From NCBI GenBank assembly GCA_017625775.1, contig JAGAKE010000002.1, positions 186,001-250,000 of the forward strand: 64,000 bases of DNA. Reading direction: 5' to 3'. The stretch comes from Fibrobacteraceae bacterium (GTDB lineage Bacteria; Fibrobacterota; Fibrobacteria; Fibrobacterales; Fibrobacteraceae). The notes beneath the pieces are model-generated. The model saw only the letters and a list, made by a program, of their open reading frames with translations, was not told the DNA's origin and did no database searches. Positions within the stretch are counted from its first letter, which is position 1. The number at the start of each line of letters is the position of its first letter. This document shows, piece by piece, positions 1 to 64,000 of this stretch. Both the position numbers and the translations under genes were made by a program.

Positions 1-596
1 CCGCAGGAATTCAAAATGTAATGGCTTTACGAGGTGATCTTACTCCAGAACTAATGGCTTCGAATCGCGAACATTGGGATTATCGTCATGCGGTAGAATT
101 GGTTCGGGAATTGAAGGCTAGCGATGGAGATTTTTGTATAGGAGCGGCTTGTTATCCGGAGGTTCATCCAGAGAGTTCTAGTCAGCGAGAAGATATTCAA
201 TTTCTAAAAGAAAAAGTAGATGCTGGAGTTGATTTTTTAACAACTCAAATGGTTTTTGATAATAATTTATTTTTTAATTTTTTATACAAATTAAGAGAAG
301 CTGGTGTGCTTTGCCCTGTTATACCGGGAATTATGCCGATTACAAATGCAAATCAAGTTGAAAGAGCTATAAAACTTTCTGGCTCGTTTATGCCTCAGCG
401 ATTTAAATCATTAGTAGATAAATTTGGTAGTGATGCAGAAGCTATGAAACAAGCAGGAATAATTTATGCTTCTGATCAGATTATAGATTTATACGCTAAT
501 GGAATTAAGAATATTCATGTGTATTCTATGAATAAGCCAGATGTTGCCGAAGGAATATTCAGGAATGTCTCGGCAATGCTAGGAAAAGTGTTTTAA
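1..596 (+). CDS. metF: Methylenetetrahydrofolate reductase, 5'-truncated by window edge
   Basis: C-terminal part of MetF, the flavoprotein that reduces 5,10-methylene-THF to 5-methyl-THF for methionine synthesis. The open frame runs back through the window edge (codons from base 3 read AGIQNV before the internal Met at 21), matching the family's GI.NVLALRGD segment, so that ATG is not the start. Visible motifs are ALRGD, the GAACYPEVHPES substrate/flavin segment, the DFLTTQMVFDN strand, and PGIMPITNANQ near the C-terminus. A strong hairpin follows the stop codon. The identification rests on these barrel motifs and is secure; only the N-terminal third is missing. Confidence 0.95.
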   Translation, partial: AGIQNVMALRGDLTPELMASNREHWDYRHAVELVRELKASDGDFCIGAACYPEVHPESSSQREDIQFLKEKVDAGVDFLTTQMVFDNNLFFNFLYKLREAGVLCPVIPGIMPITNANQVERAIKLSGSFMPQRFKSLVDKFGSDAEAMKQAGIIYASDQIIDLYANGIKNIHVYSMNKPDVAEGIFRNVSAMLGKVF

Positions 597-600
597 CTAA

Positions 601-632
601 AAAAAATCCCGCCTTCGGCGGGATTTAAATTT
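601..632. terminator. Bidirectional hairpin terminator between metF and the barrel gene
   Basis: Stem AAATCCCGC (604-612) pairs with GCGGGATTT (618-626) around a CTTCG loop. It is flanked by A-runs and T-runs, so it can end transcription from metF (+) and from the convergent gene at 652-1761 (-). Confidence 0.85.
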
Positions 633-651
633 CTGCTGAGATTCTAAAAAT

Positions 652-1761
652 TTAAAATTGAACTTGACCGCTGATTCCAAACGAAACGGTATTTGCCCCG
701 ATGTGGCGCTTGTTGTAGCCACCCCAGAATACAAGTTCCGCATTGGCAGTTGGATAGAAATAAATGTTAGGTCCAATAAAATGGAACGTATCGTCGTCTA
801 TTTCATTGCTTGGATCATGAAGTTCGTAAGCTAAACCAATGGCGAGTTTTTTGTGAAGACTAAAGGATGGCTCAATAGCGAATAAGGTTTGTTCATCGGT
901 AAAGATTTGCTTTTCTACAGGTTCTTTTTCATCGGCGAGTAAAGCTTGGAAAAATGTTAAACCAATATTGAAAAAGTCATAAGAAAAGGAGGGCTCAAGT
1001 AAGAAAGTGTGAACGCCAGTTCCTTGATAAGGGTGTGTTCCCCAAGCAAGCATAACGCCATAATTCATTAAATCTTTGCTTTTTGAATAATTGATTTCTG
1101 TTCCAAAGAAATAAGTGTAGGAGCGCCCGATGTCATCGCCAAAAGCCCAATCGGCACTAGGGGTAATGACAAGATGTTCATCTGTTTTTGAAAGGATTTC
1201 AAATGGATAGGAACCATAGACAATGAGTGAAGAAATGTTGTTTTCGGCTGCTCCAATGTAAACACGTCCTTCTCCTAATTCCATTCCAACACCACGAACA
1301 GTTTCGTCGCGCTTGATAGCGGCATACCTGCCTGTGTCTCGCCAATAATAATAGTTGAAGGCTCCGGCGTTGTAGGTTAAATCACCGAAAAGGAATGCGG
1401 CTCCAGGTGTGAATTCCCAGCGGAATTGAATACCATCAAAATAGAACGCTGTGTATCTACCTTCAGAATCATCAATTGCTGTTGCTCTCGCTAAGCCATG
1501 ACGGATTTCAGAATCTTCGCGTTCACCATCTTGATTGATGAAAGTGCTTCTAGTTAAGGTGTTTACGGTTACAGAAAAATTTTCGTCCATATAAGCCGTA
1601 AGAGAAAGTCCGATATCTTGGTTGGCTGCATTAGTAGGACTGAAATCTTTGTCCCAGTATGAGGCATAATCAGCTTGAATATCGCCATTAATTTCTACAT
1701 CAGCAGCGAAAAGACAAGCGGCTGCAGTTAAAATGGTAATGGGCAAAATGGTTTTAGCCAT
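652..1761 (-). CDS. Predicted outer-membrane beta-barrel protein
   Basis: A 369-residue protein with an N-terminal signal peptide (hydrophobic run after MAKTILP, cleavage predicted near CLFAAD). The body shows alternating aromatic and polar strands, many Tyr, Phe and Trp residues, and a C-terminal strand ending in Phe (SGQVQF), all typical of an outer-membrane barrel. The N-terminal DVEINGDIQADYASYWD segment recalls porin-like first strands. An AAGGA Shine-Dalgarno precedes the ATG. It faces divergently away from the LolA-like operon across about 230 bp. I do not recognise a specific substrate or family; a Fibrobacter-type porin is the likeliest class. Confidence 0.7.
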   Translation of the reverse strand: MAKTILPITILTAAACLFAADVEINGDIQADYASYWDKDFSPTNAANQDIGLSLTAYMDENFSVTVNTLTRSTFINQDGEREDSEIRHGLARATAIDDSEGRYTAFYFDGIQFRWEFTPGAAFLFGDLTYNAGAFNYYYWRDTGRYAAIKRDETVRGVGMELGEGRVYIGAAENNISSLIVYGSYPFEILSKTDEHLVITPSADWAFGDDIGRSYTYFFGTEINYSKSKDLMNYGVMLAWGTHPYQGTGVHTFLLEPSFSYDFFNIGLTFFQALLADEKEPVEKQIFTDEQTLFAIEPSFSLHKKLAIGLAYELHDPSNEIDDDTFHFIGPNIYFYPTANAELVFWGGYNKRHIGANTVSFGISGQVQF

Positions 1762-1841
1762 ACAATTCCTTTTGAAGGATTAAAATTCAAGGGAAAAAAT
1801 AGAAAAAGTCTATTGCTTTTTTCCATAGTTGTTTTAAAATA

Positions 1842-1931
1842 ATGCTTGAAATTACGATTTTAGAGAATGAACGCCTAGCTTTAAAATATATGCTAATCAA
1901 GAAGTTTACGCGTTGTTATTGTCCTGAATGA
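1842..1931 (+). pseudogene. Possible remnant of a response-regulator N-terminus (29 codons)
   Basis: A short open frame in the divergent spacer encodes MLEITILENERLALKYML and then about ten more residues before TGA. The pattern I.IL(E/D)(N/D)E..AL.Y resembles the first strand, acidic pocket and helix of a CheY-like receiver domain. No continuation of the fold is seen in any frame after the stop codon, and no ribosome-binding site is visible. It may be a decayed fragment or chance. The rest of the 1762-1989 spacer holds only AT-rich sequence where promoters of both divergent units must lie. Confidence 0.2.
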
Positions 1932-1989
1932 TTATTTTTATTTGCTAGGAGTAGATGTATTTTTTAAATTTTGTTCATTCGGAGAATTT

Positions 1990-2607
1990 ATGAAAATATT
2001 AGCTGTTCTTTTTTTGTGTGCCAATATGGTTTTTGCTATTTCTGCAACGGAGGCTATGGAAAAATCTAAAAATTGGTTTAAGTCATCAGACACATGGTCT
2101 TTTAAGTTTCGTGCAGAAACATTTTTGGCTGATTCTCCATCTTCTGGAATTCAATCGGGAGATTTGTTAGTTGGGAGCAAAAATAGGTTTCGTTTAAGTA
2201 TTCCTGGAATTACGTTTATCAGTGATGGAGAAAGTCTTTGGCAGTGGAATATTGAGCAAAAGCAAGTATTGATTAAAGCCGTTGCTGATTTAGAATCCTC
2301 TCTTCACCCTTCCGAGCTCCTTTTTAAGTACTTGAACTGTAAAGCGCTTAGTTTAAAAGAAAATGAATGGAAAGGAAAAAAGGTTTATGTGTTGACGCTT
2401 TCTCCTGAACAATACGCCGATCAATTTGTAGAAATGGAAGTTTGGCTTTCCCAAAAGGATTTTTCTCCTGTTCGTTTATATACAGTGGATGTAATGAAGA
2501 ATTCAACATGGTATGATGTTTCCGAATGGAAAACCTTAAAAAATGTAAAGCCAGAAAACTTTAAGTTTAAAACTCCTGCGGGTATTGATGAAATTGATAT
2601 GCGCTAA
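1990..2607 (+). CDS. LolA-like periplasmic outer-membrane lipoprotein carrier protein
   Basis: A 205-residue exported protein with the LolA/LolB half-barrel pattern: signal peptide MKILAVLFLCANMVFA, a charged N-terminal helix (EAMEKSKNWFKSSDTW), then successive beta strands with the family's SGDLLVGSKNRFRLSIPG and DGESLWQWN segments. LolA shuttles lipoproteins from the LolCDE complex to the outer membrane. The start at 1990 is chosen because GGAG at 1981-1984 sits 5 nt upstream; an in-frame start at 1942 would add a charged leader in front of the signal peptide. First gene of a four-gene run ending in recF. Carrier function for a specific cargo cannot be read from sequence. Confidence 0.72.
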   Translation: MKILAVLFLCANMVFAISATEAMEKSKNWFKSSDTWSFKFRAETFLADSPSSGIQSGDLLVGSKNRFRLSIPGITFISDGESLWQWNIEQKQVLIKAVADLESSLHPSELLFKYLNCKALSLKENEWKGKKVYVLTLSPEQYADQFVEMEVWLSQKDFSPVRLYTVDVMKNSTWYDVSEWKTLKNVKPENFKFKTPAGIDEIDMR

Positions 2608-2619
2608 AGGGTGAATGTA

Positions 2620-4212
2620 ATGAAACATTTTTTATTCTTAATTTTATTTTCTTTTACAAATATTTTTGCAGCTGGAGAGTTGCTGGTTAGCAATTATTCT
2701 TTTGCAACATGTGGGTATTCTAAAGGAAAACTTTGGGTGTTTTCGCGGGGCGATGCTAATGGTGGTTTTTCTTTGCTTGAATTTGGTGAAGGTTCACCAT
2801 TACGAGTGCTTTCTAGCCAATTCTCAATCTTTGAAAATGAAGTAGAATATACGGCCGTTCATGACGGAATTTTAAGTGATGCGTTGGCAGAACGTCGCCG
2901 AATTCCTTTTGAAGATGCTGGTAAATTAGGAAAAGTGCTTCCGATGTATGGGATTGATTCTATTGGAAATTATCGGAAACCTATGGGGTTTATTTCTATC
3001 CGAGGAATTGAAGAAGGCGGACTTTCATATATTCCGTTATCAAATCCTGAAGTAACATATTCTGATACAGTTCCTGCATTGATGGATGGAGCCATCTTTG
3101 GATTTGCTTATGATTCTTCTTCTAATGTTTTGTGGGCGGCTCGAGGAACATCTGGAATTCTGCGTTATGATTTTTCAAAAGGGTTAGGAAATGTTCAAGA
3201 AAAATCTTTTGTGCTGAATAAAAAGGAAAAACGTTTAGATACTCTTCAATATGCTCAAAAATTGCGACTAGCCGATTATCCGGCTGTATTAGATGTAAAA
3301 ATGGAACCTTCTTCAAGAAAGCTCTTACTGGCGACAACTTCAGGATTATGGATTCAAGAAGATTACTCTTCAAATAAATTTAAAAGTGTCCCCGCTTTAG
3401 AAACTTCTCGAGTGACAGGCGTTTGGCTTGGAGGAACTCCATTGCAATATATTGCAGAAACCGCAAGGCAAAAAGATGGACATTTAGAAAATAAATTATG
3501 GCGTTCTTTTGATGGAAATAAATTTACTGAAGTGGTATTTCGAGATACGACTGGTAAGCAAGTTGTTTCTGCGTATGATCGTTCTGATTATAGTGTTAGT
3601 GGGGTTTCATTTATTGGAAAAAAAGCGTTTGTGGCTGTTCGCGCTGTTGGCGGTGCGGAAAGTGGTCTGTTGAATTTAGATTCGTTGGGAGCCATTCCGT
3701 GGGAATCAGAAAACCAGTGGTTGTATGGTTTAGAAGCTGGGGTAGTTAATAGAAATACAATGATATTGTCTGTCGGAGATTGGACTTTGCCAAATGGCGG
3801 TAAGGGATTGTCAGTAACAACTTATGGAAATGGAATTTCTGTTTCGGCTGACTCTGGAAAAACGTGGCAGCCTGTATTGAATCAAGCGGCGGTAGGAAAG
3901 AACCTAGCATCTATTCGAATGGTCCCTTCCGTAATGGCGGCCGATGGGGAATCTCTTGTGGCTTATAATTTGTCAAAAGAATCTAAGGTAACCATAGAAG
4001 TTTTTAGTTACGATATGCGAAAGGTGAGAACTATTGTAAAAGACGCTCTTCGCCCTGCTTCTGCAGGGAGAAGCACCAATGCTGCTGAAGATATTTGGGA
4101 TGGCCGAGATGATATGGGACGAGCCGTGACGATGGGAATTTATTATGTGAGAGTAAAAGATAATCATGGTCATGTTGGCTGGGGAAAAGTCATGACTTTG
4201 GGAGGCCGTTAA
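2620..4212 (+). CDS. Secreted beta-propeller-like protein with C-terminal FlgD-type Ig domain
   Basis: A 530-residue exported protein (signal peptide MKHFLFLILFSFTNIFA). The body contains repeated beta segments and an Asp-box-like SADSGKTW motif near residue 415, suggesting a propeller. The last ~80 residues (VTIEVFSYDMRKVRTIV ... GIYYVRVKDNHG) match the FlgD Ig-like fold that often forms the C-terminal end of secreted proteins in the FCB group. ATG 2620 is preferred over the in-frame GTG 2611 because AAAGGG lies 8 nt upstream. Its stop overlaps the next start (TAATG). The PorV-like barrel next door suggests a type IX-like export or surface assembly link, which is inference. Confidence 0.6.
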   Translation: MKHFLFLILFSFTNIFAAGELLVSNYSFATCGYSKGKLWVFSRGDANGGFSLLEFGEGSPLRVLSSQFSIFENEVEYTAVHDGILSDALAERRRIPFEDAGKLGKVLPMYGIDSIGNYRKPMGFISIRGIEEGGLSYIPLSNPEVTYSDTVPALMDGAIFGFAYDSSSNVLWAARGTSGILRYDFSKGLGNVQEKSFVLNKKEKRLDTLQYAQKLRLADYPAVLDVKMEPSSRKLLLATTSGLWIQEDYSSNKFKSVPALETSRVTGVWLGGTPLQYIAETARQKDGHLENKLWRSFDGNKFTEVVFRDTTGKQVVSAYDRSDYSVSGVSFIGKKAFVAVRAVGGAESGLLNLDSLGAIPWESENQWLYGLEAGVVNRNTMILSVGDWTLPNGGKGLSVTTYGNGISVSADSGKTWQPVLNQAAVGKNLASIRMVPSVMAADGESLVAYNLSKESKVTIEVFSYDMRKVRTIVKDALRPASAGRSTNAAEDIWDGRDDMGRAVTMGIYYVRVKDNHGHVGWGKVMTLGGR

Positions 4213-5237
4213 TGCGCTACAGGATTATACTTTTAGGATTGCTATTTGCATCTCTTGCTTTTGCAGGGAAGAGCGCTCGTTTAGGTGGTTTTGATGGTTT
4301 TGTTGAACGTATGGGGGCTTCTGCTCGAGAATTGGGAAGAGGAAACACTGGTTCTGCCGATACTTTAGCTCAACCAGGCGCTTATTGGAACCCGGCTCTT
4401 TTAGCATTTAGAAAAAATATTTCGTATTCATTACATGCAGAAAAAAGAGATTTAGATAGAGCAGGTGGCTCTTTAGGAATTGAAGGGAAAATAGGTTCTC
4501 GCATGGGAATTGGCGGAGCTATTTTGTATCGAGGGGATTGGGATTTTAAGGTGATTGATGAAGATGATCAAACACTAGGAAATGCGTCTCCATTTTTTTC
4601 AATGATGTATTTAGGCTTTTCTTACCGATTGACTAGGCGAGATGCTGTTGGAATATCGCTTTCTATGAGTTATGATAATTTAGGAATAGCAGAATTTTAT
4701 GACGATATTGATGTAGAAGATGGTTATCGTAGCCCTGTAACTTTTAATTTGGGTTTTGTGAGACAAATTAATGAAAAATGGTCTTTATCTGTAGTCGTTC
4801 GAAATTTAAGTTTTGATAAAAATTTAACCGCTTCTTGGACAAAAACAACAAGTGGCGATAATTCTTTAGAATCAACAGAAGGCGTTCGTCCCAAAACATT
4901 GCAAGTAGGCGTGGGGTATCGTTCAGTGCTTTTTGGTCGTTACGCCGCTTTATGGTTAGAGGCGATTGATTACCAAATGTCTGAGGTGTTCCTTGCTTTT
5001 GACCCTGACGCTCATTATTGGACCGCTCGTTTAGGTGCCGAATATGAAGTAATTCCAAGAGGAATGGTGCGTTTAGGATTTGATGATATGAATTTTACCG
5101 CTGGCCTTGGTTATAGTTTTGATGTTCGTATAGGCAAGAAAAAATGGCCGTTTGAAGTGAACTATGCTTTGATTTATGAATCCGAAGCGGATCTCTGGAA
5201 TCCATTAAGTTTTGCTATAAGGGGATTTATTCCTTGA
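4212..5237 (+). CDS. PorV/PorQ-like (UPF0164-type) outer-membrane barrel
   Basis: A 341-residue barrel protein with signal peptide MRYRIILLGLLFASLAFA. The N-terminal signature MGASARELGRGNTG followed by GAYWNPALL is the hallmark of the PorV/PorQ/UPF0164 family (FadL-like fold). Later segments alternate glycine, aromatic and polar residues as in transmembrane strands. In Bacteroidota, PorV acts with the type IX secretion machinery. Here the partner could be the FlgD-domain protein encoded just upstream. Start overlaps the previous stop by one base and the end overlaps recF by 4 nt, so all are cotranscribed. Confidence 0.68.
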   Translation: MRYRIILLGLLFASLAFAGKSARLGGFDGFVERMGASARELGRGNTGSADTLAQPGAYWNPALLAFRKNISYSLHAEKRDLDRAGGSLGIEGKIGSRMGIGGAILYRGDWDFKVIDEDDQTLGNASPFFSMMYLGFSYRLTRRDAVGISLSMSYDNLGIAEFYDDIDVEDGYRSPVTFNLGFVRQINEKWSLSVVVRNLSFDKNLTASWTKTTSGDNSLESTEGVRPKTLQVGVGYRSVLFGRYAALWLEAIDYQMSEVFLAFDPDAHYWTARLGAEYEVIPRGMVRLGFDDMNFTAGLGYSFDVRIGKKKWPFEVNYALIYESEADLWNPLSFAIRGFIP

Positions 5238-6304
5238 TAGAAAAAATTCTTTTAGATGGAGTTCGAGCGCTTCCTTTTCAGAAGAGAAATTTTTCTTCTG
5301 GAATTACAGTGGTTAGTGGTCCGAATGGTTCTGGGAAAACCTCTTTGTTAGAAGCTCTTTTTCTATTATGTCAGGGTTTTTCATTTCGAACTAGAGACTT
5401 AAAATCAATTCTTTCATGGTATGCTTCCGAAGCTATTTTGCGAGCAGAATTAGTTTCAGAAACAAAACAATCAACTAGAGCGCTTCGCATTACAAAAGAT
5501 GCTATCACTGCTAAGAAAGAAGGAGAATTATGTCGAGGAGTTTCGGCGTTTTTTGGAGAATTCCCTGCGGTGATGATGCAACCTTCTGACATTGAATTAG
5601 TGCGTGGAGCTCCGGAAATTCGTCGTCGTTGGATGGATGAAATTTTATGTTTCCAATCAAAAAAAAATGCGGACTTATTACGTCGTTATCGTCGAATTTT
5701 ATCTCAAAGAAATGAATGGTTGCATGGTTTTCGTCAAGGAAAATCGGTTGGTGGAGAAGAGGTTTTTGTAGTACTTTCTCAACAATTAGTTTCTTTGGGC
5801 GCCGCTCTTTGGCAAGAACGCTTTAGGTTAATAGATAATTTATCTTTGTTAATTCCTGAATATTATTTAAAATTATCGGCAGGAAAAGAAGAAGTTCGCG
5901 TATCTTATCGAACGGTTTTAGATTCAAGAGAATCTTTAGAAACTCAGTTTATGGAATTGCTTGAAAAGAATGAAGATTCTGAACGCCGTTTAGGAATGAC
6001 ATTAGTTGGCCCTCATCGCGATGATTTTATTCTTTGGCTTTCTGATTATGAAATGCGTTCAATTGGTTCGCAAGGGCAATGTCGTTCGGCCTCCATTGCT
6101 ATGCGCATGTCTGCAATAGATGTAGCTTCTGCAATGAGTTTACCTCCTGTATTACTTTTAGATGATATTTTGGCAGAATTAGATTTTAATCGCCGTTTAG
6201 CGGTTTCTGAAATGATTCGAGAAAAAAAATGTCAAGTATTTGTAGCAACACCACAAGAAAAAGATTTACCCTTTTCGCCAGATGATTCAATTATCTTTGG
6301 CTAG
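5234..6304 (+). CDS. recF: DNA replication and repair protein RecF
   Basis: A 356-residue SMC-like ATPase that loads RecA at single-strand gaps with RecO and RecR. Visible motifs: Walker A GPNGSGKT at residues 29-36, LVGPHRDDF, the ABC-type signature region GSQGQCRS, and Walker B LLLDDILAELD. Length matches the family. The start is TTG at 5234, overlapping the preceding TGA (TTGA), with GGGG at 5221-5224 about 9 nt upstream. The gene is not next to dnaN or gyrB here but is the last member of an envelope-protein operon, an unusual setting. Confidence 0.95.
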   Translation: MIEKILLDGVRALPFQKRNFSSGITVVSGPNGSGKTSLLEALFLLCQGFSFRTRDLKSILSWYASEAILRAELVSETKQSTRALRITKDAITAKKEGELCRGVSAFFGEFPAVMMQPSDIELVRGAPEIRRRWMDEILCFQSKKNADLLRRYRRILSQRNEWLHGFRQGKSVGGEEVFVVLSQQLVSLGAALWQERFRLIDNLSLLIPEYYLKLSAGKEEVRVSYRTVLDSRESLETQFMELLEKNEDSERRLGMTLVGPHRDDFILWLSDYEMRSIGSQGQCRSASIAMRMSAIDVASAMSLPPVLLLDDILAELDFNRRLAVSEMIREKKCQVFVATPQEKDLPFSPDDSIIFG

Positions 6305-6317
6305 TAAAATATTTGAT

Positions 6318-7772
6318 TTAATTAGTTGAATTGAATTTTTGGATTATTTTTTTTGCTTGAATAGCGAAAATATCGGTATTATTGAGTTCAATGACTTTTT
6401 CTAAACGTTTAATTCCTTCTTCTGGAATCATAGATTGAGAAACTCGAATTTCACCAATTAGAAATAAGGCTTTTCGTGCCATTCTTTCGTCTTTTTCGGA
6501 AACAAGAGATTTTTCTAAAAATAAAATGGCGGCTTCGTATAATTTCTTTTGATAAGCGCTTGTTCCCCATTCTAACCATTGTATGCTTGAGATTTCAATG
6601 TATAAAGAGGGATTCACTATTTTTTTTGCAATGTCTGTAATGGTTTCTTGATCTACATCGGCTTCTAGTAAAAGAGAGTGCATTGCTTCACCTAGATATT
6701 TTCCTGCTAGAGTAAAATCGCCTCGCATAGCACAGGAAAATCCTTCATCAAGTTTAGCTCTAGTATTTTTTTTCTTTTGTTCAGCAAAGTTTTGTTTGGG
6801 AGCATTTGCTTTTTCAAGTTTCTTTTCTCTTTCTGATTCTTTTTTGCTCTTTTTGGGGAATGGTATGTATTTACCAGCGAATGTTCCGCCAATAAAAAAT
6901 ACTATGGATAAAATAATTACAGCTACATAAATTTTTGAACAGGTAAACCAATAAAGTAAAAGCCCAAATAAAAGAAGGATTGAAGCAGGGATTAGAATAG
7001 TTTTTTCTGCCATTTTTCCGGCATAATTTCTACAAATACAACCAAGAATAAAAGCTATTCCAAAAGCTAGTCCGACATACGATTCGTTATTGTTTGCAAA
7101 AAATGAAGTTTGGCTTAGACCTAATAAAAAAACATTTCCTAAAATTTGCGATGCAAATAATAGAAGAATACCGATACATTTTCCAAAACGATTTTCTATA
7201 AAATTTGCCACGAATAGAAGGCTAACTGATTGCAATAAGAAAATCCAAAGATTTGGGAAAAGGAGCCATTGAAAAAGAACTTGACTAATTTCTGGTTCGT
7301 TGGTGTTTAGTTTTAACCTATAAATTAATTTTGTGTCTGTGTAAGATTTGATGAGTTTGGTTTCTTCTTTTTGATAAAGCTTTTTGTCTGGAACCATATT
7401 TTGCACGGCAAAACTTTTGCTTCCCCCAGTTTCCCACCATTCTCGGAATTCAATTTTCATTTCTTGAATGCGTTTTTCTGGCACTAAAGAAGGATTCTTT
7501 TCTTTGTATTTATTGAGATAGGCGTTTAATTCTTCATTATACAATTCGTTTGTTGGAGAAAGCCCTACGGCTTGGAATTTGGCAGCTCCTTCTTGTTCCC
7601 AATATTCTTGAAATAAAGACTTTTGATGGGATAATCTTCTTGATTCTTGCCAAGACGGCCCATACTCTAAAATAGCTTGCATGCAAAGTATTAAAAAGGA
7701 AATTCCTAAGAATATGTAAAATGTCAAACTTTGTTGTTTGAAAAAAACTTGGATTTTCTTTAAGACAGGCAT
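6318..7772 (-). CDS. Rhomboid-like membrane protein with TPR-like tail, predicted inactive protease
   Basis: A 484-residue protein: one N-terminal membrane segment (about 19-33), a soluble region with two 36-residue repeats (FQEYWEQEG... and FREWWETGG...), a multi-span core, a basic linker near 300-330, and a helical TPR-like C-terminal region (NTRAKLDEGFSCAMRGD onward). The core follows rhomboid topology (NFIENRFG after the first core helix, IGGTFAG near the last). However, the oxyanion Asn position reads Gln, the GxSG motif reads NESY, and the final His reads Phe. This suggests a pseudo-rhomboid. It starts 3 bp after the kinase stop and is probably translated with it. Confidence 0.55.
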   Translation of the reverse strand: MPVLKKIQVFFKQQSLTFYIFLGISFLILCMQAILEYGPSWQESRRLSHQKSLFQEYWEQEGAAKFQAVGLSPTNELYNEELNAYLNKYKEKNPSLVPEKRIQEMKIEFREWWETGGSKSFAVQNMVPDKKLYQKEETKLIKSYTDTKLIYRLKLNTNEPEISQVLFQWLLFPNLWIFLLQSVSLLFVANFIENRFGKCIGILLLFASQILGNVFLLGLSQTSFFANNNESYVGLAFGIAFILGCICRNYAGKMAEKTILIPASILLLFGLLLYWFTCSKIYVAVIILSIVFFIGGTFAGKYIPFPKKSKKESEREKKLEKANAPKQNFAEQKKKNTRAKLDEGFSCAMRGDFTLAGKYLGEAMHSLLLEADVDQETITDIAKKIVNPSLYIEISSIQWLEWGTSAYQKKLYEAAILFLEKSLVSEKDERMARKALFLIGEIRVSQSMIPEEGIKRLEKVIELNNTDIFAIQAKKIIQKFNSTN

Positions 7773-7775
7773 AGA

Positions 7776-8879
7776 CTATTTCTCAGATTTGTACTCTTTT
7801 AATTGATTCCACAAAAAATCGGTATTTACATCGCGGTAACCAAGAGAGTTAATGCGTTCTCTTAATTTATGTGCAATATTAAATAAGTTTTCACATTTTT
7901 GTATTCTTTCCAAACTATCAAAAATGGTAAGGTCATCAATCCATTTTCGAACTTCAGGGAAGTGAGAATGTTCAAAAACATTTTGTTTTCCGGTTTTAAG
8001 ATGTTCTAAATATCGTTCAGTAATTCGGTAACCATCTTCAATAAAAATTTTCATAGCATCTGGAAAAAGTTGCTTGCCCGTGAGATATTCATGCAAAATA
8101 ATTCCAAAACTAAAGTAATCTACAGAAGAAGATAAGTTTTCGCCCATAACAGCTTGTTCTGGAGCGCTATAACAAGGCGTGAGTTTACCTCCGTATTCGG
8201 TAACGCTTTCTCTTAACTTTGCTTGTGCGTAGCCGAAGTCGCAAATCAAAATTTTATGATTGTTGATGTGTTCTGGGTTTTGACACAACAAAAGATTTTT
8301 TGGTTTTAAATCTTTATGAATGATTTGGTAATAATGAAGTTGGCTAATGGTGTTTGCAAGATAAGCCATTTGCGCTAGGCGTTGTATGGTTTCTTCTTCG
8401 GTAAGTTCAGTTTTAAACATTTGGTCAAGAGAACAACCTCGAATAAATTCCATTTTAAAATAAGGATTGCGCCCAGCAATTCCACCGCCAAAACTTTGAA
8501 CAACTCCTTCAATGTTAGTAGCGCGAATCAAATTGTTTATTCTGATTTCATCTTGAAACGCACTAAGAAGCATGTTTAAACGATGTGCTCTGTTTTTACC
8601 GGGTGGTGCCCAAAATTTACAGATTTTTAAAACGATTTCTCGTTCGTTATATTTGGCGGCATCTGCTGCTCGCTCTATCCAGTAGTTGGCTCGAAATAGA
8701 TCGTTCGTTCCTTCTACAGAAATAGGTTCGGTTAATTGAATCCGTTCTACAGCACCACTATGTAAAAATTCAGGATGTTGGTCGAATAAGTATTGATATT
8801 CTTCCAAAGAACAATGTTCCCGCAAGGCAAGCTTGCGGGAAATGTAATCTAGTTTATTTGAAAGCCAAGTTCTAAACAC
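7776..8879 (-). CDS. Serine/threonine protein kinase (Hanks type)
   Basis: A 367-residue cytosolic kinase. Key sites visible: the ATP-binding lysine in IVLKI (about K85), an alpha-C Glu in DEIRI, the catalytic loop HKDLKPKN (188-195, HKD instead of HRD), DFG at 214-216, and the SAPE activation-segment motif near 238-241, followed by VDYFSFGIILHE. The glycine-rich loop is hard to find, so nucleotide binding may be atypical. No transmembrane segment or sensor domain is present. The GTG start is favoured by an exact TAAATTTG -10 ending 4 nt upstream. Its membrane-bound rhomboid-like neighbour is a candidate partner (inference). Confidence 0.85.
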   Translation of the reverse strand: MFRTWLSNKLDYISRKLALREHCSLEEYQYLFDQHPEFLHSGAVERIQLTEPISVEGTNDLFRANYWIERAADAAKYNEREIVLKICKFWAPPGKNRAHRLNMLLSAFQDEIRINNLIRATNIEGVVQSFGGGIAGRNPYFKMEFIRGCSLDQMFKTELTEEETIQRLAQMAYLANTISQLHYYQIIHKDLKPKNLLLCQNPEHINNHKILICDFGYAQAKLRESVTEYGGKLTPCYSAPEQAVMGENLSSSVDYFSFGIILHEYLTGKQLFPDAMKIFIEDGYRITERYLEHLKTGKQNVFEHSHFPEVRKWIDDLTIFDSLERIQKCENLFNIAHKLRERINSLGYRDVNTDFLWNQLKEYKSEK

Positions 8880-8883
8880 GGTA

Positions 8884-8891
8884 CAAATTTA
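8884..8891 (-). promoter_or_regulatory. -10 element TAAATTTG for the kinase gene, leaderless arrangement
   Basis: TAAATT is followed by 6 nt (TGTACC) and then the GTG start at 8879. No Shine-Dalgarno lies between, so the transcript should begin at or near the start codon. Confidence 0.5.
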
Positions 8892-8903
8892 GTTAAATAA
8901 GAA

Positions 8904-9779
8904 TTAAATCACTCCAAAGGAACGTCTTGATTTTTCAAAATCGCTCTCTTGTTCATCAAGAATCTGTGTGATGTATTCGTAAGCTTCATCGACAGAATCA
9001 GTGAAGAGGAATAAATCTAAATCTTCTTTATTAATCATTCCTGTTTCGACTAAATAGTTCCAATCAATTAGTTTTTTCCAGAAGTGAGTGCCGAAAATCA
9101 CTACAGGGACTTTTTCTGAATAACGTCTGGTTTGAATAAGAGTTAATGCTTCAAACATTTCATCTAACGTACCAAAACCGCCTGGAAAAACGATTAACGC
9201 TCTAGCGATATGCAAAAACCAGAATTTTCGAATAAAGAAATATCTGAATTGCATATTGAGTGAGTCGGAAATGTAGGGATTCGGGTGCTGTTCAAATGGA
9301 AGTTTTATGTTTAAACCAGTAGAAGGTGTGCCAACATCATCAGCTCCTCGGTTTCCTGCTTCCATAATGCCGGGACCGCCACCAGTACAAATAGTAAAAC
9401 CATTTTGCTGGGAGTTACACCATTTTCCTAAACGGCGAGCTAAATTTCGAGCCGCATCGTAGTATTCAGCAACATTTTCCAAAGATTTTAAACGTTTTAG
9501 TTCTTTTCCTTTTGCCGTTTTTTTGCGTTTTTTGATTTCATCTGTGGGAAGTGTTCGTGCTGAACCGAAAAATACAATGGAATTTTGAATTTTTTCTGTG
9601 GCAAAACGTTCACCAGGAGCTAAGAATTCAGAAAGAATGCGAACTTGTCTTCCGGCATCGCCCTCTAAAAATTGTTGGTCAAGATAAGCAATTTGCGGTT
9701 CATTTTTTTTGACTTTAGTGGCCGATTTAGCGTTTTTTGAAAGTGATTCTTTTTTTGTTTTAATGATTCTATTTGCCAT
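8904..9779 (-). CDS. LOG-family (TIGR00730-type) Rossmann-fold nucleotide phosphoribohydrolase-like protein
   Basis: A 291-residue protein with the LOG family signature GGPGIMEAGNRGADD and PGGFGTLDE, which form the nucleotide-binding pocket and catalytic site of cytokinin riboside 5'-monophosphate phosphoribohydrolases, once mis-called lysine decarboxylases. Many bacterial members hydrolyse AMP or other nucleotides to ribose 5-phosphate and base. A lysine-rich tail of about 35 residues precedes the core. ATG 9779 is preferred to the upstream ATG 9794 because GGAG lies 9 nt before it. It is the first gene of the kinase/rhomboid unit, although the kinase appears to have its own promoter. Confidence 0.82.
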   Translation of the reverse strand: MANRIIKTKKESLSKNAKSATKVKKNEPQIAYLDQQFLEGDAGRQVRILSEFLAPGERFATEKIQNSIVFFGSARTLPTDEIKKRKKTAKGKELKRLKSLENVAEYYDAARNLARRLGKWCNSQQNGFTICTGGGPGIMEAGNRGADDVGTPSTGLNIKLPFEQHPNPYISDSLNMQFRYFFIRKFWFLHIARALIVFPGGFGTLDEMFEALTLIQTRRYSEKVPVVIFGTHFWKKLIDWNYLVETGMINKEDLDLFLFTDSVDEAYEYITQILDEQESDFEKSRRSFGVI

Positions 9780-9882
9780 AATAGAAATCTCCATAAAATT
9801 TCTGTTATAAGTTCTTTTGGATTATAATCCAATCTTTTCTTAAAATACACTTATTATTGTCGCCGGAGTTAAAAAAAATCTT

Positions 9883-9890
9883 TATATTTG
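9883..9890 (+). promoter_or_regulatory. -10 element TATATTTG, leaderless arrangement
   Basis: TATATT (9883-9888) ends 6 nt before the ATG at 9895. The only GGAG (about 9864) is some 27 nt upstream, too far to serve the start. Confidence 0.5.
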
Positions 9891-9894
9891 TCTT

Positions 9895-10107
9895 ATGCTC
9901 GTAAAAATTTGGACAGATACATTTGTAATTACTGGCGAAATAGATATGTTGCGTGATGAACGTTTAACAGACTATATTCGTGAAAATAAGGAATTTATCG
10001 CCGTCACTCAAGTAAAAGTGGCTGATAGAGAAGAAAAAGATTTGTTTCACACTCATTTCTTGAATGTGAGTACTCGACATATAGAAATCATTCTTCCCGC
10101 AGAATAA
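9895..10107 (+). CDS. Short conserved-looking protein of unknown function
   Basis: A 70-residue soluble protein, MLVKIWTDTFVITGEIDML followed by a helix (RDERLTDYIREN) and beta segments ending IEIILPAE. The pattern suggests a small Sm-like or beta-sheet fold. It resembles short DUF6812-like proteins I recall from other bacteria, but I cannot confirm the family. It stands alone: an exact -10 element lies just upstream and a hairpin terminator follows. Function unknown. Confidence 0.6.
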   Translation: MLVKIWTDTFVITGEIDMLRDERLTDYIRENKEFIAVTQVKVADREEKDLFHTHFLNVSTRHIEIILPAE

Positions 10108-10128
10108 ATTCTTTTAATTTTGTTTTTG

Positions 10129-10152
10129 GTTGCTGAAGACATTCAGCAACTG
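10129..10152 (+). terminator. Hairpin terminator after the 70-residue gene
   Basis: GTTGCTGAA (10129-10137) pairs with TTCAGCAAC (10142-10150) around GACA and is followed by a T-rich stretch. It separates the small gene from dxr. Confidence 0.6.
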
Positions 10153-10230
10153 ACTTTTGTTTTCTCTAAAAAAAATTCTGGTAAAATAATTAGAAAAAGT
10201 GTATTTTAAAAAAAAATTAGGAAATAAAAA

Positions 10231-11385
10231 ATGCGTAAAGTTTGTTTGTTAGGTGCTACTGGTTCTATTGGGGATTCCACGATAGATGTAATTCGTCAAC
10301 ACCCAGAAAGGTTTTCTCTTTATGCGGTGGCCGCTCATTCCAATTGGAAGAAAGTGGCTGAAATTGCATCGAAATTTCAGGTGACTCAATTGTGTATGTA
10401 TGAATCATCTGCAGCAAAAAATTTATCTGAAGCATTAGGAAGGCCAGTACTTTCAGGAATTGATGGCTTAAAGGAATTGGCGCTTGATCCTAATACAGAT
10501 TTGGTAGTAAATGCAGTAATGGGTTCAGTTGGGTGTTTGCCAACATTAGCAGCGATTGCTGCTGGAAAACAAGTTGCTTTAGCGAATAAAGAAACTATGG
10601 TAATGGCAGGACCTGTAATTCAAGATGCTTTAGCTAAAAACCCGAAAGCGTTTATTACTCCTATTGACTCTGAACATAACGCGATTTTCCAGTGCTTGGC
10701 AGGGCGTTCTTCTGATGAAGTTGAATGTTTACAGATAACCGCTTCTGGAGGTCCTTTTAGGGAATGGCCAAAGGAAAAATTTGACACTATTACGGTACGA
10801 GATGCGCTGAATCACCCAGTATGGAGCATGGGGAAAAAAATTACGATTGATTCTGCTTCCATGATGAATAAGGGATTAGAAGTGATAGAAGCTCATTTTC
10901 TTTTTGGAATTCCTTATGAACAAATCAAGGTGGTGGTGCATCCTCAAAGTATGGTTCACTCATTAGTTCAATTTAGAGATGGCAGTTTGATGGCGCAGTT
11001 AGGCGCTCCTGATATGCGTATTCCTATTCAAGTAGCGATGACTTGGCCAGAACGTTTGAATTTAAAAACAGATAGGTTAGATTTACCATCTCTTGCTAAA
11101 TTGACGTTTTTCTCTCCTGATTTTGAAAAATTCCGTTGTTTAGCTTTAGCTTATGAAGCAGGCAAAAAGGGAGGCGTTGTGCCCGCGATGATGAATGCGG
11201 CTAATGAAATATTAGTTGCTTCTTTTCTAGAGGAAAAAATTCGCTTTGTTGATATTCCGCTTTGTTTGGAAGAAATAGTGGCTAAAGCACCTTCTATTCA
11301 AGGACGATTAACTTTAGATGATGCTCTTTCCGCAGATAAAGAAGCGAGAATTTTAGCTGAAGAATGGATTAAAAGACATTCTTAG
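10231..11385 (+). CDS. dxr: 1-deoxy-D-xylulose 5-phosphate reductoisomerase
   Basis: A 384-residue enzyme of the MEP isoprenoid pathway that converts DXP to MEP with NADPH. Motifs: NADPH-binding GATGSIG (8-14), ANKETMVMAG, the metal-binding PIDSEHNAI, SGGPF, the flexible lid NHPVWSMGKK, and DSASMMNKGLEVIEAHFLF. Length is normal. TTAGGA lies about 9 nt before the ATG. It is a single gene between a terminator and the putative small RNA. The presence of dxr points to the non-mevalonate route, which would supply the prenyl chains used by the UbiA-type enzyme at 51931. Confidence 0.96.
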   Translation: MRKVCLLGATGSIGDSTIDVIRQHPERFSLYAVAAHSNWKKVAEIASKFQVTQLCMYESSAAKNLSEALGRPVLSGIDGLKELALDPNTDLVVNAVMGSVGCLPTLAAIAAGKQVALANKETMVMAGPVIQDALAKNPKAFITPIDSEHNAIFQCLAGRSSDEVECLQITASGGPFREWPKEKFDTITVRDALNHPVWSMGKKITIDSASMMNKGLEVIEAHFLFGIPYEQIKVVVHPQSMVHSLVQFRDGSLMAQLGAPDMRIPIQVAMTWPERLNLKTDRLDLPSLAKLTFFSPDFEKFRCLALAYEAGKKGGVVPAMMNAANEILVASFLEEKIRFVDIPLCLEEIVAKAPSIQGRLTLDDALSADKEARILAEEWIKRHS

Positions 11386-11423
11386 TCCAAGTTGGAATAA
11401 GAATGTTTAAATTTTTGTTTCTT

Positions 11424-11451
11424 TTGGGAAAAGAATAGAGTATATTATAAT
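11424..11451 (+). promoter_or_regulatory. Promoter in the dxr-tkt spacer
   Basis: TTGGGA (11424-11429), 16-nt spacer, then a perfect TATAAT (11446-11451). No open reading frame follows; the predicted start site is near 11458, in front of a hairpin-ended stretch. Confidence 0.5.
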
Positions 11452-11457
11452 CGTTGC

Positions 11458-11530
11458 TGGTAGTTTACTGGCTTAAATAGATTAAAACTCTGAAGAGTGC
11501 CCGCCGCTAAAAGCCGCGGGTTCTTTTTTT
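11458..11530 (+). ncRNA. Putative small RNA of about 70 nt
   Basis: A consensus-like promoter is followed, with no coding frame, by a small hairpin (ACTC-TGAA-GAGT near 11487-11498) and a GC-rich stem CCCGC/GCGGG (11500-11504 with 11516-11520), ending in a seven-T run. The arrangement is that of a free-standing sRNA with a Rho-independent terminator. No known RNA family was recognised. Alternatively the hairpin is only the dxr terminator and the TATAAT is chance. Confidence 0.4.
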
Positions 11531-11553
11531 ATTGCCGACTAAAAGTCGGCAAT
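11531..11553 (-). terminator. Hairpin after tkt
   Basis: Perfect 9-bp stem ATTGCCGAC/GTCGGCAAT with a TAAAA loop just past the tkt stop codon. On the minus strand it is followed by A residues, not a U-tract, so it is a hairpin-type end or an RNA 3' stabiliser. Confidence 0.5.
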
Positions 11554-11557
11554 AAAA

Positions 11558-13636
11558 CTATTTGTAAAGTTTTAAGAATTCTTCGACGTTTGCCTTAAAC
11601 TCTTGAAGGTATTGTTTAGCAGCAGCAGCTACGGCTTCAGGAGTATAACCAAATTCTTTTTCTAAGATTCCTGCTGGGGCAGAAGCTCCAAATCTTTCTA
11701 ACCCAACCGTTTTGCCAAATCCTCCAACCACTTTTTCGAAAAGAAGAGGTAAACCGCTAGATTGTGCGTAAACAGGAGTCCATGGAACGAGAATGTTTTT
11801 ACGATATTCTTCTGATTGGGAAAGGAAAAGTGCTGGGCTAATCATAGATACTACGCGCACTTGAAGTCCTTCTGCTCTTAAAATTTCGGCAGCATCATGA
11901 GTGAGCAATACATCGGAACCATTAGCCACAAATGTTAAATCTGGACGAGCATTGGCTGACGTATTGTCGCTAAGAATGTAAGCGCCTTTTCGGCACATAG
12001 CGGCCGTTTCATAAGCGTTTCCTTGGTAAGGAAGAGTTTTAACGACTTGTCGTGTGAGAATAAGTACAGTTGGACTATTGTCGTTTTCAAAAGCCATTTC
12101 CCAAGCGGCGACCGTTTCGTAAGCGTCTGCTGGGCGTAATACAAGCATTTCTGATTGTCCAGAATCCTTTTTCAAGCCTTCTAACAAACGAATTTGAGTT
12201 TCGTGTTCAATTGGTTGGTGAGTAGGACCATCTTCGCCAACGCGGAAACTGTCGTGGGTGTAAACGAATTTGACAGGGAGTCCCATCAAAGCTGCCATAC
12301 GAAGCACGGGCTTCATAAAATCGCTAAATACAAAGAAGGTTGCACAAATTGGATATAACCCACCATGTAAAGCAATTCCGCAACAAATAGCCCCCATTGT
12401 TAATTCAGCAACACCTACTTGGACAAATGCTCCGCTGAAATCACCTGGGCGGAAAATGCCGGTTTTATCTAAGAATGCTTGAGTGTTATCGCTGTTGGAA
12501 AGATCAGCGGAACTGCAAATACAGTTTTTAACATTTTCAGCAAGGTGAGCAAGTACAGAACCAGAAGTCACGCGTGTTGCGACGCCTTCTTTAACAGGGA
12601 GTGAAGAAAGATTTACGACAGGTGCTTTTCCAGACAGCCAAGACGAAAGAGTTTTTGCTTTTTCTTGGTTGTTTTTATCCCACTCTGTTTTTTCTTCTTT
12701 CCATTTTTTTACAAGGAGGCGAAGTTCATTTTTTCTTGTTTCAAACGCTTGCTGAACATCTTCAAAAATTTCAAAAGGATTTTCTGAATTTCCACCGAGT
12801 GCACGAATAGTTGCTTCTGTGGAAGCACCTGCTGCATTTAGTGGTTGACCATGAGTAGAAACTGCTCCTTCAAAGGATGTGCCGTCTTCTGCAATGGCTC
12901 CTTTAGCCATGGTGGTGTGGCCAATCACGAGAACAGGTTTTTCTGTTTCTTTCCACGCTTTGGTAAAGGCCTGACGTAAAGAATCAATGTTATTGCCGTC
13001 TGCTTCTAAAACGCGGAAACCCCAAGATTCATATTGCTTTACAAAATCCTGACTCATTACATCTTTGGTTTTGCAAGAAAGCTGGACTTCGTTTGCATCG
13101 TAGAAGAAAATCAAGTTTGAAAGACCAAGGTGGCCTGCTATTCGCCCTACACCATAAGCAATTTCTTCTTGAATACCGCCATCAGACACAAGAACAACTG
13201 TTTTGTGGTTTAGGATTTCGCCGAAGCGTTCTACCATAAAGCGTTCTGCGATTGCTGCCCCTAGGGCAATTCCATGACCGATTCCTAGAGGTCCAGATGA
13301 ATTTTCAATACCGAGTGAAACATCTAGTTCAGGGTGACCAGGAGTTTTAGAATTTCTTTGGCGGAAATTCTTTAAATCATCCATAGAAAGTTTGCCAAGG
13401 AGAGCTAGTTCCGAATAAAGTAGCGGGGACATGTGACCTGGGTCCATAAAGAAACGGTCTCTAGCCATCCAATGTGGATCATCTGGGTCGAAACGTAAAA
13501 ATTCAGCAAATAGCAATGTAATGGCATCGGCTGCGCCCATAGCACCACCTGGGTGACCGGACTTTGCCTTCTGCACCATGGCGGCAGATAAAATTCTAAC
13601 GTTGTCTGCGGCTTTTGTTACCAAAGCATCTTGCAC
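11558..13636 (-). CDS. tkt: Transketolase
   Basis: A 692-residue thiamine-diphosphate enzyme of the non-oxidative pentose phosphate pathway. Motifs: SGHPGGAMGAAD near the N-terminus, GHMSPLLYS, the ThDP-binding GDGG-like segment reads VSDGGIQEE, and the pyrimidine-domain HDSFRVGEDGPTHQPIEH. Full length for the family. The start is GTG at 13636 with GAGG about 6 nt upstream. The cofactor thiamine diphosphate could be supplied by the thiM/thiE salvage route in this window. Single gene, convergent with dxr. Confidence 0.95.
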   Translation of the reverse strand: MQDALVTKAADNVRILSAAMVQKAKSGHPGGAMGAADAITLLFAEFLRFDPDDPHWMARDRFFMDPGHMSPLLYSELALLGKLSMDDLKNFRQRNSKTPGHPELDVSLGIENSSGPLGIGHGIALGAAIAERFMVERFGEILNHKTVVLVSDGGIQEEIAYGVGRIAGHLGLSNLIFFYDANEVQLSCKTKDVMSQDFVKQYESWGFRVLEADGNNIDSLRQAFTKAWKETEKPVLVIGHTTMAKGAIAEDGTSFEGAVSTHGQPLNAAGASTEATIRALGGNSENPFEIFEDVQQAFETRKNELRLLVKKWKEEKTEWDKNNQEKAKTLSSWLSGKAPVVNLSSLPVKEGVATRVTSGSVLAHLAENVKNCICSSADLSNSDNTQAFLDKTGIFRPGDFSGAFVQVGVAELTMGAICCGIALHGGLYPICATFFVFSDFMKPVLRMAALMGLPVKFVYTHDSFRVGEDGPTHQPIEHETQIRLLEGLKKDSGQSEMLVLRPADAYETVAAWEMAFENDNSPTVLILTRQVVKTLPYQGNAYETAAMCRKGAYILSDNTSANARPDLTFVANGSDVLLTHDAAEILRAEGLQVRVVSMISPALFLSQSEEYRKNILVPWTPVYAQSSGLPLLFEKVVGGFGKTVGLERFGASAPAGILEKEFGYTPEAVAAAAKQYLQEFKANVEEFLKLYK

Positions 13637-13790
13637 TATAAACCTCGCTTCATTTTAGATATTCCCAAAATTTTGGGAACTTTTTTATTCAGAGCAGCCC
13701 AAATATAGGATTTCTTGAGAATCTCTAAAGGGAAAAGAAAAAAAAACTATATTCTAATCCATTGGGATTCTCTTCTTTTTTTGAATTCTT

Positions 13791-16289
13791 ATGAATAAAA
13801 TTGTCTTTTTTCTTAAAAATCTCTGTCATCCGATTGCTATCCTGTCGTTGTTGTTGTCGATAGGAGTACCTCTTTCCATTTATTTGCTTCCTAAAGAAAC
13901 GCTTCGTGTTCTTGATTTGAATGTTCCTCTTCCTTTGTTTTTTGCCCAAACTGTAGCAGGCATTCTTCTTTTTTGTCTCTTATTTAAGGATTTTCGTTCT
14001 TTTTTGACCAAATTACTTCCTGCTAAAACATATTTAATTTCGCTTTTTATTCTTGTTGTTGGAGTCACTCTTTTTGCAGGAACTCAAATTGAAGCTCGGC
14101 ATCGCGTTCAAAGCGACGAAAGTGTTTTCTTGTCGTTAGCTCAAAATATGTTCCATAATCATGTTTCTGGAACTTGTAATCAAGGGGAGTTTGAGCAAGG
14201 GCAACTAAAATGTTATGTGAATAGTAATAGTTTTAAAACAAAAGGATTGTCTTATCTTTATTTTTTAGGAATAGGTCTTTTTGGAACTGATTTACACTGG
14301 GCGTTTAATGCTCAATTATTTGCTTTAGCTCTTACAACGTTACTTTTCTTTTTTGCACTTTTAGCTTGGACTCGTTCGCCCCCGTTTTCTCTTTTGGCAA
14401 CGGCTCTTTTAGTTTTGCAACCGACGCTTCTTTTCCAATTCCGCTCGCTGTCGGTGGAACCACTTTATATTTTATTGTTTTCTCTTTCCTTGTTGCTTGT
14501 ACGATTTGCTTTTGAATACAATACATGGAAACATTGGGTTTTCGCAGCTCTTGTCCTTGCATTCTTTGCGCAAACAAGGCAAGAAACGGTATTCTGCTTA
14601 CTAGCTTTTTTCATTCTTTCGTTCCCAAAGCTATTAGATTCAAAAGATATAAAAGCACCTTTATTTTTTATAACATTAGCTTTGTTTTCTGCACCGGTTC
14701 TTTTAACCATTAGTTATTATCAAAATTTTAATTTCCAAGGTGGAGAATTTGAAGCTCATGGTCACTTCTTTGAACATTTGCTTCAGAATTGGAAAGTCAT
14801 GACTAGTGTCAAACAATATGGAAACCAGCCTGCAAATCCATTTTTGCCATATTTTAGTTATCTAACACTTTTTGGGGCTTTAGTTCTTATATTTCAAATA
14901 GGAAGAAATATTTATTTGAAAAAAAGTTCTAATGCGTTATTTTTTGCTCTGTTCCTTCTATTTTTCCATATTCAAACTTATGTGATTTTAGAAAATGTTT
15001 CCGGTGATTTTACTATTGAAATTAACCAGCGTTATAGTTTGGTCTTTTTTCCAACGATGGCCATGCTTGCGGCTTATCCATTTGCACTCTTTTTTGAATG
15101 GTTAAAAAAGAAAGAACAGCCAGTTAGCTTGATTGCTACTATTTGTCTTATTGCTGTGGTTGGGTTAGCTTTATATACGTTCTCCTACAAAACGGCGTTT
15201 AATCAAAATATCATGTATAATCGAAATCATTTGACTACAGAAGAACAGGAAATTTGGAATTGGCTACGTAATCAAGATGATGCACAAGAGAAACTTTTTA
15301 TATATGCTCGCCCTTACCATTTTGTAGGTTATGGACTTTCAGCGATTCATTACGATAAAATTCGAAGAATGAGTGATTCTGAAATTCAGGAATTAGTTGA
15401 TAAGTATTCGGGAGAGGTTTATTATATTCGTGGTCTAGATTGTTGGGATAGCAAGACATATCATAAGAAAGCTGTAGAACATCGTATTCCAACAACTTGC
15501 GATCATTTTGAGCGAGATATGGCGGTAGAACCATTGTATTCTGCGGCCGTCACGAATAGCTATTATTTAGAAATTTCTCGATTTAAAGGGAAACGAACTC
15601 GTTTTTCTTCTAATATCCTTTCTCACTTAAACACTGAAAAAGAAAATGAAGTTTATAAATTGAATTTTAAATTCTCTGCTAAACAAAAGTTGCCTTGGCA
15701 TGTTAAAGCAGTTTTTGCTCAAAATGAAATTTATTCAGCTCCATACCAATACGAAGATTCGTTTGTCCTTGAAGTGTCTTCAAAAGAAAAAGGTTATCAA
15801 CTTTTCTCATTATCTGTAACAGATCCTGCCGGAAATACGGTTGCAAAATATGAAGATTATCTTTTATTTGGAAGTGATTCTGTTTTGTCATTAACGCAAT
15901 TAACGCCAGTTTCCCATACTCAGGATTGGGGGAGTATTCATTACAATCAAAGTGTAGATGGAAATTCATTAAAGGTCGCGGGTCAGGTTTTTAAAGAGGG
16001 AATCGGCATGCATGCTGCCTCTAAAACAGTTTATGAATTAAATCAAATGTATGATTCTTTGTCGATGTTTGTTGGTCTAGATGAAGAATCGCTATGTAGC
16101 GATGGATTTTCTTTTAAAATATTGGTAGATAATCAAGAACGTTTTTTTGATACTTTGAATTATAAAAATTTTGTGTCAGTAGCTATTTCCTTAAAAGATG
16201 CGAAAACTTTAGTTTTTGAAAGTAATCCGTTGAGTTCAAAAGATTGTGATCACGTTGATTTACTTTTGCCATTACTTTATAAAAAATGA
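13791..16289 (+). CDS. GT-C (GT39-like) membrane glycosyltransferase fused to a C-terminal NPCBM domain
   Basis: An 832-residue protein. Residues 1-450 hold about a dozen hydrophobic helices with a first extracytoplasmic loop carrying the acidic pair SDESVFLSLAQNM, typical of GT-C enzymes that use polyprenyl-phosphate sugars. Residues 450-700 form a periplasmic domain. Residues about 700-832 match an NPCBM carbohydrate-binding domain: KEGIGMHAASKTVYEL, FVGLDEE, FSFKILVDNQ, and a late Asp-His pair (CDHVDLLLP). The gene overlaps by 4 nt the frame leading into the DPM1-like enzyme, which would make the lipid-linked sugar donor. A TATATT at 13748 may be its -10. I infer sugar transfer to an envelope acceptor. 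Confidence 0.7.
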   Translation: MNKIVFFLKNLCHPIAILSLLLSIGVPLSIYLLPKETLRVLDLNVPLPLFFAQTVAGILLFCLLFKDFRSFLTKLLPAKTYLISLFILVVGVTLFAGTQIEARHRVQSDESVFLSLAQNMFHNHVSGTCNQGEFEQGQLKCYVNSNSFKTKGLSYLYFLGIGLFGTDLHWAFNAQLFALALTTLLFFFALLAWTRSPPFSLLATALLVLQPTLLFQFRSLSVEPLYILLFSLSLLLVRFAFEYNTWKHWVFAALVLAFFAQTRQETVFCLLAFFILSFPKLLDSKDIKAPLFFITLALFSAPVLLTISYYQNFNFQGGEFEAHGHFFEHLLQNWKVMTSVKQYGNQPANPFLPYFSYLTLFGALVLIFQIGRNIYLKKSSNALFFALFLLFFHIQTYVILENVSGDFTIEINQRYSLVFFPTMAMLAAYPFALFFEWLKKKEQPVSLIATICLIAVVGLALYTFSYKTAFNQNIMYNRNHLTTEEQEIWNWLRNQDDAQEKLFIYARPYHFVGYGLSAIHYDKIRRMSDSEIQELVDKYSGEVYYIRGLDCWDSKTYHKKAVEHRIPTTCDHFERDMAVEPLYSAAVTNSYYLEISRFKGKRTRFSSNILSHLNTEKENEVYKLNFKFSAKQKLPWHVKAVFAQNEIYSAPYQYEDSFVLEVSSKEKGYQLFSLSVTDPAGNTVAKYEDYLLFGSDSVLSLTQLTPVSHTQDWGSIHYNQSVDGNSLKVAGQVFKEGIGMHAASKTVYELNQMYDSLSMFVGLDEESLCSDGFSFKILVDNQERFFDTLNYKNFVSVAISLKDAKTLVFESNPLSSKDCDHVDLLLPLLYKK

Positions 16290-16300
16290 AAGGAGTTTCT

Positions 16301-17218
16301 ATGTTGCTTTCTGTCATAGTTCCTTTATATAATGAAGAAGAAATTGTAGAAAAAACTTTTTCAGTTCTTGAAGAGGAATTGAAAAATATTGAGCATGAAA
16401 TCATTTTTGTAAATGATGGATCAAAAGATAAAACTAGAGAGATTTTAGAAAAATTATTGCTTCAAACGCCGCATAATAAATTAGTGAATTTTAGCAGAAA
16501 CTTTGGTCACCAAGCGGCTTTTAGTGCAGGAATTGATAAGGCAGAAGGTGATGCCGTAGTTATTATTGATGGCGATCTTCAAGATCCTCCTGCTTTGATT
16601 CACGCTATGTTGGAAAAATGGCGAGAGGGTTACCAAGTGGTGTACGCTCAAAGAAGAAAAAGAAAAGGTGAAACTTTTTTTAAGAAATTTACGGCGTATG
16701 CTTTTTATAGATGTTTTGCAAAACTAACAAATATTGAAATTCCGCCAGATACCGGAGATTTTCGACTGATGGATCGTGTGGTGGTTGACCATTTGAAAAA
16801 TTTACCAGAACGAAGTCGTTTTTTAAGAGGGTTGGTTTGTTGGGTTGGCTTTAAAAAAATAGGAGTATTTTACGATAGGGCTGAACGGACTGCTGGGAAA
16901 TCTAAATATCCATTTCGGAAAATGTTTCGACTTGCTTTTGACGGGATTACCGGCTTTTCCTCGGCTCCTTTAAAAATCAGTTTTTCCGTAGGGTGTCTTT
17001 CTACGCTTTTAGCAATGGCTTTGTTTATTTGGACTATTTTAGAGAAAATTTTAACCCCAGAAACAACCGTTCCAGGCTGGGCATCTTTAATGACGGCGAT
17101 TGTATTTTTAGGGGGTGTGCAGTTGATTTCTATTGGAATTCTAGGAGAATATATCGGTCGAATTTATGAAGAAGTTAAACAAAGACCTCTTTATATTGAA
17201 GATAAGTCCGGTAAATAA
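16301..17218 (+). CDS. GT2 polyprenyl-phosphate glycosyltransferase (DPM1/GtrB-like)
   Basis: A 305-residue inverting glycosyltransferase. The N-terminal GT-A domain shows SVIVPLYNEEE, FVNDGSKDKT, NFGHQAAFSAGID and the DGDLQDPP metal-binding motif. Two C-terminal membrane helices (about 230-285) anchor it. Enzymes of this type transfer a sugar from a nucleotide donor to undecaprenyl phosphate on the cytoplasmic face. The ATG at 16301 is chosen because AAGGAG lies 5 nt upstream; the in-frame ATG at 16286 contributes that very AAGGAG. It should feed the GT-C enzyme encoded immediately upstream. Confidence 0.85.
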   Translation: MLLSVIVPLYNEEEIVEKTFSVLEEELKNIEHEIIFVNDGSKDKTREILEKLLLQTPHNKLVNFSRNFGHQAAFSAGIDKAEGDAVVIIDGDLQDPPALIHAMLEKWREGYQVVYAQRRKRKGETFFKKFTAYAFYRCFAKLTNIEIPPDTGDFRLMDRVVVDHLKNLPERSRFLRGLVCWVGFKKIGVFYDRAERTAGKSKYPFRKMFRLAFDGITGFSSAPLKISFSVGCLSTLLAMALFIWTILEKILTPETTVPGWASLMTAIVFLGGVQLISIGILGEYIGRIYEEVKQRPLYIEDKSGK

Positions 17219-17230
17219 TTTGGAGTTACT

Positions 17231-17794
17231 ATGAAAAATCGTTTGTTTGTAATGAGTGCTGCTAGTGGAGCAGGGAAAACAACTTTGAAAGATAAAGTCA
17301 TTCATAAATTTCCGGATATTCGTTATTCTATTTCAGCGACTACACGTTCTCCGCGCCCAGGAGAAGTGAATGGTGTGCATTATTTTTTTAAAACCAAAGA
17401 TGAATTTTTGAAAATGATTCAAGAAGACGCTCTAGTAGAATGGAATGAAGTTCATGGAAATTATTACGGAACGCCTAAAAGCTTCGTTGAAGAAACTTTA
17501 GCGAAGGGAGAGCGTGTCTTGTTTGATATGGATGTTTTTGGAAAGGTAAATTTTGACAAGGTATATCCGGAAGCTACGGGAATTTTAATTTTACCGCCTT
17601 CTCCTGAGGAATTAGAACGCCGTCTTCGAACACGAGCCAGTGATTCAGAAGAAGTGATTCGTTTGCGCTTAGAAAATGCAAAAAAAGAAATTGAATTTGC
17701 GCAAACTAATGGAAAATATGAGCATGTAATCGTTAATGATGATTTAGAAACAGCTGCTTTGGAATTAGAACGGATACTATCGCAACAAAATTAG
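17231..17794 (+). CDS. gmk: Guanylate kinase
   Basis: A 187-residue cytosolic kinase converting GMP to GDP. P-loop SGAGKTT near residue 13, the GMP-binding segment ISATTRSPRPGEVNGVHY, VEWNEVHGNYYGTP, and LFDMDVFG are all present. GGAG lies 6 nt before the ATG. It follows the two glycosyltransferases by 12 bp and ends 4 bp from convergent priA. Confidence 0.95.
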   Translation: MKNRLFVMSAASGAGKTTLKDKVIHKFPDIRYSISATTRSPRPGEVNGVHYFFKTKDEFLKMIQEDALVEWNEVHGNYYGTPKSFVEETLAKGERVLFDMDVFGKVNFDKVYPEATGILILPPSPEELERRLRTRASDSEEVIRLRLENAKKEIEFAQTNGKYEHVIVNDDLETAALELERILSQQN

Positions 17795-17798
17795 CGAA

Positions 17799-19838
17799 CT
17801 ATTCTAAATCCAATTTAAATTCTACTTTAGAAAATTGGAGTTCTAATTTCTTTATTAAAGGCTGTAGAAAATTTCGAAGTTTTGATAAACTTTGAAATTT
17901 AAAAGAAATCTTCATCCAATAAGTATTTTGTACAAATGGAACAAGCGCTTCCATTGGTCCTAGAATTTTTAAATCAGGAATTTTTCTTGCTTCCTGGTCA
18001 ATGATTTTTAATGCCTTTGGCACAAGAGCTGAATCTTTAGAACCACAAGATAATGTCAAAAATTTACAATAGGGCGGGTAGAGGGCTAGTTCTCGGTTTT
18101 GTAATTCTTGAGTAGCAAAATCGTTATAATTATGGTGAATTGCAAATTGAATAATTGGGTCTTCTTTGCGCATGGTTTGAATCCAAACGCTACCTTGGTT
18201 ACCGCTTCGTCCTGCTCGCCCTGCAGTTTGGCTTAGTAGTTGAAATAATCGTTCGCCAGTGCGAAAATCAGGTAAACATAGAGAATCGTCTGCATTTACA
18301 ATTCCTACTAAACGAACAAATGGAAAATCATGTCCTTTAGAAACCATTTGTGTTCCAAGCAAGATATTGTATTCTCTATTTCGAAATGCTGTTAAAATTT
18401 TTTCGGTAGCTCCTATGTTTTGAGTGGTATCTCGATCCATTCGAATGACTTTGGCTTCTGGAATCCATTCAAGAATTTCTTCTTCTAATTTTTCTATAGC
18501 TCCGCCTGAAAATTCAAAAGTATCGGCTCCACATTCAGGACAAGGAATATGAGTAGGATAAAGACAGTTGCAATAATGACAAAGTAAGGCTTGATGCTGT
18601 TTATGGTAAACAAGAGGAATTTTGCAATGTTTACAAAAAAGAGGTTCTCCACAAGATTGGCAAAGGCGTATTTTAGAATACCCCCTTCGATTCATAAGAA
18701 TAATCGCTTGTTCGTTTGCTTGCAATGTTTCGGTTAATGCCTCTCGTAATGGGTAAGATAAAAGCAAGCCCTTTTGTTGCTTTTGCTCTCTCATATCAAC
18801 AATATGAATTTTTGGAAGCGCGATATTAGTAGCTCTTTTTAAAAGTGTTAGATATTCTAGATTCCCTTTTTTTGCATTAAAATAAGTTTCAATAGAAGGA
18901 GTTGCACTTCCTAATAAAACAAGGCATTGGTGGCGATAAGCAATGTGATAAGCTAAATCTCTAGTGTGATAACGTGGGGCTGGATCTTGTTGCTTGAATG
19001 AAGAATCTTGTTCTTCATCTAGAATCACAACATCAAATTCAAAAGGAGATAAGATGGCACTACGAGTTCCTAAAACCACTTTAGCAGAACCATTGAGAAT
19101 GGATACGTAACTAGCTCTTTTTTTAGGGGCAGAAAGAGCTGAATGTAAAACAGCAATAGGAATTCCTAAAAATTTTTCAAATCGTTCTAATGTTTGAGAA
19201 GTAAGGCTGATTTCTGGAACCAAAATCAGAACTTTTTTTCCGGACTGAATGGCTTGTTTTGCGAGTTCTTGATAAATTCTTGTTTTTCCTGACCCAGTTA
19301 CTCCATGGAGCAAAATTCCCTGAAATGTTCCCGAGTAGAGTTTCTTTTCTATTTGACTTAAAACATCTTTTTGTTCTAAAGTAAGTTCTGGCCATGTAAA
19401 TTCTTGATTAGAATACTTTGAAGAAAGTTCTGAGGACGATTGAATGATTAGTGCGTCTAAAAATTTCTCAAAATCGGCAGGCCAAAATGCGTTTAGGGTA
19501 CGCTGTAGAGTAGTCAGATAATACTTCGCACACCATTCCAAGGTATGCATATATCTTTCTGAAAAACAATAATTAGAAGCGTGCGGATGGGCTTCTTTTA
19601 AAGGATAAGGAGGAACTTCCGTTGTGATTTTTAAAACAAGAGCGAGTAAAGGTTTTTTTCTTTTTGCTAAACAAACCCATACAACAGAGCCTCTTTTTAT
19701 GCTTGAATTTCGGCATCCATAAGTGAAAATTTGGGGCGTTCCTGGAATACAAACCTCTGCGAAAAACGAAAAATTTTTAGCCTCAACTGTATTAGATAAG
19801 GTTTCTGGAGGTTTCGTTTTAGGAATTCGTTTTGCCAT
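17799..19838 (-). CDS. priA: Primosomal protein N' (PriA helicase)
   Basis: A 679-residue replication-restart helicase. Walker [22 protein letters not shown] (Walker B region), the cysteine cluster of the zinc-binding insertion (CQSCGEPLFCKHC ... CHYCNCLYP ... CPECG), and LLGTQMVSKGHDFP with QTAGRAGRSG are all present. Length is slightly short of E. coli PriA but complete. ATG 19838 is preferred over GTG 19847; GGAA lies 6 nt before it, and a TATTTT -10-like hexamer ends 9 nt upstream. Confidence 0.94.
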   Translation of the reverse strand: MAKRIPKTKPPETLSNTVEAKNFSFFAEVCIPGTPQIFTYGCRNSSIKRGSVVWVCLAKRKKPLLALVLKITTEVPPYPLKEAHPHASNYCFSERYMHTLEWCAKYYLTTLQRTLNAFWPADFEKFLDALIIQSSSELSSKYSNQEFTWPELTLEQKDVLSQIEKKLYSGTFQGILLHGVTGSGKTRIYQELAKQAIQSGKKVLILVPEISLTSQTLERFEKFLGIPIAVLHSALSAPKKRASYVSILNGSAKVVLGTRSAILSPFEFDVVILDEEQDSSFKQQDPAPRYHTRDLAYHIAYRHQCLVLLGSATPSIETYFNAKKGNLEYLTLLKRATNIALPKIHIVDMREQKQQKGLLLSYPLREALTETLQANEQAIILMNRRGYSKIRLCQSCGEPLFCKHCKIPLVYHKQHQALLCHYCNCLYPTHIPCPECGADTFEFSGGAIEKLEEEILEWIPEAKVIRMDRDTTQNIGATEKILTAFRNREYNILLGTQMVSKGHDFPFVRLVGIVNADDSLCLPDFRTGERLFQLLSQTAGRAGRSGNQGSVWIQTMRKEDPIIQFAIHHNYNDFATQELQNRELALYPPYCKFLTLSCGSKDSALVPKALKIIDQEARKIPDLKILGPMEALVPFVQNTYWMKISFKFQSLSKLRNFLQPLIKKLELQFSKVEFKLDLE

Positions 19839-19847
19839 AGTTTCCAC

Positions 19848-20145
19848 AAAATAGTTTTTTATTTGGTGTTGAAACCCTTTAAAATTCCTCTTTAGTGCTC
19901 TTTTTTACTTGAAAATTTGAAAAAAAACCGCATTTTTCTTTTTTTTAGAAATCCGCATTTGATACTTTTTATTTAGATTATAGGAGGTTTCTGAAAAGTT
20001 TTTTTTGGGATAACTGAATTTTAGACCTTGATCTTGTGAAGGAATAGAGCAAGGTGGAAAATAATGGTATTCATTTCTTTAATTTATTGAAGAGTATTAA
20101 AAGATTTTTTGGATTTGACCGCTACCTTTATCTTTGGAGTTTTTT
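19848..20145. other. Divergent spacer between priA and the DUF349 gene
   Basis: About 300 bp of AT-rich DNA with no convincing open frame. It contains a TATCTTTG at 20129-20136 and GGAG at 20136-20139 just before the plus-strand ATG, so promoter and ribosome-binding site nearly overlap. No repeat or RNA structure was recognised. Confidence 0.4.
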
Positions 20146-23046
20146 ATGAGTTTTTTTGATTGGTTTAAACGTGATTGGCAGCATTCCAACCCGGAAAAGC
20201 GAACAAAAGCGTTACAGGATTTAGATGAATCCTATCAAGACGTTTTTGCGGATAAGGCGACTACTGATTCGGATAAGGCTGTTCGATTAGAAGCATTAAA
20301 AAAATTGACATCAATTGATGTAATCCGTCGTATTGCGGATTCTGATTCCGAAGAAAGTATTCGTAAATTAGCAGCGGTTAGATTATTTGAGGAAATAGTA
20401 AAGTATTTGAAGCATTTCCGTGAAGAACCAACGTCACGCGAATTTGCACTTGTTGAAGAATTGACATCTAATGGTGCCATGGCTGAAGACTTGTATCCGT
20501 CTTTAGTTCACCCAAAACTTCGTTTGGCTATGATTAGCAAAACACGCCGTCAATCATTATTGACGCAAGCAGCTTTGCGAGATTTGAATGAAGAAACGGC
20601 TTTGGCGGCATTAGAAAATCTGCAATCTCTTTCTGCTTTACAGGAAGTTAGCACGAAATCTCGTCATAGTTCTGTTCGTCAAGCTGCATTAGCGAAATTA
20701 AAAGCAGTTCAAGAAAAGGATGTTGTTCAAAAAAGTGAAGATGAAGTTTTGGTTTCTCAACGCAAGGCGCTCTTAGCTCAAGCGGAACGTTTGGCAGAAA
20801 CAAAACCATTTATGGCACAAGAAGATTCTTTTGCTCTTTTGATGCAAGAAGCCGCTAAAATTGGTATGGGCGATATGAGCGCTACCTTAGAATCTTTGCA
20901 TAAGGATTTCTTGGCAAAGGTTTCTGTAGAACGAGAAAAGGAAATTGCTGCAGAAAAAGAACGTCAGGCGGTCGCTGAAAAGAAAGCTGCTCGCGAAAAG
21001 GTTTTGGCTGATTGGGATGATTTATTGCAGGCTACTCAAACAGAAGAAAATCTTGCTTTGTTAGATGAAGTAAAAACTAGGGCTATCGCCTTGGTTGAAG
21101 GGGCTGATAAGGCTTGGGTTGAAAAGTATAATGATCTTTCTCGCCGTCACATAAAAATTTTAAAGAATCGAGAAAAAGTCGAAGAACAACCAAAAATTGT
21201 GGCTGATAATCTCGGTCAAAAAGAATTGTTGGCAGAGTTGTCTAGTTTAAATGAAGTTGCAATGAATTCTTATACGGAAAGAAATTTTGTCAAAATTAAA
21301 TCTGTTTGGGATTCTTTAGAACAAGAGGCTATTGAAGAAGAAGATCGTGCGGCATTTAATGCTTTAGCAGAATCTTTAAAAACAAAATTAGCTGCATGGA
21401 ATGAAGCTCAAGAAAAGGAATTTGCTGAAAAATCCGTTATTTTAAAAAGTTTGATTGACAATGTTCGAGGAATTGAAGAATCTGGAGATTTTAGAGAAAT
21501 TTCTCAGCAGTTGAAATCTATCAAATTACAATGGAAGGAAACCGTTGGAGAAGATAAATTCCGTTATCACGATTTGTGGAAGGAATTTTTAGATGCAACC
21601 TCTAGATTTCAGGAAATGCGTGAGTGGGAATCTTGGCGTAATGAACAAGGTAAAGATTCTTTATTGATTGAATTAGAAAAGCTTTCTTTGGAACCTGCTT
21701 CTCAAGAATTACTTGAAAAAACGAAAAAGTTGATGGCTCAATGGAAAGAAATGGGACCAGTGAGTGCTGTTCGTGGGTTAGAATATCGCGAAAAATATAG
21801 AGCATTGATTGATAAAATTTTTGCCGCGTGTTCTCCAATTTTAGAAGCAAAACAAGAAGAATGCGAAGCTAATTTAAAAATCAAAATTGAATTATGCGAA
21901 CAAGTAGAAGCTTTAGTTGCTAACGAAAATATGCCAAGTAAAGAAAAATATTTGGCGGTTAAGCAAATTCAAGAAGCTTGGAAAAATGTTGGTCAAATTC
22001 CAAAGGATTCTATTCAACCAACATGGGAACGTTTCCGTACGGCGATTGATTCTTTCTTTGTTATGCATAAAGAAAGTTTAAAGGCTGAAGATTTCCGTCG
22101 TCAGGAAAATTATGAAAAGAAACTAAAATTATGTGAAGAAATCGAAGCTTTGAAAGAAACGGAAGATTTTTCCGCTACGACTGCAACTGTCAAGAGGTTG
22201 CAAGAAGAGTGGAGAGAAACGGGTCCTGTTCCAAAAAATCTTTCTGATGAAATTTGGAATCGATTCCGTTCCGCTTGTGATTATTTCTTCAATCGCCGTC
22301 GTGAATACTTTGAATCGATGGATGCGGCAAAGCAAGAAAATCTTCAAAAGAAAATTCAATTGTGCGAAAAGCTGGAAAGTATGACGGCCGCTTCGGCGGA
22401 AGATTCTGTTCTAGATTCTATTTTCGGAGAATGGAATCAAATTGGCATGGTTCCGAAAGAAGAATTAGATTCTTTAACAAGGCGTTATGTGAAAGCGGCA
22501 AGTGTTTTACTCTCTGCCCGTGCTGCTATGGACACTCCTTTTGCTGAAAAATTGAAGGTCATAGAAGAACGCAAGAAAGAGATTATTTCAAATATCAATA
22601 ATTTACTTGGTAATGCTGGCTTTGCGGCTTCTGCGGAATCTGTAAAGGCGTTGCAGGCAGAATGGAAAATGCTTGGTTTCTGCGGAGCAGAAGATTCTCT
22701 TTATGAAGATTATCGATTGGCATGTGACGAATTTTTTGCAAGACGTCGAGATCAATTAGATATTCAAGAAGAAGCTAGAAAGAATAATTTGCAGAAAAAA
22801 ATGATGCTTTGTGAACAAGCAGATCGTCTTCTGGCAAGTGAAGATGAATCCTCTTACAATTTAGTGCTTCAAGTGAAGCAGTTGAGAAAATTGTGGAAGG
22901 AAATAGGTCCTGTTCCGAGAGATCAATCAGACAAGATTTGGAAACGCTTTAATCAAACTTGTGATAAGGTTTTTGCTAAGGCTCGTCCGCAAAAAACGGA
23001 ATCAAGCGGAGAATCTGAACCTGAAGCAACCTCTTCTGCGGAATAA
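20146..23046 (+). CDS. DUF349 repeat protein with N-terminal HEAT-like region
   Basis: A 966-residue, highly charged, helical protein. The N-terminal 200 residues hold HEAT-like helices (DKAVRLEALKKLTSIDVI, SIRKLAAVRLFEEI). The remainder contains about seven DUF349 units, each with the pattern LQ..W+..GPVP+...+.W.RF...CD.FF (for example EEWRETGPVPKN and KLWKEIGPVPRD). The C-terminus is acidic and low complexity. No signal peptide or membrane helix. DUF349 proteins are widespread but their function is unclear. ATG 20146 is chosen for its GGAG 6 nt upstream. Confidence 0.8.
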   Translation: MSFFDWFKRDWQHSNPEKRTKALQDLDESYQDVFADKATTDSDKAVRLEALKKLTSIDVIRRIADSDSEESIRKLAAVRLFEEIVKYLKHFREEPTSREFALVEELTSNGAMAEDLYPSLVHPKLRLAMISKTRRQSLLTQAALRDLNEETALAALENLQSLSALQEVSTKSRHSSVRQAALAKLKAVQEKDVVQKSEDEVLVSQRKALLAQAERLAETKPFMAQEDSFALLMQEAAKIGMGDMSATLESLHKDFLAKVSVEREKEIAAEKERQAVAEKKAAREKVLADWDDLLQATQTEENLALLDEVKTRAIALVEGADKAWVEKYNDLSRRHIKILKNREKVEEQPKIVADNLGQKELLAELSSLNEVAMNSYTERNFVKIKSVWDSLEQEAIEEEDRAAFNALAESLKTKLAAWNEAQEKEFAEKSVILKSLIDNVRGIEESGDFREISQQLKSIKLQWKETVGEDKFRYHDLWKEFLDATSRFQEMREWESWRNEQGKDSLLIELEKLSLEPASQELLEKTKKLMAQWKEMGPVSAVRGLEYREKYRALIDKIFAACSPILEAKQEECEANLKIKIELCEQVEALVANENMPSKEKYLAVKQIQEAWKNVGQIPKDSIQPTWERFRTAIDSFFVMHKESLKAEDFRRQENYEKKLKLCEEIEALKETEDFSATTATVKRLQEEWRETGPVPKNLSDEIWNRFRSACDYFFNRRREYFESMDAAKQENLQKKIQLCEKLESMTAASAEDSVLDSIFGEWNQIGMVPKEELDSLTRRYVKAASVLLSARAAMDTPFAEKLKVIEERKKEIISNINNLLGNAGFAASAESVKALQAEWKMLGFCGAEDSLYEDYRLACDEFFARRRDQLDIQEEARKNNLQKKMMLCEQADRLLASEDESSYNLVLQVKQLRKLWKEIGPVPRDQSDKIWKRFNQTCDKVFAKARPQKTESSGESEPEATSSAE

Positions 23047-23054
23047 AAAATCTA

Positions 23055-24017
23055 ATGGAAAATCAAATCTGGATGCAACCAGAAGATGCCGCCCGCACTT
23101 TACGTGCGGGCGGCATTGTTGCCATTCCGACAGAAACGGTTTATGGCTTAGCTGGGGATGCTTTTAATGAACTTGCTCTTGCAAAAATTTTCAACGCCAA
23201 AAAAAGGCCGACTTTTGATCCATTAATTTTACATATAGCTTCATTAGCTGATGTAGAAAAAGTGGCTAGAGAATTCCCTTTGAAAGCGAGAATGCTTGCT
23301 GAAAAATTTTGGCCAGGCCCGCTGACTTTAGTTTTGCCAAAGAGAGAATCCGTCCCTGATTTGGCAACAAGTTCATTACCATCAGTCGCTGTTCGTTTCC
23401 CTGTTCATCCTTTAGCACAAGAAATTATTCGTTTGGCTGAAACGCCTTTAGCGGCTCCAAGTGCTAACTTGTTTAAACATTTAAGTCCAACAACCGCTCA
23501 ACATGTGGCCGAACAATTAGCAGGAAGAATTGATGGAATTGTAGATGGAGGAATGTGTTCTGTTGGAGTAGAAAGTACAATTGTTAGCTTTGCTCAAGAA
23601 GAACCGCGATTACTACGTCCTGGAGCGATTACTTTAGAAATGCTTCAAGAATGTATTGGCGAAGTGATTGTTGCTAAATCTAGTTCTTCGCCGGGTTCTT
23701 CAATGGAATCGCCCGGCATGTTAGATACACATTATCAACCTAGAACTCCGTTACTTTATAAATCTACTTTGAATGGAAATTTGCCTGTAAAAACGGCTCG
23801 GTTAGCTTTTGGAAAACAATTAGGTGTTTTGCCGCCAACATTAAATTTATCTGAGTCTGGAAATTTAATAGAAGCAACAGCAAATTTATATGCTTATATG
23901 CATCAGTTAGATGAAGGCGACTATGATTTAATTCTTGTTGATGAAATACCTTCAGAAGGTCTCGGTAGAGCTCTTAATGATAGACTTCGTCGTGCTTCAA
24001 GCAAAAAATTTTTCTAG
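23055..24017 (+). CDS. Threonylcarbamoyl-AMP synthase, Sua5 type
   Basis: A 320-residue enzyme that makes threonylcarbamoyl-adenylate from Thr, bicarbonate and ATP for t6A37 in ANN-decoding tRNAs. YrdC-domain motifs: GGIVAIPTETVYGLAGDA, KKRPTFDPLILHI, APSANL, GVESTIVSF, LLRPGAIT. The additional C-terminal ~120 residues make it a Sua5 rather than the short TsaC form. Its partner TsaD is at 61453. It begins 8 bp after the DUF349 gene and overlaps convergent truA by 4 bp. A 13-bp GC-rich hairpin lies within its first 21 codons. Confidence 0.92.
   Translation: MENQIWMQPEDAARTLRAGGIVAIPTETVYGLAGDAFNELALAKIFNAKKRPTFDPLILHIASLADVEKVAREFPLKARMLAEKFWPGPLTLVLPKRESVPDLATSSLPSVAVRFPVHPLAQEIIRLAETPLAAPSANLFKHLSPTTAQHVAEQLAGRIDGIVDGGMCSVGVESTIVSFAQEEPRLLRPGAITLEMLQECIGEVIVAKSSSSPGSSMESPGMLDTHYQPRTPLLYKSTLNGNLPVKTARLAFGKQLGVLPPTLNLSESGNLIEATANLYAYMHQLDEGDYDLILVDEIPSEGLGRALNDRLRRASSKKFF
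23086..23116 (+). other. Perfect 13-bp GC-rich hairpin inside the 5' coding region of sua5
   Basis: ATGCCGCCCGCAC (23086-23098) pairs exactly with GTGCGGGCGGCAT (23104-23116) around TTTAC, 31 nt after the start codon. It resembles the GC-rich terminators of this window but is translated through, and no T-run follows. Confidence 0.6.
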
Positions 24018-24766
24018 AAAGGATAGAAAACGTTTTCTAATACAAGGCCGTGAGGTGGCGCCCAAGTGCGTTCGCCAGAAAAATTATCATTAAAAATATT
24101 GTTCACTGTTCCTCTTGGGTATCTGCCTCGACCTATATCAAATAAGGTGCCTACCATAGCTCGTACTTGTCTGTGTAGGAATCGATTGCCTTGAATGTGA
24201 AAACGAATGGTGTAATCATTCACTTGTTCTAATCTAAACTCAGTTAAATTACACATGGTTGATTTTCCATCATTTCTAGGAATGCAAAAACGAATGAAAT
24301 CATGTTCGCCCAAAAAATCAAGGGCTTCTTGTGCCATGATTTCCGTATTGAGATTTAAGGATCCACATTCCCAACCAAAATCCCTCAATAGCGCAACTGG
24401 TCTTGTAAATATGGTGTATTGATAATAACGCGAGGTTGCATCAAATCTAGCGTGAAAAGAGTCTGGGCAAATTTCTAAATCTCTAATTCGAATAAGACGT
24501 TTTGTTAATCCGTTAATAGAGCGAGTCAATTTTTCTAAATCGAATTCTTTACCTTCATAATCAAAATGAACGCATTGCCCTCGAGCGTGAACTCCTGTGT
24601 CGGTTCTGCCAGAACCGACGAGTTTAATGGGGTGGCGTAGAGCAATGGAAAAAGCTTCTTGCAAGGCCGATTGAACTGTTACAAATTTAGTTCGCCCGCT
24701 TTCATTTTGTTCCTGCCAACCATAAAATGCGCTTCCTAGGTATTCACAACGGAAACGATATCTCAT
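24014..24766 (-). CDS. truA: tRNA pseudouridine(38-40) synthase TruA
   Basis: A 250-residue pseudouridine synthase acting on the anticodon stem-loop. The catalytic Asp lies in GSGRTDTGVHARGQ; YLGSAFYGWQ and FLHRQVRAMVGTL are further family motifs. Full length. The start is 9 bp after the upstream membrane-protein gene, suggesting cotranscription. Confidence 0.95.
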   Translation of the reverse strand: MRYRFRCEYLGSAFYGWQEQNESGRTKFVTVQSALQEAFSIALRHPIKLVGSGRTDTGVHARGQCVHFDYEGKEFDLEKLTRSINGLTKRLIRIRDLEICPDSFHARFDATSRYYQYTIFTRPVALLRDFGWECGSLNLNTEIMAQEALDFLGEHDFIRFCIPRNDGKSTMCNLTEFRLEQVNDYTIRFHIQGNRFLHRQVRAMVGTLFDIGRGRYPRGTVNNIFNDNFSGERTWAPPHGLVLENVFYPF

Positions 24767-24775
24767 GATGAAGAA

Positions 24776-25825
24776 CTACTCCTCATCTCTAATTTTTTGA
24801 ATTAAAGTATCTACGTCAGATTGAGGAAGATTCATTTTTTTTGCAATCATTCCTGGAGTGCATCCTTGACTCTTTAAACGCTTGACCATAGTTTTATCAA
24901 TTTGTTCCTTATCAAAGCGTGTCATATCAAGAGCTTCTTTATCAATAGCTGGCGAACAAAGAGTATTGCGACTTTGGGTTCTTAAGTGCATAGTTTGATC
25001 TCTAGGAATTCCTCTAGGCCTAGTAAGTGCACTTGAAAGTGATTGAAGAGCTGTAGTAATTCGTTCTTTAGCGGTTGGGCGCAAAGCAGTTTTTTTTGCA
25101 TTAGGATCTGTAGAAAGGATTCTGTTTTCTGGAATACCTTCAGAATCTTCAAAAGCAAAAGAAGTTGCTGTTTGCGGAGCCGAATGAATTTCTTTTTCTT
25201 TGTGCTTTTCCTTTTCGCGTTCAGCCTCGGCATAGGCATTTGCTTCATCTATAATAGATGGGCGTTTGGCACTTCTTGTTCTTGTGAATGTTAAATCTTC
25301 TCCAGAAAAACCGCCTTTAGGATTGCGGAAACGTTCTTCAATTACTAAGGGTTCGCTAGTTTCCTCGGTAGAAGAAATGGCCGCTTTTTGAGCTTCCAAA
25401 TCATCCATAGAATTTTTCTTGAGAGCTTTTTTCAAAAGAATAACGATAAAAATAACGAGAATAAAGCAAACAATTCCACCTAATAAAAAAATCAACTGAG
25501 TTGAATCTTTTTTTGTAGATTCTATAGTTTCTTTTTCAGGCAAGGCGTTATTCTCTTCTTCTAAAACAGGTTCGGTTTTGTTTGTAGGTGCTTTGATTTG
25601 CTCTAATTTTTCCCAAGCTTTATCTAATTCTGACAAAGCAGCCATACGGCTGTCGGCTGTATTTTGAGAATTCCAAAGTTCTCTTTGCAGGGAATCTATT
25701 TGCGTTCTTGTAGAAAGATATGCAGTTCCGTCTATGGATGGCTTTGTGAAATCATCCCAACGAAGATAAGTGACAAGCACGCAAGCAGCAAGCAACAAGA
25801 CAATAGGCACAATCCATTTTTTCAT
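24776..25825 (-). CDS. Two-helix membrane protein with HTH-like C-terminal tail, unknown function
   Basis: A 349-residue protein. Helix one is at the N-terminus (WIVPIVLLLAACVLVTYLRW), a charged segment with the pattern of a coiled coil follows, and a second helix lies near residues 110-135 (LIFLLGGIVCFILVIFIVIL). The C-terminal 150 residues are polar and would be cytosolic. They end in an HTH-like motif, VKRLKSQGCTPGMIAKKMNL then PQSDVDTLIQKI, similar to membrane-linked DUF6115-type tails. ATG 25825 has no clear SD; TAAATT ends 7 nt upstream. TTG 25834 is an alternative start. Role unknown. Confidence 0.55.
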   Translation of the reverse strand: MKKWIVPIVLLLAACVLVTYLRWDDFTKPSIDGTAYLSTRTQIDSLQRELWNSQNTADSRMAALSELDKAWEKLEQIKAPTNKTEPVLEEENNALPEKETIESTKKDSTQLIFLLGGIVCFILVIFIVILLKKALKKNSMDDLEAQKAAISSTEETSEPLVIEERFRNPKGGFSGEDLTFTRTRSAKRPSIIDEANAYAEAEREKEKHKEKEIHSAPQTATSFAFEDSEGIPENRILSTDPNAKKTALRPTAKERITTALQSLSSALTRPRGIPRDQTMHLRTQSRNTLCSPAIDKEALDMTRFDKEQIDKTMVKRLKSQGCTPGMIAKKMNLPQSDVDTLIQKIRDEE

Positions 25826-25904
25826 AATAAACAATTTAAAAAAATATAGAAGCCTCTGAAAAAAGATTTTAATATTCAGCCATAAAAAGAGTGAAATTAA
25901 AAAA

Positions 25905-26582
25905 TCATTCTTTCCAAAGTCTAATTAGTGATTTGTTCTTACGGCAAAGCAGCCAGAAATTAGGTACAAGAAGAATCAAGTCCCGGATAAGAGAAGTCCA
26001 AGTTTCATTCTTATCTTGAGCTCCTTCAATATTAAAACAGCCGCATGTAATTCCCAAATCGTGAAATATAGCCCACGAGAGAGCAATGATAAATGAAATA
26101 AACATTAAGAAAATTACTAAGGCCGATTCTCTGGTGTAAGGCGAGAAAATTAATGCAAGACCAAACCAAAATTCAAGTTGCGGGTACATAAGAGCAAAAA
26201 TGTTATTGAGAAATTCTAAGCCGAACGCCGGGAAAAATTGATATTGTGCCATTAAAACAGCAAATTCTTTTGGAGATTCTATTTTAAATAAACTAGAAGC
26301 GATAAAGAATCCGCCAATACCTACTCGAAAGAGAGTTTCTAGGGCTTTGATAGTGAAATTTTTTGAAAGTACCCAAGCCGGGATTATTAAGATAGCGGCT
26401 AAAATAAAAGCGCCGACCCCGATATGTATGTTGTATTTCCAACCATTTGGAAAAATTTCTAAAAACCAATCTTTATCAGTAATGGTAAGAAACGTTTCTG
26501 GAAAAGAAATTTCTGCTACGCAAAAGGCTGTGAGTAGTGTAGCGAATAAAAGTAGAATGCTAGCCAAAATATTGTTTTTCAT
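25905..26582 (-). CDS. MauE/DoxX-like integral membrane protein
   Basis: A 225-residue protein with about five or six hydrophobic helices. The central part, VGIGGFFIASSLFKIESP ... YPQLEFWFGLALI, and the cysteine motif GITCGCFN match the MauE/DoxX superfamily, whose members are linked to disulfide or quinone redox chemistry. The start codon overlaps the stop of the 57-residue ORF upstream (CTATGA), so the two are translationally coupled. A redox role is inference from the CxC motif. Confidence 0.6.
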   Translation of the reverse strand: MKNNILASILLLFATLLTAFCVAEISFPETFLTITDKDWFLEIFPNGWKYNIHIGVGAFILAAILIIPAWVLSKNFTIKALETLFRVGIGGFFIASSLFKIESPKEFAVLMAQYQFFPAFGLEFLNNIFALMYPQLEFWFGLALIFSPYTRESALVIFLMFISFIIALSWAIFHDLGITCGCFNIEGAQDKNETWTSLIRDLILLVPNFWLLCRKNKSLIRLWKE

Positions 26583-26752
26583 AGGACATCTTCCGGCTTT
26601 TCTAAAATTTCCTGAGAGCCAATCCAGTCAACTGATTTTTCATCTGAAACTCTGAGATTGTTTGCAATGGCGCATAACAAGCAAAATATGCCAAGTCCAA
26701 GCAAGAATTTCCAGTTTAGTTCTTTTAAAAATTTTAAGAGAATTGATTTCAT
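26579..26752 (-). CDS. 57-residue single-pass membrane protein coupled to the MauE-like gene
   Basis: Encodes a basic N-terminus (MKSILLKFLKELNWK), one membrane helix (FLLGLGIFCLLCAIA), then a short outside tail, NNLRVSDEKSVDWIGSQE, ending EKPEDVL. Support for coding: the stop overlaps the next start (ATGA), and TAAATT ends exactly 6 nt before its ATG. The tail resembles the lead-in of a periplasmic domain, so it may be a shortened form of a longer anchored protein; this is inference. Confidence 0.5.
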   Translation of the reverse strand: MKSILLKFLKELNWKFLLGLGIFCLLCAIANNLRVSDEKSVDWIGSQEILEKPEDVL

Positions 26753-26758
26753 ATTTGT

Positions 26759-26764
26759 AATTTA
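26759..26764 (-). promoter_or_regulatory. -10 element TAAATT, leaderless arrangement
   Basis: Ends 6 nt before the ATG of the 57-residue ORF at 26752; no Shine-Dalgarno in between. Confidence 0.35.
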
Positions 26765-26818
26765 CAAAATTTAAAAACAGATTATGTAGAATTATCTTTA
26801 GTTCTTTTTGAGAAACAA

Positions 26819-26843
26819 AAAAAGGTGCTTAAAACACCTTTTT
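26819..26843. terminator. Terminator after the FISUMP lipoprotein gene
   Basis: AAAAAGGTG (26819-26827) pairs with CACCTTTTT (26835-26843); on the minus strand it follows the stop codon and ends in T residues. Confidence 0.8.
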
Positions 26844-26846
26844 CTT

Positions 26847-27686
26847 TTATTTTTTAACACAACGGACGCTGAATCCTTTGTCCTTTGAATCGCTTTGGAA
26901 CAAAAATTCACCATTGCCATAATCAGGAGCCTTTTTCACAAAAATCATAGCGCAATCATTACTAGAGCAGTTTTCTGTGTCTCCGTCTTGAATGGTTGCT
27001 TTTGTATCGAGCCAATAAAAACCCATGTCATCTTGATAAGCATAAGTGCTATTTTTCATTCGTCCACCAAAAGCCCAAGGGTATTCGGCAGAATTAGCTG
27101 CTTCTTCAAATTCTGCACGCGTAGGCAGACGCCAGCCATTTGGGCAGACTTCCTTTAATGCTTCAAAAGTATAAAGAGAACCTTTAGAACAATCGTCGTT
27201 GCCATAACACATAGAGCCTTTGGAAGTTTCATAATTGATGTTTTCTGCCATCCATATTACTTTTTCTACCATGGTTAAACGATAAACGTTTCCGTCACGA
27301 GTGTCTATAAGGGAATCTCCTTGAATGACTGGAGGCAAAATTTCAGCAGTAATGCTAGAAGAACTTGGAGAGGCAGCTGCATTAGACGATGTTGGAGAAG
27401 CTATAGAACTAGAAGATTGTTCTACAGACATAGGAACATCCCATTGGAACGCCGTAGTGTCTTCAGAATAGTAAGGAGCATCAGAAGAATCTTTAACCAT
27501 TAAGGTGTCATAGACAGTTTGCTGCTTGCGTGAAGAAGAACTAGACGTTTTCTTTGTCGAAGATGAAGATGAGGAAACTTCAGTTTGCATGTCGTCTAGG
27601 CTTGGGGGGCTAGATGATGAATCATCGCTACAGGCAATGAAAAAAAATGAAGAAAAAGCGAATAAAAAGAGAAATTTATACAACAT
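26847..27686 (-). CDS. Lipoprotein with FISUMP (Fibrobacter major paralogous) domain
   Basis: A 279-residue exported lipoprotein: signal peptide with lipobox-like FFIAC, then about 100 residues of Ser-rich linker in several blocks. The C-terminal domain (from about residue 125) carries DGNVYRLTMVEKVIWMAENI, paired cysteines (CYGNDDCSKG), YTFEALKEVCPNGWRLPT, and a terminal FSVRCVKK. This is the FISUMP pattern, highly expanded in Fibrobacter and the best taxonomic marker here. Function is unknown; surface display is expected. TATTTT ends 6 nt before the ATG. Confidence 0.85.
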   Translation of the reverse strand: MLYKFLFLFAFSSFFFIACSDDSSSSPPSLDDMQTEVSSSSSSTKKTSSSSSRKQQTVYDTLMVKDSSDAPYYSEDTTAFQWDVPMSVEQSSSSIASPTSSNAAASPSSSSITAEILPPVIQGDSLIDTRDGNVYRLTMVEKVIWMAENINYETSKGSMCYGNDDCSKGSLYTFEALKEVCPNGWRLPTRAEFEEAANSAEYPWAFGGRMKNSTYAYQDDMGFYWLDTKATIQDGDTENCSSNDCAMIFVKKAPDYGNGEFLFQSDSKDKGFSVRCVKK

Positions 27687-27692
27687 ACCTTA

Positions 27693-27698
27693 AAAATA
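27693..27698 (-). promoter_or_regulatory. -10 element TATTTT, leaderless arrangement
   Basis: Ends 6 nt before the FISUMP gene ATG. An AAGG lies 1 nt from the start codon, too close for a normal ribosome-binding site. Confidence 0.35.
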
Positions 27699-27785
27699 CT
27701 CCCTTTTTTGAAAGATATTTTTAAGTTTCTTTTTTTTTACACTCTGGAAACAAATAAAGTAGATGCCGAATTAGCGCTTTTTTAT

Positions 27786-27793
27786 TATGTTTG
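27786..27793 (+). promoter_or_regulatory. -10 element TATGTTTG for nuoA, overlapping a false ATG
   Basis: TATGTT (27786-27791) ends 7 nt before ATG 27799. The upstream in-frame ATG at 27787 is part of this element, so it is unlikely to be translated. Confidence 0.5.
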
Positions 27794-27798
27794 TTGCT

Positions 27799-28194
27799 AT
27801 GACAAATATTGAAATTTTTGATACCACTTTTGCTGTGACCATTTTAGCGGTTATTGCTTTTTTTGTTCCGTTGCTTCTTTTGTTTGCAAACTGGATTTTG
27901 CACCCTGGAAAAATTAAAAGAGCTGAAATTAAAGGTTCTTCTTATGAATGTGGTTTGGCACATGTTTCAGGAACGGCTAATGAACGTTATCCAGTAAAAT
28001 ATTACATGGTTGCGATGTTATTCCTTGTTTTTGATTTGGAAATAGCGTTCCTATATCCTTGGGCTGTTCAATACTTGAAAGTGAGTTCTTGGTCACCTTT
28101 GTTTATTTTGCTTGGTTTTTTGGTTATTCTTGAAGCTGGCTATATGTACATTTATAGAAAAGGCGTTTTGCAGTGGGCAAAACTTAAAGATTAA
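27799..28194 (+). CDS. nuoA: NADH-quinone oxidoreductase subunit A
   Basis: A 131-residue membrane subunit of respiratory complex I with three hydrophobic helices. The family signature is clear: SYECGLAH in the first loop, then YPVKYYMVAMLFLVFDLE and IAFLYPWA with the conserved acidic residues. No other nuo gene is within the window; a strong terminator follows, so it is expressed alone. ATG 27799 is chosen over 27787 because the latter lies within the TATGTTTG element and neither has an SD. Confidence 0.9.
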   Translation: MTNIEIFDTTFAVTILAVIAFFVPLLLLFANWILHPGKIKRAEIKGSSYECGLAHVSGTANERYPVKYYMVAMLFLVFDLEIAFLYPWAVQYLKVSSWSPLFILLGFLVILEAGYMYIYRKGVLQWAKLKD

Positions 28195-28215
28195 TTCTTT
28201 TTGTTTGGTTTGATT

Positions 28216-28246
28216 AAAATTCCCAGAGCAGAGCTCTGGGAATTTT
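28216..28246. terminator. Bidirectional terminator between nuoA and thiE
   Basis: A 14-bp perfect stem AAAATTCCCAGAGC/GCTCTGGGAATTTT with an AGA loop, positioned just after both convergent stop codons. Confidence 0.88.
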
Positions 28247-28254
28247 AGTTATTA

Positions 28255-28881
28255 TCATTTATGATCAATTAAGGATTTTAATTCCTGAGCTGCTAATTTT
28301 ACATTAGGGGCTGAAATGATAGCTGATACTACAGCGAATCCCTGAATATCATAATTCAAAAATTCAGGAATCGTTTGCTTGTTCATGCCTCCGATGAGAA
28401 TGAGAGGGATATTTACGCTTTCTCTGATTCTCTGAAGTTCTTCTTTTGAAACAATTTGAGCATCGGTTTTGGTAGAAGTTGAAAACATAGCGCCAACGCC
28501 GAGATAATCAGCTCCTGCTTTTTCAGCAACAATTGCTTCTTTAGAAGTTCTTACTGAAACACCTAAGATTTTATTTGGTCCGAGAAGTTCTCTTGCCTTA
28601 TGAGCAGGTAAATCGTCTTGCCCAACATGGAGACCATCGGCATTAACAGCCAAGGCAATGTCTAATCTATCGTTAATAATGAGAGGAACATGATGTGCTT
28701 GAGTAATTTCTTGAATTGTTTTTGCTTCGTTGTAAAATTGTAGAGAAGAACAATTTTTTTCACGTAACTGAACACAAGTTACTCCGCCAAGAATAGCATC
28801 AGTAACAGATTCTTCAAGAGTTGCTGAAGACATAAGTTCTTTGTCAGTGCAAAGATATAAGGAATAATCCGGAAAAATCAT
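28255..28881 (-). CDS. thiE: Thiamine-phosphate synthase
   Basis: A 208-residue TIM-barrel enzyme coupling HMP-PP with HET-P to thiamine phosphate. Motifs: VQLREKN near the N-terminus, INDRLDIALAVNADGLHVGQDDLP, GVSVRTSKEA, the GAMFSTSTKTDA phosphate-binding loop and LIGGMN. Its start overlaps the thiM stop (ATGA), so both are under the same TPP riboswitch. Confidence 0.95.
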   Translation of the reverse strand: MIFPDYSLYLCTDKELMSSATLEESVTDAILGGVTCVQLREKNCSSLQFYNEAKTIQEITQAHHVPLIINDRLDIALAVNADGLHVGQDDLPAHKARELLGPNKILGVSVRTSKEAIVAEKAGADYLGVGAMFSTSTKTDAQIVSKEELQRIRESVNIPLILIGGMNKQTIPEFLNYDIQGFAVVSAIISAPNVKLAAQELKSLIDHK

Positions 28882-29696
28882 TCTATTTTGCCTCTTTCCA
28901 AAATCGTGTTTGTGTCTAAGCAGGAAATGGAATCAATAATGGCATTTCGGAAACTACCAGTGCCAAGATTTTGAGTTTTTTCGTAGGCAATTTCTCCAGC
29001 AATGCCCATAGAGGTTAGGGCAGCAATTCCTGCTAGAAACATATCATTTGTAGTGGCGGCAAAAGCTCCGGTGATTGCACTAGACATGCAGCCAGTACCT
29101 GTGACTTTTGACATTTGAGGGTGACCATTAGAAATTTTAGCAAGGCGTTTAGAATCACTAATAATATCAACTTTTCCCGTAATCACGGCAGTACAATTAA
29201 ATTTTTTAGCAACTAAATTAGCTACAGATTCCGCGTCATTTGAAAGGTCTGCTTCTGAAACATCAACTCCTTTTGTACTAGATTGTAAACCAGCAATAAA
29301 AGATATTTCAGATAAATTTCCGCGTAGAATAGAAATTTTGACAGATTCTAAAATTTGATTCGTTACTTCATTACGAAACTTTGAAGCTCCTGCGCCAACT
29401 GGGTCAAAAATAACGGGAATGTTTCGTTCATTAGCAGCTTTTCCTGCAAGAATCATAGATTCTACAGTTCTTTCGTTTAAGGTTCCAATATTAAGAACGA
29501 GCGCTTTTGAAATTGAAGCTATATCGGCCGCCTCTTCCTTGGCATCGGCCATAATTGGAGACGCCCCAATAGCGAGCAAAATATTTGCAACATCATTTAC
29601 AGTAACATAATTTGTGATGTTGTGAACTAAAGGTTTTGTTTGGCGAACAATTGCTAGTAAATTAGCAACGTCCAGAGAGAAATTTTTAGGTAGCAT
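28878..29696 (-). CDS. thiM: Hydroxyethylthiazole kinase
   Basis: A 272-residue kinase that phosphorylates hydroxyethylthiazole in thiamine salvage. Motifs: HNITNYVTVNDVANILLAIG, SPIMADAKEEA, FDPVGAGAS, TAVITGKVD, and the catalytic TGTGCMSSAITGAFAA. AGGAG lies upstream of the ATG and can be masked by the riboswitch platform. With thiE but no thiC, thiG or thiD in sight, the cluster looks like thiazole salvage. Confidence 0.95.
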   Translation of the reverse strand: MLPKNFSLDVANLLAIVRQTKPLVHNITNYVTVNDVANILLAIGASPIMADAKEEAADIASISKALVLNIGTLNERTVESMILAGKAANERNIPVIFDPVGAGASKFRNEVTNQILESVKISILRGNLSEISFIAGLQSSTKGVDVSEADLSNDAESVANLVAKKFNCTAVITGKVDIISDSKRLAKISNGHPQMSKVTGTGCMSSAITGAFAATTNDMFLAGIAALTSMGIAGEIAYEKTQNLGTGSFRNAIIDSISCLDTNTILERGKIE

Positions 29697-29701
29697 AAGA
29701 A

Positions 29702-29758
29702 CTCCTGAAGAAAGTGTGTGAGGGTATCAAGCAAAGAAAAGATGCCCTCTACTTCAGG
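29702..29758 (-). promoter_or_regulatory. Expression platform of the thiM riboswitch
   Basis: In the RNA, CCTGAAG (29758-29752) is complementary to CTTCAGG (29710-29704), which contains the ribosome-binding site of thiM. The interval between them folds on its own as GAGGGcATC/GATaCCCTC (29749-29741 with 29728-29720). A competing stem AUGCC/GGCAU uses part of the first strand. Formation of the outer helix would hide the SD, giving translational control. Confidence 0.5.
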
Positions 29759-29763
29759 CATTC

Positions 29764-29853
29764 CTTCCTGCGCTGGCATTACCCAGATCAGGTTTACGGG
29801 TCTAAGGTAGCTTAACCTTACTCTCAGCCGGATTCCTCCAGCTCCCCGGGAAG
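29764..29853 (-). promoter_or_regulatory. TPP riboswitch (THI element) aptamer
   Basis: Reading the minus strand, the conserved blocks appear in order: GGGGAGC, GGCTGAGAG, ACCC then AACCTGATCTGGGTAATGCC, and AGCGCAGGAAG. P1 is CTTCC (29853-29849) with GGAAG (29768-29764); GCTGG/CCGGC forms an inner stem. It sits 68 nt upstream of thiM. All elements needed for TPP binding seem present. Confidence 0.93.
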
Positions 29854-29933
29854 TTTCAAAGAATCTTGAAAACTTCAAACTTATATTTAGAAATAAAATT
29901 TTTATTCTGCAAGGTATTTGAAAAAAATGCTAA

Positions 29934-32009
29934 TTAGTTTTTAGAACGCAGAATATCTCGCAATCGAGCTGCTTCTTCAAAATCTAATCTAGCGGCAGCA
30001 GCTTTCATTTCAGCTTCTAGCTCTTCGATTGATTTTTCTTCTTGTGCCAGAATATTTTTTACTTGATTTCTTCCAGTTACTTCAGCTAATGGATCTTGAA
30101 TTTCTAATTGTTCTTCTACTTTTCTTGTGACTGATTTTGGAACAATTCCGTGTTCTGCATTAAATGCTTTTTGAAGTTCACGACGTCTAAGCGTTTCTGT
30201 AATAGCTTTTTCCATGCTTTCAGTCATAGTGTCAGCAAATAAAAGTACTTTGCCAGAAACATTTCTACTAGCTCTTCCCATCGTTTGAATTAAACTACGA
30301 TAGTTTCTAAGGAATCCCTCTTTGTCGGCATCAAGAATTGCAACTAAAGAAACCTCGGGCAAGTCTAATCCTTCTCTTAATAAGTTAATGCCGACTAATA
30401 CATCAAATTCTCCGAGTCGTAATCCGCGGATAAGAGCGTGGCGTTCAAAGGTTTTGATTTCGCTGTGTAAATAACGGGCGCGAATACCAACTTCTACAAG
30501 GTAATCCGTTAAATCCTGAGACATTTTTTTTGTCAAAGTGGTAACTAAAACGCGGTTCCCTTGTTGTACCACATTTTCAATTTGTTTGATTAAAACATCC
30601 ATTTGTCCTTCGATTGGATGCACTTCAATTTCTGGGTCTAACAAACCAGTTGGACGATTAATTTGTTCCACAACAGATCCGAAAGTTTGCTTTAGTTCGT
30701 AATCTCCAGGAGTGGCGCTAACAAAAAGAACTTGTTCTGGGTACATCATTTCAAATTCAGGAAAATTCATTGGACGGTTGTCAAGAGCGCAAGGGAGTCG
30801 AAAACCATATTCAACTAAGGTGGTTTTTCTAGATTTATCGCCTTCTGCCATTCCTCCAACTTGTGGAATACTGACATGAGATTCATCAATCATCAAAAGC
30901 CAATCTTTCCCGAAATAATCGATTAGTGTAAAGGGGCGCGTGCCTGGCGCTCTCTCTTCTATGATTCTAGAATAGTTTTCAATACCAGAACAAATTCCAG
31001 TTTCGCGAATCATTTCCATATCATAGCGGGTTCTGCTAGAAAGTCTAGCCGCTTCAAGAACTTTCCCTTCTTTTTCAAGTTGCTCCACTCGAAGAGTAAG
31101 TTCGTTTTGCATATCTTGAATAATGCGTTTGCGACTATCTTCACGAGTTACAAAATGTTTGGCCGGAGCAATACACATTTCTGAAAGTTCTTTTATAGTT
31201 TCACCTGTGATTAAGTTAAATCGGCAAAGGCGCTCAATAGAATCGCCCCACATTTCTATTCGAAGTCCAAAGTCATCGTAACTGGGGTAAACTTCAATAA
31301 TATCGCCTCGAACACGAAATGTCCCGCGCTCTAAAGCGAAGTCATTGCGCTCATATTGAATATGAACTAGCGAACGTAAAATTTCGTCCCGATCCCGTTC
31401 CTCATCTTTTTTGATTCGAACCATTAAATCAAAATATTCTCTCGGACTGCCAAGACCATAAATGCAACTAACGGAGGCTACTATAATGGTATCTCTTCTT
31501 GTTAACAAGTTAGAAGTGGCGCGAAGTCTAAGTTTGTCAATTTCGTCATTGATTGCCGCATCTTTTTCTATAAAAGTATCAGTGTGAACAATATAAGCTT
31601 CTGGTTGATAGTAGTCATAATAGCTTACAAAATATTCAACAGCGTTATTTGGAAAAAAAGATTTGAACTCTTGGTATAATTGAGCAGCTAATGTTTTGTT
31701 ATGAGTTAAGATTAAAGTTGGTTTTCCAATGTTTTTGATGACATTAGCCATGGTAAAAGTTTTCCCAGAGCCAGTGACTCCGAGTAAACTTTGAAAACGC
31801 TCTTTTCGTTTTAGAAAGCCATCAGTTATTTCTTGAATGGCGTGAGGTTGATCGCCTGCTGGAGCGTAGTCACATTTTAAGTCAAATTCAGCTCTTGTAT
31901 TTTCAAGAAATTCTGGTAAAATTCCGGGCCTGCTTTTTTCTGGCGGTAAAACCTTTAGCAAGTTTTTTTGAAACGGGTCTGGAGATATTGTCTTTCTAGC
32001 TCTAGCCAT
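29934..32009 (-). CDS. uvrB: UvrABC system protein B
   Basis: A 691-residue excision-repair helicase. Walker [16 protein letters not shown], the beta-hairpin [41 protein letters not shown], and QTMGRASRN are present; the C-terminal UVR domain ([20 protein letters not shown]) that contacts UvrC is intact. No SD is visible; TATATT ends 7 nt upstream of the ATG. Confidence 0.97.
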
Positions 32010-32016
32010 AGGGAAA

Positions 32017-32022
32017 AATATA
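32017..32022 (-). promoter_or_regulatory. -10 element TATATT for uvrB, leaderless arrangement
   Basis: Ends 7 nt before the ATG at 32009; the intervening TTTCCCT is not a ribosome-binding site. Confidence 0.4.
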
Positions 32023-32057
32023 GAAAGAGTAATGATTTACTGATTTTTAGATTAAAA

Positions 32058-32083
32058 AAAGGCAAAGAAAATTCTTTGCCTTT
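32058..32083. terminator. Terminator after the peptide-binding lipoprotein gene
   Basis: AAAGGCAAAG (32058-32067) pairs with CTTTGCCTTT (32074-32083), loop AAAATT; on the minus strand it follows the stop codon and ends in T-rich sequence. Confidence 0.82.
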
Positions 32084-32094
32084 AAATTCTTTGT

Positions 32095-33864
32095 TTAAGG
32101 TCTGATTTCTTTTGGTTCTTCTGGGAGTGTAGAATCTTGTTTTTCGGCAAATTCAAGAGCATTTGCCTTCTTGATGTCATAGAACCAATAAATAGGAATT
32201 GATTCTTCGCGACCAAATTTATCAAAGACTTTTTCTGGGGTGCCAAAACGATTCCAATAAAGAATTCGGTGGTGATCTGCTTGCCACATCAATACATAAG
32301 GAACTAACTCGGTAAGGCGATGATCAAGAGATTTTAAAATTTCATTTCTCTTTTCAAGATTAAATTCTGTTTTTTGTAATTGGATTAAACTATCTACAAT
32401 GGCATCTTGAAGTCCAGATAGATTGTTCGTGCCTTTCGCATTTGCGGTTGATGAATGCCAAGAAGCTTCTGGGTCTCTTAAGCGTCCGGCGCCCCAATTT
32501 ACCCAATACATGTCAAAATCAGCCTCGTCCAAACGTTTCCGTAAGGTACTTTGAGACATTTGTTCTATTTGCACATGAATACCAACTTTCTGTAAATCTT
32601 CTTGATAAAGTGTTAAATGTCTCATTTCGGAAGCAGAAGTTATAAAGGTGATTTCAAAAGGAACGCCATTTTTCGAAAGCTTACCTTGTGCGTCAGGAAC
32701 AAAGCCCGCTTCGGCGAGAAGCTTTCTTGCAGAGTCTGGAGCGTATTCAAAAGATTCAGCCTTTGGATTCTTGTTGTTTTCCCACAAATCAGGATAATAG
32801 CTATTAAGTAAAAAATACTGATTGTACATATATTTTTCATTCATCATTTTTCTGTTCATTAACATAGAAAGAGCTCGTCTAACTCGAATATCCTGAAATT
32901 TTTCTCGTCTTAAGTTAAAAGCCATTCCTTGAAAGCCAATGGGTTCTTTATTGTAAATTTTTTGCTTAATAACATGACCTTTTTTTACTGCATCAAAATC
33001 TGTTTGTTTCATCCAAATAGAAGAAGTGTAGAGAGCGTAAGCATCAAAGTTTTTCTTTTTGAAGGCTTCAAGAACTTTTGTTTGATCCTCCATAAAACGG
33101 AATTTAATGCTTTCAAAATTATATTTGCCGCGATTCCAATTTTTGGCAAATCCCCACCAATCGCCACGGCGTTCTAATTCTACATAACGGTCTTCTCTAA
33201 ATTCTTTGATTTTGTATGGACCGCTAGAAACAGGGAATTCAAAACGAATGTTATTAAAATCTTTGTCTTTCCAAGCGTGTTTAGGAAAAGCGGTTAAGCC
33301 TGCTGCTTCCCAAAAATTTCCCCAGTGAGATTCTTTAGCTACTACTCGGATGGTAAGAGAATCAATTACTTCAGGTCGATCAAAGCGGCTTAAACCAACT
33401 TTAAAGATTGGTGTTAAATTTTTAGGCGACATGATGACGTCGTAATAAAATTGAATATCTTCTGCTGTTATAGGAACGCCATCACTCCATTTCGCTCGTG
33501 AATCGATTTTAAAAGTGAATGTTTTTCCATCGGCAGAAACTTCCCATGATTCCGCAAGCACTCCAATTTCTCGGTCTTCTACGGAATGAAGAGTTACTAA
33601 TGGTTCAAACATTAAACTCATCAACTGAGCTGAAAAACTATTGTAATCTTCCCACATGTTAAAAGATTTTGGCATGGAGGAACCCCATAGCGTAATGGAA
33701 CCGCAAGGAACAGCTTCTTTAGAAGCGATTGGGTCAAATTCTCCAGTGCCTGCAGGTAATTCAACGCTTGTTTTACAACTAATTTCTTTGGTGTTTTCTG
33801 CTTTCTTTTCATTGCAGGCGTTTAGGCAAAAAACGATAAGTAAAATAAAACTCCATTTAAGCAT
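32095..33864 (-). CDS. Family 5 extracytoplasmic solute-binding lipoprotein (peptide ABC type)
   Basis: A 589-residue lipoprotein; signal peptide ends in lipobox LNAC. The mature protein shows SBP_bac_5 features: LMFEPLVTLHSVEDREIGVL, AESWEVSADGKTFTFKI, AKWSDGVPITAEDIQFYYD, SGPYKIKEF, and a C-terminal VLMWQADHH segment. Such proteins bind oligopeptides, nickel or sugars for an ABC importer. No permease or ATPase genes are adjacent, so the substrate and partner are unknown. It overlaps rnc by 8 nt, with GGAGA about 12 nt upstream inside rnc. Confidence 0.87.
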   Translation of the reverse strand: MLKWSFILLIVFCLNACNEKKAENTKEISCKTSVELPAGTGEFDPIASKEAVPCGSITLWGSSMPKSFNMWEDYNSFSAQLMSLMFEPLVTLHSVEDREIGVLAESWEVSADGKTFTFKIDSRAKWSDGVPITAEDIQFYYDVIMSPKNLTPIFKVGLSRFDRPEVIDSLTIRVVAKESHWGNFWEAAGLTAFPKHAWKDKDFNNIRFEFPVSSGPYKIKEFREDRYVELERRGDWWGFAKNWNRGKYNFESIKFRFMEDQTKVLEAFKKKNFDAYALYTSSIWMKQTDFDAVKKGHVIKQKIYNKEPIGFQGMAFNLRREKFQDIRVRRALSMLMNRKMMNEKYMYNQYFLLNSYYPDLWENNKNPKAESFEYAPDSARKLLAEAGFVPDAQGKLSKNGVPFEITFITSASEMRHLTLYQEDLQKVGIHVQIEQMSQSTLRKRLDEADFDMYWVNWGAGRLRDPEASWHSSTANAKGTNNLSGLQDAIVDSLIQLQKTEFNLEKRNEILKSLDHRLTELVPYVLMWQADHHRILYWNRFGTPEKVFDKFGREESIPIYWFYDIKKANALEFAEKQDSTLPEEPKEIRP

Positions 33865-34636
33865 TTGTATTATTCTCCAATTCTTTTTTTTCTTTTTCGT
33901 CTTGTAGATAAATTAAAGCTTGTCGAGCTGCTTCTTGTTCTGCTTTCTTTTTTGAATTTCCAGTTCCCTTTCCGCAAGGAACGCCTTCTAGGTAAACTTC
34001 CATTTCAAAAATTTTTAAATGCTCTGGACCGTTTTCAGAAATGACTTTGTATTCAGGAACAGGGAGCGCATGACCTTGCATGTATTCTAAGAGTTGGCTT
34101 TTGTAATTAACAAATTCAGGACCAGATAAAATTTCAGGGATTCTTGGAAAGTGGAATCGAACAAGAAGTTTACGAGCTTCTTCAAGTCCTCCGTCTAAAA
34201 ATACGGCTCCAAGAACGGCTTCAAAAGCATCAGACAAAATACTTTCTTTAAGCCTACCTCCCATGCGAGCTTCTCCTTTTGCGATTCTTATATAGCTACC
34301 TAAATCCCAAAGAAGAGAGGTTTGTGCCAGAGCGTGTCCAGAAACGATAGCGCTTTTCCTTTTTGATAATTCACCTTCAGAAGATTCGGGGTATGTTTTA
34401 TAAAGGTATTCCGTTACGAGCATATTTAAAACGGAATCACCTAAAAATTCTAAGCGTTCGTTGTTTTCCCAGTAAGGTAAATTTTTTCCGCTTAACCAAG
34501 ACCTATGAATCAAAGCGTGAGCTAGCAATGATGGTTCACGAAATACATAACCGATTTTTTGTTCTAGCCCTTGTCCTTTTCCATGACGACGAAACCAGAA
34601 TTTCAAAATTTTTTTCAAGACGCTCTTTTTTTCCAA
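33857..34636 (-). CDS. rnc: Ribonuclease III
   Basis: A 259-residue double-strand RNA endonuclease. The catalytic signature NERLEFLGDSVLNMLVTEYL, GELSKRKSAIVS and DAFEAVLGAVFLDGG is followed by a dsRNA-binding domain (NYKSQLLEYMQGHALPVPEY ... KKKAEQEAARQAL). An N-terminal basic extension of about 20 residues is present. Starts with TTG; AGGTG lies 5-6 nt upstream. Confidence 0.95.
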   Translation of the reverse strand: MEKKSVLKKILKFWFRRHGKGQGLEQKIGYVFREPSLLAHALIHRSWLSGKNLPYWENNERLEFLGDSVLNMLVTEYLYKTYPESSEGELSKRKSAIVSGHALAQTSLLWDLGSYIRIAKGEARMGGRLKESILSDAFEAVLGAVFLDGGLEEARKLLVRFHFPRIPEILSGPEFVNYKSQLLEYMQGHALPVPEYKVISENGPEHLKIFEMEVYLEGVPCGKGTGNSKKKAEQEAARQALIYLQDEKEKKELENNTNA

Positions 34637-34757
34637 GAAAACACCTGCTTTGTGTTTATTGATACAATGACTTTCTAAAGATAAAAATTAAGGGAATGTT
34701 TGTTTGAGAGAAAATATTAATGCTCTTTTTAGAAAGGAAGTTTAGAGCATTTTTACA

Positions 34758-34795
34758 GAAAAAGCGCAAAAGTGTTTTCACTTTTGCGCTTTTTC
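34758..34795. terminator. Strong terminator after acpP
   Basis: A 17-bp perfect stem: GAAAAAGCGCAAAAGTG (34758-34774) with CACTTTTGCGCTTTTTC (34779-34795), loop TTTT. It closes the fabD-fabG-acpP unit. An ATGCTCT/AGAGCAT inverted repeat lies just upstream, near 34720-34750. Confidence 0.88.
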
Positions 34796-34819
34796 TTTTT
34801 TTAGAAAACTTTTCTGATA

Positions 34820-35059
34820 TTAGCCTTTCTTGCTTTCAATGAAAGCAACTACATCAGCAACAGTCAAGAATTTTTCAGATTCAGAATCTTGAATTTCCAA
34901 ATCAAATTCGTCTTCCAAAGCCATCACGAGTTCAACGCGATCCAAGGAATCTGCACCGAGATCGTTGATGAAGGAGGATTCAGGCTTAACATCTTCAGCC
35001 TTAACACCGAGCTTGTCAACAACAACGTCGGTTACTTTTTTAAGAAGTTCTTCGTTCAT
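34820..35059 (-). CDS. acpP: Acyl carrier protein
   Basis: A 79-residue acidic carrier protein. The phosphopantetheine attachment serine lies in [22 protein letters not shown] precedes the ATG by 8 nt. Last gene of the fatty-acid cluster before a strong terminator. Confidence 0.97.
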
Positions 35060-35105
35060 ATTTATACTCCATTGAGAGGTTTAGGTTAAATGTAATAAAA
35101 AATTT

Positions 35106-35846
35106 CTAAGCGTTCAACCCGCCATCCACGCCTAAAACTTGTCCTGTGATGTAACGGGCTTCGTCAGATGCTAAAAATGCAACAGCATAGGCAACATCAG
35201 AAGGCTTGCCAAGATCTTGAACTGGAATGGCTGCCTTATATTTTTCAACAGTTTCTGCCGCTAATTTTTCTGTCATTGCGGTTTGAATGAATCCAGGGGC
35301 AATTGCATTAACTGTAATGCCTCTTGACGCAAATTCCATAGCATTAGACTTTGTAATACCAATTAAGCCGGCTTTTGATGCTGCATAATTAGCTTGTCCT
35401 GCTTGTGTTCGAATACCGTTGATGCTAGCCATATTGATAATTCTGCCTTGACGGCGCCCCATCATATGACGAGCAAGAGCTCTAGTGCAGACAAAAACGG
35501 AACGGAGGTTAATGCGGATAACATCATCAAAATCTGGGTCTTTCATACGCATCATAAGACCATCTCGAGTAATGCCTGCATTGTTGACTAAAATATCAAC
35601 AGCGCCAAATTCCTCGATGATTTTTTTGAAAGTTTCATTCACTTGTTCTGAATCAGAAACATCACAACCATAGCTTAAGCAACGAATGTTGTAAGTGTTT
35701 GCGATTTCTTGAGCGATGTCTGGATTTTCACGAGTTGCAATTACAGCTACATTGGCGCCACATTCTGCGAGAACCTTTGCAATTTCAAGACCGATTCCGC
35801 GAGAAGCACCCGTGACAATAGCAGATTTTCCTTTAAGACTAAACAT
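35106..35846 (-). CDS. fabG: 3-oxoacyl-[acyl-carrier-protein] reductase
   Basis: A 246-residue NADPH-dependent short-chain dehydrogenase of fatty-acid elongation. Motifs: GASRGIGLEIA, NNAGIT, the catalytic YAASKAG with upstream Ser (INMASING), and GQVLGVDGG at the end. Its AGGAG lies in the last codons of fabD, 3 nt before which that gene stops; the genes are tightly coupled. Confidence 0.96.
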   Translation of the reverse strand: MFSLKGKSAIVTGASRGIGLEIAKVLAECGANVAVIATRENPDIAQEIANTYNIRCLSYGCDVSDSEQVNETFKKIIEEFGAVDILVNNAGITRDGLMMRMKDPDFDDVIRINLRSVFVCTRALARHMMGRRQGRIINMASINGIRTQAGQANYAASKAGLIGITKSNAMEFASRGITVNAIAPGFIQTAMTEKLAAETVEKYKAAIPVQDLGKPSDVAYAVAFLASDEARYITGQVLGVDGGLNA

Positions 35847-35849
35847 TCA

Positions 35850-36770
35850 TTACTCCTTTAGTGATTGAAACGCTTCTAGAGTTTCTATTGGATAAACTTT
35901 GACGTCTCGGCTGATTTTACGCATAAGCCCCATTAATACTTTACCTGAGCCAATTTCAACGCCTTGTGTGACGCCAAGAGAAATTGCTTTGTTCATAGAA
36001 TCGTTCCAGCGTACAGGGGAAACTAATTGACGAACAAGCAAATCTTTGATTTCGCTACCTGAACATACGGGTTCTGCGGTGACATTAGCGATAAGTGGGG
36101 TTGTTAAATCTTTAAATTCAACATTTTCAATGGCCTGAGCAAGACCTTCTTGAGCAAATTGCATTAAAGGACTATGGAATGCTCCGGATACTGCAAGAGG
36201 AATTGCCTTAATGCCTTCCGATGCAGCGATTTCTACAATTTTTTGGATTCCTTTAACGGCGCCTGAAACTACAATCTGACCTGGACAGTTGAGGTTTGCC
36301 GGAACTACAATTCCTTCATTTCGGACTTTATTGCAAAGTTCTAAAACTTTTTCCTCTTCTTGCCCCATAATGGCTGCCATAGCTCCTGGTTCTTTAGAAC
36401 CAGCACTAGCCATTAATTCACCGCGTGTTCTAACCAAGCGTAAGCCATCGGCAAAAGTAAAGCCACCAGCAGCGCAAATGGCCGAATACTCACCAAGAGA
36501 ATGCCCTGCAACGTAATCAGCAGAATACCCTTCTGATTTCAAAAGTTCCATGACCATCATAGAACAGGTAAATAGCGCTGGTTGGGTATTGTCTGTGCTC
36601 TTTAGTAATTCTTCAGGGCCTTCAGCCATTAATTTTGATAAAGAAAAACCGAGAATTTCATCTGCTTCCGCTAATAGAGTAGCAGCTTGAGGAAATGATT
36701 TTGCCAAAGATTGTCCCATACCTACGTATTGAGAACCTTGACCTGGGAAAAGAAATATTCGTTTTGACAT
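35850..36770 (-). CDS. fabD: Malonyl-CoA:ACP transacylase
   Basis: A 306-residue acyltransferase that loads malonyl onto ACP. N-terminal FPGQGSQYVGMG, the nucleophile motif GHSLGEYSA, NCPGQIVVSG and the catalytic His in GAFHSPLM are all visible. A TATACT -10-like box and AAGAG precede the ATG. First gene of fabD-fabG-acpP. Confidence 0.96.
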   Translation of the reverse strand: MSKRIFLFPGQGSQYVGMGQSLAKSFPQAATLLAEADEILGFSLSKLMAEGPEELLKSTDNTQPALFTCSMMVMELLKSEGYSADYVAGHSLGEYSAICAAGGFTFADGLRLVRTRGELMASAGSKEPGAMAAIMGQEEEKVLELCNKVRNEGIVVPANLNCPGQIVVSGAVKGIQKIVEIAASEGIKAIPLAVSGAFHSPLMQFAQEGLAQAIENVEFKDLTTPLIANVTAEPVCSGSEIKDLLVRQLVSPVRWNDSMNKAISLGVTQGVEIGSGKVLMGLMRKISRDVKVYPIETLEAFQSLKE

Positions 36771-36886
36771 ATTGACTCTTAAAGTTAGTATAACATTTTC
36801 AACTTGATTTTGCTGGATTTTTGTTTTTTTAGTGGTTAGAAGGTTAAGTTTGAATAAATGAAATGACTTTCAAATACATAAAGCGA

Positions 36887-36919
36887 AAAAAACGGCTCAC
36901 TAATGTGAAGCCGTTTTTT
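36887..36919. terminator. Terminator between plsX and fabD
   Basis: AAAAAACGGCT-CAC-TAAT-GTG-A-AGCCGTTTTTT: stem with one bulged A, downstream of the plsX stop on the minus strand. Confidence 0.82.
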
Positions 36920-36939
36920 AGTTTGCTGGAAATGCATTA

Positions 36940-37908
36940 TTACTTCATTCCACTCAGTTTTTCACCGATTTTCTTTGCAACACCATTGCTTGCGAATCGG
37001 TAAGCAGCTAGGCATGCTTGATGAATCGCTTTGGCATCAGAAATACCATGAGCGATTAAGCCAGTTCCATTCAAACCAAGCAACAAAGCACCACCAGCAT
37101 TTCGATAATCCCATGTTTCATCGAAACGACGACCAGCTGGGGTATCAATACTGCCGAACAATTCATGATGAAGGATATAGAAACCTTCAATCATCTTTAA
37201 TACGATATTGCCTGTATAGCCAGAGCAAACAAGAACATCTGCTCCACCTAAAAGAACTTCACGCCCTTCAATGTTGCCAATAAAATTGATGGAGTCAACA
37301 TTTTTCAAAAGCTGATAAGCTTCTTGAATGACTGCTGGCCCTTTCTTTTCCTCTTCGCCCATGTTCAATAAAGCGACTTTTGGATTTTCAATGCCGAGAT
37401 AGCATTCTGCAAATACGGAACCAGCTAGGGCAAAATCAACAAGAACTGGTGCCTTTTCATCTACATTCGCTCCGGCATCTACCATAACCATTTGACCTTG
37501 GACCGTTGGAATGATACACCCGATAGGCGGTCTAGCAAAGTTTTCACTTGTTCTTCCAAGAAGCATAAGGCATGAAGCCATCATTGCTCCAGAGTTTCCA
37601 GCGCTGACACTTGCTTGAACCAAGCCCTTCTTTTGTAAAGCAACACAAGTAACCAAACCGGAATTTGGTTTCTTGCGTAAAACTTCAACAGGATGGTCAT
37701 CCATGGCTACGGGCTCAGGAGCATCCACAATAGATATGGCATCGCCTTCGTAACCGAATTTCTTTAAACCCTGTTCAACCACTTCTTGTGGTCCACAGAG
37801 AACTATATGCAACTTGCCTTCTGCTTCTTTAACGGCGCGAATAGCTCCGTCAATCACAACATCCGGGGCGTAATCACCACCAAGAGCATCTAGTGCGATC
37901 TTTATCAT
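36940..37908 (-). CDS. plsX: Phosphate acyltransferase PlsX
   Basis: A 322-residue enzyme converting acyl-ACP to acyl-phosphate for phospholipid synthesis. Motifs: ALDALGGDYAPDVVIDGA, SAGNSGAMMA, RPPIGCIIPT, VDAGANVD, NIEGREVLLGGADVLVCSG. AAGGAG is 5 nt before the ATG. Follows rpmF as in most bacteria; fabH, commonly next, is absent here. Confidence 0.95.
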   Translation of the reverse strand: MIKIALDALGGDYAPDVVIDGAIRAVKEAEGKLHIVLCGPQEVVEQGLKKFGYEGDAISIVDAPEPVAMDDHPVEVLRKKPNSGLVTCVALQKKGLVQASVSAGNSGAMMASCLMLLGRTSENFARPPIGCIIPTVQGQMVMVDAGANVDEKAPVLVDFALAGSVFAECYLGIENPKVALLNMGEEEKKGPAVIQEAYQLLKNVDSINFIGNIEGREVLLGGADVLVCSGYTGNIVLKMIEGFYILHHELFGSIDTPAGRRFDETWDYRNAGGALLLGLNGTGLIAHGISDAKAIHQACLAAYRFASNGVAKKIGEKLSGMK

Positions 37909-37939
37909 GGGAACTCCTTGTTTTAGGTGTTATTAATAA

Positions 37940-38122
37940 TTAGGCGTCGGCCATGCGGACGACTTCAACACCATTGTAGTAGCCGCAAACAGGGCATACA
38001 CGGTGTGGGCGCTTTACAGATCCGCAATGATCACAAGTTGCCATTGCCGGAACTTCCATTTTCCAATGGGAACGGCGTTTGTCGCGACGAGCGGTCGAGG
38101 TTTTTCTTTTTGGGACGGCCAT
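37940..38122 (-). CDS. rpmF: 50S ribosomal protein L32
   Basis: A 60-residue basic ribosomal protein. [20 protein letters not shown] is the canonical N-terminus, and CDHCG plus CPVCGYY form the zinc ribbon. GGAG precedes the ATG. Sits between yceD and plsX. Confidence 0.97.
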
Positions 38123-38131
38123 TGTTCACTC

Positions 38132-38638
38132 CTATTCGGATTTTTCCATTTTGCGCTTAAGCGCTTTCAATTTTTCCCAACGTGGATCTTCTGTTTCTAC
38201 TTCTTCTGTAGTCACGAAAGAAAATGCTTCGTCGGGATTTTTTACCGGGTACATCGGTTCTTGTAATATAACAAGCTGCCGGACGCACTCCGAAACATCC
38301 ACATAATCTTGATGAAGAGGAATACGAATGACAAATGTTTCCGCATCTTCGTCATCAAGTTCTTGAGAAGCGACCTGTTCACGCAAGACTTCCAGCGCTA
38401 GTTCGGTTGAAAAAGGACGCTTAAAAGGTTCAAGTGTCCGTGCGCATGTTAAGCGTTGCGTTCCAGAAAGCGAGCCTGTCAGTAGCATATTACCCTGTTC
38501 TGCTGGGCTAGCCAGAATCTCTGCTTTCAACTCACCAACTAGGCGAAGTTCTTCAAAGAGCTCCGGTGCTTCAGAAGAAGACCAAACTGCCAAAATTTCG
38601 GTAGGTTCGGTCACATTTTTCGCTAATTCTATTCTCAA
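38132..38638 (-). CDS. DUF177/YceD family protein
   Basis: A 168-residue protein of the YceD (DUF177) family, which in many bacteria precedes rpmF and affects 23S rRNA handling. Motifs: GNMLLTGSLSGTQRLTCART in the middle, and EALD-like acidic strands DYVDVSECVRQLVILQEP. The family's C-x-R pattern is seen as TCARTLEPF. The longest frame begins at TTG 38677, but that TTG is the first three bases of a TTGACT -35 box. TTG 38638, 9 nt after the TATATT -10, is the more likely start. Confidence 0.8.
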   Translation of the reverse strand: MRIELAKNVTEPTEILAVWSSSEAPELFEELRLVGELKAEILASPAEQGNMLLTGSLSGTQRLTCARTLEPFKRPFSTELALEVLREQVASQELDDEDAETFVIRIPLHQDYVDVSECVRQLVILQEPMYPVKNPDEAFSFVTTEEVETEDPRWEKLKALKRKMEKSE

Positions 38639-38647
38639 AGTGCCCGA

Positions 38648-38677
38648 AATATAGAAATAAAGTGGATTTTTAGTCAA
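38648..38677 (-). promoter_or_regulatory. Promoter of yceD-rpmF-plsX
   Basis: TTGACT (38677-38672), 18-nt spacer, TATATT (38653-38648). This is the best -35/-10 pair in the window and predicts transcription start within 3 nt of the TTG start codon at 38638. Confidence 0.65.
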
Positions 38678-38762
38678 GAAAAAGTGCGTCTATCGGAAAA
38701 ATGCGCCTTAAAACACTTTTTTTAAGTCTAAACCTTCGTTCTTAAAATTAGATTTTGCCGCG

Positions 38763-39899
38763 ATGATGTTTGTGAACGTTCTTTCTATAGTCTATTTAGT
38801 CATACTGCTCGGTTCAGCACTTTTTTATGCTGGACTTGTGTTGCGTATGTTTTTAGCGATGGGACGTTTGCAAAAAGGTTCAGATATAACCCAACCGCCG
38901 CCGTCAGTCAGTGTTCTTGTTTCTGCAAGAAATGAAGAAGCAAATTTGACTGCGTTATTAGATTCTTTACTTGCTCAAGATTACAAAGGAAAATGGGATG
39001 TTTGGATTGCCGATGATCGTTCGGAAGATTCTACTCCTGAAATTTTAAGTAGTTACGCAAGAAAATTTCCTGAAAAAGTGCATGTATTGACAATTCAAGA
39101 TATTCCGCCAAATACGAGTCCGAAAAAACATGCTATTACTAAATTAGTTCAGGCAAGTGCCGGAGATTTACTTTTACTCACTGATGCTGATTGCAAACTT
39201 TTGCCTACTTGGATTTCTGGTATGGTTCAAGAATTTGTTCCTGGCATTAATTTTGTGGCAGGGCATTCTTATTTGGAACTTTCTGAACCCGCAAAGCCTT
39301 TACTTTATATGCAAGCGGTTGAAACGATGTCGTACCGGATTGCCGGAACTGCTGGGTTAGCATTGCATTTGCCTTTAACAAGTACTGGAAATAACATCGC
39401 TTATCGCCGTAGTTTCTTTCAAAGTGTAAATGGGTTTAAAAATGTTAGCCACATTCAAAGCGGCGATGATGACTTGTTAATGCAAAAAGCTGCATCTAAT
39501 CCTCATTCTATGGCCTACTGTATCGCACCAGAAACTTTTGTAACGACTAAAGGAAAAGAAACTTTCTCTGAACTTTGGGAACAGAGAAAACGCTGGGCAT
39601 CAAAGACTATATACTATACTCCTCGAACAATTCGTGTTTTAGCAGGTATTTTTACATTCTTTTTGTGTTTGACCATAGCACCTTTTGCATTTATTTTGAA
39701 TTTGAATTTAATGTGGCCTGTTTTGTTCACTTTTATTTTGAAGGTGCTTGTGGATATTCTTCTTTTTAGGCGTGGACTTCAAGTATTTAAACAAGAAAAA
39801 CTTTTAAAATGGTTTGTGCCTGTGGAACTCCTTCATGCTCCATTTACTGTGTTTGCGGTATTGTTTGGGGTTCTTGGTAAATTTAAATGGAAAAATTGA
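38763..39899 (+). CDS. Membrane-bound GT2 family glycosyltransferase
   Basis: A 378-residue processive-type glycosyltransferase: N-terminal membrane helix, GT-A domain with SVLVSARNEEANL, IADDRSEDSTPE, the DADCK metal-binding motif, GDDD and QRKRW (the QxxRW motif), then two or three C-terminal helices. This organisation is shared by enzymes that glycosylate lipids or extend polysaccharides. No SD; TAGATTTTG lies about 6 nt upstream of the first ATG. Acceptor unknown. Confidence 0.82.
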   Translation: MMFVNVLSIVYLVILLGSALFYAGLVLRMFLAMGRLQKGSDITQPPPSVSVLVSARNEEANLTALLDSLLAQDYKGKWDVWIADDRSEDSTPEILSSYARKFPEKVHVLTIQDIPPNTSPKKHAITKLVQASAGDLLLLTDADCKLLPTWISGMVQEFVPGINFVAGHSYLELSEPAKPLLYMQAVETMSYRIAGTAGLALHLPLTSTGNNIAYRRSFFQSVNGFKNVSHIQSGDDDLLMQKAASNPHSMAYCIAPETFVTTKGKETFSELWEQRKRWASKTIYYTPRTIRVLAGIFTFFLCLTIAPFAFILNLNLMWPVLFTFILKVLVDILLFRRGLQVFKQEKLLKWFVPVELLHAPFTVFAVLFGVLGKFKWKN

Positions 39900-39910
39900 G
39901 GTAAAATAGA

Positions 39911-42373
39911 ATGGCTAAAGTTTCAGAAAACGCTTCGATGACTCTTATTATTGCAGAAAAACCCAGTGTAGCTGGGGATTTAGTCAAGGCGTTAGGGGCA
40001 AAAAAGTTTAAGAAAGAAAAAACTCATTATGTAAGTGATTCTACAATTGTTTCATGGGCGGTAGGTCATTTAGTCCGACTAGCTGATCCAAAAGAAATAG
40101 ATGATCGTTACAAAAATTGGAATGATATTGATTTGCTTCCGATTTTGCCAGAACAATTTAAAATTTGTCCAATACAAGAAACTAAATCTCAATTAAGTGC
40201 TTTAGGAAAATTGATTCGAAAAAAAGAAGTTTCTACAATTATCAATGCTTGTGATGCTGGGCGAGAAGGTGAATTAATTTTCCACTATATCATTGAACAT
40301 GAAAAAGGAAAAACAGGATTAAAAAACAAAGTTTTAAAACGCCTTTGGATGCAAAGTATGACAACCGCCGCCATACAGGAGGCATTTGAAAATCTTCGTA
40401 CGAATGAAGAAATGTTTAATTTGCAAAATGCGGCGATAAGCAGATCGGAAGCCGATTGGTTAGTGGGAATTAATGGTTCAAGAGCATTGACTGCTTATAA
40501 AAATACTGCGGGAAGTTTTCGTTTAACGCCATGTGGCCGAGTACAAACCCCTACTCTTGCGATGATTGTGCAACGAGAAAAAGAACGCCTTGCGTTTGAG
40601 CCAACACCATATTGGACTATTCAAGGAATTTTTGAAAATGGTAAAGAAACGTATCCCGGAAAATGGTTTGCTGTAGATGGTAAAGAAACCAAAAAACAGA
40701 TTTTTGACGAAAAAGAAGCAAACGCTATTTTAAAAAAATGCAAAGGCAAAAAGGGAATAGTAGAAGAAACAACGAAACCCTCTATGCAAAAGTGTGGACC
40801 TTTATACGATTTAACTTCTTTGCAACGGGAAGCGAATAATCGATTTGGTTTTTCTGCTAAAACTACATTGCAAATTGCTCAAGCTCTTTATGAACGTCAT
40901 AAATTAACGACTTACCCTAGAACCGACAGCAAATTTCTTCCTGAAGATTACGTTTCTACAGTTAAGAAAACTTTAAAACAAATTAAAGGGGCGTTAGAGC
41001 CTTTTGCAAACGAGGCACTAGAAAATAATTGGGTAAAAAAGAATCCTAAAATTTTTGACAACAAGAAAATTTCAGATCACCATGCGATTATCCCTACCGG
41101 AAATGTTCCAAAAACGCTAAGCGAAGCAGAACAAAAAATTTACAATATGATTTGCCAGCGTTTTATTGCAGTATTCTTTCCTCCAGCAAAATATTTAAAT
41201 ACAGAACGTATCACGACTATTGAGGGTGAAACATTTTTAACTGAAGGAAAAATTCTTGTAGAGCCTGGTTTTTTGGCCGTTTACGGAAAAGAATCAAAGC
41301 AAGAAGGTGATTTACCAAAATTGGTTGATGATCAAGCTGAAAATAAAGAGTTGGAATGTGTTGAAGATACAACAAAACCGCCTGCTCGATATACAGAAAG
41401 TTCATTGCTTTCCATGATGGAAGGGGCTGGGAAATTAGTTGAAGATGAAGAGCTAAAAGACGCTCTTAAAGACCGGGGTTTAGGAACTCCTGCGACTCGA
41501 GCTGCAACAATAGAAAAATTGATTTCAGACAAATATGTAGTTCGAGATGGCAAAGAGTTAATTGCAACGGCAAAAGCATTTGATTTAATTCAATTGCTGA
41601 CGGCGATGAATATTGAATCTTTAACTTCTCCAGAATTAACTGGAGAATGGGAACACCAATTGGGAATGGTTGAGCAAGGCGCTCTTTCAAGAGATGTTTT
41701 CATGAAAAGAATCGCTGATTTAACCACTAAAATGGTGAAAAATATTAAGGAATACGAAGAAGATAATGAGAAAAAGGAAGCTGCATTCAGCCCAGTGAAT
41801 GGAGAAAAAGTTTTTGAAACTGTTTCTAGGTATTCTACTGAAAGCGGAATTGTCATCAATAAAATGCTAGGTGGACGCTTGATGGCTCCGGCAGAAGTTG
41901 AGGTATTATTAAAAGAAAAGAAACTCCCTCCAATGACAGGATTTCGTTCTAAAAAGGGTGTGGAATTTGCGGCGGCTGTAATAATCAATGATAAAAACCG
42001 CGCCGAATTGATTTTTGAAACTCCTAGTACAGAACATAATGGTGAAATTTTAGGTTATGCTCCACAAGATCATTCGCCAGTGTATGAAACTTTAACAGCG
42101 TATGTTTCCCAGAGTTCTATTGATGGTGATGAAAAAGGTTTTCGTTTAAATAAAATGATTCTCGGAAAAGAAATTTCCGTTGAAAATTTACAACGCATGT
42201 TGAATGGCGAAAAAACAGAACTCATCAAGGGATTTCGTTCAGCGAGAACAAAAAAACTTTTTGATGCTTATCTCTTTTTAGACGAGAAAGGTGCAATGAA
42301 GTTTGAATTCCCACCAAGACCTGCTGGTAGAAGATTTTTTAAAAAGAGTTCTGCAAAGAAAACTAAAGAATAG
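39911..42373 (+). CDS. topB: DNA topoisomerase III (type IA)
   Basis: An 820-residue type IA topoisomerase. Toprim motifs IIAEKPSVAGDLVKALG and NACDAGREGELIFHYI; SRSEADWLVGINGSRALT; the active-site Tyr near residue 335 in TTYPRTDSKF; GTPATRAATIEKL. The C-terminus carries two copies of a topoisomerase C-terminal repeat, each with GF+S..., seen as MTGFRSKKGVEFAA and IKGFRSARTKKLFDA. Start at 39911 has GAGG about 9 nt upstream. Confidence 0.93.
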   Translation: MAKVSENASMTLIIAEKPSVAGDLVKALGAKKFKKEKTHYVSDSTIVSWAVGHLVRLADPKEIDDRYKNWNDIDLLPILPEQFKICPIQETKSQLSALGKLIRKKEVSTIINACDAGREGELIFHYIIEHEKGKTGLKNKVLKRLWMQSMTTAAIQEAFENLRTNEEMFNLQNAAISRSEADWLVGINGSRALTAYKNTAGSFRLTPCGRVQTPTLAMIVQREKERLAFEPTPYWTIQGIFENGKETYPGKWFAVDGKETKKQIFDEKEANAILKKCKGKKGIVEETTKPSMQKCGPLYDLTSLQREANNRFGFSAKTTLQIAQALYERHKLTTYPRTDSKFLPEDYVSTVKKTLKQIKGALEPFANEALENNWVKKNPKIFDNKKISDHHAIIPTGNVPKTLSEAEQKIYNMICQRFIAVFFPPAKYLNTERITTIEGETFLTEGKILVEPGFLAVYGKESKQEGDLPKLVDDQAENKELECVEDTTKPPARYTESSLLSMMEGAGKLVEDEELKDALKDRGLGTPATRAATIEKLISDKYVVRDGKELIATAKAFDLIQLLTAMNIESLTSPELTGEWEHQLGMVEQGALSRDVFMKRIADLTTKMVKNIKEYEEDNEKKEAAFSPVNGEKVFETVSRYSTESGIVINKMLGGRLMAPAEVEVLLKEKKLPPMTGFRSKKGVEFAAAVIINDKNRAELIFETPSTEHNGEILGYAPQDHSPVYETLTAYVSQSSIDGDEKGFRLNKMILGKEISVENLQRMLNGEKTELIKGFRSARTKKLFDAYLFLDEKGAMKFEFPPRPAGRRFFKKSSAKKTKE

Positions 42374-42387
42374 AGAGCCTTTTTAAG

Positions 42388-43587
42388 GTGAATGGCGGTA
42401 GTAATCTTCTTGGATTTGTGAGTGAAAAGAATTCTTTTTTTAGGATTCTTTTTGCTTTCATTTTACTTCTAAGTATTTCTCCTGTTTTTGCTAAAAAACT
42501 TTCTATGGAAGAAGCTAAATCAGCAGGGGATTCCATTGTTCCAGCAGAAATTCTTCCTTTTTGGAAAAGTTTAACTTTGAAAGAAAAAGCGGCTCAAACT
42601 CTTATGGTGTATATGCCTTCTGCAAATTATATTCAGAAGCATCGTTTTGGTGGTGTTCTTATTATGAAACCACACTTGAAGGACACTTTACATCTGATGC
42701 AAACTTTGCAAAGTGCAAATGATTCGCTGAAACTCCCTTTGTTAGTCGCCATTGATCAGGAGGGTGGACGAGTAAATCGCTTACAAGCTGTTTCTAAAGA
42801 ATGGCTGCATTTACCTTCTGCAAAAGAAATGCGAGAAATGAATGTAGATTCTGTTTATGAATTAGCCAAACAAATAGGAACGGTTCTTCATCGTTACGGA
42901 ATCAATTTGAACTTATCTCCTGTATTAGACCCTCCGATGGATTCAAAAAATAAACCTTCTTTTATGGAATTAAGTCATCGATCTTTTGGTGATTTTGAAA
43001 AGGCAACGCCTAAAATAAAAGCGTTTGTTCAGGGAATGAAAGAATCTAATGTATTAAGCACTTCTAAACATTTTCCTGGTTATGATAGCTGGACAAATAG
43101 CGACCATCAAATAGCATTTAGCACTTCACCAAAAGAAGTGGTTCAGAAGAACGCTGAATTTTTTAAGTCTTTTTCTGAAGAAATACCTGTAATGATGCTT
43201 TCAAGCGTTCGCTTTGTTCGTTTTTCTAATACCCCGGCCGTTTTTAATCCAAGGATTACAAAAATGGCTAGAGAAAATTCTCCTTATACCGTTTTATTAA
43301 CAGACGATTTGTGGGGAGTTTCTTTGCGCGCTTGGATTGCGGGTAAAGATAAAGTGAAAGGAAAAAAATATCCAACCAAGGATTTTAGAAAACTAATTCG
43401 AACGGTTTTATGGGCCGGAAATGATATGTTTATGATTACATACCCAGCCAAAGCTGTTGAGATGATTTCTTATTTAGAACAATTAGGAAGTAAATCTCCG
43501 GAATATCGTTTGCGTATAGAACAAGCGGCCGCTAGAATTGTTAGGTTGAAATATCTTTCTGGAATTTGGAAAGAAAACGCACTTTAA
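42388..43587 (+). CDS. Glycoside hydrolase family 3 protein, NagZ-like, exported
   Basis: A 399-residue protein with a hydrophobic export segment (ILFAFILLLSISPVFA). The GH3 N-terminal barrel shows AIDQEGGRVNRLQ, the active-site KHFPGYDSWTNSDHQ, and LLTDDLWGVSL, which carries the catalytic Asp of NagZ-type enzymes. NagZ releases N-acetylglucosamine from peptidoglycan fragments and is normally cytosolic; the signal peptide here predicts periplasmic or secreted action. GTG 42388 gives a long n-region; the in-frame GTG at 42418 would give a more typical signal peptide. Immediately follows topB. Confidence 0.82.
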   Translation: MNGGSNLLGFVSEKNSFFRILFAFILLLSISPVFAKKLSMEEAKSAGDSIVPAEILPFWKSLTLKEKAAQTLMVYMPSANYIQKHRFGGVLIMKPHLKDTLHLMQTLQSANDSLKLPLLVAIDQEGGRVNRLQAVSKEWLHLPSAKEMREMNVDSVYELAKQIGTVLHRYGINLNLSPVLDPPMDSKNKPSFMELSHRSFGDFEKATPKIKAFVQGMKESNVLSTSKHFPGYDSWTNSDHQIAFSTSPKEVVQKNAEFFKSFSEEIPVMMLSSVRFVRFSNTPAVFNPRITKMARENSPYTVLLTDDLWGVSLRAWIAGKDKVKGKKYPTKDFRKLIRTVLWAGNDMFMITYPAKAVEMISYLEQLGSKSPEYRLRIEQAAARIVRLKYLSGIWKENAL

Positions 43588-43609
43588 CCGAAATGCTGTA
43601 TAGTGGTCA

Positions 43610-44176
43610 TTAAACAGTTTGTTGTTTTTTGAACCCGAAAATTCCTTTATGTGTAGCTTGTTTCCAAGCGAATTCTTCTCCATATTGTTCAATGACTGCT
43701 TTTAAAATCTCATAGGCACCAAGCGCATCATCTAAAGCGCGATGAGCATTTTGCAAAGGATGATTTAAGTGATTACAAACAGAACCAAGTGAATAACTAG
43801 AGAGTTTTGGAAATGCTTTTCTTGCTAATTTCATAGAGCATAATCTTGGAAGTTCTAATGAAAGTCCACATCGTTTTAATTCTTCGCGAAGTAAAGAATA
43901 ATCAAAGCTCACATTATGTGCTACAAAAATTCGACCTTTTAGCATTCCGAAAATTTCTGTTGCAAATACAGAAAAAGGCTTTTCTTGAATGAGTTGCGCA
44001 GAATAAATTCCCGTTAATTTTTCTACGAATTTTGAAACAGTAGTTTTAGGATTTACCAAGGTTTGGTAGGTTTGTTCTATTTGGTGCCCATCGGTTAAAA
44101 CTATTCCAATCTCAATGATTCGGTTTTCAAATTTTTTCCCTCCGGAAGCTTCCAAATCTACAATGGCGTAGTTCAT
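43610..44176 (-). CDS. DnaQ-like DEDDh 3'-5' exonuclease
   Basis: A 188-residue exonuclease of the RNase T/DNA polymerase III epsilon family. Exo I YAIVDLEASGG (Asp, Glu), Exo II AHNVSFDYSLL (Asp) and Exo III NAHRALDDALGAYEIL (His, Asp) are all present, so it should be active. It could be the proofreading subunit or a repair nuclease; its small size and lack of a clamp-binding tail do not settle this. Convergent with the GH3 gene. Confidence 0.85.
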   Translation of the reverse strand: MNYAIVDLEASGGKKFENRIIEIGIVLTDGHQIEQTYQTLVNPKTTVSKFVEKLTGIYSAQLIQEKPFSVFATEIFGMLKGRIFVAHNVSFDYSLLREELKRCGLSLELPRLCSMKLARKAFPKLSSYSLGSVCNHLNHPLQNAHRALDDALGAYEILKAVIEQYGEEFAWKQATHKGIFGFKKQQTV

Positions 44177-44181
44177 GATTT

Positions 44182-44748
44182 TTATTTTGCAAAAACATCA
44201 AAGTCTAAAGTTTGCCTTCCATCCGGGCTTTCCACTCTTGCTTTCATGCCAGATTTTTTTGGCTTTGTGTAAATAGGAACAGAAACTAAATACGATTCGC
44301 CTGCATGTTCGCTTTGCTTGGCAAGAGAATCAGGAACGCTTTCTCGATACACGGGAGATTTTCCGCCATTAAACACAGAGTAAATGAATGTTCTTGGAAG
44401 ACCTTTACGAATTTGTTCTGTAGGAACGCAAAAGTGAACGATTCCTCCACGAGGAAGTGTTCGAACACTATCTTTGATTGCTTCTTCTGAGAATTCTAAT
44501 GCTGTTAAATACATTTCCATATTTTTTCGTAAAGTTTCGTAAGTTTCATAGCGAATGGAAACTTCAAACTTCATATCTTTAGGAATAGCAGATTCTCGAA
44601 CATCACGGATTTTTTTATTGTTTTGATAATATTCCCACCTGCCGTTATCATGGAGAATCACAATTCGTCCATCAGAGGTTGTAGCTGTTATGTCGCTAGC
44701 AAGCACAAAAGAAAAACTGATAAAGAAAAGGCTTAATATTTTTTTCAT
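44182..44748 (-). CDS. Small exported protein of unknown function
   Basis: A 188-residue protein with signal peptide MKKILSLFFISFSFVLA. The N-terminal segment ATTSDGRIVILHDNGRWEYY resembles a short conserved block found in DUF3157-like periplasmic proteins. The remainder is mixed alpha/beta with no cysteine pair. GGGAT precedes the ATG. It lies between the sugar transporter and the exonuclease in a minus-strand unit. Function unknown. Confidence 0.6.
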   Translation of the reverse strand: MKKILSLFFISFSFVLASDITATTSDGRIVILHDNGRWEYYQNNKKIRDVRESAIPKDMKFEVSIRYETYETLRKNMEMYLTALEFSEEAIKDSVRTLPRGGIVHFCVPTEQIRKGLPRTFIYSVFNGGKSPVYRESVPDSLAKQSEHAGESYLVSVPIYTKPKKSGMKARVESPDGRQTLDFDVFAK

Positions 44749-44760
44749 AAAAATCCCGTT

Positions 44761-45624
44761 TTAATTAGTGAGTAGAATTTTAGATAAAGTTAATAAAACA
44801 GCTCCCGTAAGGATGATGGTGGCTGCCGCTCCTAAACGTAAGCGTTCTTTTTTTGTTGGATATTCCTTAAATACAAGAACGCCCCATGCGATATTGACTA
44901 ATAAATTTAATTGTGTTAAAGGGTAGCCGATTCCATAACCTAGAGGTCCATCTTCTGCGATGGCTGCAAAAGACCCGTGTGTGCCAAGAAGCCAAAGAAT
45001 TCCTGCAAAAATGCTTATTACCCAAGGGCGGAATGGCTTCAAAGTCATTTTTTCTTTTTTACGTAATAAAACAAAAAGCAGGCCCGCGGCGAAAAGAATT
45101 CCTACTGCATAAGAAAATGAAAATTCTAAAACATTCAAATTTGATAATTGAAAGGGAAGTAAGTGTGCTCCAAAAATAGCGCCAGCTAATAAGGAACGCC
45201 ATTTGCTGAAGAAAAAGCCGTTTTGCGGAGAAAGTAAAAATAACCCGATAATGAGAGCGATAATAGCAAGAATAGCAAGCCAAATAATTATTTGCTCTTG
45301 TAATACAATACTACCAAGTAAAAAGGAAACAAGAATACAGGTTCCCATCATACGAACGCTAGTTCCAGATAAGTTGGCTTCTTTTTGTACGGCACTAAAG
45401 CAAAGAGAGCCTCCGCTAACCCATAAAACACCGCAGACGACTCCAACAAAATGAATAGAAAGTGTATTGGTGGCGATAGCGATAATTAGCGAAACGACGA
45501 AAACTCCCCAAGAAAGTCCTGTTAGAGAAGCGTAAGAGGAAAAGGAAGGGAAGCGCCGAAGAGGAACCATATAGGAACCAAAAGCGATAATTGCAAGTAA
45601 TGCGCCAATGTAACTATTCATCAT
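44761..45624 (-). CDS. GRP-type sugar/drug-metabolite transporter
   Basis: A 287-residue integral membrane protein with ten predicted helices. The Met-Asn-Ser N-terminus runs directly into helix one (GALLAIIAFGSYMVPLRR), and the C-terminal half contains GYGIGYPLTQLNLLVNIAWG and VLVFKEYP, which match glucose/ribose porter (GRP) family members of the DMT superfamily. A longer frame begins at 45732 but adds a charged, non-conserved leader that crosses the promoter; ATG 45624 is chosen because TATTTTTG ends 4 nt upstream. Substrate unknown. Confidence 0.78.
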   Translation of the reverse strand: MMNSYIGALLAIIAFGSYMVPLRRFPSFSSYASLTGLSWGVFVVSLIIAIATNTLSIHFVGVVCGVLWVSGGSLCFSAVQKEANLSGTSVRMMGTCILVSFLLGSIVLQEQIIIWLAILAIIALIIGLFLLSPQNGFFFSKWRSLLAGAIFGAHLLPFQLSNLNVLEFSFSYAVGILFAAGLLFVLLRKKEKMTLKPFRPWVISIFAGILWLLGTHGSFAAIAEDGPLGYGIGYPLTQLNLLVNIAWGVLVFKEYPTKKERLRLGAAATIILTGAVLLTLSKILLTN

Positions 45625-45628
45625 AAAA

Positions 45629-45636
45629 CAAAAATA
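45629..45636 (-). promoter_or_regulatory. -10 element TATTTTTG, leaderless arrangement
   Basis: TATTTT (45636-45631) ends 6 nt before the transporter ATG at 45624. It shares a 54-bp spacer with the divergent gluQ promoter. Confidence 0.5.
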
Positions 45637-45666
45637 ATTTATTTCTTTTTCCAGAGAACTTTTTCT

Positions 45667-45674
45667 TATCTTTA
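45667..45674 (+). promoter_or_regulatory. -10 element TATCTTTA for gluQ, leaderless arrangement
   Basis: TATCTT (45667-45672) ends 6 nt before ATG 45679; TAAGTT separates them and there is no SD. Confidence 0.45.
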
Positions 45675-45678
45675 AGTT

Positions 45679-46569
45679 ATGTCTTTTACTCGGTTTGCTC
45701 CAAGTCCAACGGGTTATTTGCATCGAGGGCATTTACTTTCCGCCCTGTTTGTTTTTGCGGCGGCAGATTACTTTGGTTGCAGAGTCCGTTTGCGAATTGA
45801 AGATCACGACCAAAGTCGCGCCCGTCAGGAATACATAGAAAGTATTCCTGTTGATTTAGCGAGATTCGGTTTTCATTTTGAAAGTATTTCGTTGCAAAGT
45901 AATCGGTATGCTCTTTATGAAAAATATGCGAAAAAGTTAAAGGAAGCTTTACTTCTTTACCCATGTACTTGTTCCCGAAAAAAATTATTTGCTGAAAACC
46001 CTGTGAATGAGGACGGAGAAATTATCTACGGCGGTTGTTGCGAACATAGAAAAGAGGCTTCAGAGGAACCATTTGCTTTGCGTTTTAAAGTTCCAAACAA
46101 AAATATTTTATGGAACGATTTACTTCTCGGTTCGTTTCAAGAAAATCCAAAACTTCAATGTGGAGATTTTGCTATTCAAGATAGACTTGGGCAATGGACA
46201 TATCAATTTGCGGTGTGTGTAGATGATTTGGAGGAAAATATTGGGCTTATTGTTCGTGGAGAAGATTTGCGTTCTTCAACAGCAAGGCAAATAGCATTAT
46301 CACAGGCACTTGGTAGAAAAAAAGAACCCTTATATTTACATCACCCATTGTTATTTGAAAAAGAAGGGAAAAAGTTGTCTAAACGTCAACAATCTCAAAG
46401 TTTACGCGCTGAATTAGAACAGGGAATGGATGAAATGGATTTGCTTGGAAGTGTTTGTTTTGAGGCTCGAGTTATTCAAGAAAATAGGCGAGTTTCGCTA
46501 GAAGAGGCCATTCATTACATACAAAATGCTTATTTTGGCCGTTTTTCCAAAAATAGCCTCCTGAATTGA
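45679..46569 (+). CDS. gluQ: Glutamyl-Q tRNA(Asp) synthetase
   Basis: A 296-residue GluRS-like paralog without the anticodon-binding domain; it attaches Glu to queuosine in tRNA-Asp. FAPSPTGYLHRGHLLSA holds a HIGH-like motif, RIEDHD follows, the zinc site reads CTC ... YGGCC, and KLSKRQQSQ is the KMSKS equivalent. The length (about 300) separates it from true GltX. It implies that this organism has queuosine-modified tRNA. Confidence 0.93.
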   Translation: MSFTRFAPSPTGYLHRGHLLSALFVFAAADYFGCRVRLRIEDHDQSRARQEYIESIPVDLARFGFHFESISLQSNRYALYEKYAKKLKEALLLYPCTCSRKKLFAENPVNEDGEIIYGGCCEHRKEASEEPFALRFKVPNKNILWNDLLLGSFQENPKLQCGDFAIQDRLGQWTYQFAVCVDDLEENIGLIVRGEDLRSSTARQIALSQALGRKKEPLYLHHPLLFEKEGKKLSKRQQSQSLRAELEQGMDEMDLLGSVCFEARVIQENRRVSLEEAIHYIQNAYFGRFSKNSLLN

Positions 46570-46591
46570 TGCGATTTTTTGAATTTTTGCA

Positions 46592-46599
46592 TATATTCA
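46592..46599 (+). promoter_or_regulatory. -10 element TATATT, leaderless arrangement
   Basis: TATATT (46592-46597) ends 6 nt before ATG 46604 of the helicase-like gene; TTGATG at 46566 is a possible but distant -35. Confidence 0.45.
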
Positions 46600-46603
46600 A
46601 GGT

Positions 46604-49600
46604 ATGGTCCAAGAACAAGTTTTTTCTTTTTTGAATAAAATCCGCTCTTCTCGCATTTCAGAGGCTTCTCTTGCTAGTCTATCAAAGTTGTCTTCGGGAA
46701 CACTTGATCAAATGCCTGTATTAAGTACAGATGCTATTGAATTTTATTCTGTTTGGATTTCAAAAAAGTCATTTCCTCTTTCATTTTTTATTGAGTCGCT
46801 CTCGGCAGATCAACAAAAGAATTTGCTAAAAAAATACGTAGAATCCTTGGAATCAGATTTACCTTTGTCTTTTTTTATTGGACTCGGTTTGCTTCGTGGA
46901 CCAGGAAAGCGAACTGGAGCTGCTTTATTGCTGCCGGTAAATTTTAATAGTCAAACCAAGGAATTTACCACAGCGGGTTTACCTGTTGAAAATCCAGTTT
47001 TGGCCGAAATGGAAGGTTTTCCAGAACCTGAAGCAGCACAAGTAGAAAAGAAATTTTCTTTGCAGGAATATTTTAGACGATTAAAAATATTCATTTCTAC
47101 TCAAGAAGGGTGGAAGTTCACTGAAAAGGGTGTTTCTTTAATTTTATTGCCTTCAGAAAAATTTATTTCCGCCGTTCGAATTGGACGATTGTATAGGAAT
47201 ATTGAATCTGAAAAATTGGGAAAAATCGCCAATGAATTTTTAGGCGAAGGGTTATCTTCTTCTGCGGATGCTTCTTTTGATGCAGCTCGTTTTAGAAAAG
47301 ATTTTCACCCTGCTGATTATGTTTTTCCTTACCCGTATGATTCTGAAGATACCGATGCGTTATTAAAAGCTTTGTCTGACGAATATCGTTATTTTGTTTT
47401 AGAATCATTGCCTGGAACAGATGGCGGAAAAACAGTGTCTAATTTGATTGCAGAAGCAATTCGTCGTGAGAAAAAAACAGCAGTCATCGCATCTCGTCCA
47501 GTTACTTTGCAAGTTTTAAAAGAAACGCTTTTGCCTCCGATTTTTTCAGACGAAACACCTGATTATGAAAAGTTAGAACTTGATTTACGAGAAAAAAGAA
47601 AGCCTTTTGAGTTGTATTATTCTCAAGTAAGTCCTGAAAACGGAAATACACCTTTGGTTGATATTATGCAGGAACTTTCCAAGAATAGAAAAAAAAGTTC
47701 ATGCAAATTGAATGGAGCTATATCTGAAAAATTAGACAAACTTTCTTTAGAAGAATGTAAAGAAATTGCTTCGGCGTTAGATGTTGTGTATTCCTTTAAA
47801 AAAAGAGAAAATGCAACACAAAAAGAACAATTTTTTGCTCCGTTGAATGAAAGAGTTTTTGGAAATGTCAATTTTGAAAATAAAATTAAGGCAATAGTTC
47901 AGCATGTAAAAACATTAGAATCTACATGGAATGAACTTTTGCAAACAGAAATCTTAGAAGAATCAATTCTTGAAGAAAATGTTAAAAAAAGTATTTTAGA
48001 AATTAAGGAAATTCTTTTACACACTTCTATTGATTATCCTGATTGGAATGTAAAATTACAAGATTGGGATACTTTCCGAGAAACAATTGAAGCGTTCCCA
48101 TCTGCAGGAAAAATTTGGAGTGATTTTAGAAATCAAGGCTCAAATGAATTTACTCCAAATGCAATAGACACTAATATATGGCTAGCTCGTGAGACTTTTT
48201 CGCAACTTAGAAAAACTCGAATGAAGCACATGTCGGAGAATTATCTCTCGTCAAAAAAACTTTTAAAGAGTACATTACGAGATCCCAAAATTGCATCAAA
48301 TGACGATGCTCTTCAAAAGTATGCAGATAAATTATTAGAAATACAAGAAAGTCGTAATACGTATAAAAATAGTGCTGCTTTAGCGCAGAGACTTTTTGGT
48401 AAAGATTGGAATTATGAAAAAACTGATTGGGGGCGTTTAGAAAAGAAAATTAAGGCATTCTATGCTTTGAAAGAAAAGAACCCTTCAAGTTTTAAACTAA
48501 ATATTTTAAAACATGCTTACCTATTTAAGGATTCCGTAAAGGAATTAGATGAATTTGTTGAAAAACTTGATACATACGAAACTTTATTGCGAGATCTTTC
48601 ATTCTATTTCAATATTGAATTGTTCCCTAAAGATTTGAAATCTCAATTTGAAAGTTTGAATGGAATTTTAGAATATTTCTCCGATTTGGTTGATTATGAA
48701 GAGTATCTAAAAGCTACGAATTTGTTGAATGAAAAAGATTTGAATGAATTTATTTCAAATCAGAGTTTACTACAAGATCAAGAAATTTCGAAAAAAATAT
48801 TGCAGTCATGGATCGCAGGGGCTTTGCAACGCTTGGCAAAACAAGTTCCTGATTTTTTTTCTAAAACGGCTAAAACTAGAATTAAGGAATCGAAAGAATT
48901 TAGAAAATCGTATGATTTGTGGGCGCAAGCAAATATTGTTCGCGTTCGTGATACCTTAAAGCAAAAGCCAGAACTTTTAACGCTCCTTTTAGAAAAAAAA
49001 TTGACTGCTTCTCCGCGTTGTGATTTGTTGATAGTTCTTGATGCGGAAACTATATCTGTGGCAGATTTTTTGCTTTACGCACAGAGTGCGAAAAAAGTGA
49101 TTTTGGTTGGAGATGAACATTTACCAATGGGCGTGTTAGATTCAGGTAATGTTCTTTTACATGTTTTGCGACTAGGCGCACCTCAACGAAAAGTTTCATT
49201 TGCGTTTGGTTGTAGGCATCCACAAATGTTGCAATTTGCATCGGCAAATTTTTATGAAAATGGTATTCGTACTTTCCCGCTGCCTGATTCTTCAAGAGAA
49301 AAACCTTTCTGTAAGCATTTGAGCGATGAACCGCAACAGTTGTTAGTTCAAGCGATAGTTAAGCATGCAGAAACTCATCCCGCCAGAACGTTGGGTGTGA
49401 TAGCGTTCTCTAAAGAAGAAGTTTCAACTCTAAAAAGAATGCTACAAAACACTCTGAAGGGATTGCCTAATTTAGCTTCATTCTTTAAAGATCGGGGTTG
49501 TCGAAATACTTTTTTCATTTCTACTCCAGAAAATGCGATAGGGAAAAAACGCGATACGATTTTCTTATTAGTTGATGGGGCTTTCCAAGGAATGAGCGAA

Positions 49601-50560
49601 GGCGCTTCTAAAATAAATGTTTGCTCTACGCTTGCTGACAGAGAATTGCATTTTTATGTTTCCAAGAAAATTTCTGTTTCGGATAGTGAATCAGGCAAAC
49701 TTTTCCAGGATTTAATTGATTTCCGTACAAGCGAAATAAGAACAGAAACCTTGCAAGTGCCGCCGCTTTCTCCAATTCTTCAAGAGTTAGAAAAGTATGC
49801 TTTAGATGAGCATTTGACATGCCGAATCAATTTAGGAACAACTTCTATTTCTGTAGGAATGGGAATTGTTGATGAAAATAATGAAAAGCGTTATTTATTG
49901 GCAGCAGAAGACGATTCTTTAAATGGTTCTTTGCAACATACCATTGAAGATCGAGAATATATTCGCTTGAAATCAGCAGAGATGCTTGGTTGGAAAGTTG
50001 TTCGGTTGTGGACTCCGACTTGGTTTATTTTTAATGAAGATGAAAAAAGCCATTTCTTGACCACCGTTCGAATAGAACAAAGTATAGCGCCACCAAAGGC
50101 CCTTCCCGAAGAATTAGAGGAGGAAGCCGAAACCACTGCCACTTCGTTAGTCGTTCCGTATCAAGTTACTCATCCGAAAATCATTGGCACTCCGCACGAT
50201 ATGCCAATACCAGAACTTTCGGAAAAAGCTTTGCTTCATCAGTTGCGTTTTTATGTAGAATCAGAAAGCCCTATTCATGAGCAGCAATTAATAAGTCGAA
50301 TGCTTTCCTTGCATAAAATTTCAAGACCGGGTCCAAAAATATTGCAAATTCTCCAAGATGGAATTCGCTTGTCTTTGCAGCAAAAGAATTTTATAAAAAC
50401 GGGTCCATTTTTTTATTCTCGTACTCCAAAAGAAATTCAGCCTCGCTATCGCGGAGATTTGCCAGATTCAGAACGTCTGTTGCAATTTGTTCCTCCAGAG
50501 GAAAGAGCTTTGCTTCCTTCTGACGAAGCTGTGATTAAAGAAATGCTTGGATTGCTTTAG
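46604..50560 (+). CDS. DUF4011/SF1 helicase-like protein with Vsr-like and DUF3320-like domains, motifs eroded
   Basis: A 1318-residue soluble protein. The N-terminal ~200 residues follow the DUF4011 pattern (FFIGLGLLRGP, ALLLPVNF, SLQEYFRRLKIFI). A Walker-A-like loop LPGTDGGKT lies at 269-277, a Walker-B-like LLIVLDAE near 808-815, and VGDEHLPMG near 834 in place of GDxxQ. AFGCRHPQMLQFAS and ENAIGKKRDTIFLL match later helicase motifs. Residues ~1077-1145 (LLAAEDD ... DREYIRLKSAEMLGW, VVRLWTPTWF) match the Vsr-type nuclease of this architecture, and 1190-1318 matches a DUF3320-like winged helix. Several catalytic positions are altered, so it may bind DNA without hydrolysing ATP. Stand-alone gene; defense or repair role unproven. 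Confidence 0.6.
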   Translation: MVQEQVFSFLNKIRSSRISEASLASLSKLSSGTLDQMPVLSTDAIEFYSVWISKKSFPLSFFIESLSADQQKNLLKKYVESLESDLPLSFFIGLGLLRGPGKRTGAALLLPVNFNSQTKEFTTAGLPVENPVLAEMEGFPEPEAAQVEKKFSLQEYFRRLKIFISTQEGWKFTEKGVSLILLPSEKFISAVRIGRLYRNIESEKLGKIANEFLGEGLSSSADASFDAARFRKDFHPADYVFPYPYDSEDTDALLKALSDEYRYFVLESLPGTDGGKTVSNLIAEAIRREKKTAVIASRPVTLQVLKETLLPPIFSDETPDYEKLELDLREKRKPFELYYSQVSPENGNTPLVDIMQELSKNRKKSSCKLNGAISEKLDKLSLEECKEIASALDVVYSFKKRENATQKEQFFAPLNERVFGNVNFENKIKAIVQHVKTLESTWNELLQTEILEESILEENVKKSILEIKEILLHTSIDYPDWNVKLQDWDTFRETIEAFPSAGKIWSDFRNQGSNEFTPNAIDTNIWLARETFSQLRKTRMKHMSENYLSSKKLLKSTLRDPKIASNDDALQKYADKLLEIQESRNTYKNSAALAQRLFGKDWNYEKTDWGRLEKKIKAFYALKEKNPSSFKLNILKHAYLFKDSVKELDEFVEKLDTYETLLRDLSFYFNIELFPKDLKSQFESLNGILEYFSDLVDYEEYLKATNLLNEKDLNEFISNQSLLQDQEISKKILQSWIAGALQRLAKQVPDFFSKTAKTRIKESKEFRKSYDLWAQANIVRVRDTLKQKPELLTLLLEKKLTASPRCDLLIVLDAETISVADFLLYAQSAKKVILVGDEHLPMGVLDSGNVLLHVLRLGAPQRKVSFAFGCRHPQMLQFASANFYENGIRTFPLPDSSREKPFCKHLSDEPQQLLVQAIVKHAETHPARTLGVIAFSKEEVSTLKRMLQNTLKGLPNLASFFKDRGCRNTFFISTPENAIGKKRDTIFLLVDGAFQGMSEGASKINVCSTLADRELHFYVSKKISVSDSESGKLFQDLIDFRTSEIRTETLQVPPLSPILQELEKYALDEHLTCRINLGTTSISVGMGIVDENNEKRYLLAAEDDSLNGSLQHTIEDREYIRLKSAEMLGWKVVRLWTPTWFIFNEDEKSHFLTTVRIEQSIAPPKALPEELEEEAETTATSLVVPYQVTHPKIIGTPHDMPIPELSEKALLHQLRFYVESESPIHEQQLISRMLSLHKISRPGPKILQILQDGIRLSLQQKNFIKTGPFFYSRTPKEIQPRYRGDLPDSERLLQFVPPEERALLPSDEAVIKEMLGLL

Positions 50561-50575
50561 AAGAACTTTTTTCAC

Positions 50576-50607
50576 TCTAACCTAAGTTTTGGAAAACTTA
50601 GGTTAGA
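50576..50607 (+). terminator. 15-bp palindromic hairpin after the helicase-like gene
   Basis: TCTAACCTAAGTTTT (50576-50590) pairs perfectly with AAAACTTAGGTTAGA (50593-50607). No T-run follows, so it is a hairpin-only terminator or RNA 3' stabiliser. Confidence 0.6.
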
Positions 50608-50682
50608 TAATTGTGAAGAGAATGTATTCTCAAAACAAGAATTGAGATATAAAAAGAAACGTTTTTAAATAAAGATATTTAT

Positions 50683-50690
50683 TACATTTG
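50683..50690 (+). promoter_or_regulatory. -10 element TACATTTG for ubiE, leaderless arrangement
   Basis: TACATT (50683-50688) ends 6 nt before ATG 50695; no SD precedes the start. Confidence 0.5.
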
Positions 50691-50694
50691 AGAC

Positions 50695-51384
50695 ATGCTG
50701 AGTCCTGTTCGGAAAATGTTTGACGAAATTTCAGAACGGTATGATTTTTTAAATCATACATTGAGTTGCTTTCGTGATATTGCTTGGCGCCGTGCTTGTT
50801 GTCGAGAATTAAAAAAATATAATCCAGGTTCAAATTTGTTGGATTTATGCGGCGGAACTGGTGATTTTGCTAAAACTTATCGAAAATTTTTTAAGAACAT
50901 TCAATTAGCAATTCTAGGTGATTTTTCTTATGGAATGTTGAAATATTCTCAAAAGAAAAATGTAGAAGCGATTTCGCTTCAATTAGATGCTATGAAAATG
51001 CCTTTTGCCGCCCCTATGTTTGATGTGATTCTAAATGGTTTTGGCATGAGAAACTTACCAGATGCGAAAACGGGTTTGGAAGAATCTAGCCGAGTTTTGG
51101 TTTCTGGCGGGTATTTAGTGATTTTAGAATTCTTTTCTCCACGGAATCGTTTTAATGCTTTTTTCTACAAAAAATTAGCGCCATTATTTATTCCATTTTT
51201 AGGAGCTTTTTTCAGTAAAAAGCGTTCTGCTTATGAATATTTGCTTGATTCTATTCGCCGTTTTTTAAGTGTAGAAGATTTTTTAAAATTGGCTGAGAAC
51301 AGTGGCTTTGATGTGCTTTCCTGCAAAGCATGTGATTTCGGAATAGCTTATCGCATTATTTTGCAAAAGAAAGAGTGTATATGA
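50695..51384 (+). CDS. ubiE: Demethylmenaquinone/ubiquinone methyltransferase UbiE/MenG
   Basis: A 229-residue SAM-dependent C-methyltransferase of the quinone pathway. Motifs: VRKMFDEISERYDFLNHTLS, LLDLCGGTGDFA (SAM motif I), GFGMRNLPDAKTGLEESSRV and the GGYLVILEFFSP strand. In an obligate or facultative anaerobe of this group the product is most likely menaquinone. First gene of a quinone/heme operon; its stop overlaps ubiX by 4 nt. Confidence 0.92.
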   Translation: MLSPVRKMFDEISERYDFLNHTLSCFRDIAWRRACCRELKKYNPGSNLLDLCGGTGDFAKTYRKFFKNIQLAILGDFSYGMLKYSQKKNVEAISLQLDAMKMPFAAPMFDVILNGFGMRNLPDAKTGLEESSRVLVSGGYLVILEFFSPRNRFNAFFYKKLAPLFIPFLGAFFSKKRSAYEYLLDSIRRFLSVEDFLKLAENSGFDVLSCKACDFGIAYRIILQKKECI

Positions 51385-51950
51385 GCAAATTTTTAGTAGG
51401 AGTAACGGGTGCTTCAGGAACTATTTACGCTTCAAGGTTATTGTATCACCTTAAGCGTTTAAATCATTCTACTTCTTTAGTAATGACAGAAACAGCAAAG
51501 CAAGTAGCTGCTTATGAAGGTTTTTCTGATTTGTCGAATTTTGCTGATGAAACTTTATCAATCAATGATTTTTTTTCCTCGGTCGCCAGTGGAAATGGAA
51601 ATTTTCAAGGAATGGCAATTTTACCATGTTCTATGGGAACACTAGGAAAGCTAGCTTCTGGTATAGCTGATAATTTACTTGTTCGTGCAGCTGATGTTTG
51701 TTTAAAAGAAAAACGCTCTTTAGTTTTGGTTCCAAGAGAAATGCCGCTTCATGCGATTCACTTAGAAAATATGTTAAAGTTATCTAAAATAGGAGCTTGT
51801 ATTATCCCTGCCACTCCGCACTTTTATGCGTTTCCTAAAACAATAGAAGATTTGGTAGATTCAGTAGTTTCTAAAGTATTAACCCATTTAGGTGTGCCTA
51901 ATGACATTGTGCCAGTTTGGGGCGATTCTCATGTTAAAAAAGATTCTTGA
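51381..51950 (+). CDS. ubiX: Flavin prenyltransferase UbiX
   Basis: A 189-residue enzyme that makes prenylated FMN for UbiD-type decarboxylases. GVTGASGTIYASRLLY, LPCSMGTLGKLASGIADNLL and LVPREMPLHAIHLENML are family signatures. ATG 51381 is preferred over 51375 because it overlaps the ubiE stop as ATGA with AAAGAG upstream. No ubiD is present in the window. With ubiE and ubiA next to it, the set fits the late steps of futalosine-type menaquinone synthesis (inference). Confidence 0.92.
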   Translation: MSKFLVGVTGASGTIYASRLLYHLKRLNHSTSLVMTETAKQVAAYEGFSDLSNFADETLSINDFFSSVASGNGNFQGMAILPCSMGTLGKLASGIADNLLVRAADVCLKEKRSLVLVPREMPLHAIHLENMLKLSKIGACIIPATPHFYAFPKTIEDLVDSVVSKVLTHLGVPNDIVPVWGDSHVKKDS

Positions 51951-52818
51951 ATTTGGGCATTTGGTTCGTTTTAGTCATTCATTGTTCGCTATGCCTTTTG
52001 CTCTTGGGGCAATGTGGGTGGCTGCAGACGGTTTTGCAAATTACTCAGTTTCTGAAATAATTCGTTTAGTGGTGTTGATTGTTGGTTGCATGGTTTTTGC
52101 TCGAAATGGTGCGATGACATTTAATCGTCTTGCCGATGAAAAATATGATAAAGCAAATCCGAGAACAGCGAATAGGCATTTGCCAGCAAAAAAATTAAAT
52201 CGTCAAAGTGTAATTCTCTTTCTTGTTTTAAATGGAATTTGTTTCACTATTTTTGCATTTTTGTTAAATCCATTAGCCGGAGCATGTGCTGTTCCTGTAT
52301 TTTTAGCATTACTATTTTATTCGTATTGGAAACGATTTTCTTTTTTGTGTCATTGGTATCTTGGGTTTGCAATAGGCATGAGTCCATTAGGAGCATGGAT
52401 TGCTGTGCGTGGTGAATTTGCAATATTTCCAATTTTCTTAATGTTCATTTTGATGCTTTGGATGGGTGGTTTTGACATTATTTATGCCACTCAAGATGAA
52501 GCCATTGATAAAGAATTGGGGTTGCATTCAGTTCCTGCTCGTTTTGGTAGAAAAAAAGCTCTTCAAATTGCTTTGGGAAGTCATATTGCTATGCTTGCTC
52601 TTGCTCTTTTCTTTGGGCTGTATTGGCAAATGGGAATAGCTTGGTGGGTTGTATTTTCGCTAATGTCTCTTGCGATTCTTTATATTCACTTATTTAGAAA
52701 ATCAGATGATTTAGATTCTTTAAATCGTGATTTTTTTCTTGCGAATGTAGGAGTTAGTGTTTTAGTGATGTTGGGCTTAATTTTTTGGGTAATTTTTGGA
52801 GGATCGGCTCTTGGATAA
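51931..52818 (+). CDS. UbiA-family polyprenyltransferase
   Basis: A 295-residue membrane prenyltransferase with about nine helices. The first Asp-rich motif is NRLADEKYDKANPRTANRHL and the second YATQDEAIDKELGLHSVPAR, the paired motifs of the UbiA superfamily that coordinate Mg-pyrophosphate. In futalosine-pathway bacteria the matching enzyme is MqnP; UbiA or MenA cannot be excluded. The ATG at 51931 lies inside ubiX (20-nt overlap) with GGGG 8 nt upstream; frames upstream of it are not conserved-looking. Confidence 0.87.
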   Translation: MLKKILEFGHLVRFSHSLFAMPFALGAMWVAADGFANYSVSEIIRLVVLIVGCMVFARNGAMTFNRLADEKYDKANPRTANRHLPAKKLNRQSVILFLVLNGICFTIFAFLLNPLAGACAVPVFLALLFYSYWKRFSFLCHWYLGFAIGMSPLGAWIAVRGEFAIFPIFLMFILMLWMGGFDIIYATQDEAIDKELGLHSVPARFGRKKALQIALGSHIAMLALALFFGLYWQMGIAWWVVFSLMSLAILYIHLFRKSDDLDSLNRDFFLANVGVSVLVMLGLIFWVIFGGSALG

Positions 52819-52990
52819 AAGAAATTTTTTTCAAAAGGCGGGGACTTGTTTTGCTCTAATTGTCGTTATAGATGTTGTTCTTATCGAGCTAGGAATTGCT
52901 CCAATGCCTTTTGCAGATTACTTGCTGACAGCGATGATCGTTTTGCTTGCTATTTCTTTAGCAGGGAGTTTTTATTTTAAAGAAAAATAG
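52811..52990 (+). CDS. Two-helix small membrane protein
   Basis: A 59-residue protein starting at TTG 52811, chosen because a perfect GGAGG lies 8 nt upstream inside ubiA. Two hydrophobic segments (AGTCFALIVVIDVVLIEL and YLLTAMIVLLAISLAGSFYF) are joined by a short loop. It overlaps ubiA by 8 nt and precedes the protoporphyrinogen oxidase by 11 bp. No family recognised; possibly an accessory subunit for one of its membrane neighbours. Confidence 0.55.
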   Translation: MDKRNFFQKAGTCFALIVVIDVVLIELGIAPMPFADYLLTAMIVLLAISLAGSFYFKEK

Positions 52991-53001
52991 AAGGAATAGA
53001 A

Positions 53002-54363
53002 ATGATGAGTGAAAAATGTGTTGCTATTATCGGTGCTGGAATTACTGGTTTAACGACTGGGTATTATTTAAAAAGAAATAATATTCCCTTTCGGATTTTT
53101 GATACAGCTAGTTTGCCTGGTGGCGTCATGCAGTCAAAAAAAAATGAAACTTTTGTATGGGAAACTGGGCCAAGTACAGGAACACTTGGAAAACCGGAAG
53201 CAATGGAATTGTTTGAAGATTTGGATTTATCCTTACTTGAAACCGCTCCAAGTTTAGCTGGCAATCGATACATCTGGAAAGGGAAAAAACTACACGCATT
53301 GCCTTCTTCTCCAATTTCTGGATTAACAACTCCTTTGTTTTCTTGGAAAGATAAATTTGGAATTTTGTTCGAACCAATTCGCCCTAAAGGAAAAGATCCA
53401 GAAGAAACACTTACTTCTTTTGTAAAACGCCGTTTAGGAACATCTATTTTAGAATATGCCGTAGATCCATTTGTTTCCGGAGTTTATGCAGGTTCTCCAG
53501 ATACTATTATTCCAAAATATGCTTTGCCAAAGTTATATGCGTTAGAAGAAAATTATGGCAGTTTTATTCGTGGTAGTATCAAAAAAATGAAAGAGCCTAA
53601 AACACCACGAGATAAAAAAGCAACAAAAAAAGTTTTTTCTGCTAAAGGCGGTTTTTCTTGCTTGATTGAAAAGTTGACGCAAGAGATAGGAATGGAAAAT
53701 ATTTCTCTTGGGCTTGAAAAATGTAAAGTTCGTTTAGATGAAAATGGTTATATAGTTTCTGCTAATGAATTAGAAAATAAATTTTCTCATGTGGTTTTTT
53801 GTGGTAGTGCAAGGCGTTTAGAAGAATCATTTTCATTCTTAGCAGAAGAAGGTTTACAAGATGCTTTTCAAATTACTTACACATCTGTGATGGAAGTGGC
53901 GGTCGGCTTTAAAAATTGGAAAGGGCGTCCACTGGATGGTTTTGGTGCTTTAATGCCTTCTAAAGAAAAAAGAAAAATTCTTGGAATACTTTTCTTGTCT
54001 TCTTTATTCAGTGGAAGAGCGCCAAAGGGTGGGGCAATGCTTTCTGTTTTTATGGGTGGTATTAGGCATCCAGAATATTTAAAATTATCAGATGCTGAAG
54101 TCTTTGAAATGGTAAAAAAAGAAATTCAGGAAACTTTGTGCGTAACGGATTTTTCTCCAGAATTATTTGAAATCACAAGGCATGAAATGGCTATTCCGCA
54201 ATACGACAAAACAACACCTGCAAGAATGGCTGCTTTTGCCAAAGCAGAATCTATGCATCCAGGTTTAATACTTGGCGGAAATGGAATTGGTGGAATTGGA
54301 ATGGCGGATAGAATTCGTCAAGGTAAGGAAATGGCTCTTCGAATTGTGGGGGAGAATAGCTAG
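53002..54363 (+). CDS. hemG: Protoporphyrinogen/coproporphyrinogen oxidase, HemY type
   Basis: A 453-residue FAD-dependent amine-oxidase-fold enzyme of heme synthesis. The dinucleotide motif is AIIGAGITGLTTGYYLKRN, then LPGGVMQSKKN, ETGPSTG, DPFVSGVYAGSPD and the C-terminal GGNGIGGIGMADRI that closes the FAD site. The symbol hemG is used in many annotations for this hemY-type enzyme; whether coproporphyrinogen or protoporphyrinogen is the substrate cannot be read directly. AAGGA precedes the ATG by 6 nt. Its place in a quinone operon links heme and menaquinone to electron transport. Confidence 0.85.
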   Translation: MMSEKCVAIIGAGITGLTTGYYLKRNNIPFRIFDTASLPGGVMQSKKNETFVWETGPSTGTLGKPEAMELFEDLDLSLLETAPSLAGNRYIWKGKKLHALPSSPISGLTTPLFSWKDKFGILFEPIRPKGKDPEETLTSFVKRRLGTSILEYAVDPFVSGVYAGSPDTIIPKYALPKLYALEENYGSFIRGSIKKMKEPKTPRDKKATKKVFSAKGGFSCLIEKLTQEIGMENISLGLEKCKVRLDENGYIVSANELENKFSHVVFCGSARRLEESFSFLAEEGLQDAFQITYTSVMEVAVGFKNWKGRPLDGFGALMPSKEKRKILGILFLSSLFSGRAPKGGAMLSVFMGGIRHPEYLKLSDAEVFEMVKKEIQETLCVTDFSPELFEITRHEMAIPQYDKTTPARMAAFAKAESMHPGLILGGNGIGGIGMADRIRQGKEMALRIVGENS

Positions 54364-54441
54364 TTATTTCAAAGAAATCTAAAAAAAAAGAAAATTTTGA
54401 AATTACATCGTAATTTTTACCCTTTTATTTAGATTTTTTTC

Positions 54442-54447
54442 TATATT
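54442..54447 (+). promoter_or_regulatory. -10 element of the tRNA-Leu gene
   Basis: TATATT ends 17 nt before the tRNA 5' end. A weak 7-bp hairpin (AAATTAC/GTAATTT near 54400) lies upstream and may end the hemG transcript. Confidence 0.45.
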
Positions 54448-54464
54448 ACGGCTAAACCATCTGT

Positions 54465-54547
<83 letters not shown>

Positions 54548-54554
54548 TTGTTTT

Positions 54555-54562
54555 TAAGCTTG
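54555..54562 (+). promoter_or_regulatory. -10-like TAAGCTTG between tRNA-Leu and the next gene
   Basis: TAAGCT (54555-54560) ends 6 nt before ATG 54567. It is weaker than the other examples; readthrough from the tRNA promoter is also possible. Confidence 0.3.
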
Positions 54563-54566
54563 ATTT

Positions 54567-55007
54567 ATGATTGAATTCTACCCTAAATCCATTTACTATC
54601 CGAGAGAAGCAGTTGAAGAAAAACTTGCTAAGGGGGAATTACAATCAACAGAAAAACAATTATTTGGTTTTGCTCTTCGTCATCGTGATGAAATTCAAGC
54701 ATTAGCGAAAGAAGACGAACCGCAACCAAGTGACGAAACTCTGCTAGACAATTTAAGAGCTTATATTCTTTCCACTGGGACATTGAATCCTGCTGCTGAT
54801 ATGGGAAATATGTTCCGTGAAATTTCCAATGAAGTTTGGTTCCAAAATGAAAAAAAGCCTATTTCTTCTCAACAAGTGACTGAAGAATGGAAAAAATTAT
54901 ACGCTCAAAAATGGCACGAAGCAAGAATTTTTGAAGCTTTTATTTTGATTGAACATCGAGCTCAAGAATTGGTTGCTGTTCTACGTCAAACCGAATCAGT
55001 ACAATAA
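54567..55007 (+). CDS. Soluble helical protein of unknown function
   Basis: A 146-residue, mainly helical, charged protein (FYPKSIYYPREAVEEKLAKG ... ARIFEAFILIEHRAQELV) without signal peptide or membrane helix. It starts 19 bp after tRNA-Leu. Its last 68 bp overlap the end of the convergent gene at 54940-55467. No family recognised. Coding is supported by the long open frame and charged helices, but the shared tail means one of the two may be shorter in reality. Confidence 0.6.
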   Translation: MIEFYPKSIYYPREAVEEKLAKGELQSTEKQLFGFALRHRDEIQALAKEDEPQPSDETLLDNLRAYILSTGTLNPAADMGNMFREISNEVWFQNEKKPISSQQVTEEWKKLYAQKWHEARIFEAFILIEHRAQELVAVLRQTESVQ

Positions 55008-55467
55008 CTTTGTCTCTGCCATGCGCTCTTGTGTAGCGCCAATATTTTTCAATATAATTTGCAATCTGTTGAGCTAAAACCTTGTTGTTTGGGCTAGTAA
55101 TTGCAGGCATTACATTCTCAAATTTTCCTTGTTTAGAAATTTCCATATAAATTCCAAAAATTTCATGGCGAGGTTTCCGCTTGTTTTTTTTGCAATAATC
55201 CTTAAATATATAATGTAACCCAATAGCTCTTGCTTGAACAAAGGTTTTAAATTTTTTAGGGTCTCGCCAGCGATTTTCACCAATCCACCAAAAATCTTTT
55301 AACTGAAATGGACGTGTAAAACCAATAGCAGATTGAATTTGAGTAAATTCTTGTTTTGTTTCTTTAGTTTCTTGAATAGGAGAGTTTTTTAGAACAAATC
55401 CGAGTAAGCCCAAAAAGCAAAGGCAAAATAAAATTAAAGGAAAATCGTTTCGAATTTTTTGGGCCAT
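54940..55467 (-). CDS. Membrane-anchored protein with TonB-C-like tail, unknown function
   Basis: A 175-residue protein with one N-terminal helix (FPLILFCLCFLGLLGFVL) and a soluble C-terminal domain. The segment YMEISKQGKFENVMPAITSP, followed by IANYIEKYWRYTRAHG and VIVLIRFDV, has the strand-helix-strand pattern of TonB/AgmX C-terminal domains, a weak resemblance only. It begins 3 bp after recJ ends, so it belongs to the recJ-holB-envC-ftsX unit. Its last 68 bp overlap the convergent gene. Confidence 0.6.
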   Translation of the reverse strand: MAQKIRNDFPLILFCLCFLGLLGFVLKNSPIQETKETKQEFTQIQSAIGFTRPFQLKDFWWIGENRWRDPKKFKTFVQARAIGLHYIFKDYCKKNKRKPRHEIFGIYMEISKQGKFENVMPAITSPNNKVLAQQIANYIEKYWRYTRAHGRDKVIVLIRFDVEQQPILELDVQSK

Positions 55468-55470
55468 GAA

Positions 55471-57135
55471 TTAAAAAATATTTTTTACTTGAAGTTGTAA
55501 AGTAGGTTTTCCATAAAAGACATTCCATGCAATTTCAAAATCTACCGTTACCTCTTTTCCAAGAGAAGCTATTGCATTTTTCTTTTTTCCCATTCCAAAA
55601 GCGATTCCTGGAAAACGTAAAGAGCCTGCTTGAGAAAGTTCTAAGTTTAAATGCCCGCCAGGAGATTCTCGCATAGAACAAATGGTTACTTTTTCTGCGC
55701 GAAAAAGAGGCATTGAAAACTTTCCAACAAGTGGTTCCATTTGTGAAAGCCATCGCATTAAGTTATCATCAATTTCAGTAAAAGCAACCTGAATAGGAAG
55801 TGTTTTTTCAATAAGAACTTTAGGCTCTTGATATTCACTAGGATTTGAGTTTAAGCGTTCTCTTAGTGTTGAAATGTTTTCTTGTAATATGGAAAAACCG
55901 GCGGCGTTTGCATGTCCGCCCCAACGAGTAAATAAATCCCGACACTCAAAAAGAGCTTTGTGCCAATTAAAACCCGGAATAGCTCTAGCCGAGGCGCTAG
56001 CAAGTCCATCTGCTTGTATAGAAAGCACGGCGGCCGGGCGATCAAATTCTTGGGTTAATTTAGCGGCAACAATTCCGATAACGCCTAAATGCCAATCTTT
56101 ACCATCCACAATTAAAACGGAAGGGAGATTATCTCCGTGTAAATCACGCACGCGCTGGACGGCCATTTTTGAAATTTCATTTTCTTTATTTTTTCTTTTT
56201 ATATTCCAGCCAGCAAGTGTTTTTACCATGCCAATAGCAGATTCCCTTTTATCGCAAAGTAAAAGTTCTAAAGCTGGGTCTGGTTTTTCCATTCGTCCAG
56301 GTGCGTTTAATAATGGAGCCACTCGGAAAATAATGCTTTGCGCACTCATCGTTTGCGGGTATTGCAGTTGAGAATGGCAAATGGCTGCAATTCCAGGAAA
56401 AGGACTTTTCCACATACTAAACAAGCCGCAGCGAGTAAAGTAACGATTTTCTGGTGTCATCGGAACTAAATCAGCGAGTGTTCCTAGAGCCACTAATTCT
56501 AAAAAATGTTCTGATAGAGGAATATTTAGTCGTGAATAAAGAGCACACAAAAATTTATAGGCAACTCCAACACCACAGAGATCTTTATTTTGATAAAAAT
56601 CCTGTTCCTGATGAGGGTCTAATAAAACATCGCAATTAGGTAATCCTTCGCCAGAAGGTTGGTGATGGTCAATGACCATTGTTCGAAGCCCTTTTTCGTT
56701 GGCGTAGTCTATTTCTGCATTTGCGGTAATTCCTGTATCAACGGTAACAAGCTTTTGAGCCCCTGCAGAAATCATTTCATCAATAGCCGCTGTAGATAAT
56801 CCATAGCCTGCACCAAATCGATTCGGAAGTCTCCATTGAACAGAAATACCAATGTCTGAAAGTCCGCGCACTAGAAGTGCTACACTACTTAAGCCATCTA
56901 AATCATAATCTCCAAAAACGAAAAGAGTTTCTTTTTTTTCTCGAACATTTAAAATCCATTCAACTGCTTCATTCATACCAAGCATCGAAAATGGATCAAG
57001 CACAGAATTTGAATTGCCATAAAGAAGAGCGTGGAATTCACTCACTGTTTTAACACCACGAGAAATTGCAATACGGGCAATAAGGTGAGGAACATTGAAT
57101 GTACTAGAAAGCGAAGAAGCTAACAAATCAAACAT
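55471..57135 (-). CDS. recJ: Single-stranded-DNA-specific exonuclease RecJ
   Basis: A 554-residue 5'-3' exonuclease of the DHH family. Metal-binding motifs FGDYDLDGLSSVALL, VDTGIT, VIDHHQPS (the DHH triad) and GGHANAAGFS are present, followed by an OB-fold C-terminal region. Works with RecF and RecQ in gap repair; recF is encoded at 5234. The start overlaps the holB stop (TAATG), indicating coupling. Confidence 0.95.
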   Translation of the reverse strand: MFDLLASSLSSTFNVPHLIARIAISRGVKTVSEFHALLYGNSNSVLDPFSMLGMNEAVEWILNVREKKETLFVFGDYDLDGLSSVALLVRGLSDIGISVQWRLPNRFGAGYGLSTAAIDEMISAGAQKLVTVDTGITANAEIDYANEKGLRTMVIDHHQPSGEGLPNCDVLLDPHQEQDFYQNKDLCGVGVAYKFLCALYSRLNIPLSEHFLELVALGTLADLVPMTPENRYFTRCGLFSMWKSPFPGIAAICHSQLQYPQTMSAQSIIFRVAPLLNAPGRMEKPDPALELLLCDKRESAIGMVKTLAGWNIKRKNKENEISKMAVQRVRDLHGDNLPSVLIVDGKDWHLGVIGIVAAKLTQEFDRPAAVLSIQADGLASASARAIPGFNWHKALFECRDLFTRWGGHANAAGFSILQENISTLRERLNSNPSEYQEPKVLIEKTLPIQVAFTEIDDNLMRWLSQMEPLVGKFSMPLFRAEKVTICSMRESPGGHLNLELSQAGSLRFPGIAFGMGKKKNAIASLGKEVTVDFEIAWNVFYGKPTLQLQVKNIF

Positions 57136-58247
57136 TAGAGTTCTCCATCGAATAGCTTGATGGCTAATGTTTGTAATGTCATCATGATAGATGTTGATCT
57201 TCCTGCAAGAATTTTAGAAGTTTCTTGAACTTTGTTCAAAGCAATTTGCACGCTTTTAGGACTTGTGTGTTCTAATAATGAAACAGGAATTTTTGAAAAA
57301 GTTTCTGGTAAGCGTAACGGTAAATTTGCTTGAGCGCGTGTTATATCTACGAGAAGAAAACTGAGAACATCTAACAAGAGTAGGGCAGAGTCTAATTCGA
57401 TTTTTGAACCTGCTTGTTGCAAGAGTAAGAATAAATCAGAATAGCGTTTTTCGTAAGCTAGAGTAATGAACGAAACCGCTAAACTAGATGTAGATTCAAT
57501 GTATTCGTCAAAAAATATTGCTCTTCCAAAAGAACCTAAACATAAGCCTAAATTATCAGGAGAAATCTCTCGAGAAAATTGCTTTTGAAATTCATATTTG
57601 ATTTCTTCATCGGTCCATGTTTGCAAATGAATGGAAGAACAACGAGAACGTATCGTTTCAAGTAAAAGATCTTTTGAGGGTGTTGTTAAAATAAAATAGG
57701 TGTTGTCTGGAACCTCTTCTAAGGTTTTTAAAAAAGCGTTGGCTGCTTCTGTGTTCATTCTTTCCGCTTCAGCGATAATCACACAGCGTGCAGTCGGAGA
57801 CCGAAGTGTAAATTTTTTGTTTAGCGCTCTCACTAAATCAATAGAAATAATTGATTCTGGTGGAAGATAATCAATAGCGTATGGATTCTCTAAGATTTTT
57901 TTTGCATAAGAAGAGGTGAATTCTTCAACAGAGGTGGACTTTGAACGAGAAGTCATTTCTTCTGCAGTTTTGGCTTTAGCTTCTTCAGCTTTTAATGGAA
58001 TTAGCCATTGTTCAGCAACTTCAGGAGCGAGAGCTGATTTACAACCGAAACATTTTCCGCACGGCCTTTTTTCTGGATGAGTGCAGAGTAATGCCTGCAT
58101 AAGTTCTATAGCCAATTTCTTCTTTCCAATTCCGGCGGCTCCATCAATTAGTACTGCTTGTGGAAAACGATTTTCTTGCAGAGCTAAAACAACCCGCTTC
58201 AAAGAGAGTTCTTGCGATTTTGGGCCATGTATTTCGTATTCAATCAT
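57135..58247 (-). CDS. holB: DNA polymerase III delta' subunit
   Basis: A 370-residue clamp-loader subunit. The P-loop is degenerate (GAAGIGKKK, with Lys instead of Thr/Ser), as expected for delta', which does not hydrolyse ATP. The zinc ribbon is CGKCFGC with an upstream Cys; RCVIIAEAERMNTEAANAFL, KTLEEVP, and the SRC motif (IRSRCS) are intact. ATG 58247 is preferred over 58262 because it overlaps the upstream stop as ATGA. Confidence 0.9.
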   Translation of the reverse strand: MIEYEIHGPKSQELSLKRVVLALQENRFPQAVLIDGAAGIGKKKLAIELMQALLCTHPEKRPCGKCFGCKSALAPEVAEQWLIPLKAEEAKAKTAEEMTSRSKSTSVEEFTSSYAKKILENPYAIDYLPPESIISIDLVRALNKKFTLRSPTARCVIIAEAERMNTEAANAFLKTLEEVPDNTYFILTTPSKDLLLETIRSRCSSIHLQTWTDEEIKYEFQKQFSREISPDNLGLCLGSFGRAIFFDEYIESTSSLAVSFITLAYEKRYSDLFLLLQQAGSKIELDSALLLLDVLSFLLVDITRAQANLPLRLPETFSKIPVSLLEHTSPKSVQIALNKVQETSKILAGRSTSIMMTLQTLAIKLFDGEL

Positions 58248-59464
58248 TTGCTTTTTACCCATTGTAGCGGATCTAAAGGTTCAATTCCTGCACTGACTTG
58301 AAAATATAGCTTTATACCATTTAAAGAAGCGACGTCTCCTACAATTCCTATTTCCTGACAGTTGGTAACTGCATCGCCTTCTTTCACTAAAATTTTTTCT
58401 AAGTGTCCGTAAACAGAGAAAAATCCATCTGCATGTTCTATAATCACAGAAGGACCGCGTCCATCAATTTCAGAAACAAGCGCAACAGTTCCGTGAGCAG
58501 CAGCTTTCACTTTTGCTCCTTTTTTTCCTCTTATTTCAACACCAAGATTTTTCGTCCGGATATGCAGGACAGGATGTTCTTGGAATCCATATTGACTTAA
58601 AATTTCTCCATTTAGAGGTAAACATTTTGGATAAACTAAACTAGGCTCTTTTACAACAGGTTTGGGTTCTGGTTTCTTTTCTTCCTTCTTTTTTTTCTTC
58701 TCTTCCTTTTTTCGTTTTGCTTCAGCTTGTTCTCGTTTCCTTTTTTCTTCTAATTTTTTGATAAGAGAAAGCATTGTTTTTTGGTTCTTTTCGTATTCTT
58801 TCAAGGCTTTTTGTTGCATTGCTTGATCATTTTTTAAACTAAGAAGCATAGTTTGTTGCCCATCGATTTGTTCTTTCAAACTAGCTTGCTCCATTGTCTT
58901 TTTTTGTTGTAGTATTTTAAGCTCGTCAAGGTGAGCCGATTCTTGCTTTTTCTTTGAGTTGTATTCTTGTAAAGTTCGTTCAAGCACATTGATTCTGAGT
59001 TTATCAGCACTTAAAAGCCTGTGAACCATGTATATCATTCGTTCAGGATTATCTTTTTGTACGAGTAATTGATAAAGAACCTCTGCCTGCCCATGTTCTC
59101 CACGTTGATAAAGTAGCCGAATCCTTTTTTTCATAGCTTGTCTTAATTTTTTTATTTCTCTATCAAGAGAGTCTAATTCTAAGCCAAGTCGATTCAATTC
59201 TAAAGTAACAGATTTTTCGTTTTTTTCTAAAGCAGAAAGATACTCTTGTGTTTTTCCAAGGTTTTGGTCAAGAATGGAAAGAGTTGAAATTACGCTTTTT
59301 TCCTCGGATTTTAATAGCTCCAATTGTTTTCTGCGTTTTGCAAGGTCTGCTTCAATTTTTTTAAGTTCTGTTCTTCGCTCTCGTAATTGAACTTCTGTTT
59401 TCGGTGGAGCCGAAAACACATAGGTGCATAAAAAAAGTAGAATTAAAATAAACGAGCGATTCAA
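58244..59464 (-). CDS. EnvC-like coiled-coil protein with degenerate LytM (M23) domain
   Basis: A 406-residue exported protein: signal peptide, a coiled coil of about 230 residues, a Lys/Glu-rich linker, and a LytM/M23 domain (about 280-406). The domain lacks the zinc ligands: the HxxxD region reads TKNLGVEI and the HxH strand reads KLYFQV, so it should not cleave peptidoglycan. This matches EnvC, which activates amidases at the division site under control of FtsEX. The TTG start overlaps the ftsX stop (TTGA) with GAGGAG about 7 nt upstream. The adjacent ftsX supports the assignment. Confidence 0.82.
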   Translation of the reverse strand: MNRSFILILLFLCTYVFSAPPKTEVQLRERRTELKKIEADLAKRRKQLELLKSEEKSVISTLSILDQNLGKTQEYLSALEKNEKSVTLELNRLGLELDSLDREIKKLRQAMKKRIRLLYQRGEHGQAEVLYQLLVQKDNPERMIYMVHRLLSADKLRINVLERTLQEYNSKKKQESAHLDELKILQQKKTMEQASLKEQIDGQQTMLLSLKNDQAMQQKALKEYEKNQKTMLSLIKKLEEKRKREQAEAKRKKEEKKKKKEEKKPEPKPVVKEPSLVYPKCLPLNGEILSQYGFQEHPVLHIRTKNLGVEIRGKKGAKVKAAAHGTVALVSEIDGRGPSVIIEHADGFFSVYGHLEKILVKEGDAVTNCQEIGIVGDVASLNGIKLYFQVSAGIEPLDPLQWVKSK

Positions 59465-60345
59465 GAGGAAACTCCTCTTTCTTTAGCTAAAAATTTCCGA
59501 ACGGCGCGTAAACTAGCAAATGCCGAAAGAAATGAAACAGAAATAACCGTCACGATAACGGGTAAAAGTTTTCCCTCTAAAGCACTTCCTAATAAAGGGA
59601 AATGATTTCCGAGAGAGCTAAATAATGTAATGGTTAAAAGAGAAGCTAAAAGACTTCCGACAAAACCAAGCCCCATACCTTCTAAAACAAAGGGAAACTC
59701 TATAAAGAATCGGCTAGCTCCAGTATATTTCATATTTTCCACTAATACTTTACGGGAATAAAGAGAAAGTCTTACCGCATTTCCAATAATAAGTGACAAA
59801 GTAAATAGCAGAAGAATAATTCCTAGAATAGGCCAAAAGAATAATCGAGTTTTCCATTCGGCTAAAGTTCTAGCCCAAGTGAGAGGTGCTTGTACGGCGT
59901 CAAAATTTCCGCTCCGTTCTAGAATGCCTAGCCATTCTTCTAAATAAGAAGGAACCCAGTAGCGTTCGTTCATGTGTAATTTAAAAGAAGCTGGTAAAGG
60001 GTTTTCACCAACCATTTCAAGCATTTCTGCTGAAAAGTGATTTTTAAAAATTTTTGTTGCTTCTTCTTGGCTGATAAATTCAAGAGAGTCTAGCCATTTT
60101 TCAGTTTTAAGATTTTTTTGAATTTCTGAAATTTCAGCATTAGAAATAGAATCTTTTAAGAAAGCGTCAATGGTATAAAATGAACCTTCCATTTTTAAAA
60201 GTCTAGTTCCGCCGCGAAGCGCTAGCAAAGAAGCAGAAAGTAAAGCCGAACATAAAAAAATAGTCACCAAAGTTGGGAATAGAACCATTCGATGTTCTTT
60301 CCAACCAGAAAAAGATTCTTTGATAAGGTATAGTATTTGACTCAC
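59461..60345 (-). CDS. ftsX: Cell division protein FtsX
   Basis: A 294-residue four-helix permease-like protein of the FtsEX complex. Typical features: N-terminal helix (LVTIFLCSALLSASLLAL), a periplasmic loop of about 130 residues (residues 50-180), and three C-terminal helices (LGIILLLFTLSLIIGNAV and others) with YTGASRFF before the third. GTG 60345 is chosen because TATATT ends 8 nt upstream and the protein then begins SQILYLIKESFSGW, as in other FtsX. A frame open to 60426 would extend through the promoter. FtsE is not adjacent. Confidence 0.9.
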   Translation of the reverse strand: MSQILYLIKESFSGWKEHRMVLFPTLVTIFLCSALLSASLLALRGGTRLLKMEGSFYTIDAFLKDSISNAEISEIQKNLKTEKWLDSLEFISQEEATKIFKNHFSAEMLEMVGENPLPASFKLHMNERYWVPSYLEEWLGILERSGNFDAVQAPLTWARTLAEWKTRLFFWPILGIILLLFTLSLIIGNAVRLSLYSRKVLVENMKYTGASRFFIEFPFVLEGMGLGFVGSLLASLLTITLFSSLGNHFPLLGSALEGKLLPVIVTVISVSFLSAFASLRAVRKFLAKERGVSS

Positions 60346-60353
60346 GAAAAGAG

Positions 60354-60359
60354 AATATA
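60354..60359 (-). promoter_or_regulatory. -10 element TATATT for ftsX, near-leaderless arrangement
   Basis: Ends 8 nt before GTG 60345; transcription should begin within 2 nt of the start codon. Confidence 0.45.
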
Positions 60360-60477
60360 TAAATTCTTGTGAATTTATTTTTTTTTCAAGGCTTAGATTG
60401 TTTGATTTCCAGCTTTTTAAAAGCAAAATTTTACAGAATGAATTATAAGTTTTTTACATTTGGAATAGTGAATTTGG

Positions 60478-60485
60478 TAAAATTG
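60478..60485 (+). promoter_or_regulatory. -10-like TAAAATTG, leaderless arrangement
   Basis: TAAAAT (60478-60483) ends 7 nt before ATG 60491. A second candidate, TACATTTG at 60455-60462, would give a 24-nt leader instead. Confidence 0.35.
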
Positions 60486-60490
60486 ATAGT

Positions 60491-61456
60491 ATGAAGAATT
60501 TCAAGTTAAAAGTCATGGCGTTATTGTTTGCCATTGGGTTTTGGTTTTTTGTTGTATCTCAGCAAAAATACCTTTTGACATTAGAAGTTCCTTTGGTAAT
60601 TTCCAGAGTTCCTGAAGTTCTTGCAATCGCCTCTTCTCCTCCTTCGACAATTTCTGTTCAAGTTTCTGGTTATGTGTTAGATTTGTTGCGAATTCGTTCT
60701 GATAAAGAAGAATTAGCTGTAGTCATTAATGCTCAAGATGTGGAACAAGGTTGGACTCATTTTACCATTTCCGCAGAAAATTTTTACGCCCCAGAACATC
60801 CTGAAATTCAGTATGTAGAAGGAGAAAGAATTCGCTCTTTAGATATTGAATTTGATACTAAAATTCATAGAACCATTCCGGTTCAAATGAAAACGGAGTT
60901 TGAATGTGCTTCTGGCTATACTTTTGTAGAAGAACATAAAATTACCCCGAGTAAAATTGAAGTTTCTGGAGCCAGAACAACGTTGATGTCTTTAGGTAAT
61001 ATTTATACTGAATCAGGTTTGCATAAGGATTTAAAAGCAAATTCGTCTTTTGAAATAAAAATCGTAACGGATTCATTGCCGGCGTATGTTCAGTTAAAAG
61101 ATTCTGTGGTGAAAGTGGAACTTGCTGTGCAGGCTATTGCGCAAAAAACTTTTCATAAAATTCCAGTGCATTTAATTGGTTTATATGATAAAGAAAAGTA
61201 TGCACTAGAACCTTCTGTTGCCGATGTTGAAATCACGGGAGGCTCTGAGATTATACAATCATTTAAACCAGAAGAACTAGATTTATTCGTTGAATTTAGT
61301 CGCTTTGCGATTGAAAATACAGATGAATTGGCGGCTAGTATTCGTTTAACTAAAAATGTGAAGGGCTATCGGATTCAGCCAGAAAAATTTGCATTAATTG
61401 AAAAAAATATTCAGGATACCTCAGAAACAACAGAGGTGGTGTCGGAGAATCCATGA
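60491..61456 (+). CDS. YbbR-like domain protein (CdaR family)
   Basis: A 321-residue protein with one N-terminal helix (KVMALLFAIGFWFFVVSQQ) and several YbbR-like beta domains (VPLVISRVPEVL, TIPVQMKTEFECASGYTF, and further repeats). In Firmicutes the homolog CdaR regulates the cyclic di-AMP synthase CdaA, but no cdaA gene is adjacent here. The stop overlaps tsaD by 4 nt. Confidence 0.72.
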   Translation: MKNFKLKVMALLFAIGFWFFVVSQQKYLLTLEVPLVISRVPEVLAIASSPPSTISVQVSGYVLDLLRIRSDKEELAVVINAQDVEQGWTHFTISAENFYAPEHPEIQYVEGERIRSLDIEFDTKIHRTIPVQMKTEFECASGYTFVEEHKITPSKIEVSGARTTLMSLGNIYTESGLHKDLKANSSFEIKIVTDSLPAYVQLKDSVVKVELAVQAIAQKTFHKIPVHLIGLYDKEKYALEPSVADVEITGGSEIIQSFKPEELDLFVEFSRFAIENTDELAASIRLTKNVKGYRIQPEKFALIEKNIQDTSETTEVVSENP

Positions 61457-62463
61457 TTTGGCTTGGAATAGAATCTAGTTGTGATGAAACGGCTTGTGCT
61501 GTACTAAAAGATGGCCCTGTTGTTGAAGTTTTGTCTAACCCATTGTACAGTCAAATTAAAGAACACTCTGTTTTTGGCGGAGTTGTTCCAGAAGTAGCGG
61601 CGAGAGAACATTTAAAAAAAATTTCAAGCATTGCATCAGAAGCAATTAAGTTGTCTGGAATTTCTTTTTCTGATATCGGGGCAATAGCTTATACAGCGGG
61701 GCCTGGTTTAATGGGACCACTTTTAGTGGGTGCTAGTTTTGCTCGCGGTCTATCTCAAGACCTTAGAATTCCTGCTTATGGAATCAACCATTTAGAAGGG
61801 CATTTGGCTGCAGCCTGGCTTTCTGCTCAAGATTTAAAACCGCCTTTTTTGACATTAACTGTTTCTGGGGGGCATACGGAATTAATTCTTGAAGAAGAAA
61901 ATTTTAAATATACGGCTATAGGCAGAACTCGAGATGATGCTGCCGGAGAAGCTTTTGATAAATGCGGTAAATTACTTGGTCTTGGTTATCCGGCCGGAGC
62001 TGTTATTGGAAAATTAGCCGTAGGTCATAACCGAAAATTTCATCATTTTCCTAGAGCTCTCAAAGGCAAAGAAAATGCAGAATTTTCATTTAGTGGTTTA
62101 AAAACTTCTGTTTTGCGTTATGTAGAAACTCATTCGCCAGAATACATCCAAGAAAATTTAGGCGATATTTGCGCTTCATTAGAAGAAGCTATTGTAGATA
62201 TTTTAGTTTCAAAAACGGTTTGGGCCTTGAAAAAAACAGGAATGAAAACTTTGGTAGTTGGCGGCGGTGTGAGTGCAAACCAACATTTGAGAGAACAATT
62301 ACAGAGGTATTGTGTAGGGCGTGGTATTCGTTTGTGTTTCCCTGATCGTTCTTTAAGTACTGATAATGGAGCTATGATTGCCGCTGCTGCTATTCGACGT
62401 GAAAAAGAACACGCTCTTTTGAATATTGAAGAAGTTAAGCCATGGATGCCGCTTGCACCATGA
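61453..62463 (+). CDS. tsaD: tRNA N6-adenosine threonylcarbamoyltransferase TsaD
   Basis: A 336-residue ASKHA-fold enzyme that transfers the threonylcarbamoyl group to A37. Signature GIESSCDETACAV, VPEVAAREHLK with the metal His residues, INHLEGHLAAAW, LTVSGGHTELI, and GVSANQHLR. Works with the Sua5-type enzyme at 23055; TsaB and TsaE are not in the window. Confidence 0.97.
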   Translation: MIWLGIESSCDETACAVLKDGPVVEVLSNPLYSQIKEHSVFGGVVPEVAAREHLKKISSIASEAIKLSGISFSDIGAIAYTAGPGLMGPLLVGASFARGLSQDLRIPAYGINHLEGHLAAAWLSAQDLKPPFLTLTVSGGHTELILEEENFKYTAIGRTRDDAAGEAFDKCGKLLGLGYPAGAVIGKLAVGHNRKFHHFPRALKGKENAEFSFSGLKTSVLRYVETHSPEYIQENLGDICASLEEAIVDILVSKTVWALKKTGMKTLVVGGGVSANQHLREQLQRYCVGRGIRLCFPDRSLSTDNGAMIAAAAIRREKEHALLNIEEVKPWMPLAP

Positions 62464-62496
62464 TGAAAATCCGTATATTGTTTGTGTGAGGTTTTT

Positions 62497-62901
62497 ATGC
62501 GGATTTCAAAAGAATTTTTAATCGTTAGTTTGATTTTTTTAGCTGATTTTGCATTGGCTACAGAACCCGCTATTTTCCGCCCAGAAAAACGCGCCACAAA
62601 AGTAGAAATGGTTGATTCTACTCAAGCGGACAACATTAGATTAAATGTGGATATTTTTGGTGATATTCCAGTCGGTTCTTATTACATTTTTTGGGATAAT
62701 GTGGACGTCAGCGATGAAATGAAAAAACTGATGACTACAAGAGATTTTGCTAAAGATGAATTTTTTATGCAAAACATAGACCGTGAAGAATTTGAACAAG
62801 AACGAATGCTTTTATTATTTGAAGATCGTAAAAGAGAATTTTTCCGTTTATATCCAGAAGAAGCGTTAAAAGAATTGGAAGAGGAAAAAGCAGATCAATG
62901 A
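62497..62901 (+). CDS. Small exported protein of unknown function
   Basis: A 134-residue protein: signal peptide MRISKEFLIVSLIFLADFALA, a short beta region (IFGDIPVGSYYIFWDNVDVS) and an acidic C-terminal helix (LEEEKADQ). ATG 62497 is chosen because GAGG lies 5 nt upstream; the in-frame codon at 62482 has none. It overlaps birA by 4 nt. No family recognised. Confidence 0.6.
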   Translation: MRISKEFLIVSLIFLADFALATEPAIFRPEKRATKVEMVDSTQADNIRLNVDIFGDIPVGSYYIFWDNVDVSDEMKKLMTTRDFAKDEFFMQNIDREEFEQERMLLLFEDRKREFFRLYPEEALKELEEEKADQ

Positions 62902-63662
62902 TTTCTTCGTTTGAAGATTGGAAAATTCAGGGGCTTTTTGGTGCGCCCTCCGTTTTGTTTGATTCTGTGGATAGCACTCATTTAGAAATGAAACGCCGCT
63001 ATCAAGATTTAATTGATGGCACGGTAATTGTGGCGAATTCTCAAATAGCAGGGCGTGGGCGTCATTTTCGTCAGTGGGTTTCGCCTGCTGAAAAAAATTT
63101 GTATTTCAATATTCTTCTTCCGCTTCATGAAATTCCTTTGAAAAACGCTCCTCAGTTGATGCAAGTCGCTGCTTTGTCCATAGCAGAATTTTTAAATGAT
63201 TCGGGAATATCAGGAATTTTTGTAAAGTGGCCAAATGATATTTGGCATGGAAAAGAAAAATTAGGCGGAGTGATTGCGGAAATTTTGCCTAGTCCTGTTG
63301 AACGGAAATTGTCTTTAGGAATTGGCCTGAATGTCAATGTAAGTGTTTCTGATTTGAGTGGTATTGATAAGCCGGCCACTAGCCTCTCTATTTTGAGTGG
63401 AAAAATTTTAGATCGAGAAAAGTTGTTGATAGACATATTGAAAAAATTAGAGCAAGCCTTTGAAGAATTTCGTAATTTTGGAATTTTACCTTGGTTAGAA
63501 AAATGGCGTAAAATGGCTTGTTTTGTAGGTTCGTCAGCAAGTATTGTGGAAGGGAAAACAAGCATAACAGGAAAAATTTTAGGAATTGAAAATGATGGCA
63601 GTCTTTTGTTTGAAACGGAATCTGGGGTGCGGCGAATTTACTCTGGAGATTTAGAAATATGA
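62898..63662 (+). CDS. birA: Biotin-[acetyl-CoA-carboxylase] ligase
   Basis: A 254-residue ligase that attaches biotin to the carboxylase carrier protein. Motifs: DSVDSTHLEMKR, the adenylate loop AGRGRHFRQW, VKWPNDIWHGKEKLGGVIAE and a C-terminal SH3-like segment. The N-terminal DNA-binding domain of E. coli BirA is absent, so it is not a repressor. Overlaps the flanking genes. Confidence 0.93.
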   Translation: MISSFEDWKIQGLFGAPSVLFDSVDSTHLEMKRRYQDLIDGTVIVANSQIAGRGRHFRQWVSPAEKNLYFNILLPLHEIPLKNAPQLMQVAALSIAEFLNDSGISGIFVKWPNDIWHGKEKLGGVIAEILPSPVERKLSLGIGLNVNVSVSDLSGIDKPATSLSILSGKILDREKLLIDILKKLEQAFEEFRNFGILPWLEKWRKMACFVGSSASIVEGKTSITGKILGIENDGSLLFETESGVRRIYSGDLEI

Positions 63663-64000
63663 ATCAGGGTTACGTTCATTCATTTCACACAGCGGCCGCA
63701 GCAGATGGGCCTGGAGTTCGTTTTGCAATATTTCTAAGCGGTTGCCCTTTTCGTTGCAAGTATTGTCATAATCCGGATACTTGGGAAATGAAACGAGGAA
63801 CCTTAAAGACAGTAGATTCTTTATTAGATGAAATCAAAAAATATGCGAGTTTTCTTCGTATGGCTGGCGGGCTTACTATTACTGGTGGGGAGCCTTTAGC
63901 ACAATCAGAGTTTGCTTATGAAATTTTTTCTCGTGTAAAGCAAGAATTTAGTTTGCACACGGCTCTAGATACTCAAGGTTTCCTTGCTGGAACTTTGCCT
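63659..64000 (+). CDS. pflA: Pyruvate formate-lyase activating enzyme, 3'-truncated by window edge
   Basis: 114 codons are visible of a radical-SAM activase that installs the glycyl radical on pyruvate formate-lyase. The cluster motif CPFRCKYC is preceded by DGPGVRFAIFLSG, and the SAM-binding GGEP motif reads LTITGGEPLAQ. The ATG at 63659 overlaps the birA stop (ATGA). It points to anaerobic pyruvate metabolism with formate production. The gene continues beyond the window. Confidence 0.93.
   Translation, partial: MNQGYVHSFHTAAAADGPGVRFAIFLSGCPFRCKYCHNPDTWEMKRGTLKTVDSLLDEIKKYASFLRMAGGLTITGGEPLAQSEFAYEIFSRVKQEFSLHTALDTQGFLAGTLP

Follow-up and report, generated by a model that had tools for sequence, protein, structure and literature searches.

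The gene at positions 6,318 to 7,772 of the window (the whole stretch of 64,000 nucleotides that was analysed, from a Fibrobacteraceae bacterium) probably encodes a rhomboid pseudoprotease that has turned into a transmembrane receptor or scaffold, a reading to which we assign a probability of about 60%. Its parts and neighbours are listed in Table 1. The genes on the minus strand follow one another in the order LOG-type gene (the product of which we take to be a LOG protein), kinase gene and pseudorhomboid gene, the last being a frame of 484 codons that begins 3 nt past the kinase stop. A preliminary description of this DNA had recognised an open frame translated together with a kinase, and had proposed that its product combines a core of rhomboid topology, two N-terminal repeats, a TPR-like C-terminal tail and the absence of catalytic residues; all of these elements are borne out by the analyses presented below. 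A scan of positions 6250-10300 for promoters and terminators gave counts close to the shuffled expectation. The host genome comprises 55 contigs (1,982,209 bases in total, completeness 71%), and among named relatives the closest to turn up was a Fibrobacteraceae MAG from yak cecum, with a kinase identity of 89%.

Table 1. Features of the pseudorhomboid gene and its surroundings (positions in the window, residues of the window protein)
Feature	Position	Strand	Basis or remark
Pseudorhomboid, 484 aa: TM1, double hairpin (predicted extracytoplasmic), TM2-TM6, TPR tail (predicted cytosolic)	6318..7772	-	frame, AlphaFold2 model, alignment
Repeat 1 (predicted extracytoplasmic), residues 46-91	7500..7637	-	profile built from 24 members
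Repeat 2 (predicted extracytoplasmic), residues 101-146, with W113 and P128	7335..7472	-	
Rhomboid-like membrane core TM2-TM6, residues 161-306, without histidine	6855..7292	-	
Q181, GlpG Asn154 position (S182 by alternative alignment)	7230..7232	-	
A236, position of GlpG catalytic Ser201	7065..7067	-	Ser in 38/44 members, Ala in window protein
S289, position of GlpG catalytic His254	6906..6908	-	His in 0/44 members
C-terminal TPR tail, residues 329-484	6321..6788	-	model and structure matches; homologous to tail of intact rhomboid-TPR proteases
Ser/Thr kinase, soluble-looking, 367 aa	7776..8879	-	Pfam match, motif alignment
LOG / TIGR00730-type protein, first gene of apparent operon	8904..9794	-	Pfam Lysine_decarbox
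RecF/RecN/SMC family match, convergent from the other side	5234-6304	opposite to pseudorhomboid	

A rhomboid-like core and its missing catalytic residues

As judged from its predicted structure, the window protein is a six-helix rhomboid-like membrane fold. The AlphaFold2 model, built with 27 homologues, has a mean pLDDT of 89.0 and a pTM of 0.59, and its best match in the PDB with the VIA-align aligner is the rhomboid protease GlpG (2xow; Z 15.4, rmsd 3.5, 170 residues, model residues 16-305). The ten top matches are all GlpG structures (Z 14.5-15.4, model residues 13-306). TPR proteins match residues 329-484, a different part of the model, at Z up to about 14, which leaves the rhomboid match a margin of only about 1 in Z over the best of them. 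The tail matches TPR structures by fold with Foldseek as well as with VIA-align, and 3 of the 27 members match the Pfam family TPR_14 with E 0.1 or better (the best being 0.023). The tail is predicted to lie inside, since six hydrophobic segments are predicted in the protein; hydropathy and the rhomboid template together suggest an arrangement with the N-terminus inside, the repeats outside and the tail inside.

Direct searches gave a different picture from that of the second aligner. The 50 top Foldseek matches of the model, mostly TPR and designed helical proteins, include no rhomboid and nothing at E 0.001 or better. Against the Pfam Rhomboid family (PF01694, gathering cut-off 22.6 bits) the window protein scores 10.9 bits and a family member from another genome (G021) 21.7 bits, with 4/27 members matching at E 0.1 or better (best 0.0018). 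The core profile compared directly with 30 ordinary rhomboids reaches a probability of 0.5, similar to the reversed control (0.7), and when PDB sequences were searched with a profile at E up to 1, the 40 sequences retrieved included a GABA receptor, TMEM87A and designed TPR chains but no rhomboid. Because these direct profile, PDB-sequence and Foldseek searches found no rhomboid, the case for homology is built on the second structural aligner and on the rhomboid-TPR intermediates described in the next section, through which alone rhomboid homology is detectable by sequence.

The catalytic Ser-His dyad and the oxyanion residues are missing from the window protein. Catalytic positions were tallied in 44 members (the 27 aligned members and 17 new ones among the 30 loci returned by a phylum-wide profile search), drawn from the 97 genomes of the window's family with a full match, leaving out seven members from genomes that lack the kinase gene, and aligned with nine relatives. 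The equivalents of GlpG His145, His150, Asn154 and His254 are gone in 44/44 members; at the His254 position 32 members have Ser, 6 have Glu and 2 have Thr, and the remaining four each have a different residue. Of the residues that the preliminary description had assigned to the catalytic positions, the Gln in place of Asn stands in one alignment (Q181) and gives way to S182 in another, with Asn gone in both. The two others have to be replaced: the counterpart of the GxSG motif of GlpG is G234-L-A236-F237, with the NESY proposed before lying just upstream, and the final His corresponds to S289 and not to Phe. The verdict on catalysis is independent of the alignment register, since the core of the window protein contains no histidine at all, and for this protein an active protease with its residues at shifted positions and a Ser-His mechanism is thereby ruled out. 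For the group as a whole, a cryptic protease with relocated catalytic residues would be in keeping with the Ser retained at the Ser201 position by 38/44 members and with a His found in the TM3-TM4 loop of many members from genus g2, but it is very improbable given that neither His at the His150 and His254 positions nor Asn at the Asn154 position occurs in any of the 44 members, that the core is without any His in 7/51 members, and that the window protein has Ala at the Ser201 position.

The two repeats sit between TM1 and TM2, each being modelled as a helical hairpin, the first of which extends the TM1 helix. They are identical at 13/46 positions and align with a Smith-Waterman score of 72 (2000 shuffles: mean 22.3, maximum 44), and profiles of repeat 1 and repeat 2 from 24 members match each other with a probability of 97.7 (E 2.5e-12); three loci (L052, L053 and L039) were left out of these profiles and of the 41-row crown set. 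W113 and P128 are invariant across all 27 aligned members. Conservation has moved from the membrane core to the repeats and the tail in the window's family. Among nine diverse pseudorhomboids, invariant positions make up 10% of the L1 domain, 6% of the core and 9% of the tail, against 0%, 17% and 1% among nine intact relatives. The former were chosen by hand and the latter were read from an alignment also holding pseudorhomboids; the two sets differ in breadth and alignment, so only within-set ratios are compared. Positions conserved at 95% or more in the crown set amount to 20/124 in the repeats, 11/145 in the core and 24/156 in the tail.

Intact and inactivated relatives in the phylum

The family profile was searched over 167 genomes of the phylum, and full-length relatives were also found outside the window's family. 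Seven intact rhomboid-TPR proteins occur in families f7, f8, f9 and f12 and two more in f4, and 9/9 keep His145, His150, Asn154, Ser201 and His254. These proteases of other Fibrobacterota families (L127, L122 and L217 are examples) have the same order of TM1, extended L1 loop, rhomboid core and TPR tail as the pseudorhomboid and detectable homology to it in core and tail, but unlike it they retain all five catalytic residues. The doubled hairpin is not seen in the seven first-found intact relatives, in which significant family-profile matches begin at position 125 or later, and no orthologue of the window's kinase is present at the loci of these seven. One of the intact genes (L124:3977-5938, from the f12 genome G090) is divergent to a gene for a 653-residue Ser/Thr kinase, a neighbourhood that is likely due to chance, as that genome has 29 Pkinase matches.

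Profile comparisons relate the pseudorhomboid, by its core as well as by its tail, to the rhomboid-TPR proteases that other families have retained in intact form. Its core profile matches the seven intact proteins with a probability of 96.2 (E 2.1e-9), and these in turn match the 30 ordinary rhomboids with a probability of 99.9 (E 4.7e-34), while reversed controls of the core give probabilities of 0.4 and 0.7. Two of the intact proteins (L127 and L124) also match Pfam PF01694. A core-only model matches 9/9 relatives (the seven intact ones with L128 and L130) with E 7e-5 or better, against E 0.5 for the best of the other frames at ordinary-rhomboid loci, and a tail-only model matches 7/9 with E 1e-13 or better, against E 0.002 for the best other frame. 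This test was not blind, since the whole-family profile had served to choose the relatives.

Three other relatives are dead in part or whole. Two belong to family f3 of the same class: L128 (5001-6410) has Thr for Asn, Ala for Ser and Ser for His, and L130 (5787-6668) has Leu for His as its only change. The f3 losses look like a separate, partial inactivation. Inactivation probably occurred at least twice, as f4 is intact while f3 is dead, a reading limited by the support of only 59 for the clade of f3, f4 and f5. The third is a catalytically dead rhomboid-TPR protein with a frame of 466 residues (L213, genome G038) from family f2 of the same order, which has no kinase match in the 5.6 kb around it; as this protein is also dead, the catalytic loss may predate the window's family.

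Association with the kinase gene and changes of form

That the kinase and the pseudorhomboid are always paired, a check proposed in the preliminary description, is nearly the case. A kinase orthologue (E 1e-60 or better) was found in 89/111 genomes of the family and a full pseudorhomboid match in 97/111. All 89 genomes with the kinase have the pseudorhomboid, and none of the 14 family genomes without the pseudorhomboid has the kinase; in the other direction, 8/97 pseudorhomboid genomes are without a kinase match. In 83/89 genomes the two genes are neighbours on one strand with no more than 303 nt between them (in a set of 60 relatives, 27 genomes have a match and 24 of these have the kinase next to it). 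The six exceptions are G097 and G129, with the two genes on different contigs, G010, where the pair is split by contig ends, G141, where they are 9.6 kb apart on opposite strands, and G007 and G012 (one genome each of two outlying genera), where LOG and kinase genes stand together and the pseudorhomboid gene is 15.2 and 16.5 kb away on the same contig. LOG lies beside the kinase and pseudorhomboid genes in those of the examined crown loci whose contig extends far enough, and the three genes form an apparent operon in the crown. The kinase motifs (Lys, Glu, HKD, Asn, DFG and APE) are kept in 27 aligned orthologues, two of which are truncated. Another kinase gene of the window's genome (L137:3810-7405) adjoins a gene that codes for an ABC transporter with a fused FHA domain, and the same kinase and FHA-ABC pair occurs, going by the opening residues of the proteins, in L138, L145, L146 and L148.

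Seven of the eight genomes without a kinase match are clean gene losses, and the eighth (G165) reflects a contig end, off which a kinase fragment runs; the pseudorhomboid frame at that locus (L182) is split over several pieces near the contig end. In the seven (L175-L181), the pseudorhomboid comes immediately after LOG, and the stretch examined contains no kinase match. As these genomes form one clade (support 1.0), a single loss of the kinase suffices to account for them. There is no clear sign of relaxation of the tail after this loss: its identity to sister genomes is 0.52, compared with 0.57 for L1 and 0.54 for the core. Among the 24 tail positions under strong conservation, one (K459 to Q) is changed in all seven and four in at least one. 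Since these genomes lost the kinase gene yet kept the pseudorhomboid, the latter cannot serve that kinase alone.

Other forms of the protein are found next to rsmA. The pseudorhomboids of G007 and G012 have one repeat only and lie directly downstream of this gene. Among 30 genomes in which the rsmA locus was inspected, six have a family match there: these two and four others (G006, G015, G036 and G009) with a protein of 267-345 residues of which the tail alone matches. The other 24 loci, 14 crown genomes among them, show no family match within 1.5 kb or less. Five further loci of genus g5 carry the same two-TM kind, two of them (L143 and L144) behind rsmA, and 3/12 genomes of this genus have no family match at all. 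The eight two-TM proteins read whole (237-345 residues) have a TM segment at the start, a second one about 100 residues on and then the tail, with homology to the family over about 70 residues of the latter (E 7e-10 to 2e-7). Their outer segment has two cysteines invariant in 8/8 and, compared with the repeats, yields forward scores no better than reversed ones. In a model of the two-TM form (mean pLDDT 79.2, pTM 0.44), one long TM1 helix is followed by helices on the outer side, by a further TM helix and by a bundle of helices that forms the tail. As homology of the outer segment was not found, the kinship of these proteins is argued from the tail, the position at rsmA and the similar helix order.

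A tree of rsmA and RpoB from 30 genomes (RpoB missing in six) groups the crown with g11 (98), the crown itself (81) and g5 with g8 (100), the position of g6 being weak (39-43). The parsimonious order of events is an rsmA-linked single-repeat form, then duplication of the repeat and a move to the LOG-kinase operon in the crown, and a reduction to the two-TM form in g5/g8; the reduction is the least certain step, since the outer segment shows no homology to the repeats. In two sister genomes of genus g5, G023 and G026 (support 100), which are 83% and 78% complete and have only two Pkinase genes found each, the two-TM TPR-tailed protein is away from rsmA and is encoded directly downstream of a different Ser/Thr kinase gene (L139:2801-3553 and L135:5621-6427), the next gene in L139 being one for PTS EIIA; this second link to a kinase was noticed after the fact.

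Possible role and known systems

The preliminary description had favoured a membrane scaffold or adaptor rather than a protease, which is supported by the lack of a dyad in 44/44 members, the shift of constraint towards the extramembrane parts and the predicted cytosolic TPR tail. If the gene product is a receptor or scaffold, the hairpins would face the periplasm and recognise some ligand or binding partner within the envelope, the six helices of the dead core would carry a change across the membrane or hold a membrane client, and the TPR tail would serve as a docking site in the cytosol, most probably for the neighbouring kinase and for one or more further proteins. A partner other than the kinase is proposed because the kinase-less clade keeps the tail without clear relaxation. 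A bolder version, tentative and with the odds against it, is a two-protein transmembrane receptor kinase, in which the dead rhomboid would sense and cross the membrane and the soluble kinase would dock on the TPR tail. It would come with a living series that starts from the intact protease and passes through a dead single-hairpin form behind rsmA and a dead form with the hairpin doubled, located in the kinase operon; a two-TM remnant with outer helices and tail only may be a further member.

The main rival to the receptor or scaffold, although we consider it unlikely, is an adaptor in membrane-protein quality control, the core of which would present clients to a degradation machine such as FtsH, with a regulatory or incidental link to the kinase. 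The survival of the pseudorhomboid after kinase loss is in line with such a role, as are the precedents: inactive rhomboids act primarily in protein quality control according to a 2025 review (PMC12615303), and the dead S288A mutant of YqgP is described as an FtsH adaptor (PMC7231995). It is, however, difficult to reconcile a client-binding core with the lower conservation of this region relative to repeats and tail, the two conserved neighbours, LOG and the kinase, are not proteases (other neighbours being partly annotated), and the TPR domain of YqgP is extracellular in that account (PMC7231995), as opposed to the predicted cytosolic tail of the pseudorhomboid. The protein could also be a membrane anchor only, tethering LOG and/or the kinase through the TPR tail without any sensing. 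The persistence of LOG beside the pair in the crown loci, and beside the pseudorhomboid in the seven kinase-less genomes, would agree with this, but the repeats are as strongly conserved as the counts at the 95% level given above indicate, and a mere anchor would not need them, which makes this explanation distinctly unlikely.

The receptor or scaffold reading can be set against several known systems. PASTA-domain kinases such as PknB/PrkC hold sensor and kinase in one polypeptide with one TM helix. As proposed here for the pseudorhomboid, such receptor kinases couple an envelope-facing sensor to a Ser/Thr kinase, the pseudorhomboid case differing in that two proteins are involved; the window's kinase scores 72.5 bits against the PASTA-kinase model (cut-off 450). 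The core of YqgP/GluP has seven helices, the iRhom homology domain sits between TM1 and TM2, and Derlins, which act with p97 in ERAD, are not known to have a TPR tail or a kinase partner. The 21 Pfam families that the 27 members match at E 0.1 include no Derlin family. The iRhom1 structure 9xy4, in which the partner is ADAM17, matches the model with Z 12.4 (rmsd 5.1, 184 residues; VIA-align), and this carries little weight because helical bundles can reach a Z of up to about 13 by chance.

According to PMC7231995, YqgP (GluP) of Bacillus subtilis is a bacterial rhomboid whose C-terminal domain consists of predicted TPR motifs and which has an adaptor role when dead, and in both respects it resembles the pseudorhomboid as proposed here. 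It is an active protease with its TPR domain outside and an N-terminal sensor domain in the cytosol, whereas the pseudorhomboid is dead and has its hairpins predicted outside and its TPR tail predicted inside. The iRhoms are catalytically dead rhomboid relatives with added domains and a regulatory role (as outlined in PMC6451368); the likeness extends to the pseudorhomboid, but the added domains are others, the proteins are eukaryotic and no sequence relation to them is shown. Derlins, treated together with iRhoms in the 2025 review (PMC12615303), share with the pseudorhomboid the dead rhomboid fold and the adaptor role as proposed.

Rhomboid pseudoproteases are a known kind, represented in the literature surveyed by eukaryotic proteins (iRhoms and Derlins) and by the laboratory-dead YqgP mutant. 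A bacterial family with a hairpin insert, a cytosolic TPR tail and a kinase neighbour was not found in a literature search by titles and abstract openings, with few subscription papers covered. The question of how a protease becomes a non-enzymatic regulator can be approached here within one phylum, in which intact relatives occur along with cousins that are dead in part and with a fully dead family that has been relocated and re-armed, and the steps from protease to regulator can be ordered and tested in Fibrobacterota. Should it be true that the kinase docks on the tail, the pair would amount to a receptor kinase split over two proteins, with a rhomboid as its base.

What the first reader, a model, noticed from the sequence alone, without database searches (positions are those of the whole stretch)
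46604..50560. Giant DUF4011/SF1-helicase/Vsr/DUF3320-type protein with eroded catalytic motifs
The order of domains matches a known helicase-nuclease architecture seen in defense and DNA-processing proteins. But Walker A reads LPGTDGGKT with a two-residue insertion and no first Gly, DEAS reads DAET, GDxxQ reads GDEHL, and the Asp of the nuclease motif I is replaced, although AAEDD keeps an acidic pair. An intact 1318-codon frame with its own promoter argues it is maintained, perhaps as a DNA-binding pseudoenzyme. This is the best candidate for an undescribed system here.
Basis: partly seen in the sequence, partly recalled or inferred. Interest (0 to 1): 0.62.

Follow-up and report, generated by a model that had tools for sequence, protein, structure and literature searches.

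The report
Conserved dead helicase-nuclease of Fibrobacteraceae
Most fibre-digesting Fibrobacter bacteria and their close relatives keep, at one fixed place in the chromosome, a huge protein descended from an anti-virus DNA helicase-nuclease whose catalytic residues were lost across the whole lineage yet which selection still protects, so it has probably become a non-enzymatic (likely DNA-binding) cell component of unknown role.

Summary
The ORF is real (46604-50560, +, 1318 aa) and belongs to the DUF4011 / SF1 helicase / Vsr-like nuclease / DUF3320 superfamily (PDC-S37, ProA, Hhe). In 85 intact orthologs, motif II is "LD" instead of "DE" in 83; the motif III Gln, motif V Glu, motif VI Arg and first nuclease Asp are absent from every sequence, and the motif IV Arg from all but one. 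Intact paralogs (including a ProA) aligned the same way keep the helicase motifs. The erosion is therefore ancestral, not specific to this genome. The gene is in 93 of 96 genomes of seven Fibrobacteraceae genera, nearly always single copy and intact, and absent elsewhere in the phylum. It lies next to gluQ in 19 of 20 neighbourhoods, and dN/dS is about 0.1. AlphaFold2 plus Foldseek give an Upf1/Dna2-type helicase core.

Some details were wrong. The P-loop has no two-residue insertion, and no sigma-70 consensus was found; instead a conserved TATATTC ends 5 nt before the ATG. "Defence system" is not supported for this gene.

Best reading: a domesticated, catalytically dead, nucleic-acid-binding scaffold. 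Its actual role is inferred and untested.

The parts
46592..46598 (+). Conserved TATATTC element ending 5 nt before the start codon; -10-like, would give a leaderless mRNA (inferred)
   Evidence: 42 of 44 dereplicated orthologs with the element have the TATATT hexamer ending 6-9 nt before the in-frame ATG; almost no other gene in 713 ORFs of the same loci has it at that spacing
46604..50560 (+). Pseudo helicase-nuclease, 1318 aa, whole gene
   Evidence: ORF; orthologs in 93 Fibrobacteraceae genomes; dN/dS about 0.1
46604..47308 (+). DUF4011-derived N-terminal region (residues 1-235); not detectable by profile in this protein, detectable in orthologs
   Evidence: Pfam DUF4011 in 13 of 17 aligned orthologs; over the cut-off in most DUF4011-positive genomes, up to 45.9 bits among orthologs
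47405..47443 (+). Degenerate Walker A / P-loop (residues 268-280, SLPGTDGGKTVSN)
   Evidence: Ungapped against GPPGTGKSQT of L143; Gly273 position 0/85 G, Lys position 63/85 K but Gly here, Ser/Thr position 2/85
47594..48988 (+). Long helical insertion between motifs I and II (residues 331-795), with one well conserved stretch at about 500-600
   Evidence: Predicted all-helical; conservation profile
49019..49129 (+). Degenerate motifs II and III (residues 806-842, CDLLIVLDAETIS...VGDEHLPM): DE->LD, Gln lost
   Evidence: L812 83/85, D813 85/85, Gln 0/85 at 840
49199..49645 (+). Second RecA-like domain with degenerate motifs IV, V and VI (residues 866-1014)
   Evidence: Motif IV Arg 1/85, motif V Glu 0/85 (RD 983-984 kept 85/85), motif VI Arg 0/85
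49814..50053 (+). MTES_1575/Vsr-like nuclease domain (residues 1071-1150); first Asp lost, E1102-x-D1104 kept
   Evidence: Pfam MTES_1575 E=1.2e-5; 17/17 aligned orthologs; residue counts
50213..50419 (+). DUF3320 winged-helix-like domain (about residues 1204-1272)
   Evidence: Pfam DUF3320 E=5e-4; 14/17 aligned orthologs
50444..50557 (+). Highly conserved C-terminal tail (residues 1281-1318) that ends where ProA/PDC-S37 continue into a further domain
   Evidence: tail sequences of orthologs beside L143-L145
45679..46569 (+). gluQ (glutamyl-queuosine tRNA-Asp synthetase), conserved upstream neighbour
   Evidence: Next to the gene in 19 of 20 neighbourhoods examined

Best explanation
The gene encodes a domesticated pseudoenzyme. 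An ancestor of most Fibrobacteraceae captured a DUF4011-SF1 helicase-Vsr-like nuclease-DUF3320 protein of the kind now known from anti-phage defence (PDC-S37/ProA), fixed it beside gluQ, and it then lost the residues needed for ATP hydrolysis and DNA cleavage while keeping the fold. Shown: homology, fold, loss of catalytic residues in all or all but one or two of 85 orthologs, a fixed chromosomal position, near-universal presence in seven genera, and purifying selection. Inferred: it no longer hydrolyses ATP or cuts DNA and works as a large nucleic-acid-binding scaffold. In this view the helicase-shaped groove, nuclease-like surface and C-terminal winged helix hold DNA or RNA, and the very conserved C-terminal 220 residues and the helical stretch 500-600 dock a partner, as in known pseudohelicases such as Deinococcus PriA.
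For: Fold and homology: PDC-S37 and ProA/Hhe profiles; the profile of 17 orthologs matches SMUBP-2, an Upf1-like SF1B helicase, at E=1.3e-7; AF2 model of residues 119-1318 (pLDDT 81, pTM 0.60) has Dna2, SETX, IGHMBP2 and Upf1 among its top PDB fold matches, E down to 1.8e-7. Loss of catalysis: residue counts in 85 orthologs, with the intact paralogs L143-L145 as positive controls in the same alignment; L144 is a full ProA, 2043 bits against a cut-off of 1500. Maintenance: 93 of 96 genomes in genera g1, g2, g3, g4, g7, g9 and g10; summed dN/dS 0.105 over 66 close pairs, 0.072 in the nuclease region and 0.083 in the C-terminus. Vertical core gene: gluQ adjacent in 19 of 20 neighbourhoods. By contrast intact DUF4011 proteins are found in only 3 of 168 genomes of the phylum. 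Precedent: D. radiodurans PriA lacks ATPase and unwinding but still binds DNA and DnaB (PMC4504706).
Against: DNA or RNA binding is not shown. The P-loop Lys survives in 63/85 orthologs (not in this one), and E-x-D of the nuclease plus a near-invariant nearby Asp (D1090, 83/85) survive, so residual nucleotide binding or an altered nuclease site cannot be excluded. One congener (G002, 94% complete) and the g5, g6, g8 and g11 lineages live without it, so it is not universally required. The AF2 model has moderate pTM and domain-only fold matches (TM-score at most 0.37).
Confidence: 0.6

Rival explanations
1. The helicase is dead but the nuclease is still active with a rearranged metal site (E1102, D1104 and perhaps D1090 or K1131), making this a housekeeping or defence nuclease that needs no motor of its own.
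For: E1102 and D1104 are 85/85, D1090 83/85, K1131 84/85, and the nuclease region has the lowest dN/dS, 0.072.
Against: The canonical first Asp is absent in 85/85 and the His-containing stretch after ExD is lost. From memory, an Asp in the D1090 loop position is common in intact relatives too, so it need not be a migrated metal ligand. ExD may be structural.
Confidence: 0.2
2. It is still part of anti-phage defence, as a non-catalytic sensor or decoy relying on a partner effector.
For: Closest described relatives are anti-phage proteins; it has the lowest identity of the neighbouring genes in the genus pair (58%, against gluQ 71% and hyp44 88%).
Against: Fixed core location, near-universal presence, dN/dS about 0.1 in every region; no effector gene is constantly linked; upstream neighbours look like housekeeping genes; no viral relatives found.
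Confidence: 0.13
3. A decaying gene on its way to loss, with erosion reflecting relaxed selection.
For: One split copy (G031), one with an in-frame TAG (G107), and absence in G002.
Against: Nearly all full-length copies are open and dN/dS is about 0.1 in every region; the substitutions are old and shared.
Confidence: 0.03

Closest known systems
PDC-S37 (PADLOC) / DUF4011-SF1-MTES_1575-DUF3320 proteins, e.g. L143 (G134)
   Same: Order of domains and recognisable homology over the N-terminus, both RecA-like domains, nuclease and DUF3320; every aligned ortholog matches the model (253 bits here, best member E=7.7e-162)
   Different: L143 scores 1407 bits with intact Walker A/B, GDxxQ, YRS, VQGDERD, VTRAK and RID...ECD; the Fibrobacteraceae family has lost catalytic residues of these motifs and is shorter at the C-terminus
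Anti-phage protein ProA (NCBIfam NF058533), e.g. L144
   Same: Same superfamily; 195-bit match
   Different: Far below the 1500-bit equivalog cut-off; lacks ProA's roughly 350-residue N-terminal extension and intact motifs; core gene rather than sporadic
Hhe (NF042953 / PADLOC Hhe)
   Same: Shared RecA2 and nuclease regions (75 bits)
   Different: Cut-off 2000 bits not approached
Deinococcus radiodurans PriA pseudohelicase (PMC4504706)
   Same: Bacterial helicase with degenerate motifs fixed in a whole lineage and kept
   Different: Unrelated helicase family; has a known replication-restart role and demonstrated DNA and DnaB binding
RecC / AddB (from memory: inactivated SF1 helicase folds that read Chi)
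   Same: Dead SF1 helicase fold re-used for DNA recognition
   Different: Different family and architecture; RecB/RecD-like genes occur with and without this gene, so no sign that it replaces them

Membership tests
PDC-S37/ProA-type DUF4011 helicase-nuclease (active) | DUF4011 domain | tested here: met
   Not detected in the window protein, but in 13/17 aligned orthologs and over the cut-off in most DUF4011-positive genomes
PDC-S37/ProA-type DUF4011 helicase-nuclease (active) | Functional Walker A (GxGK[ST]) | tested here: not met
   LPGTDGGKT; Gly 0/85, Lys 63/85 (Gly here), Ser/Thr 2/85
PDC-S37/ProA-type DUF4011 helicase-nuclease (active) | Walker B DE, GDxxQ Gln, motif V Glu, motif VI Arg | tested here: not met
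   DE->LD in 83/85 (Asp at second place 85/85); Gln 0/85; Glu 0/85; Arg 0/85; intact in L143-L145
PDC-S37/ProA-type DUF4011 helicase-nuclease (active) | SF1 helicase fold | tested here: met
   AF2 model (pLDDT 81) matches Dna2/SETX/IGHMBP2/Upf1; profile match to SMUBP-2
PDC-S37/ProA-type DUF4011 helicase-nuclease (active) | Nuclease site Asp...Glu-x-Asp | tested here: not met
   First Asp 0/85; ExD 85/85
PDC-S37/ProA-type DUF4011 helicase-nuclease (active) | DUF3320 C-terminal domain | tested here: met
   E=5e-4 here, 14/17 aligned orthologs
ProA equivalog (NF058533) | At least 1500 bits over the full model | tested here: not met
   194.8 bits
Hhe equivalog (NF042953) | At least 2000 bits over the full model | tested here: not met
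   74.8 bits
Anti-phage defence gene | Sporadic presence in variable or mobile islands | tested here: not met
   Fixed next to gluQ in 19/20 neighbourhoods, 93/96 genomes of seven genera
Anti-phage defence gene | Protects against phage | not testable with these tools
   No experiment
Pseudohelicase | Helicase fold without ATPase and unwinding, maintained by selection | tested here: inconclusive
   Fold, missing residues and dN/dS about 0.1 shown; absence of activity not measured

The most novel reading that the evidence does not exclude
A lineage-defining, non-catalytic genome-maintenance (or tRNA/nucleic-acid handling) factor of Fibrobacteraceae that arose by exaptation of an anti-phage DUF4011 helicase-nuclease: a case of an immune motor turned structural core component.
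Probability: 0.4. Interest if true: 0.7.

Novelty: new variant of a known kind. Interest (0 to 1): 0.52.

Why it matters
Immune genes turned into housekeeping genes are, to my knowledge, rarely documented in bacteria as whole-lineage, catalytically dead giants. Fibrobacter is a main cellulose degrader of ruminants with poorly known molecular biology. A 1300-residue core protein specific to part of the family and under purifying selection is a clear, testable target, and at least one named strain (F. intestinalis ATCC 43854, L104) carries it. It also warns that DUF4011-type hits are not always defence systems.

Tried and rejected
DUF4011 search in the own genome found nothing because the window copy is too diverged; orthologs had to be used. 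phmmer of the single protein against the PDB gave nothing; the alignment profile did. Early reading 'Walker A Lys lost in all' was wrong and corrected (63/85 keep it). The N-terminal model (residues 1-345, pLDDT 77) had no PDB match. Idea that the protein replaces RecC/AddB: RecB/RecD-like ORFs occur with and without it and PDDEXK_1 is scattered, so no co-occurrence signal. Viral contigs: no relatives. Idea that TATATTC-N5-ATG marks a general class of leaderless genes: 19 sites against 5 in the reversed-pattern control, but only 2 of 8 checked begin a long ORF, so it is largely specific to this gene. No paper naming both Fibrobacter and DUF4011 was found.

Full report
Observation. The window holds an open frame at 46604-50560 (+), 1318 aa. 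By itself it matches only the nuclease MTES_1575 and DUF3320 profiles weakly, but matches the defence models PDC-S37 (253 bits) and ProA (195 bits) over several stretches. DUF4011 is not detectable in this copy but is in 13 of 17 aligned orthologs. The start codon is supported because M1 is nearly invariant in the ortholog alignment.

Family. A protein search in 61 related genomes found the gene in its own family only. With a profile of 17 orthologs over 168 genomes of the phylum, my count of the table is 93 genomes with the gene, all in one family (Fibrobacteraceae; named hits are all Fibrobacter, Fibrobacteraceae or Fibrobacteres, including F. intestinalis ATCC 43854). It is present in 93 of 96 genomes of genera g1, g2, g3, g4, g7, g9 and g10. 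Two of the three gaps (G101, G115; 65% and 71% complete) also lack gluQ and so probably lack this stretch of the assembly. The third, G002, is a congener with gluQ in another setting and no copy. Genera g5, g6, g8 and g11 and all other families lack it. In a gluQ tree G002 is sister to the window genome and G001, so it has probably lost the gene, while g5 and g8 form a separate clade; the deeper branching is unresolved.

Synteny. gluQ lies directly upstream on the same strand in 19 of 20 neighbourhoods, usually with the hyp44/exonuclease/topoisomerase III block beyond it. The side downstream varies. This is a vertically inherited core gene. Intact DUF4011 proteins, in contrast, occur in 3 of 168 genomes (G110, G134, G135); one of them is a full ProA (L144, 2043 bits) and coexists with the pseudoenzyme in G135.

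Motifs. Alignment with the intact paralogs L143-L145 and counts in 85 orthologs, counted without removing near-identical ones: P-loop Gly 0/85, Lys 63/85 (Gly in the window), Ser/Thr 2/85; motif II DE replaced by LD (Leu 83/85, Asp 85/85); motif III Gln 0/85; motif IV Arg 1/85; motif V Glu 0/85 although the following RD is 85/85; motif VI Arg 0/85; nuclease first Asp 0/85, ExD 85/85. Conserved structural residues around them (P270/G271, N280, D813, G836, R983-D984) show that the alignment is in register. The independent profile match to human SMUBP-2 gives the same DE/LD register.

Selection. Pairwise NG86 dN/dS for close pairs is 0.04-0.09 in the first set and 0.105 summed over 66 pairs of a larger set; every region is about 0.1, lowest in the nuclease (0.072) and C-terminus (0.083). 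The protein diverges quickly in absolute terms (58% identity within the genus against 71% for gluQ and 88% for hyp44). Nearly all copies are open; exceptions are G031 (split frame) and G107 (one TAG).

Structure. AF2 on residues 119-1318 with 41 sequences (pLDDT 81, pTM 0.60) gives Dna2, senataxin, IGHMBP2 and Upf1 among the best PDB matches, E from 1.8e-7. The strand before L812-D813 ends where a Walker B strand should. The N-terminal part alone has no match. Best conserved are residues 500-600 and 1100-1318; the C-terminus is cut short relative to ProA/PDC-S37.

Promoter. The sigma-70 scan found no site immediately upstream. In 44 of 46 dereplicated orthologs TATATT was found near the start (the other two have disturbed starts), with the hexamer ending 6 nt (35 cases), 7 (1) or 9 (6) before the in-frame ATG and two outliers at 54; A-rich sequence precedes it. 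That spacing would put the transcription start at the ATG (leaderless; inference). Very few other genes in the same loci show it.

Mechanism. Shown: ancestry, fold, lost catalytic residues, conservation, fixed place. Inferred: no ATP hydrolysis or cleavage; a nucleic-acid-binding scaffold with a docking C-terminus. Precedent for a helicase kept without motor activity in bacteria is D. radiodurans PriA (PMC4504706). The main rival is a nuclease with a rearranged site. Defence is less likely given its core status.

Limits. No activity was measured; the relation to other DUF4011 clades was not resolved; genomes are mostly MAGs; genus labels are handles without names; the presence counts are my tally of the table.

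Noticed in passing
window 46592-46598; L001-L024, L048-L109 upstream of the gene: TATATTC ending 5 nt before the ATG is conserved in nearly all orthologs and almost unique to this gene; suggests a leaderless transcript or a dedicated operator.
   Followed up: partly
L018 and L027 (G031:C9:52437-56539): The ortholog of G031 is split into two open frames (frameshift, real or an assembly error); G107 has an in-frame TAG.
   Followed up: partly
L049:13550-18175, L052:13666-18315, L061:13716-18683 and similar: Downstream of the gene in many Fibrobacter loci lies a giant (about 1500-1650 aa) possibly secreted ORF on the opposite strand with a shared C-terminal 'xWGV[RK]' end, sometimes in tandem (L057, L074, L086).
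   Followed up: no
L143 (G134), L144 (G135), L145 (G110), L146 (G163): A few Fibrobacter genomes carry intact large helicase-nucleases beside the core pseudoenzyme: two ProA-like proteins (L144 over the NCBIfam cut-off; L145 similar, not scored), one PDC-S37-type (L143) and one distant relative (L146).
   Followed up: partly
L144/L145 nuclease domain (GILCDG): In the ProA-like copies the Glu of the ExD nuclease motif is Leu while the first Asp is kept, the reverse of the pseudoenzyme family.
   Followed up: no
G002:C143: Congener without the gene; its gluQ is in a different neighbourhood, with hyp44 at the other end of the same contig, suggesting loss with rearrangement.
   Followed up: partly
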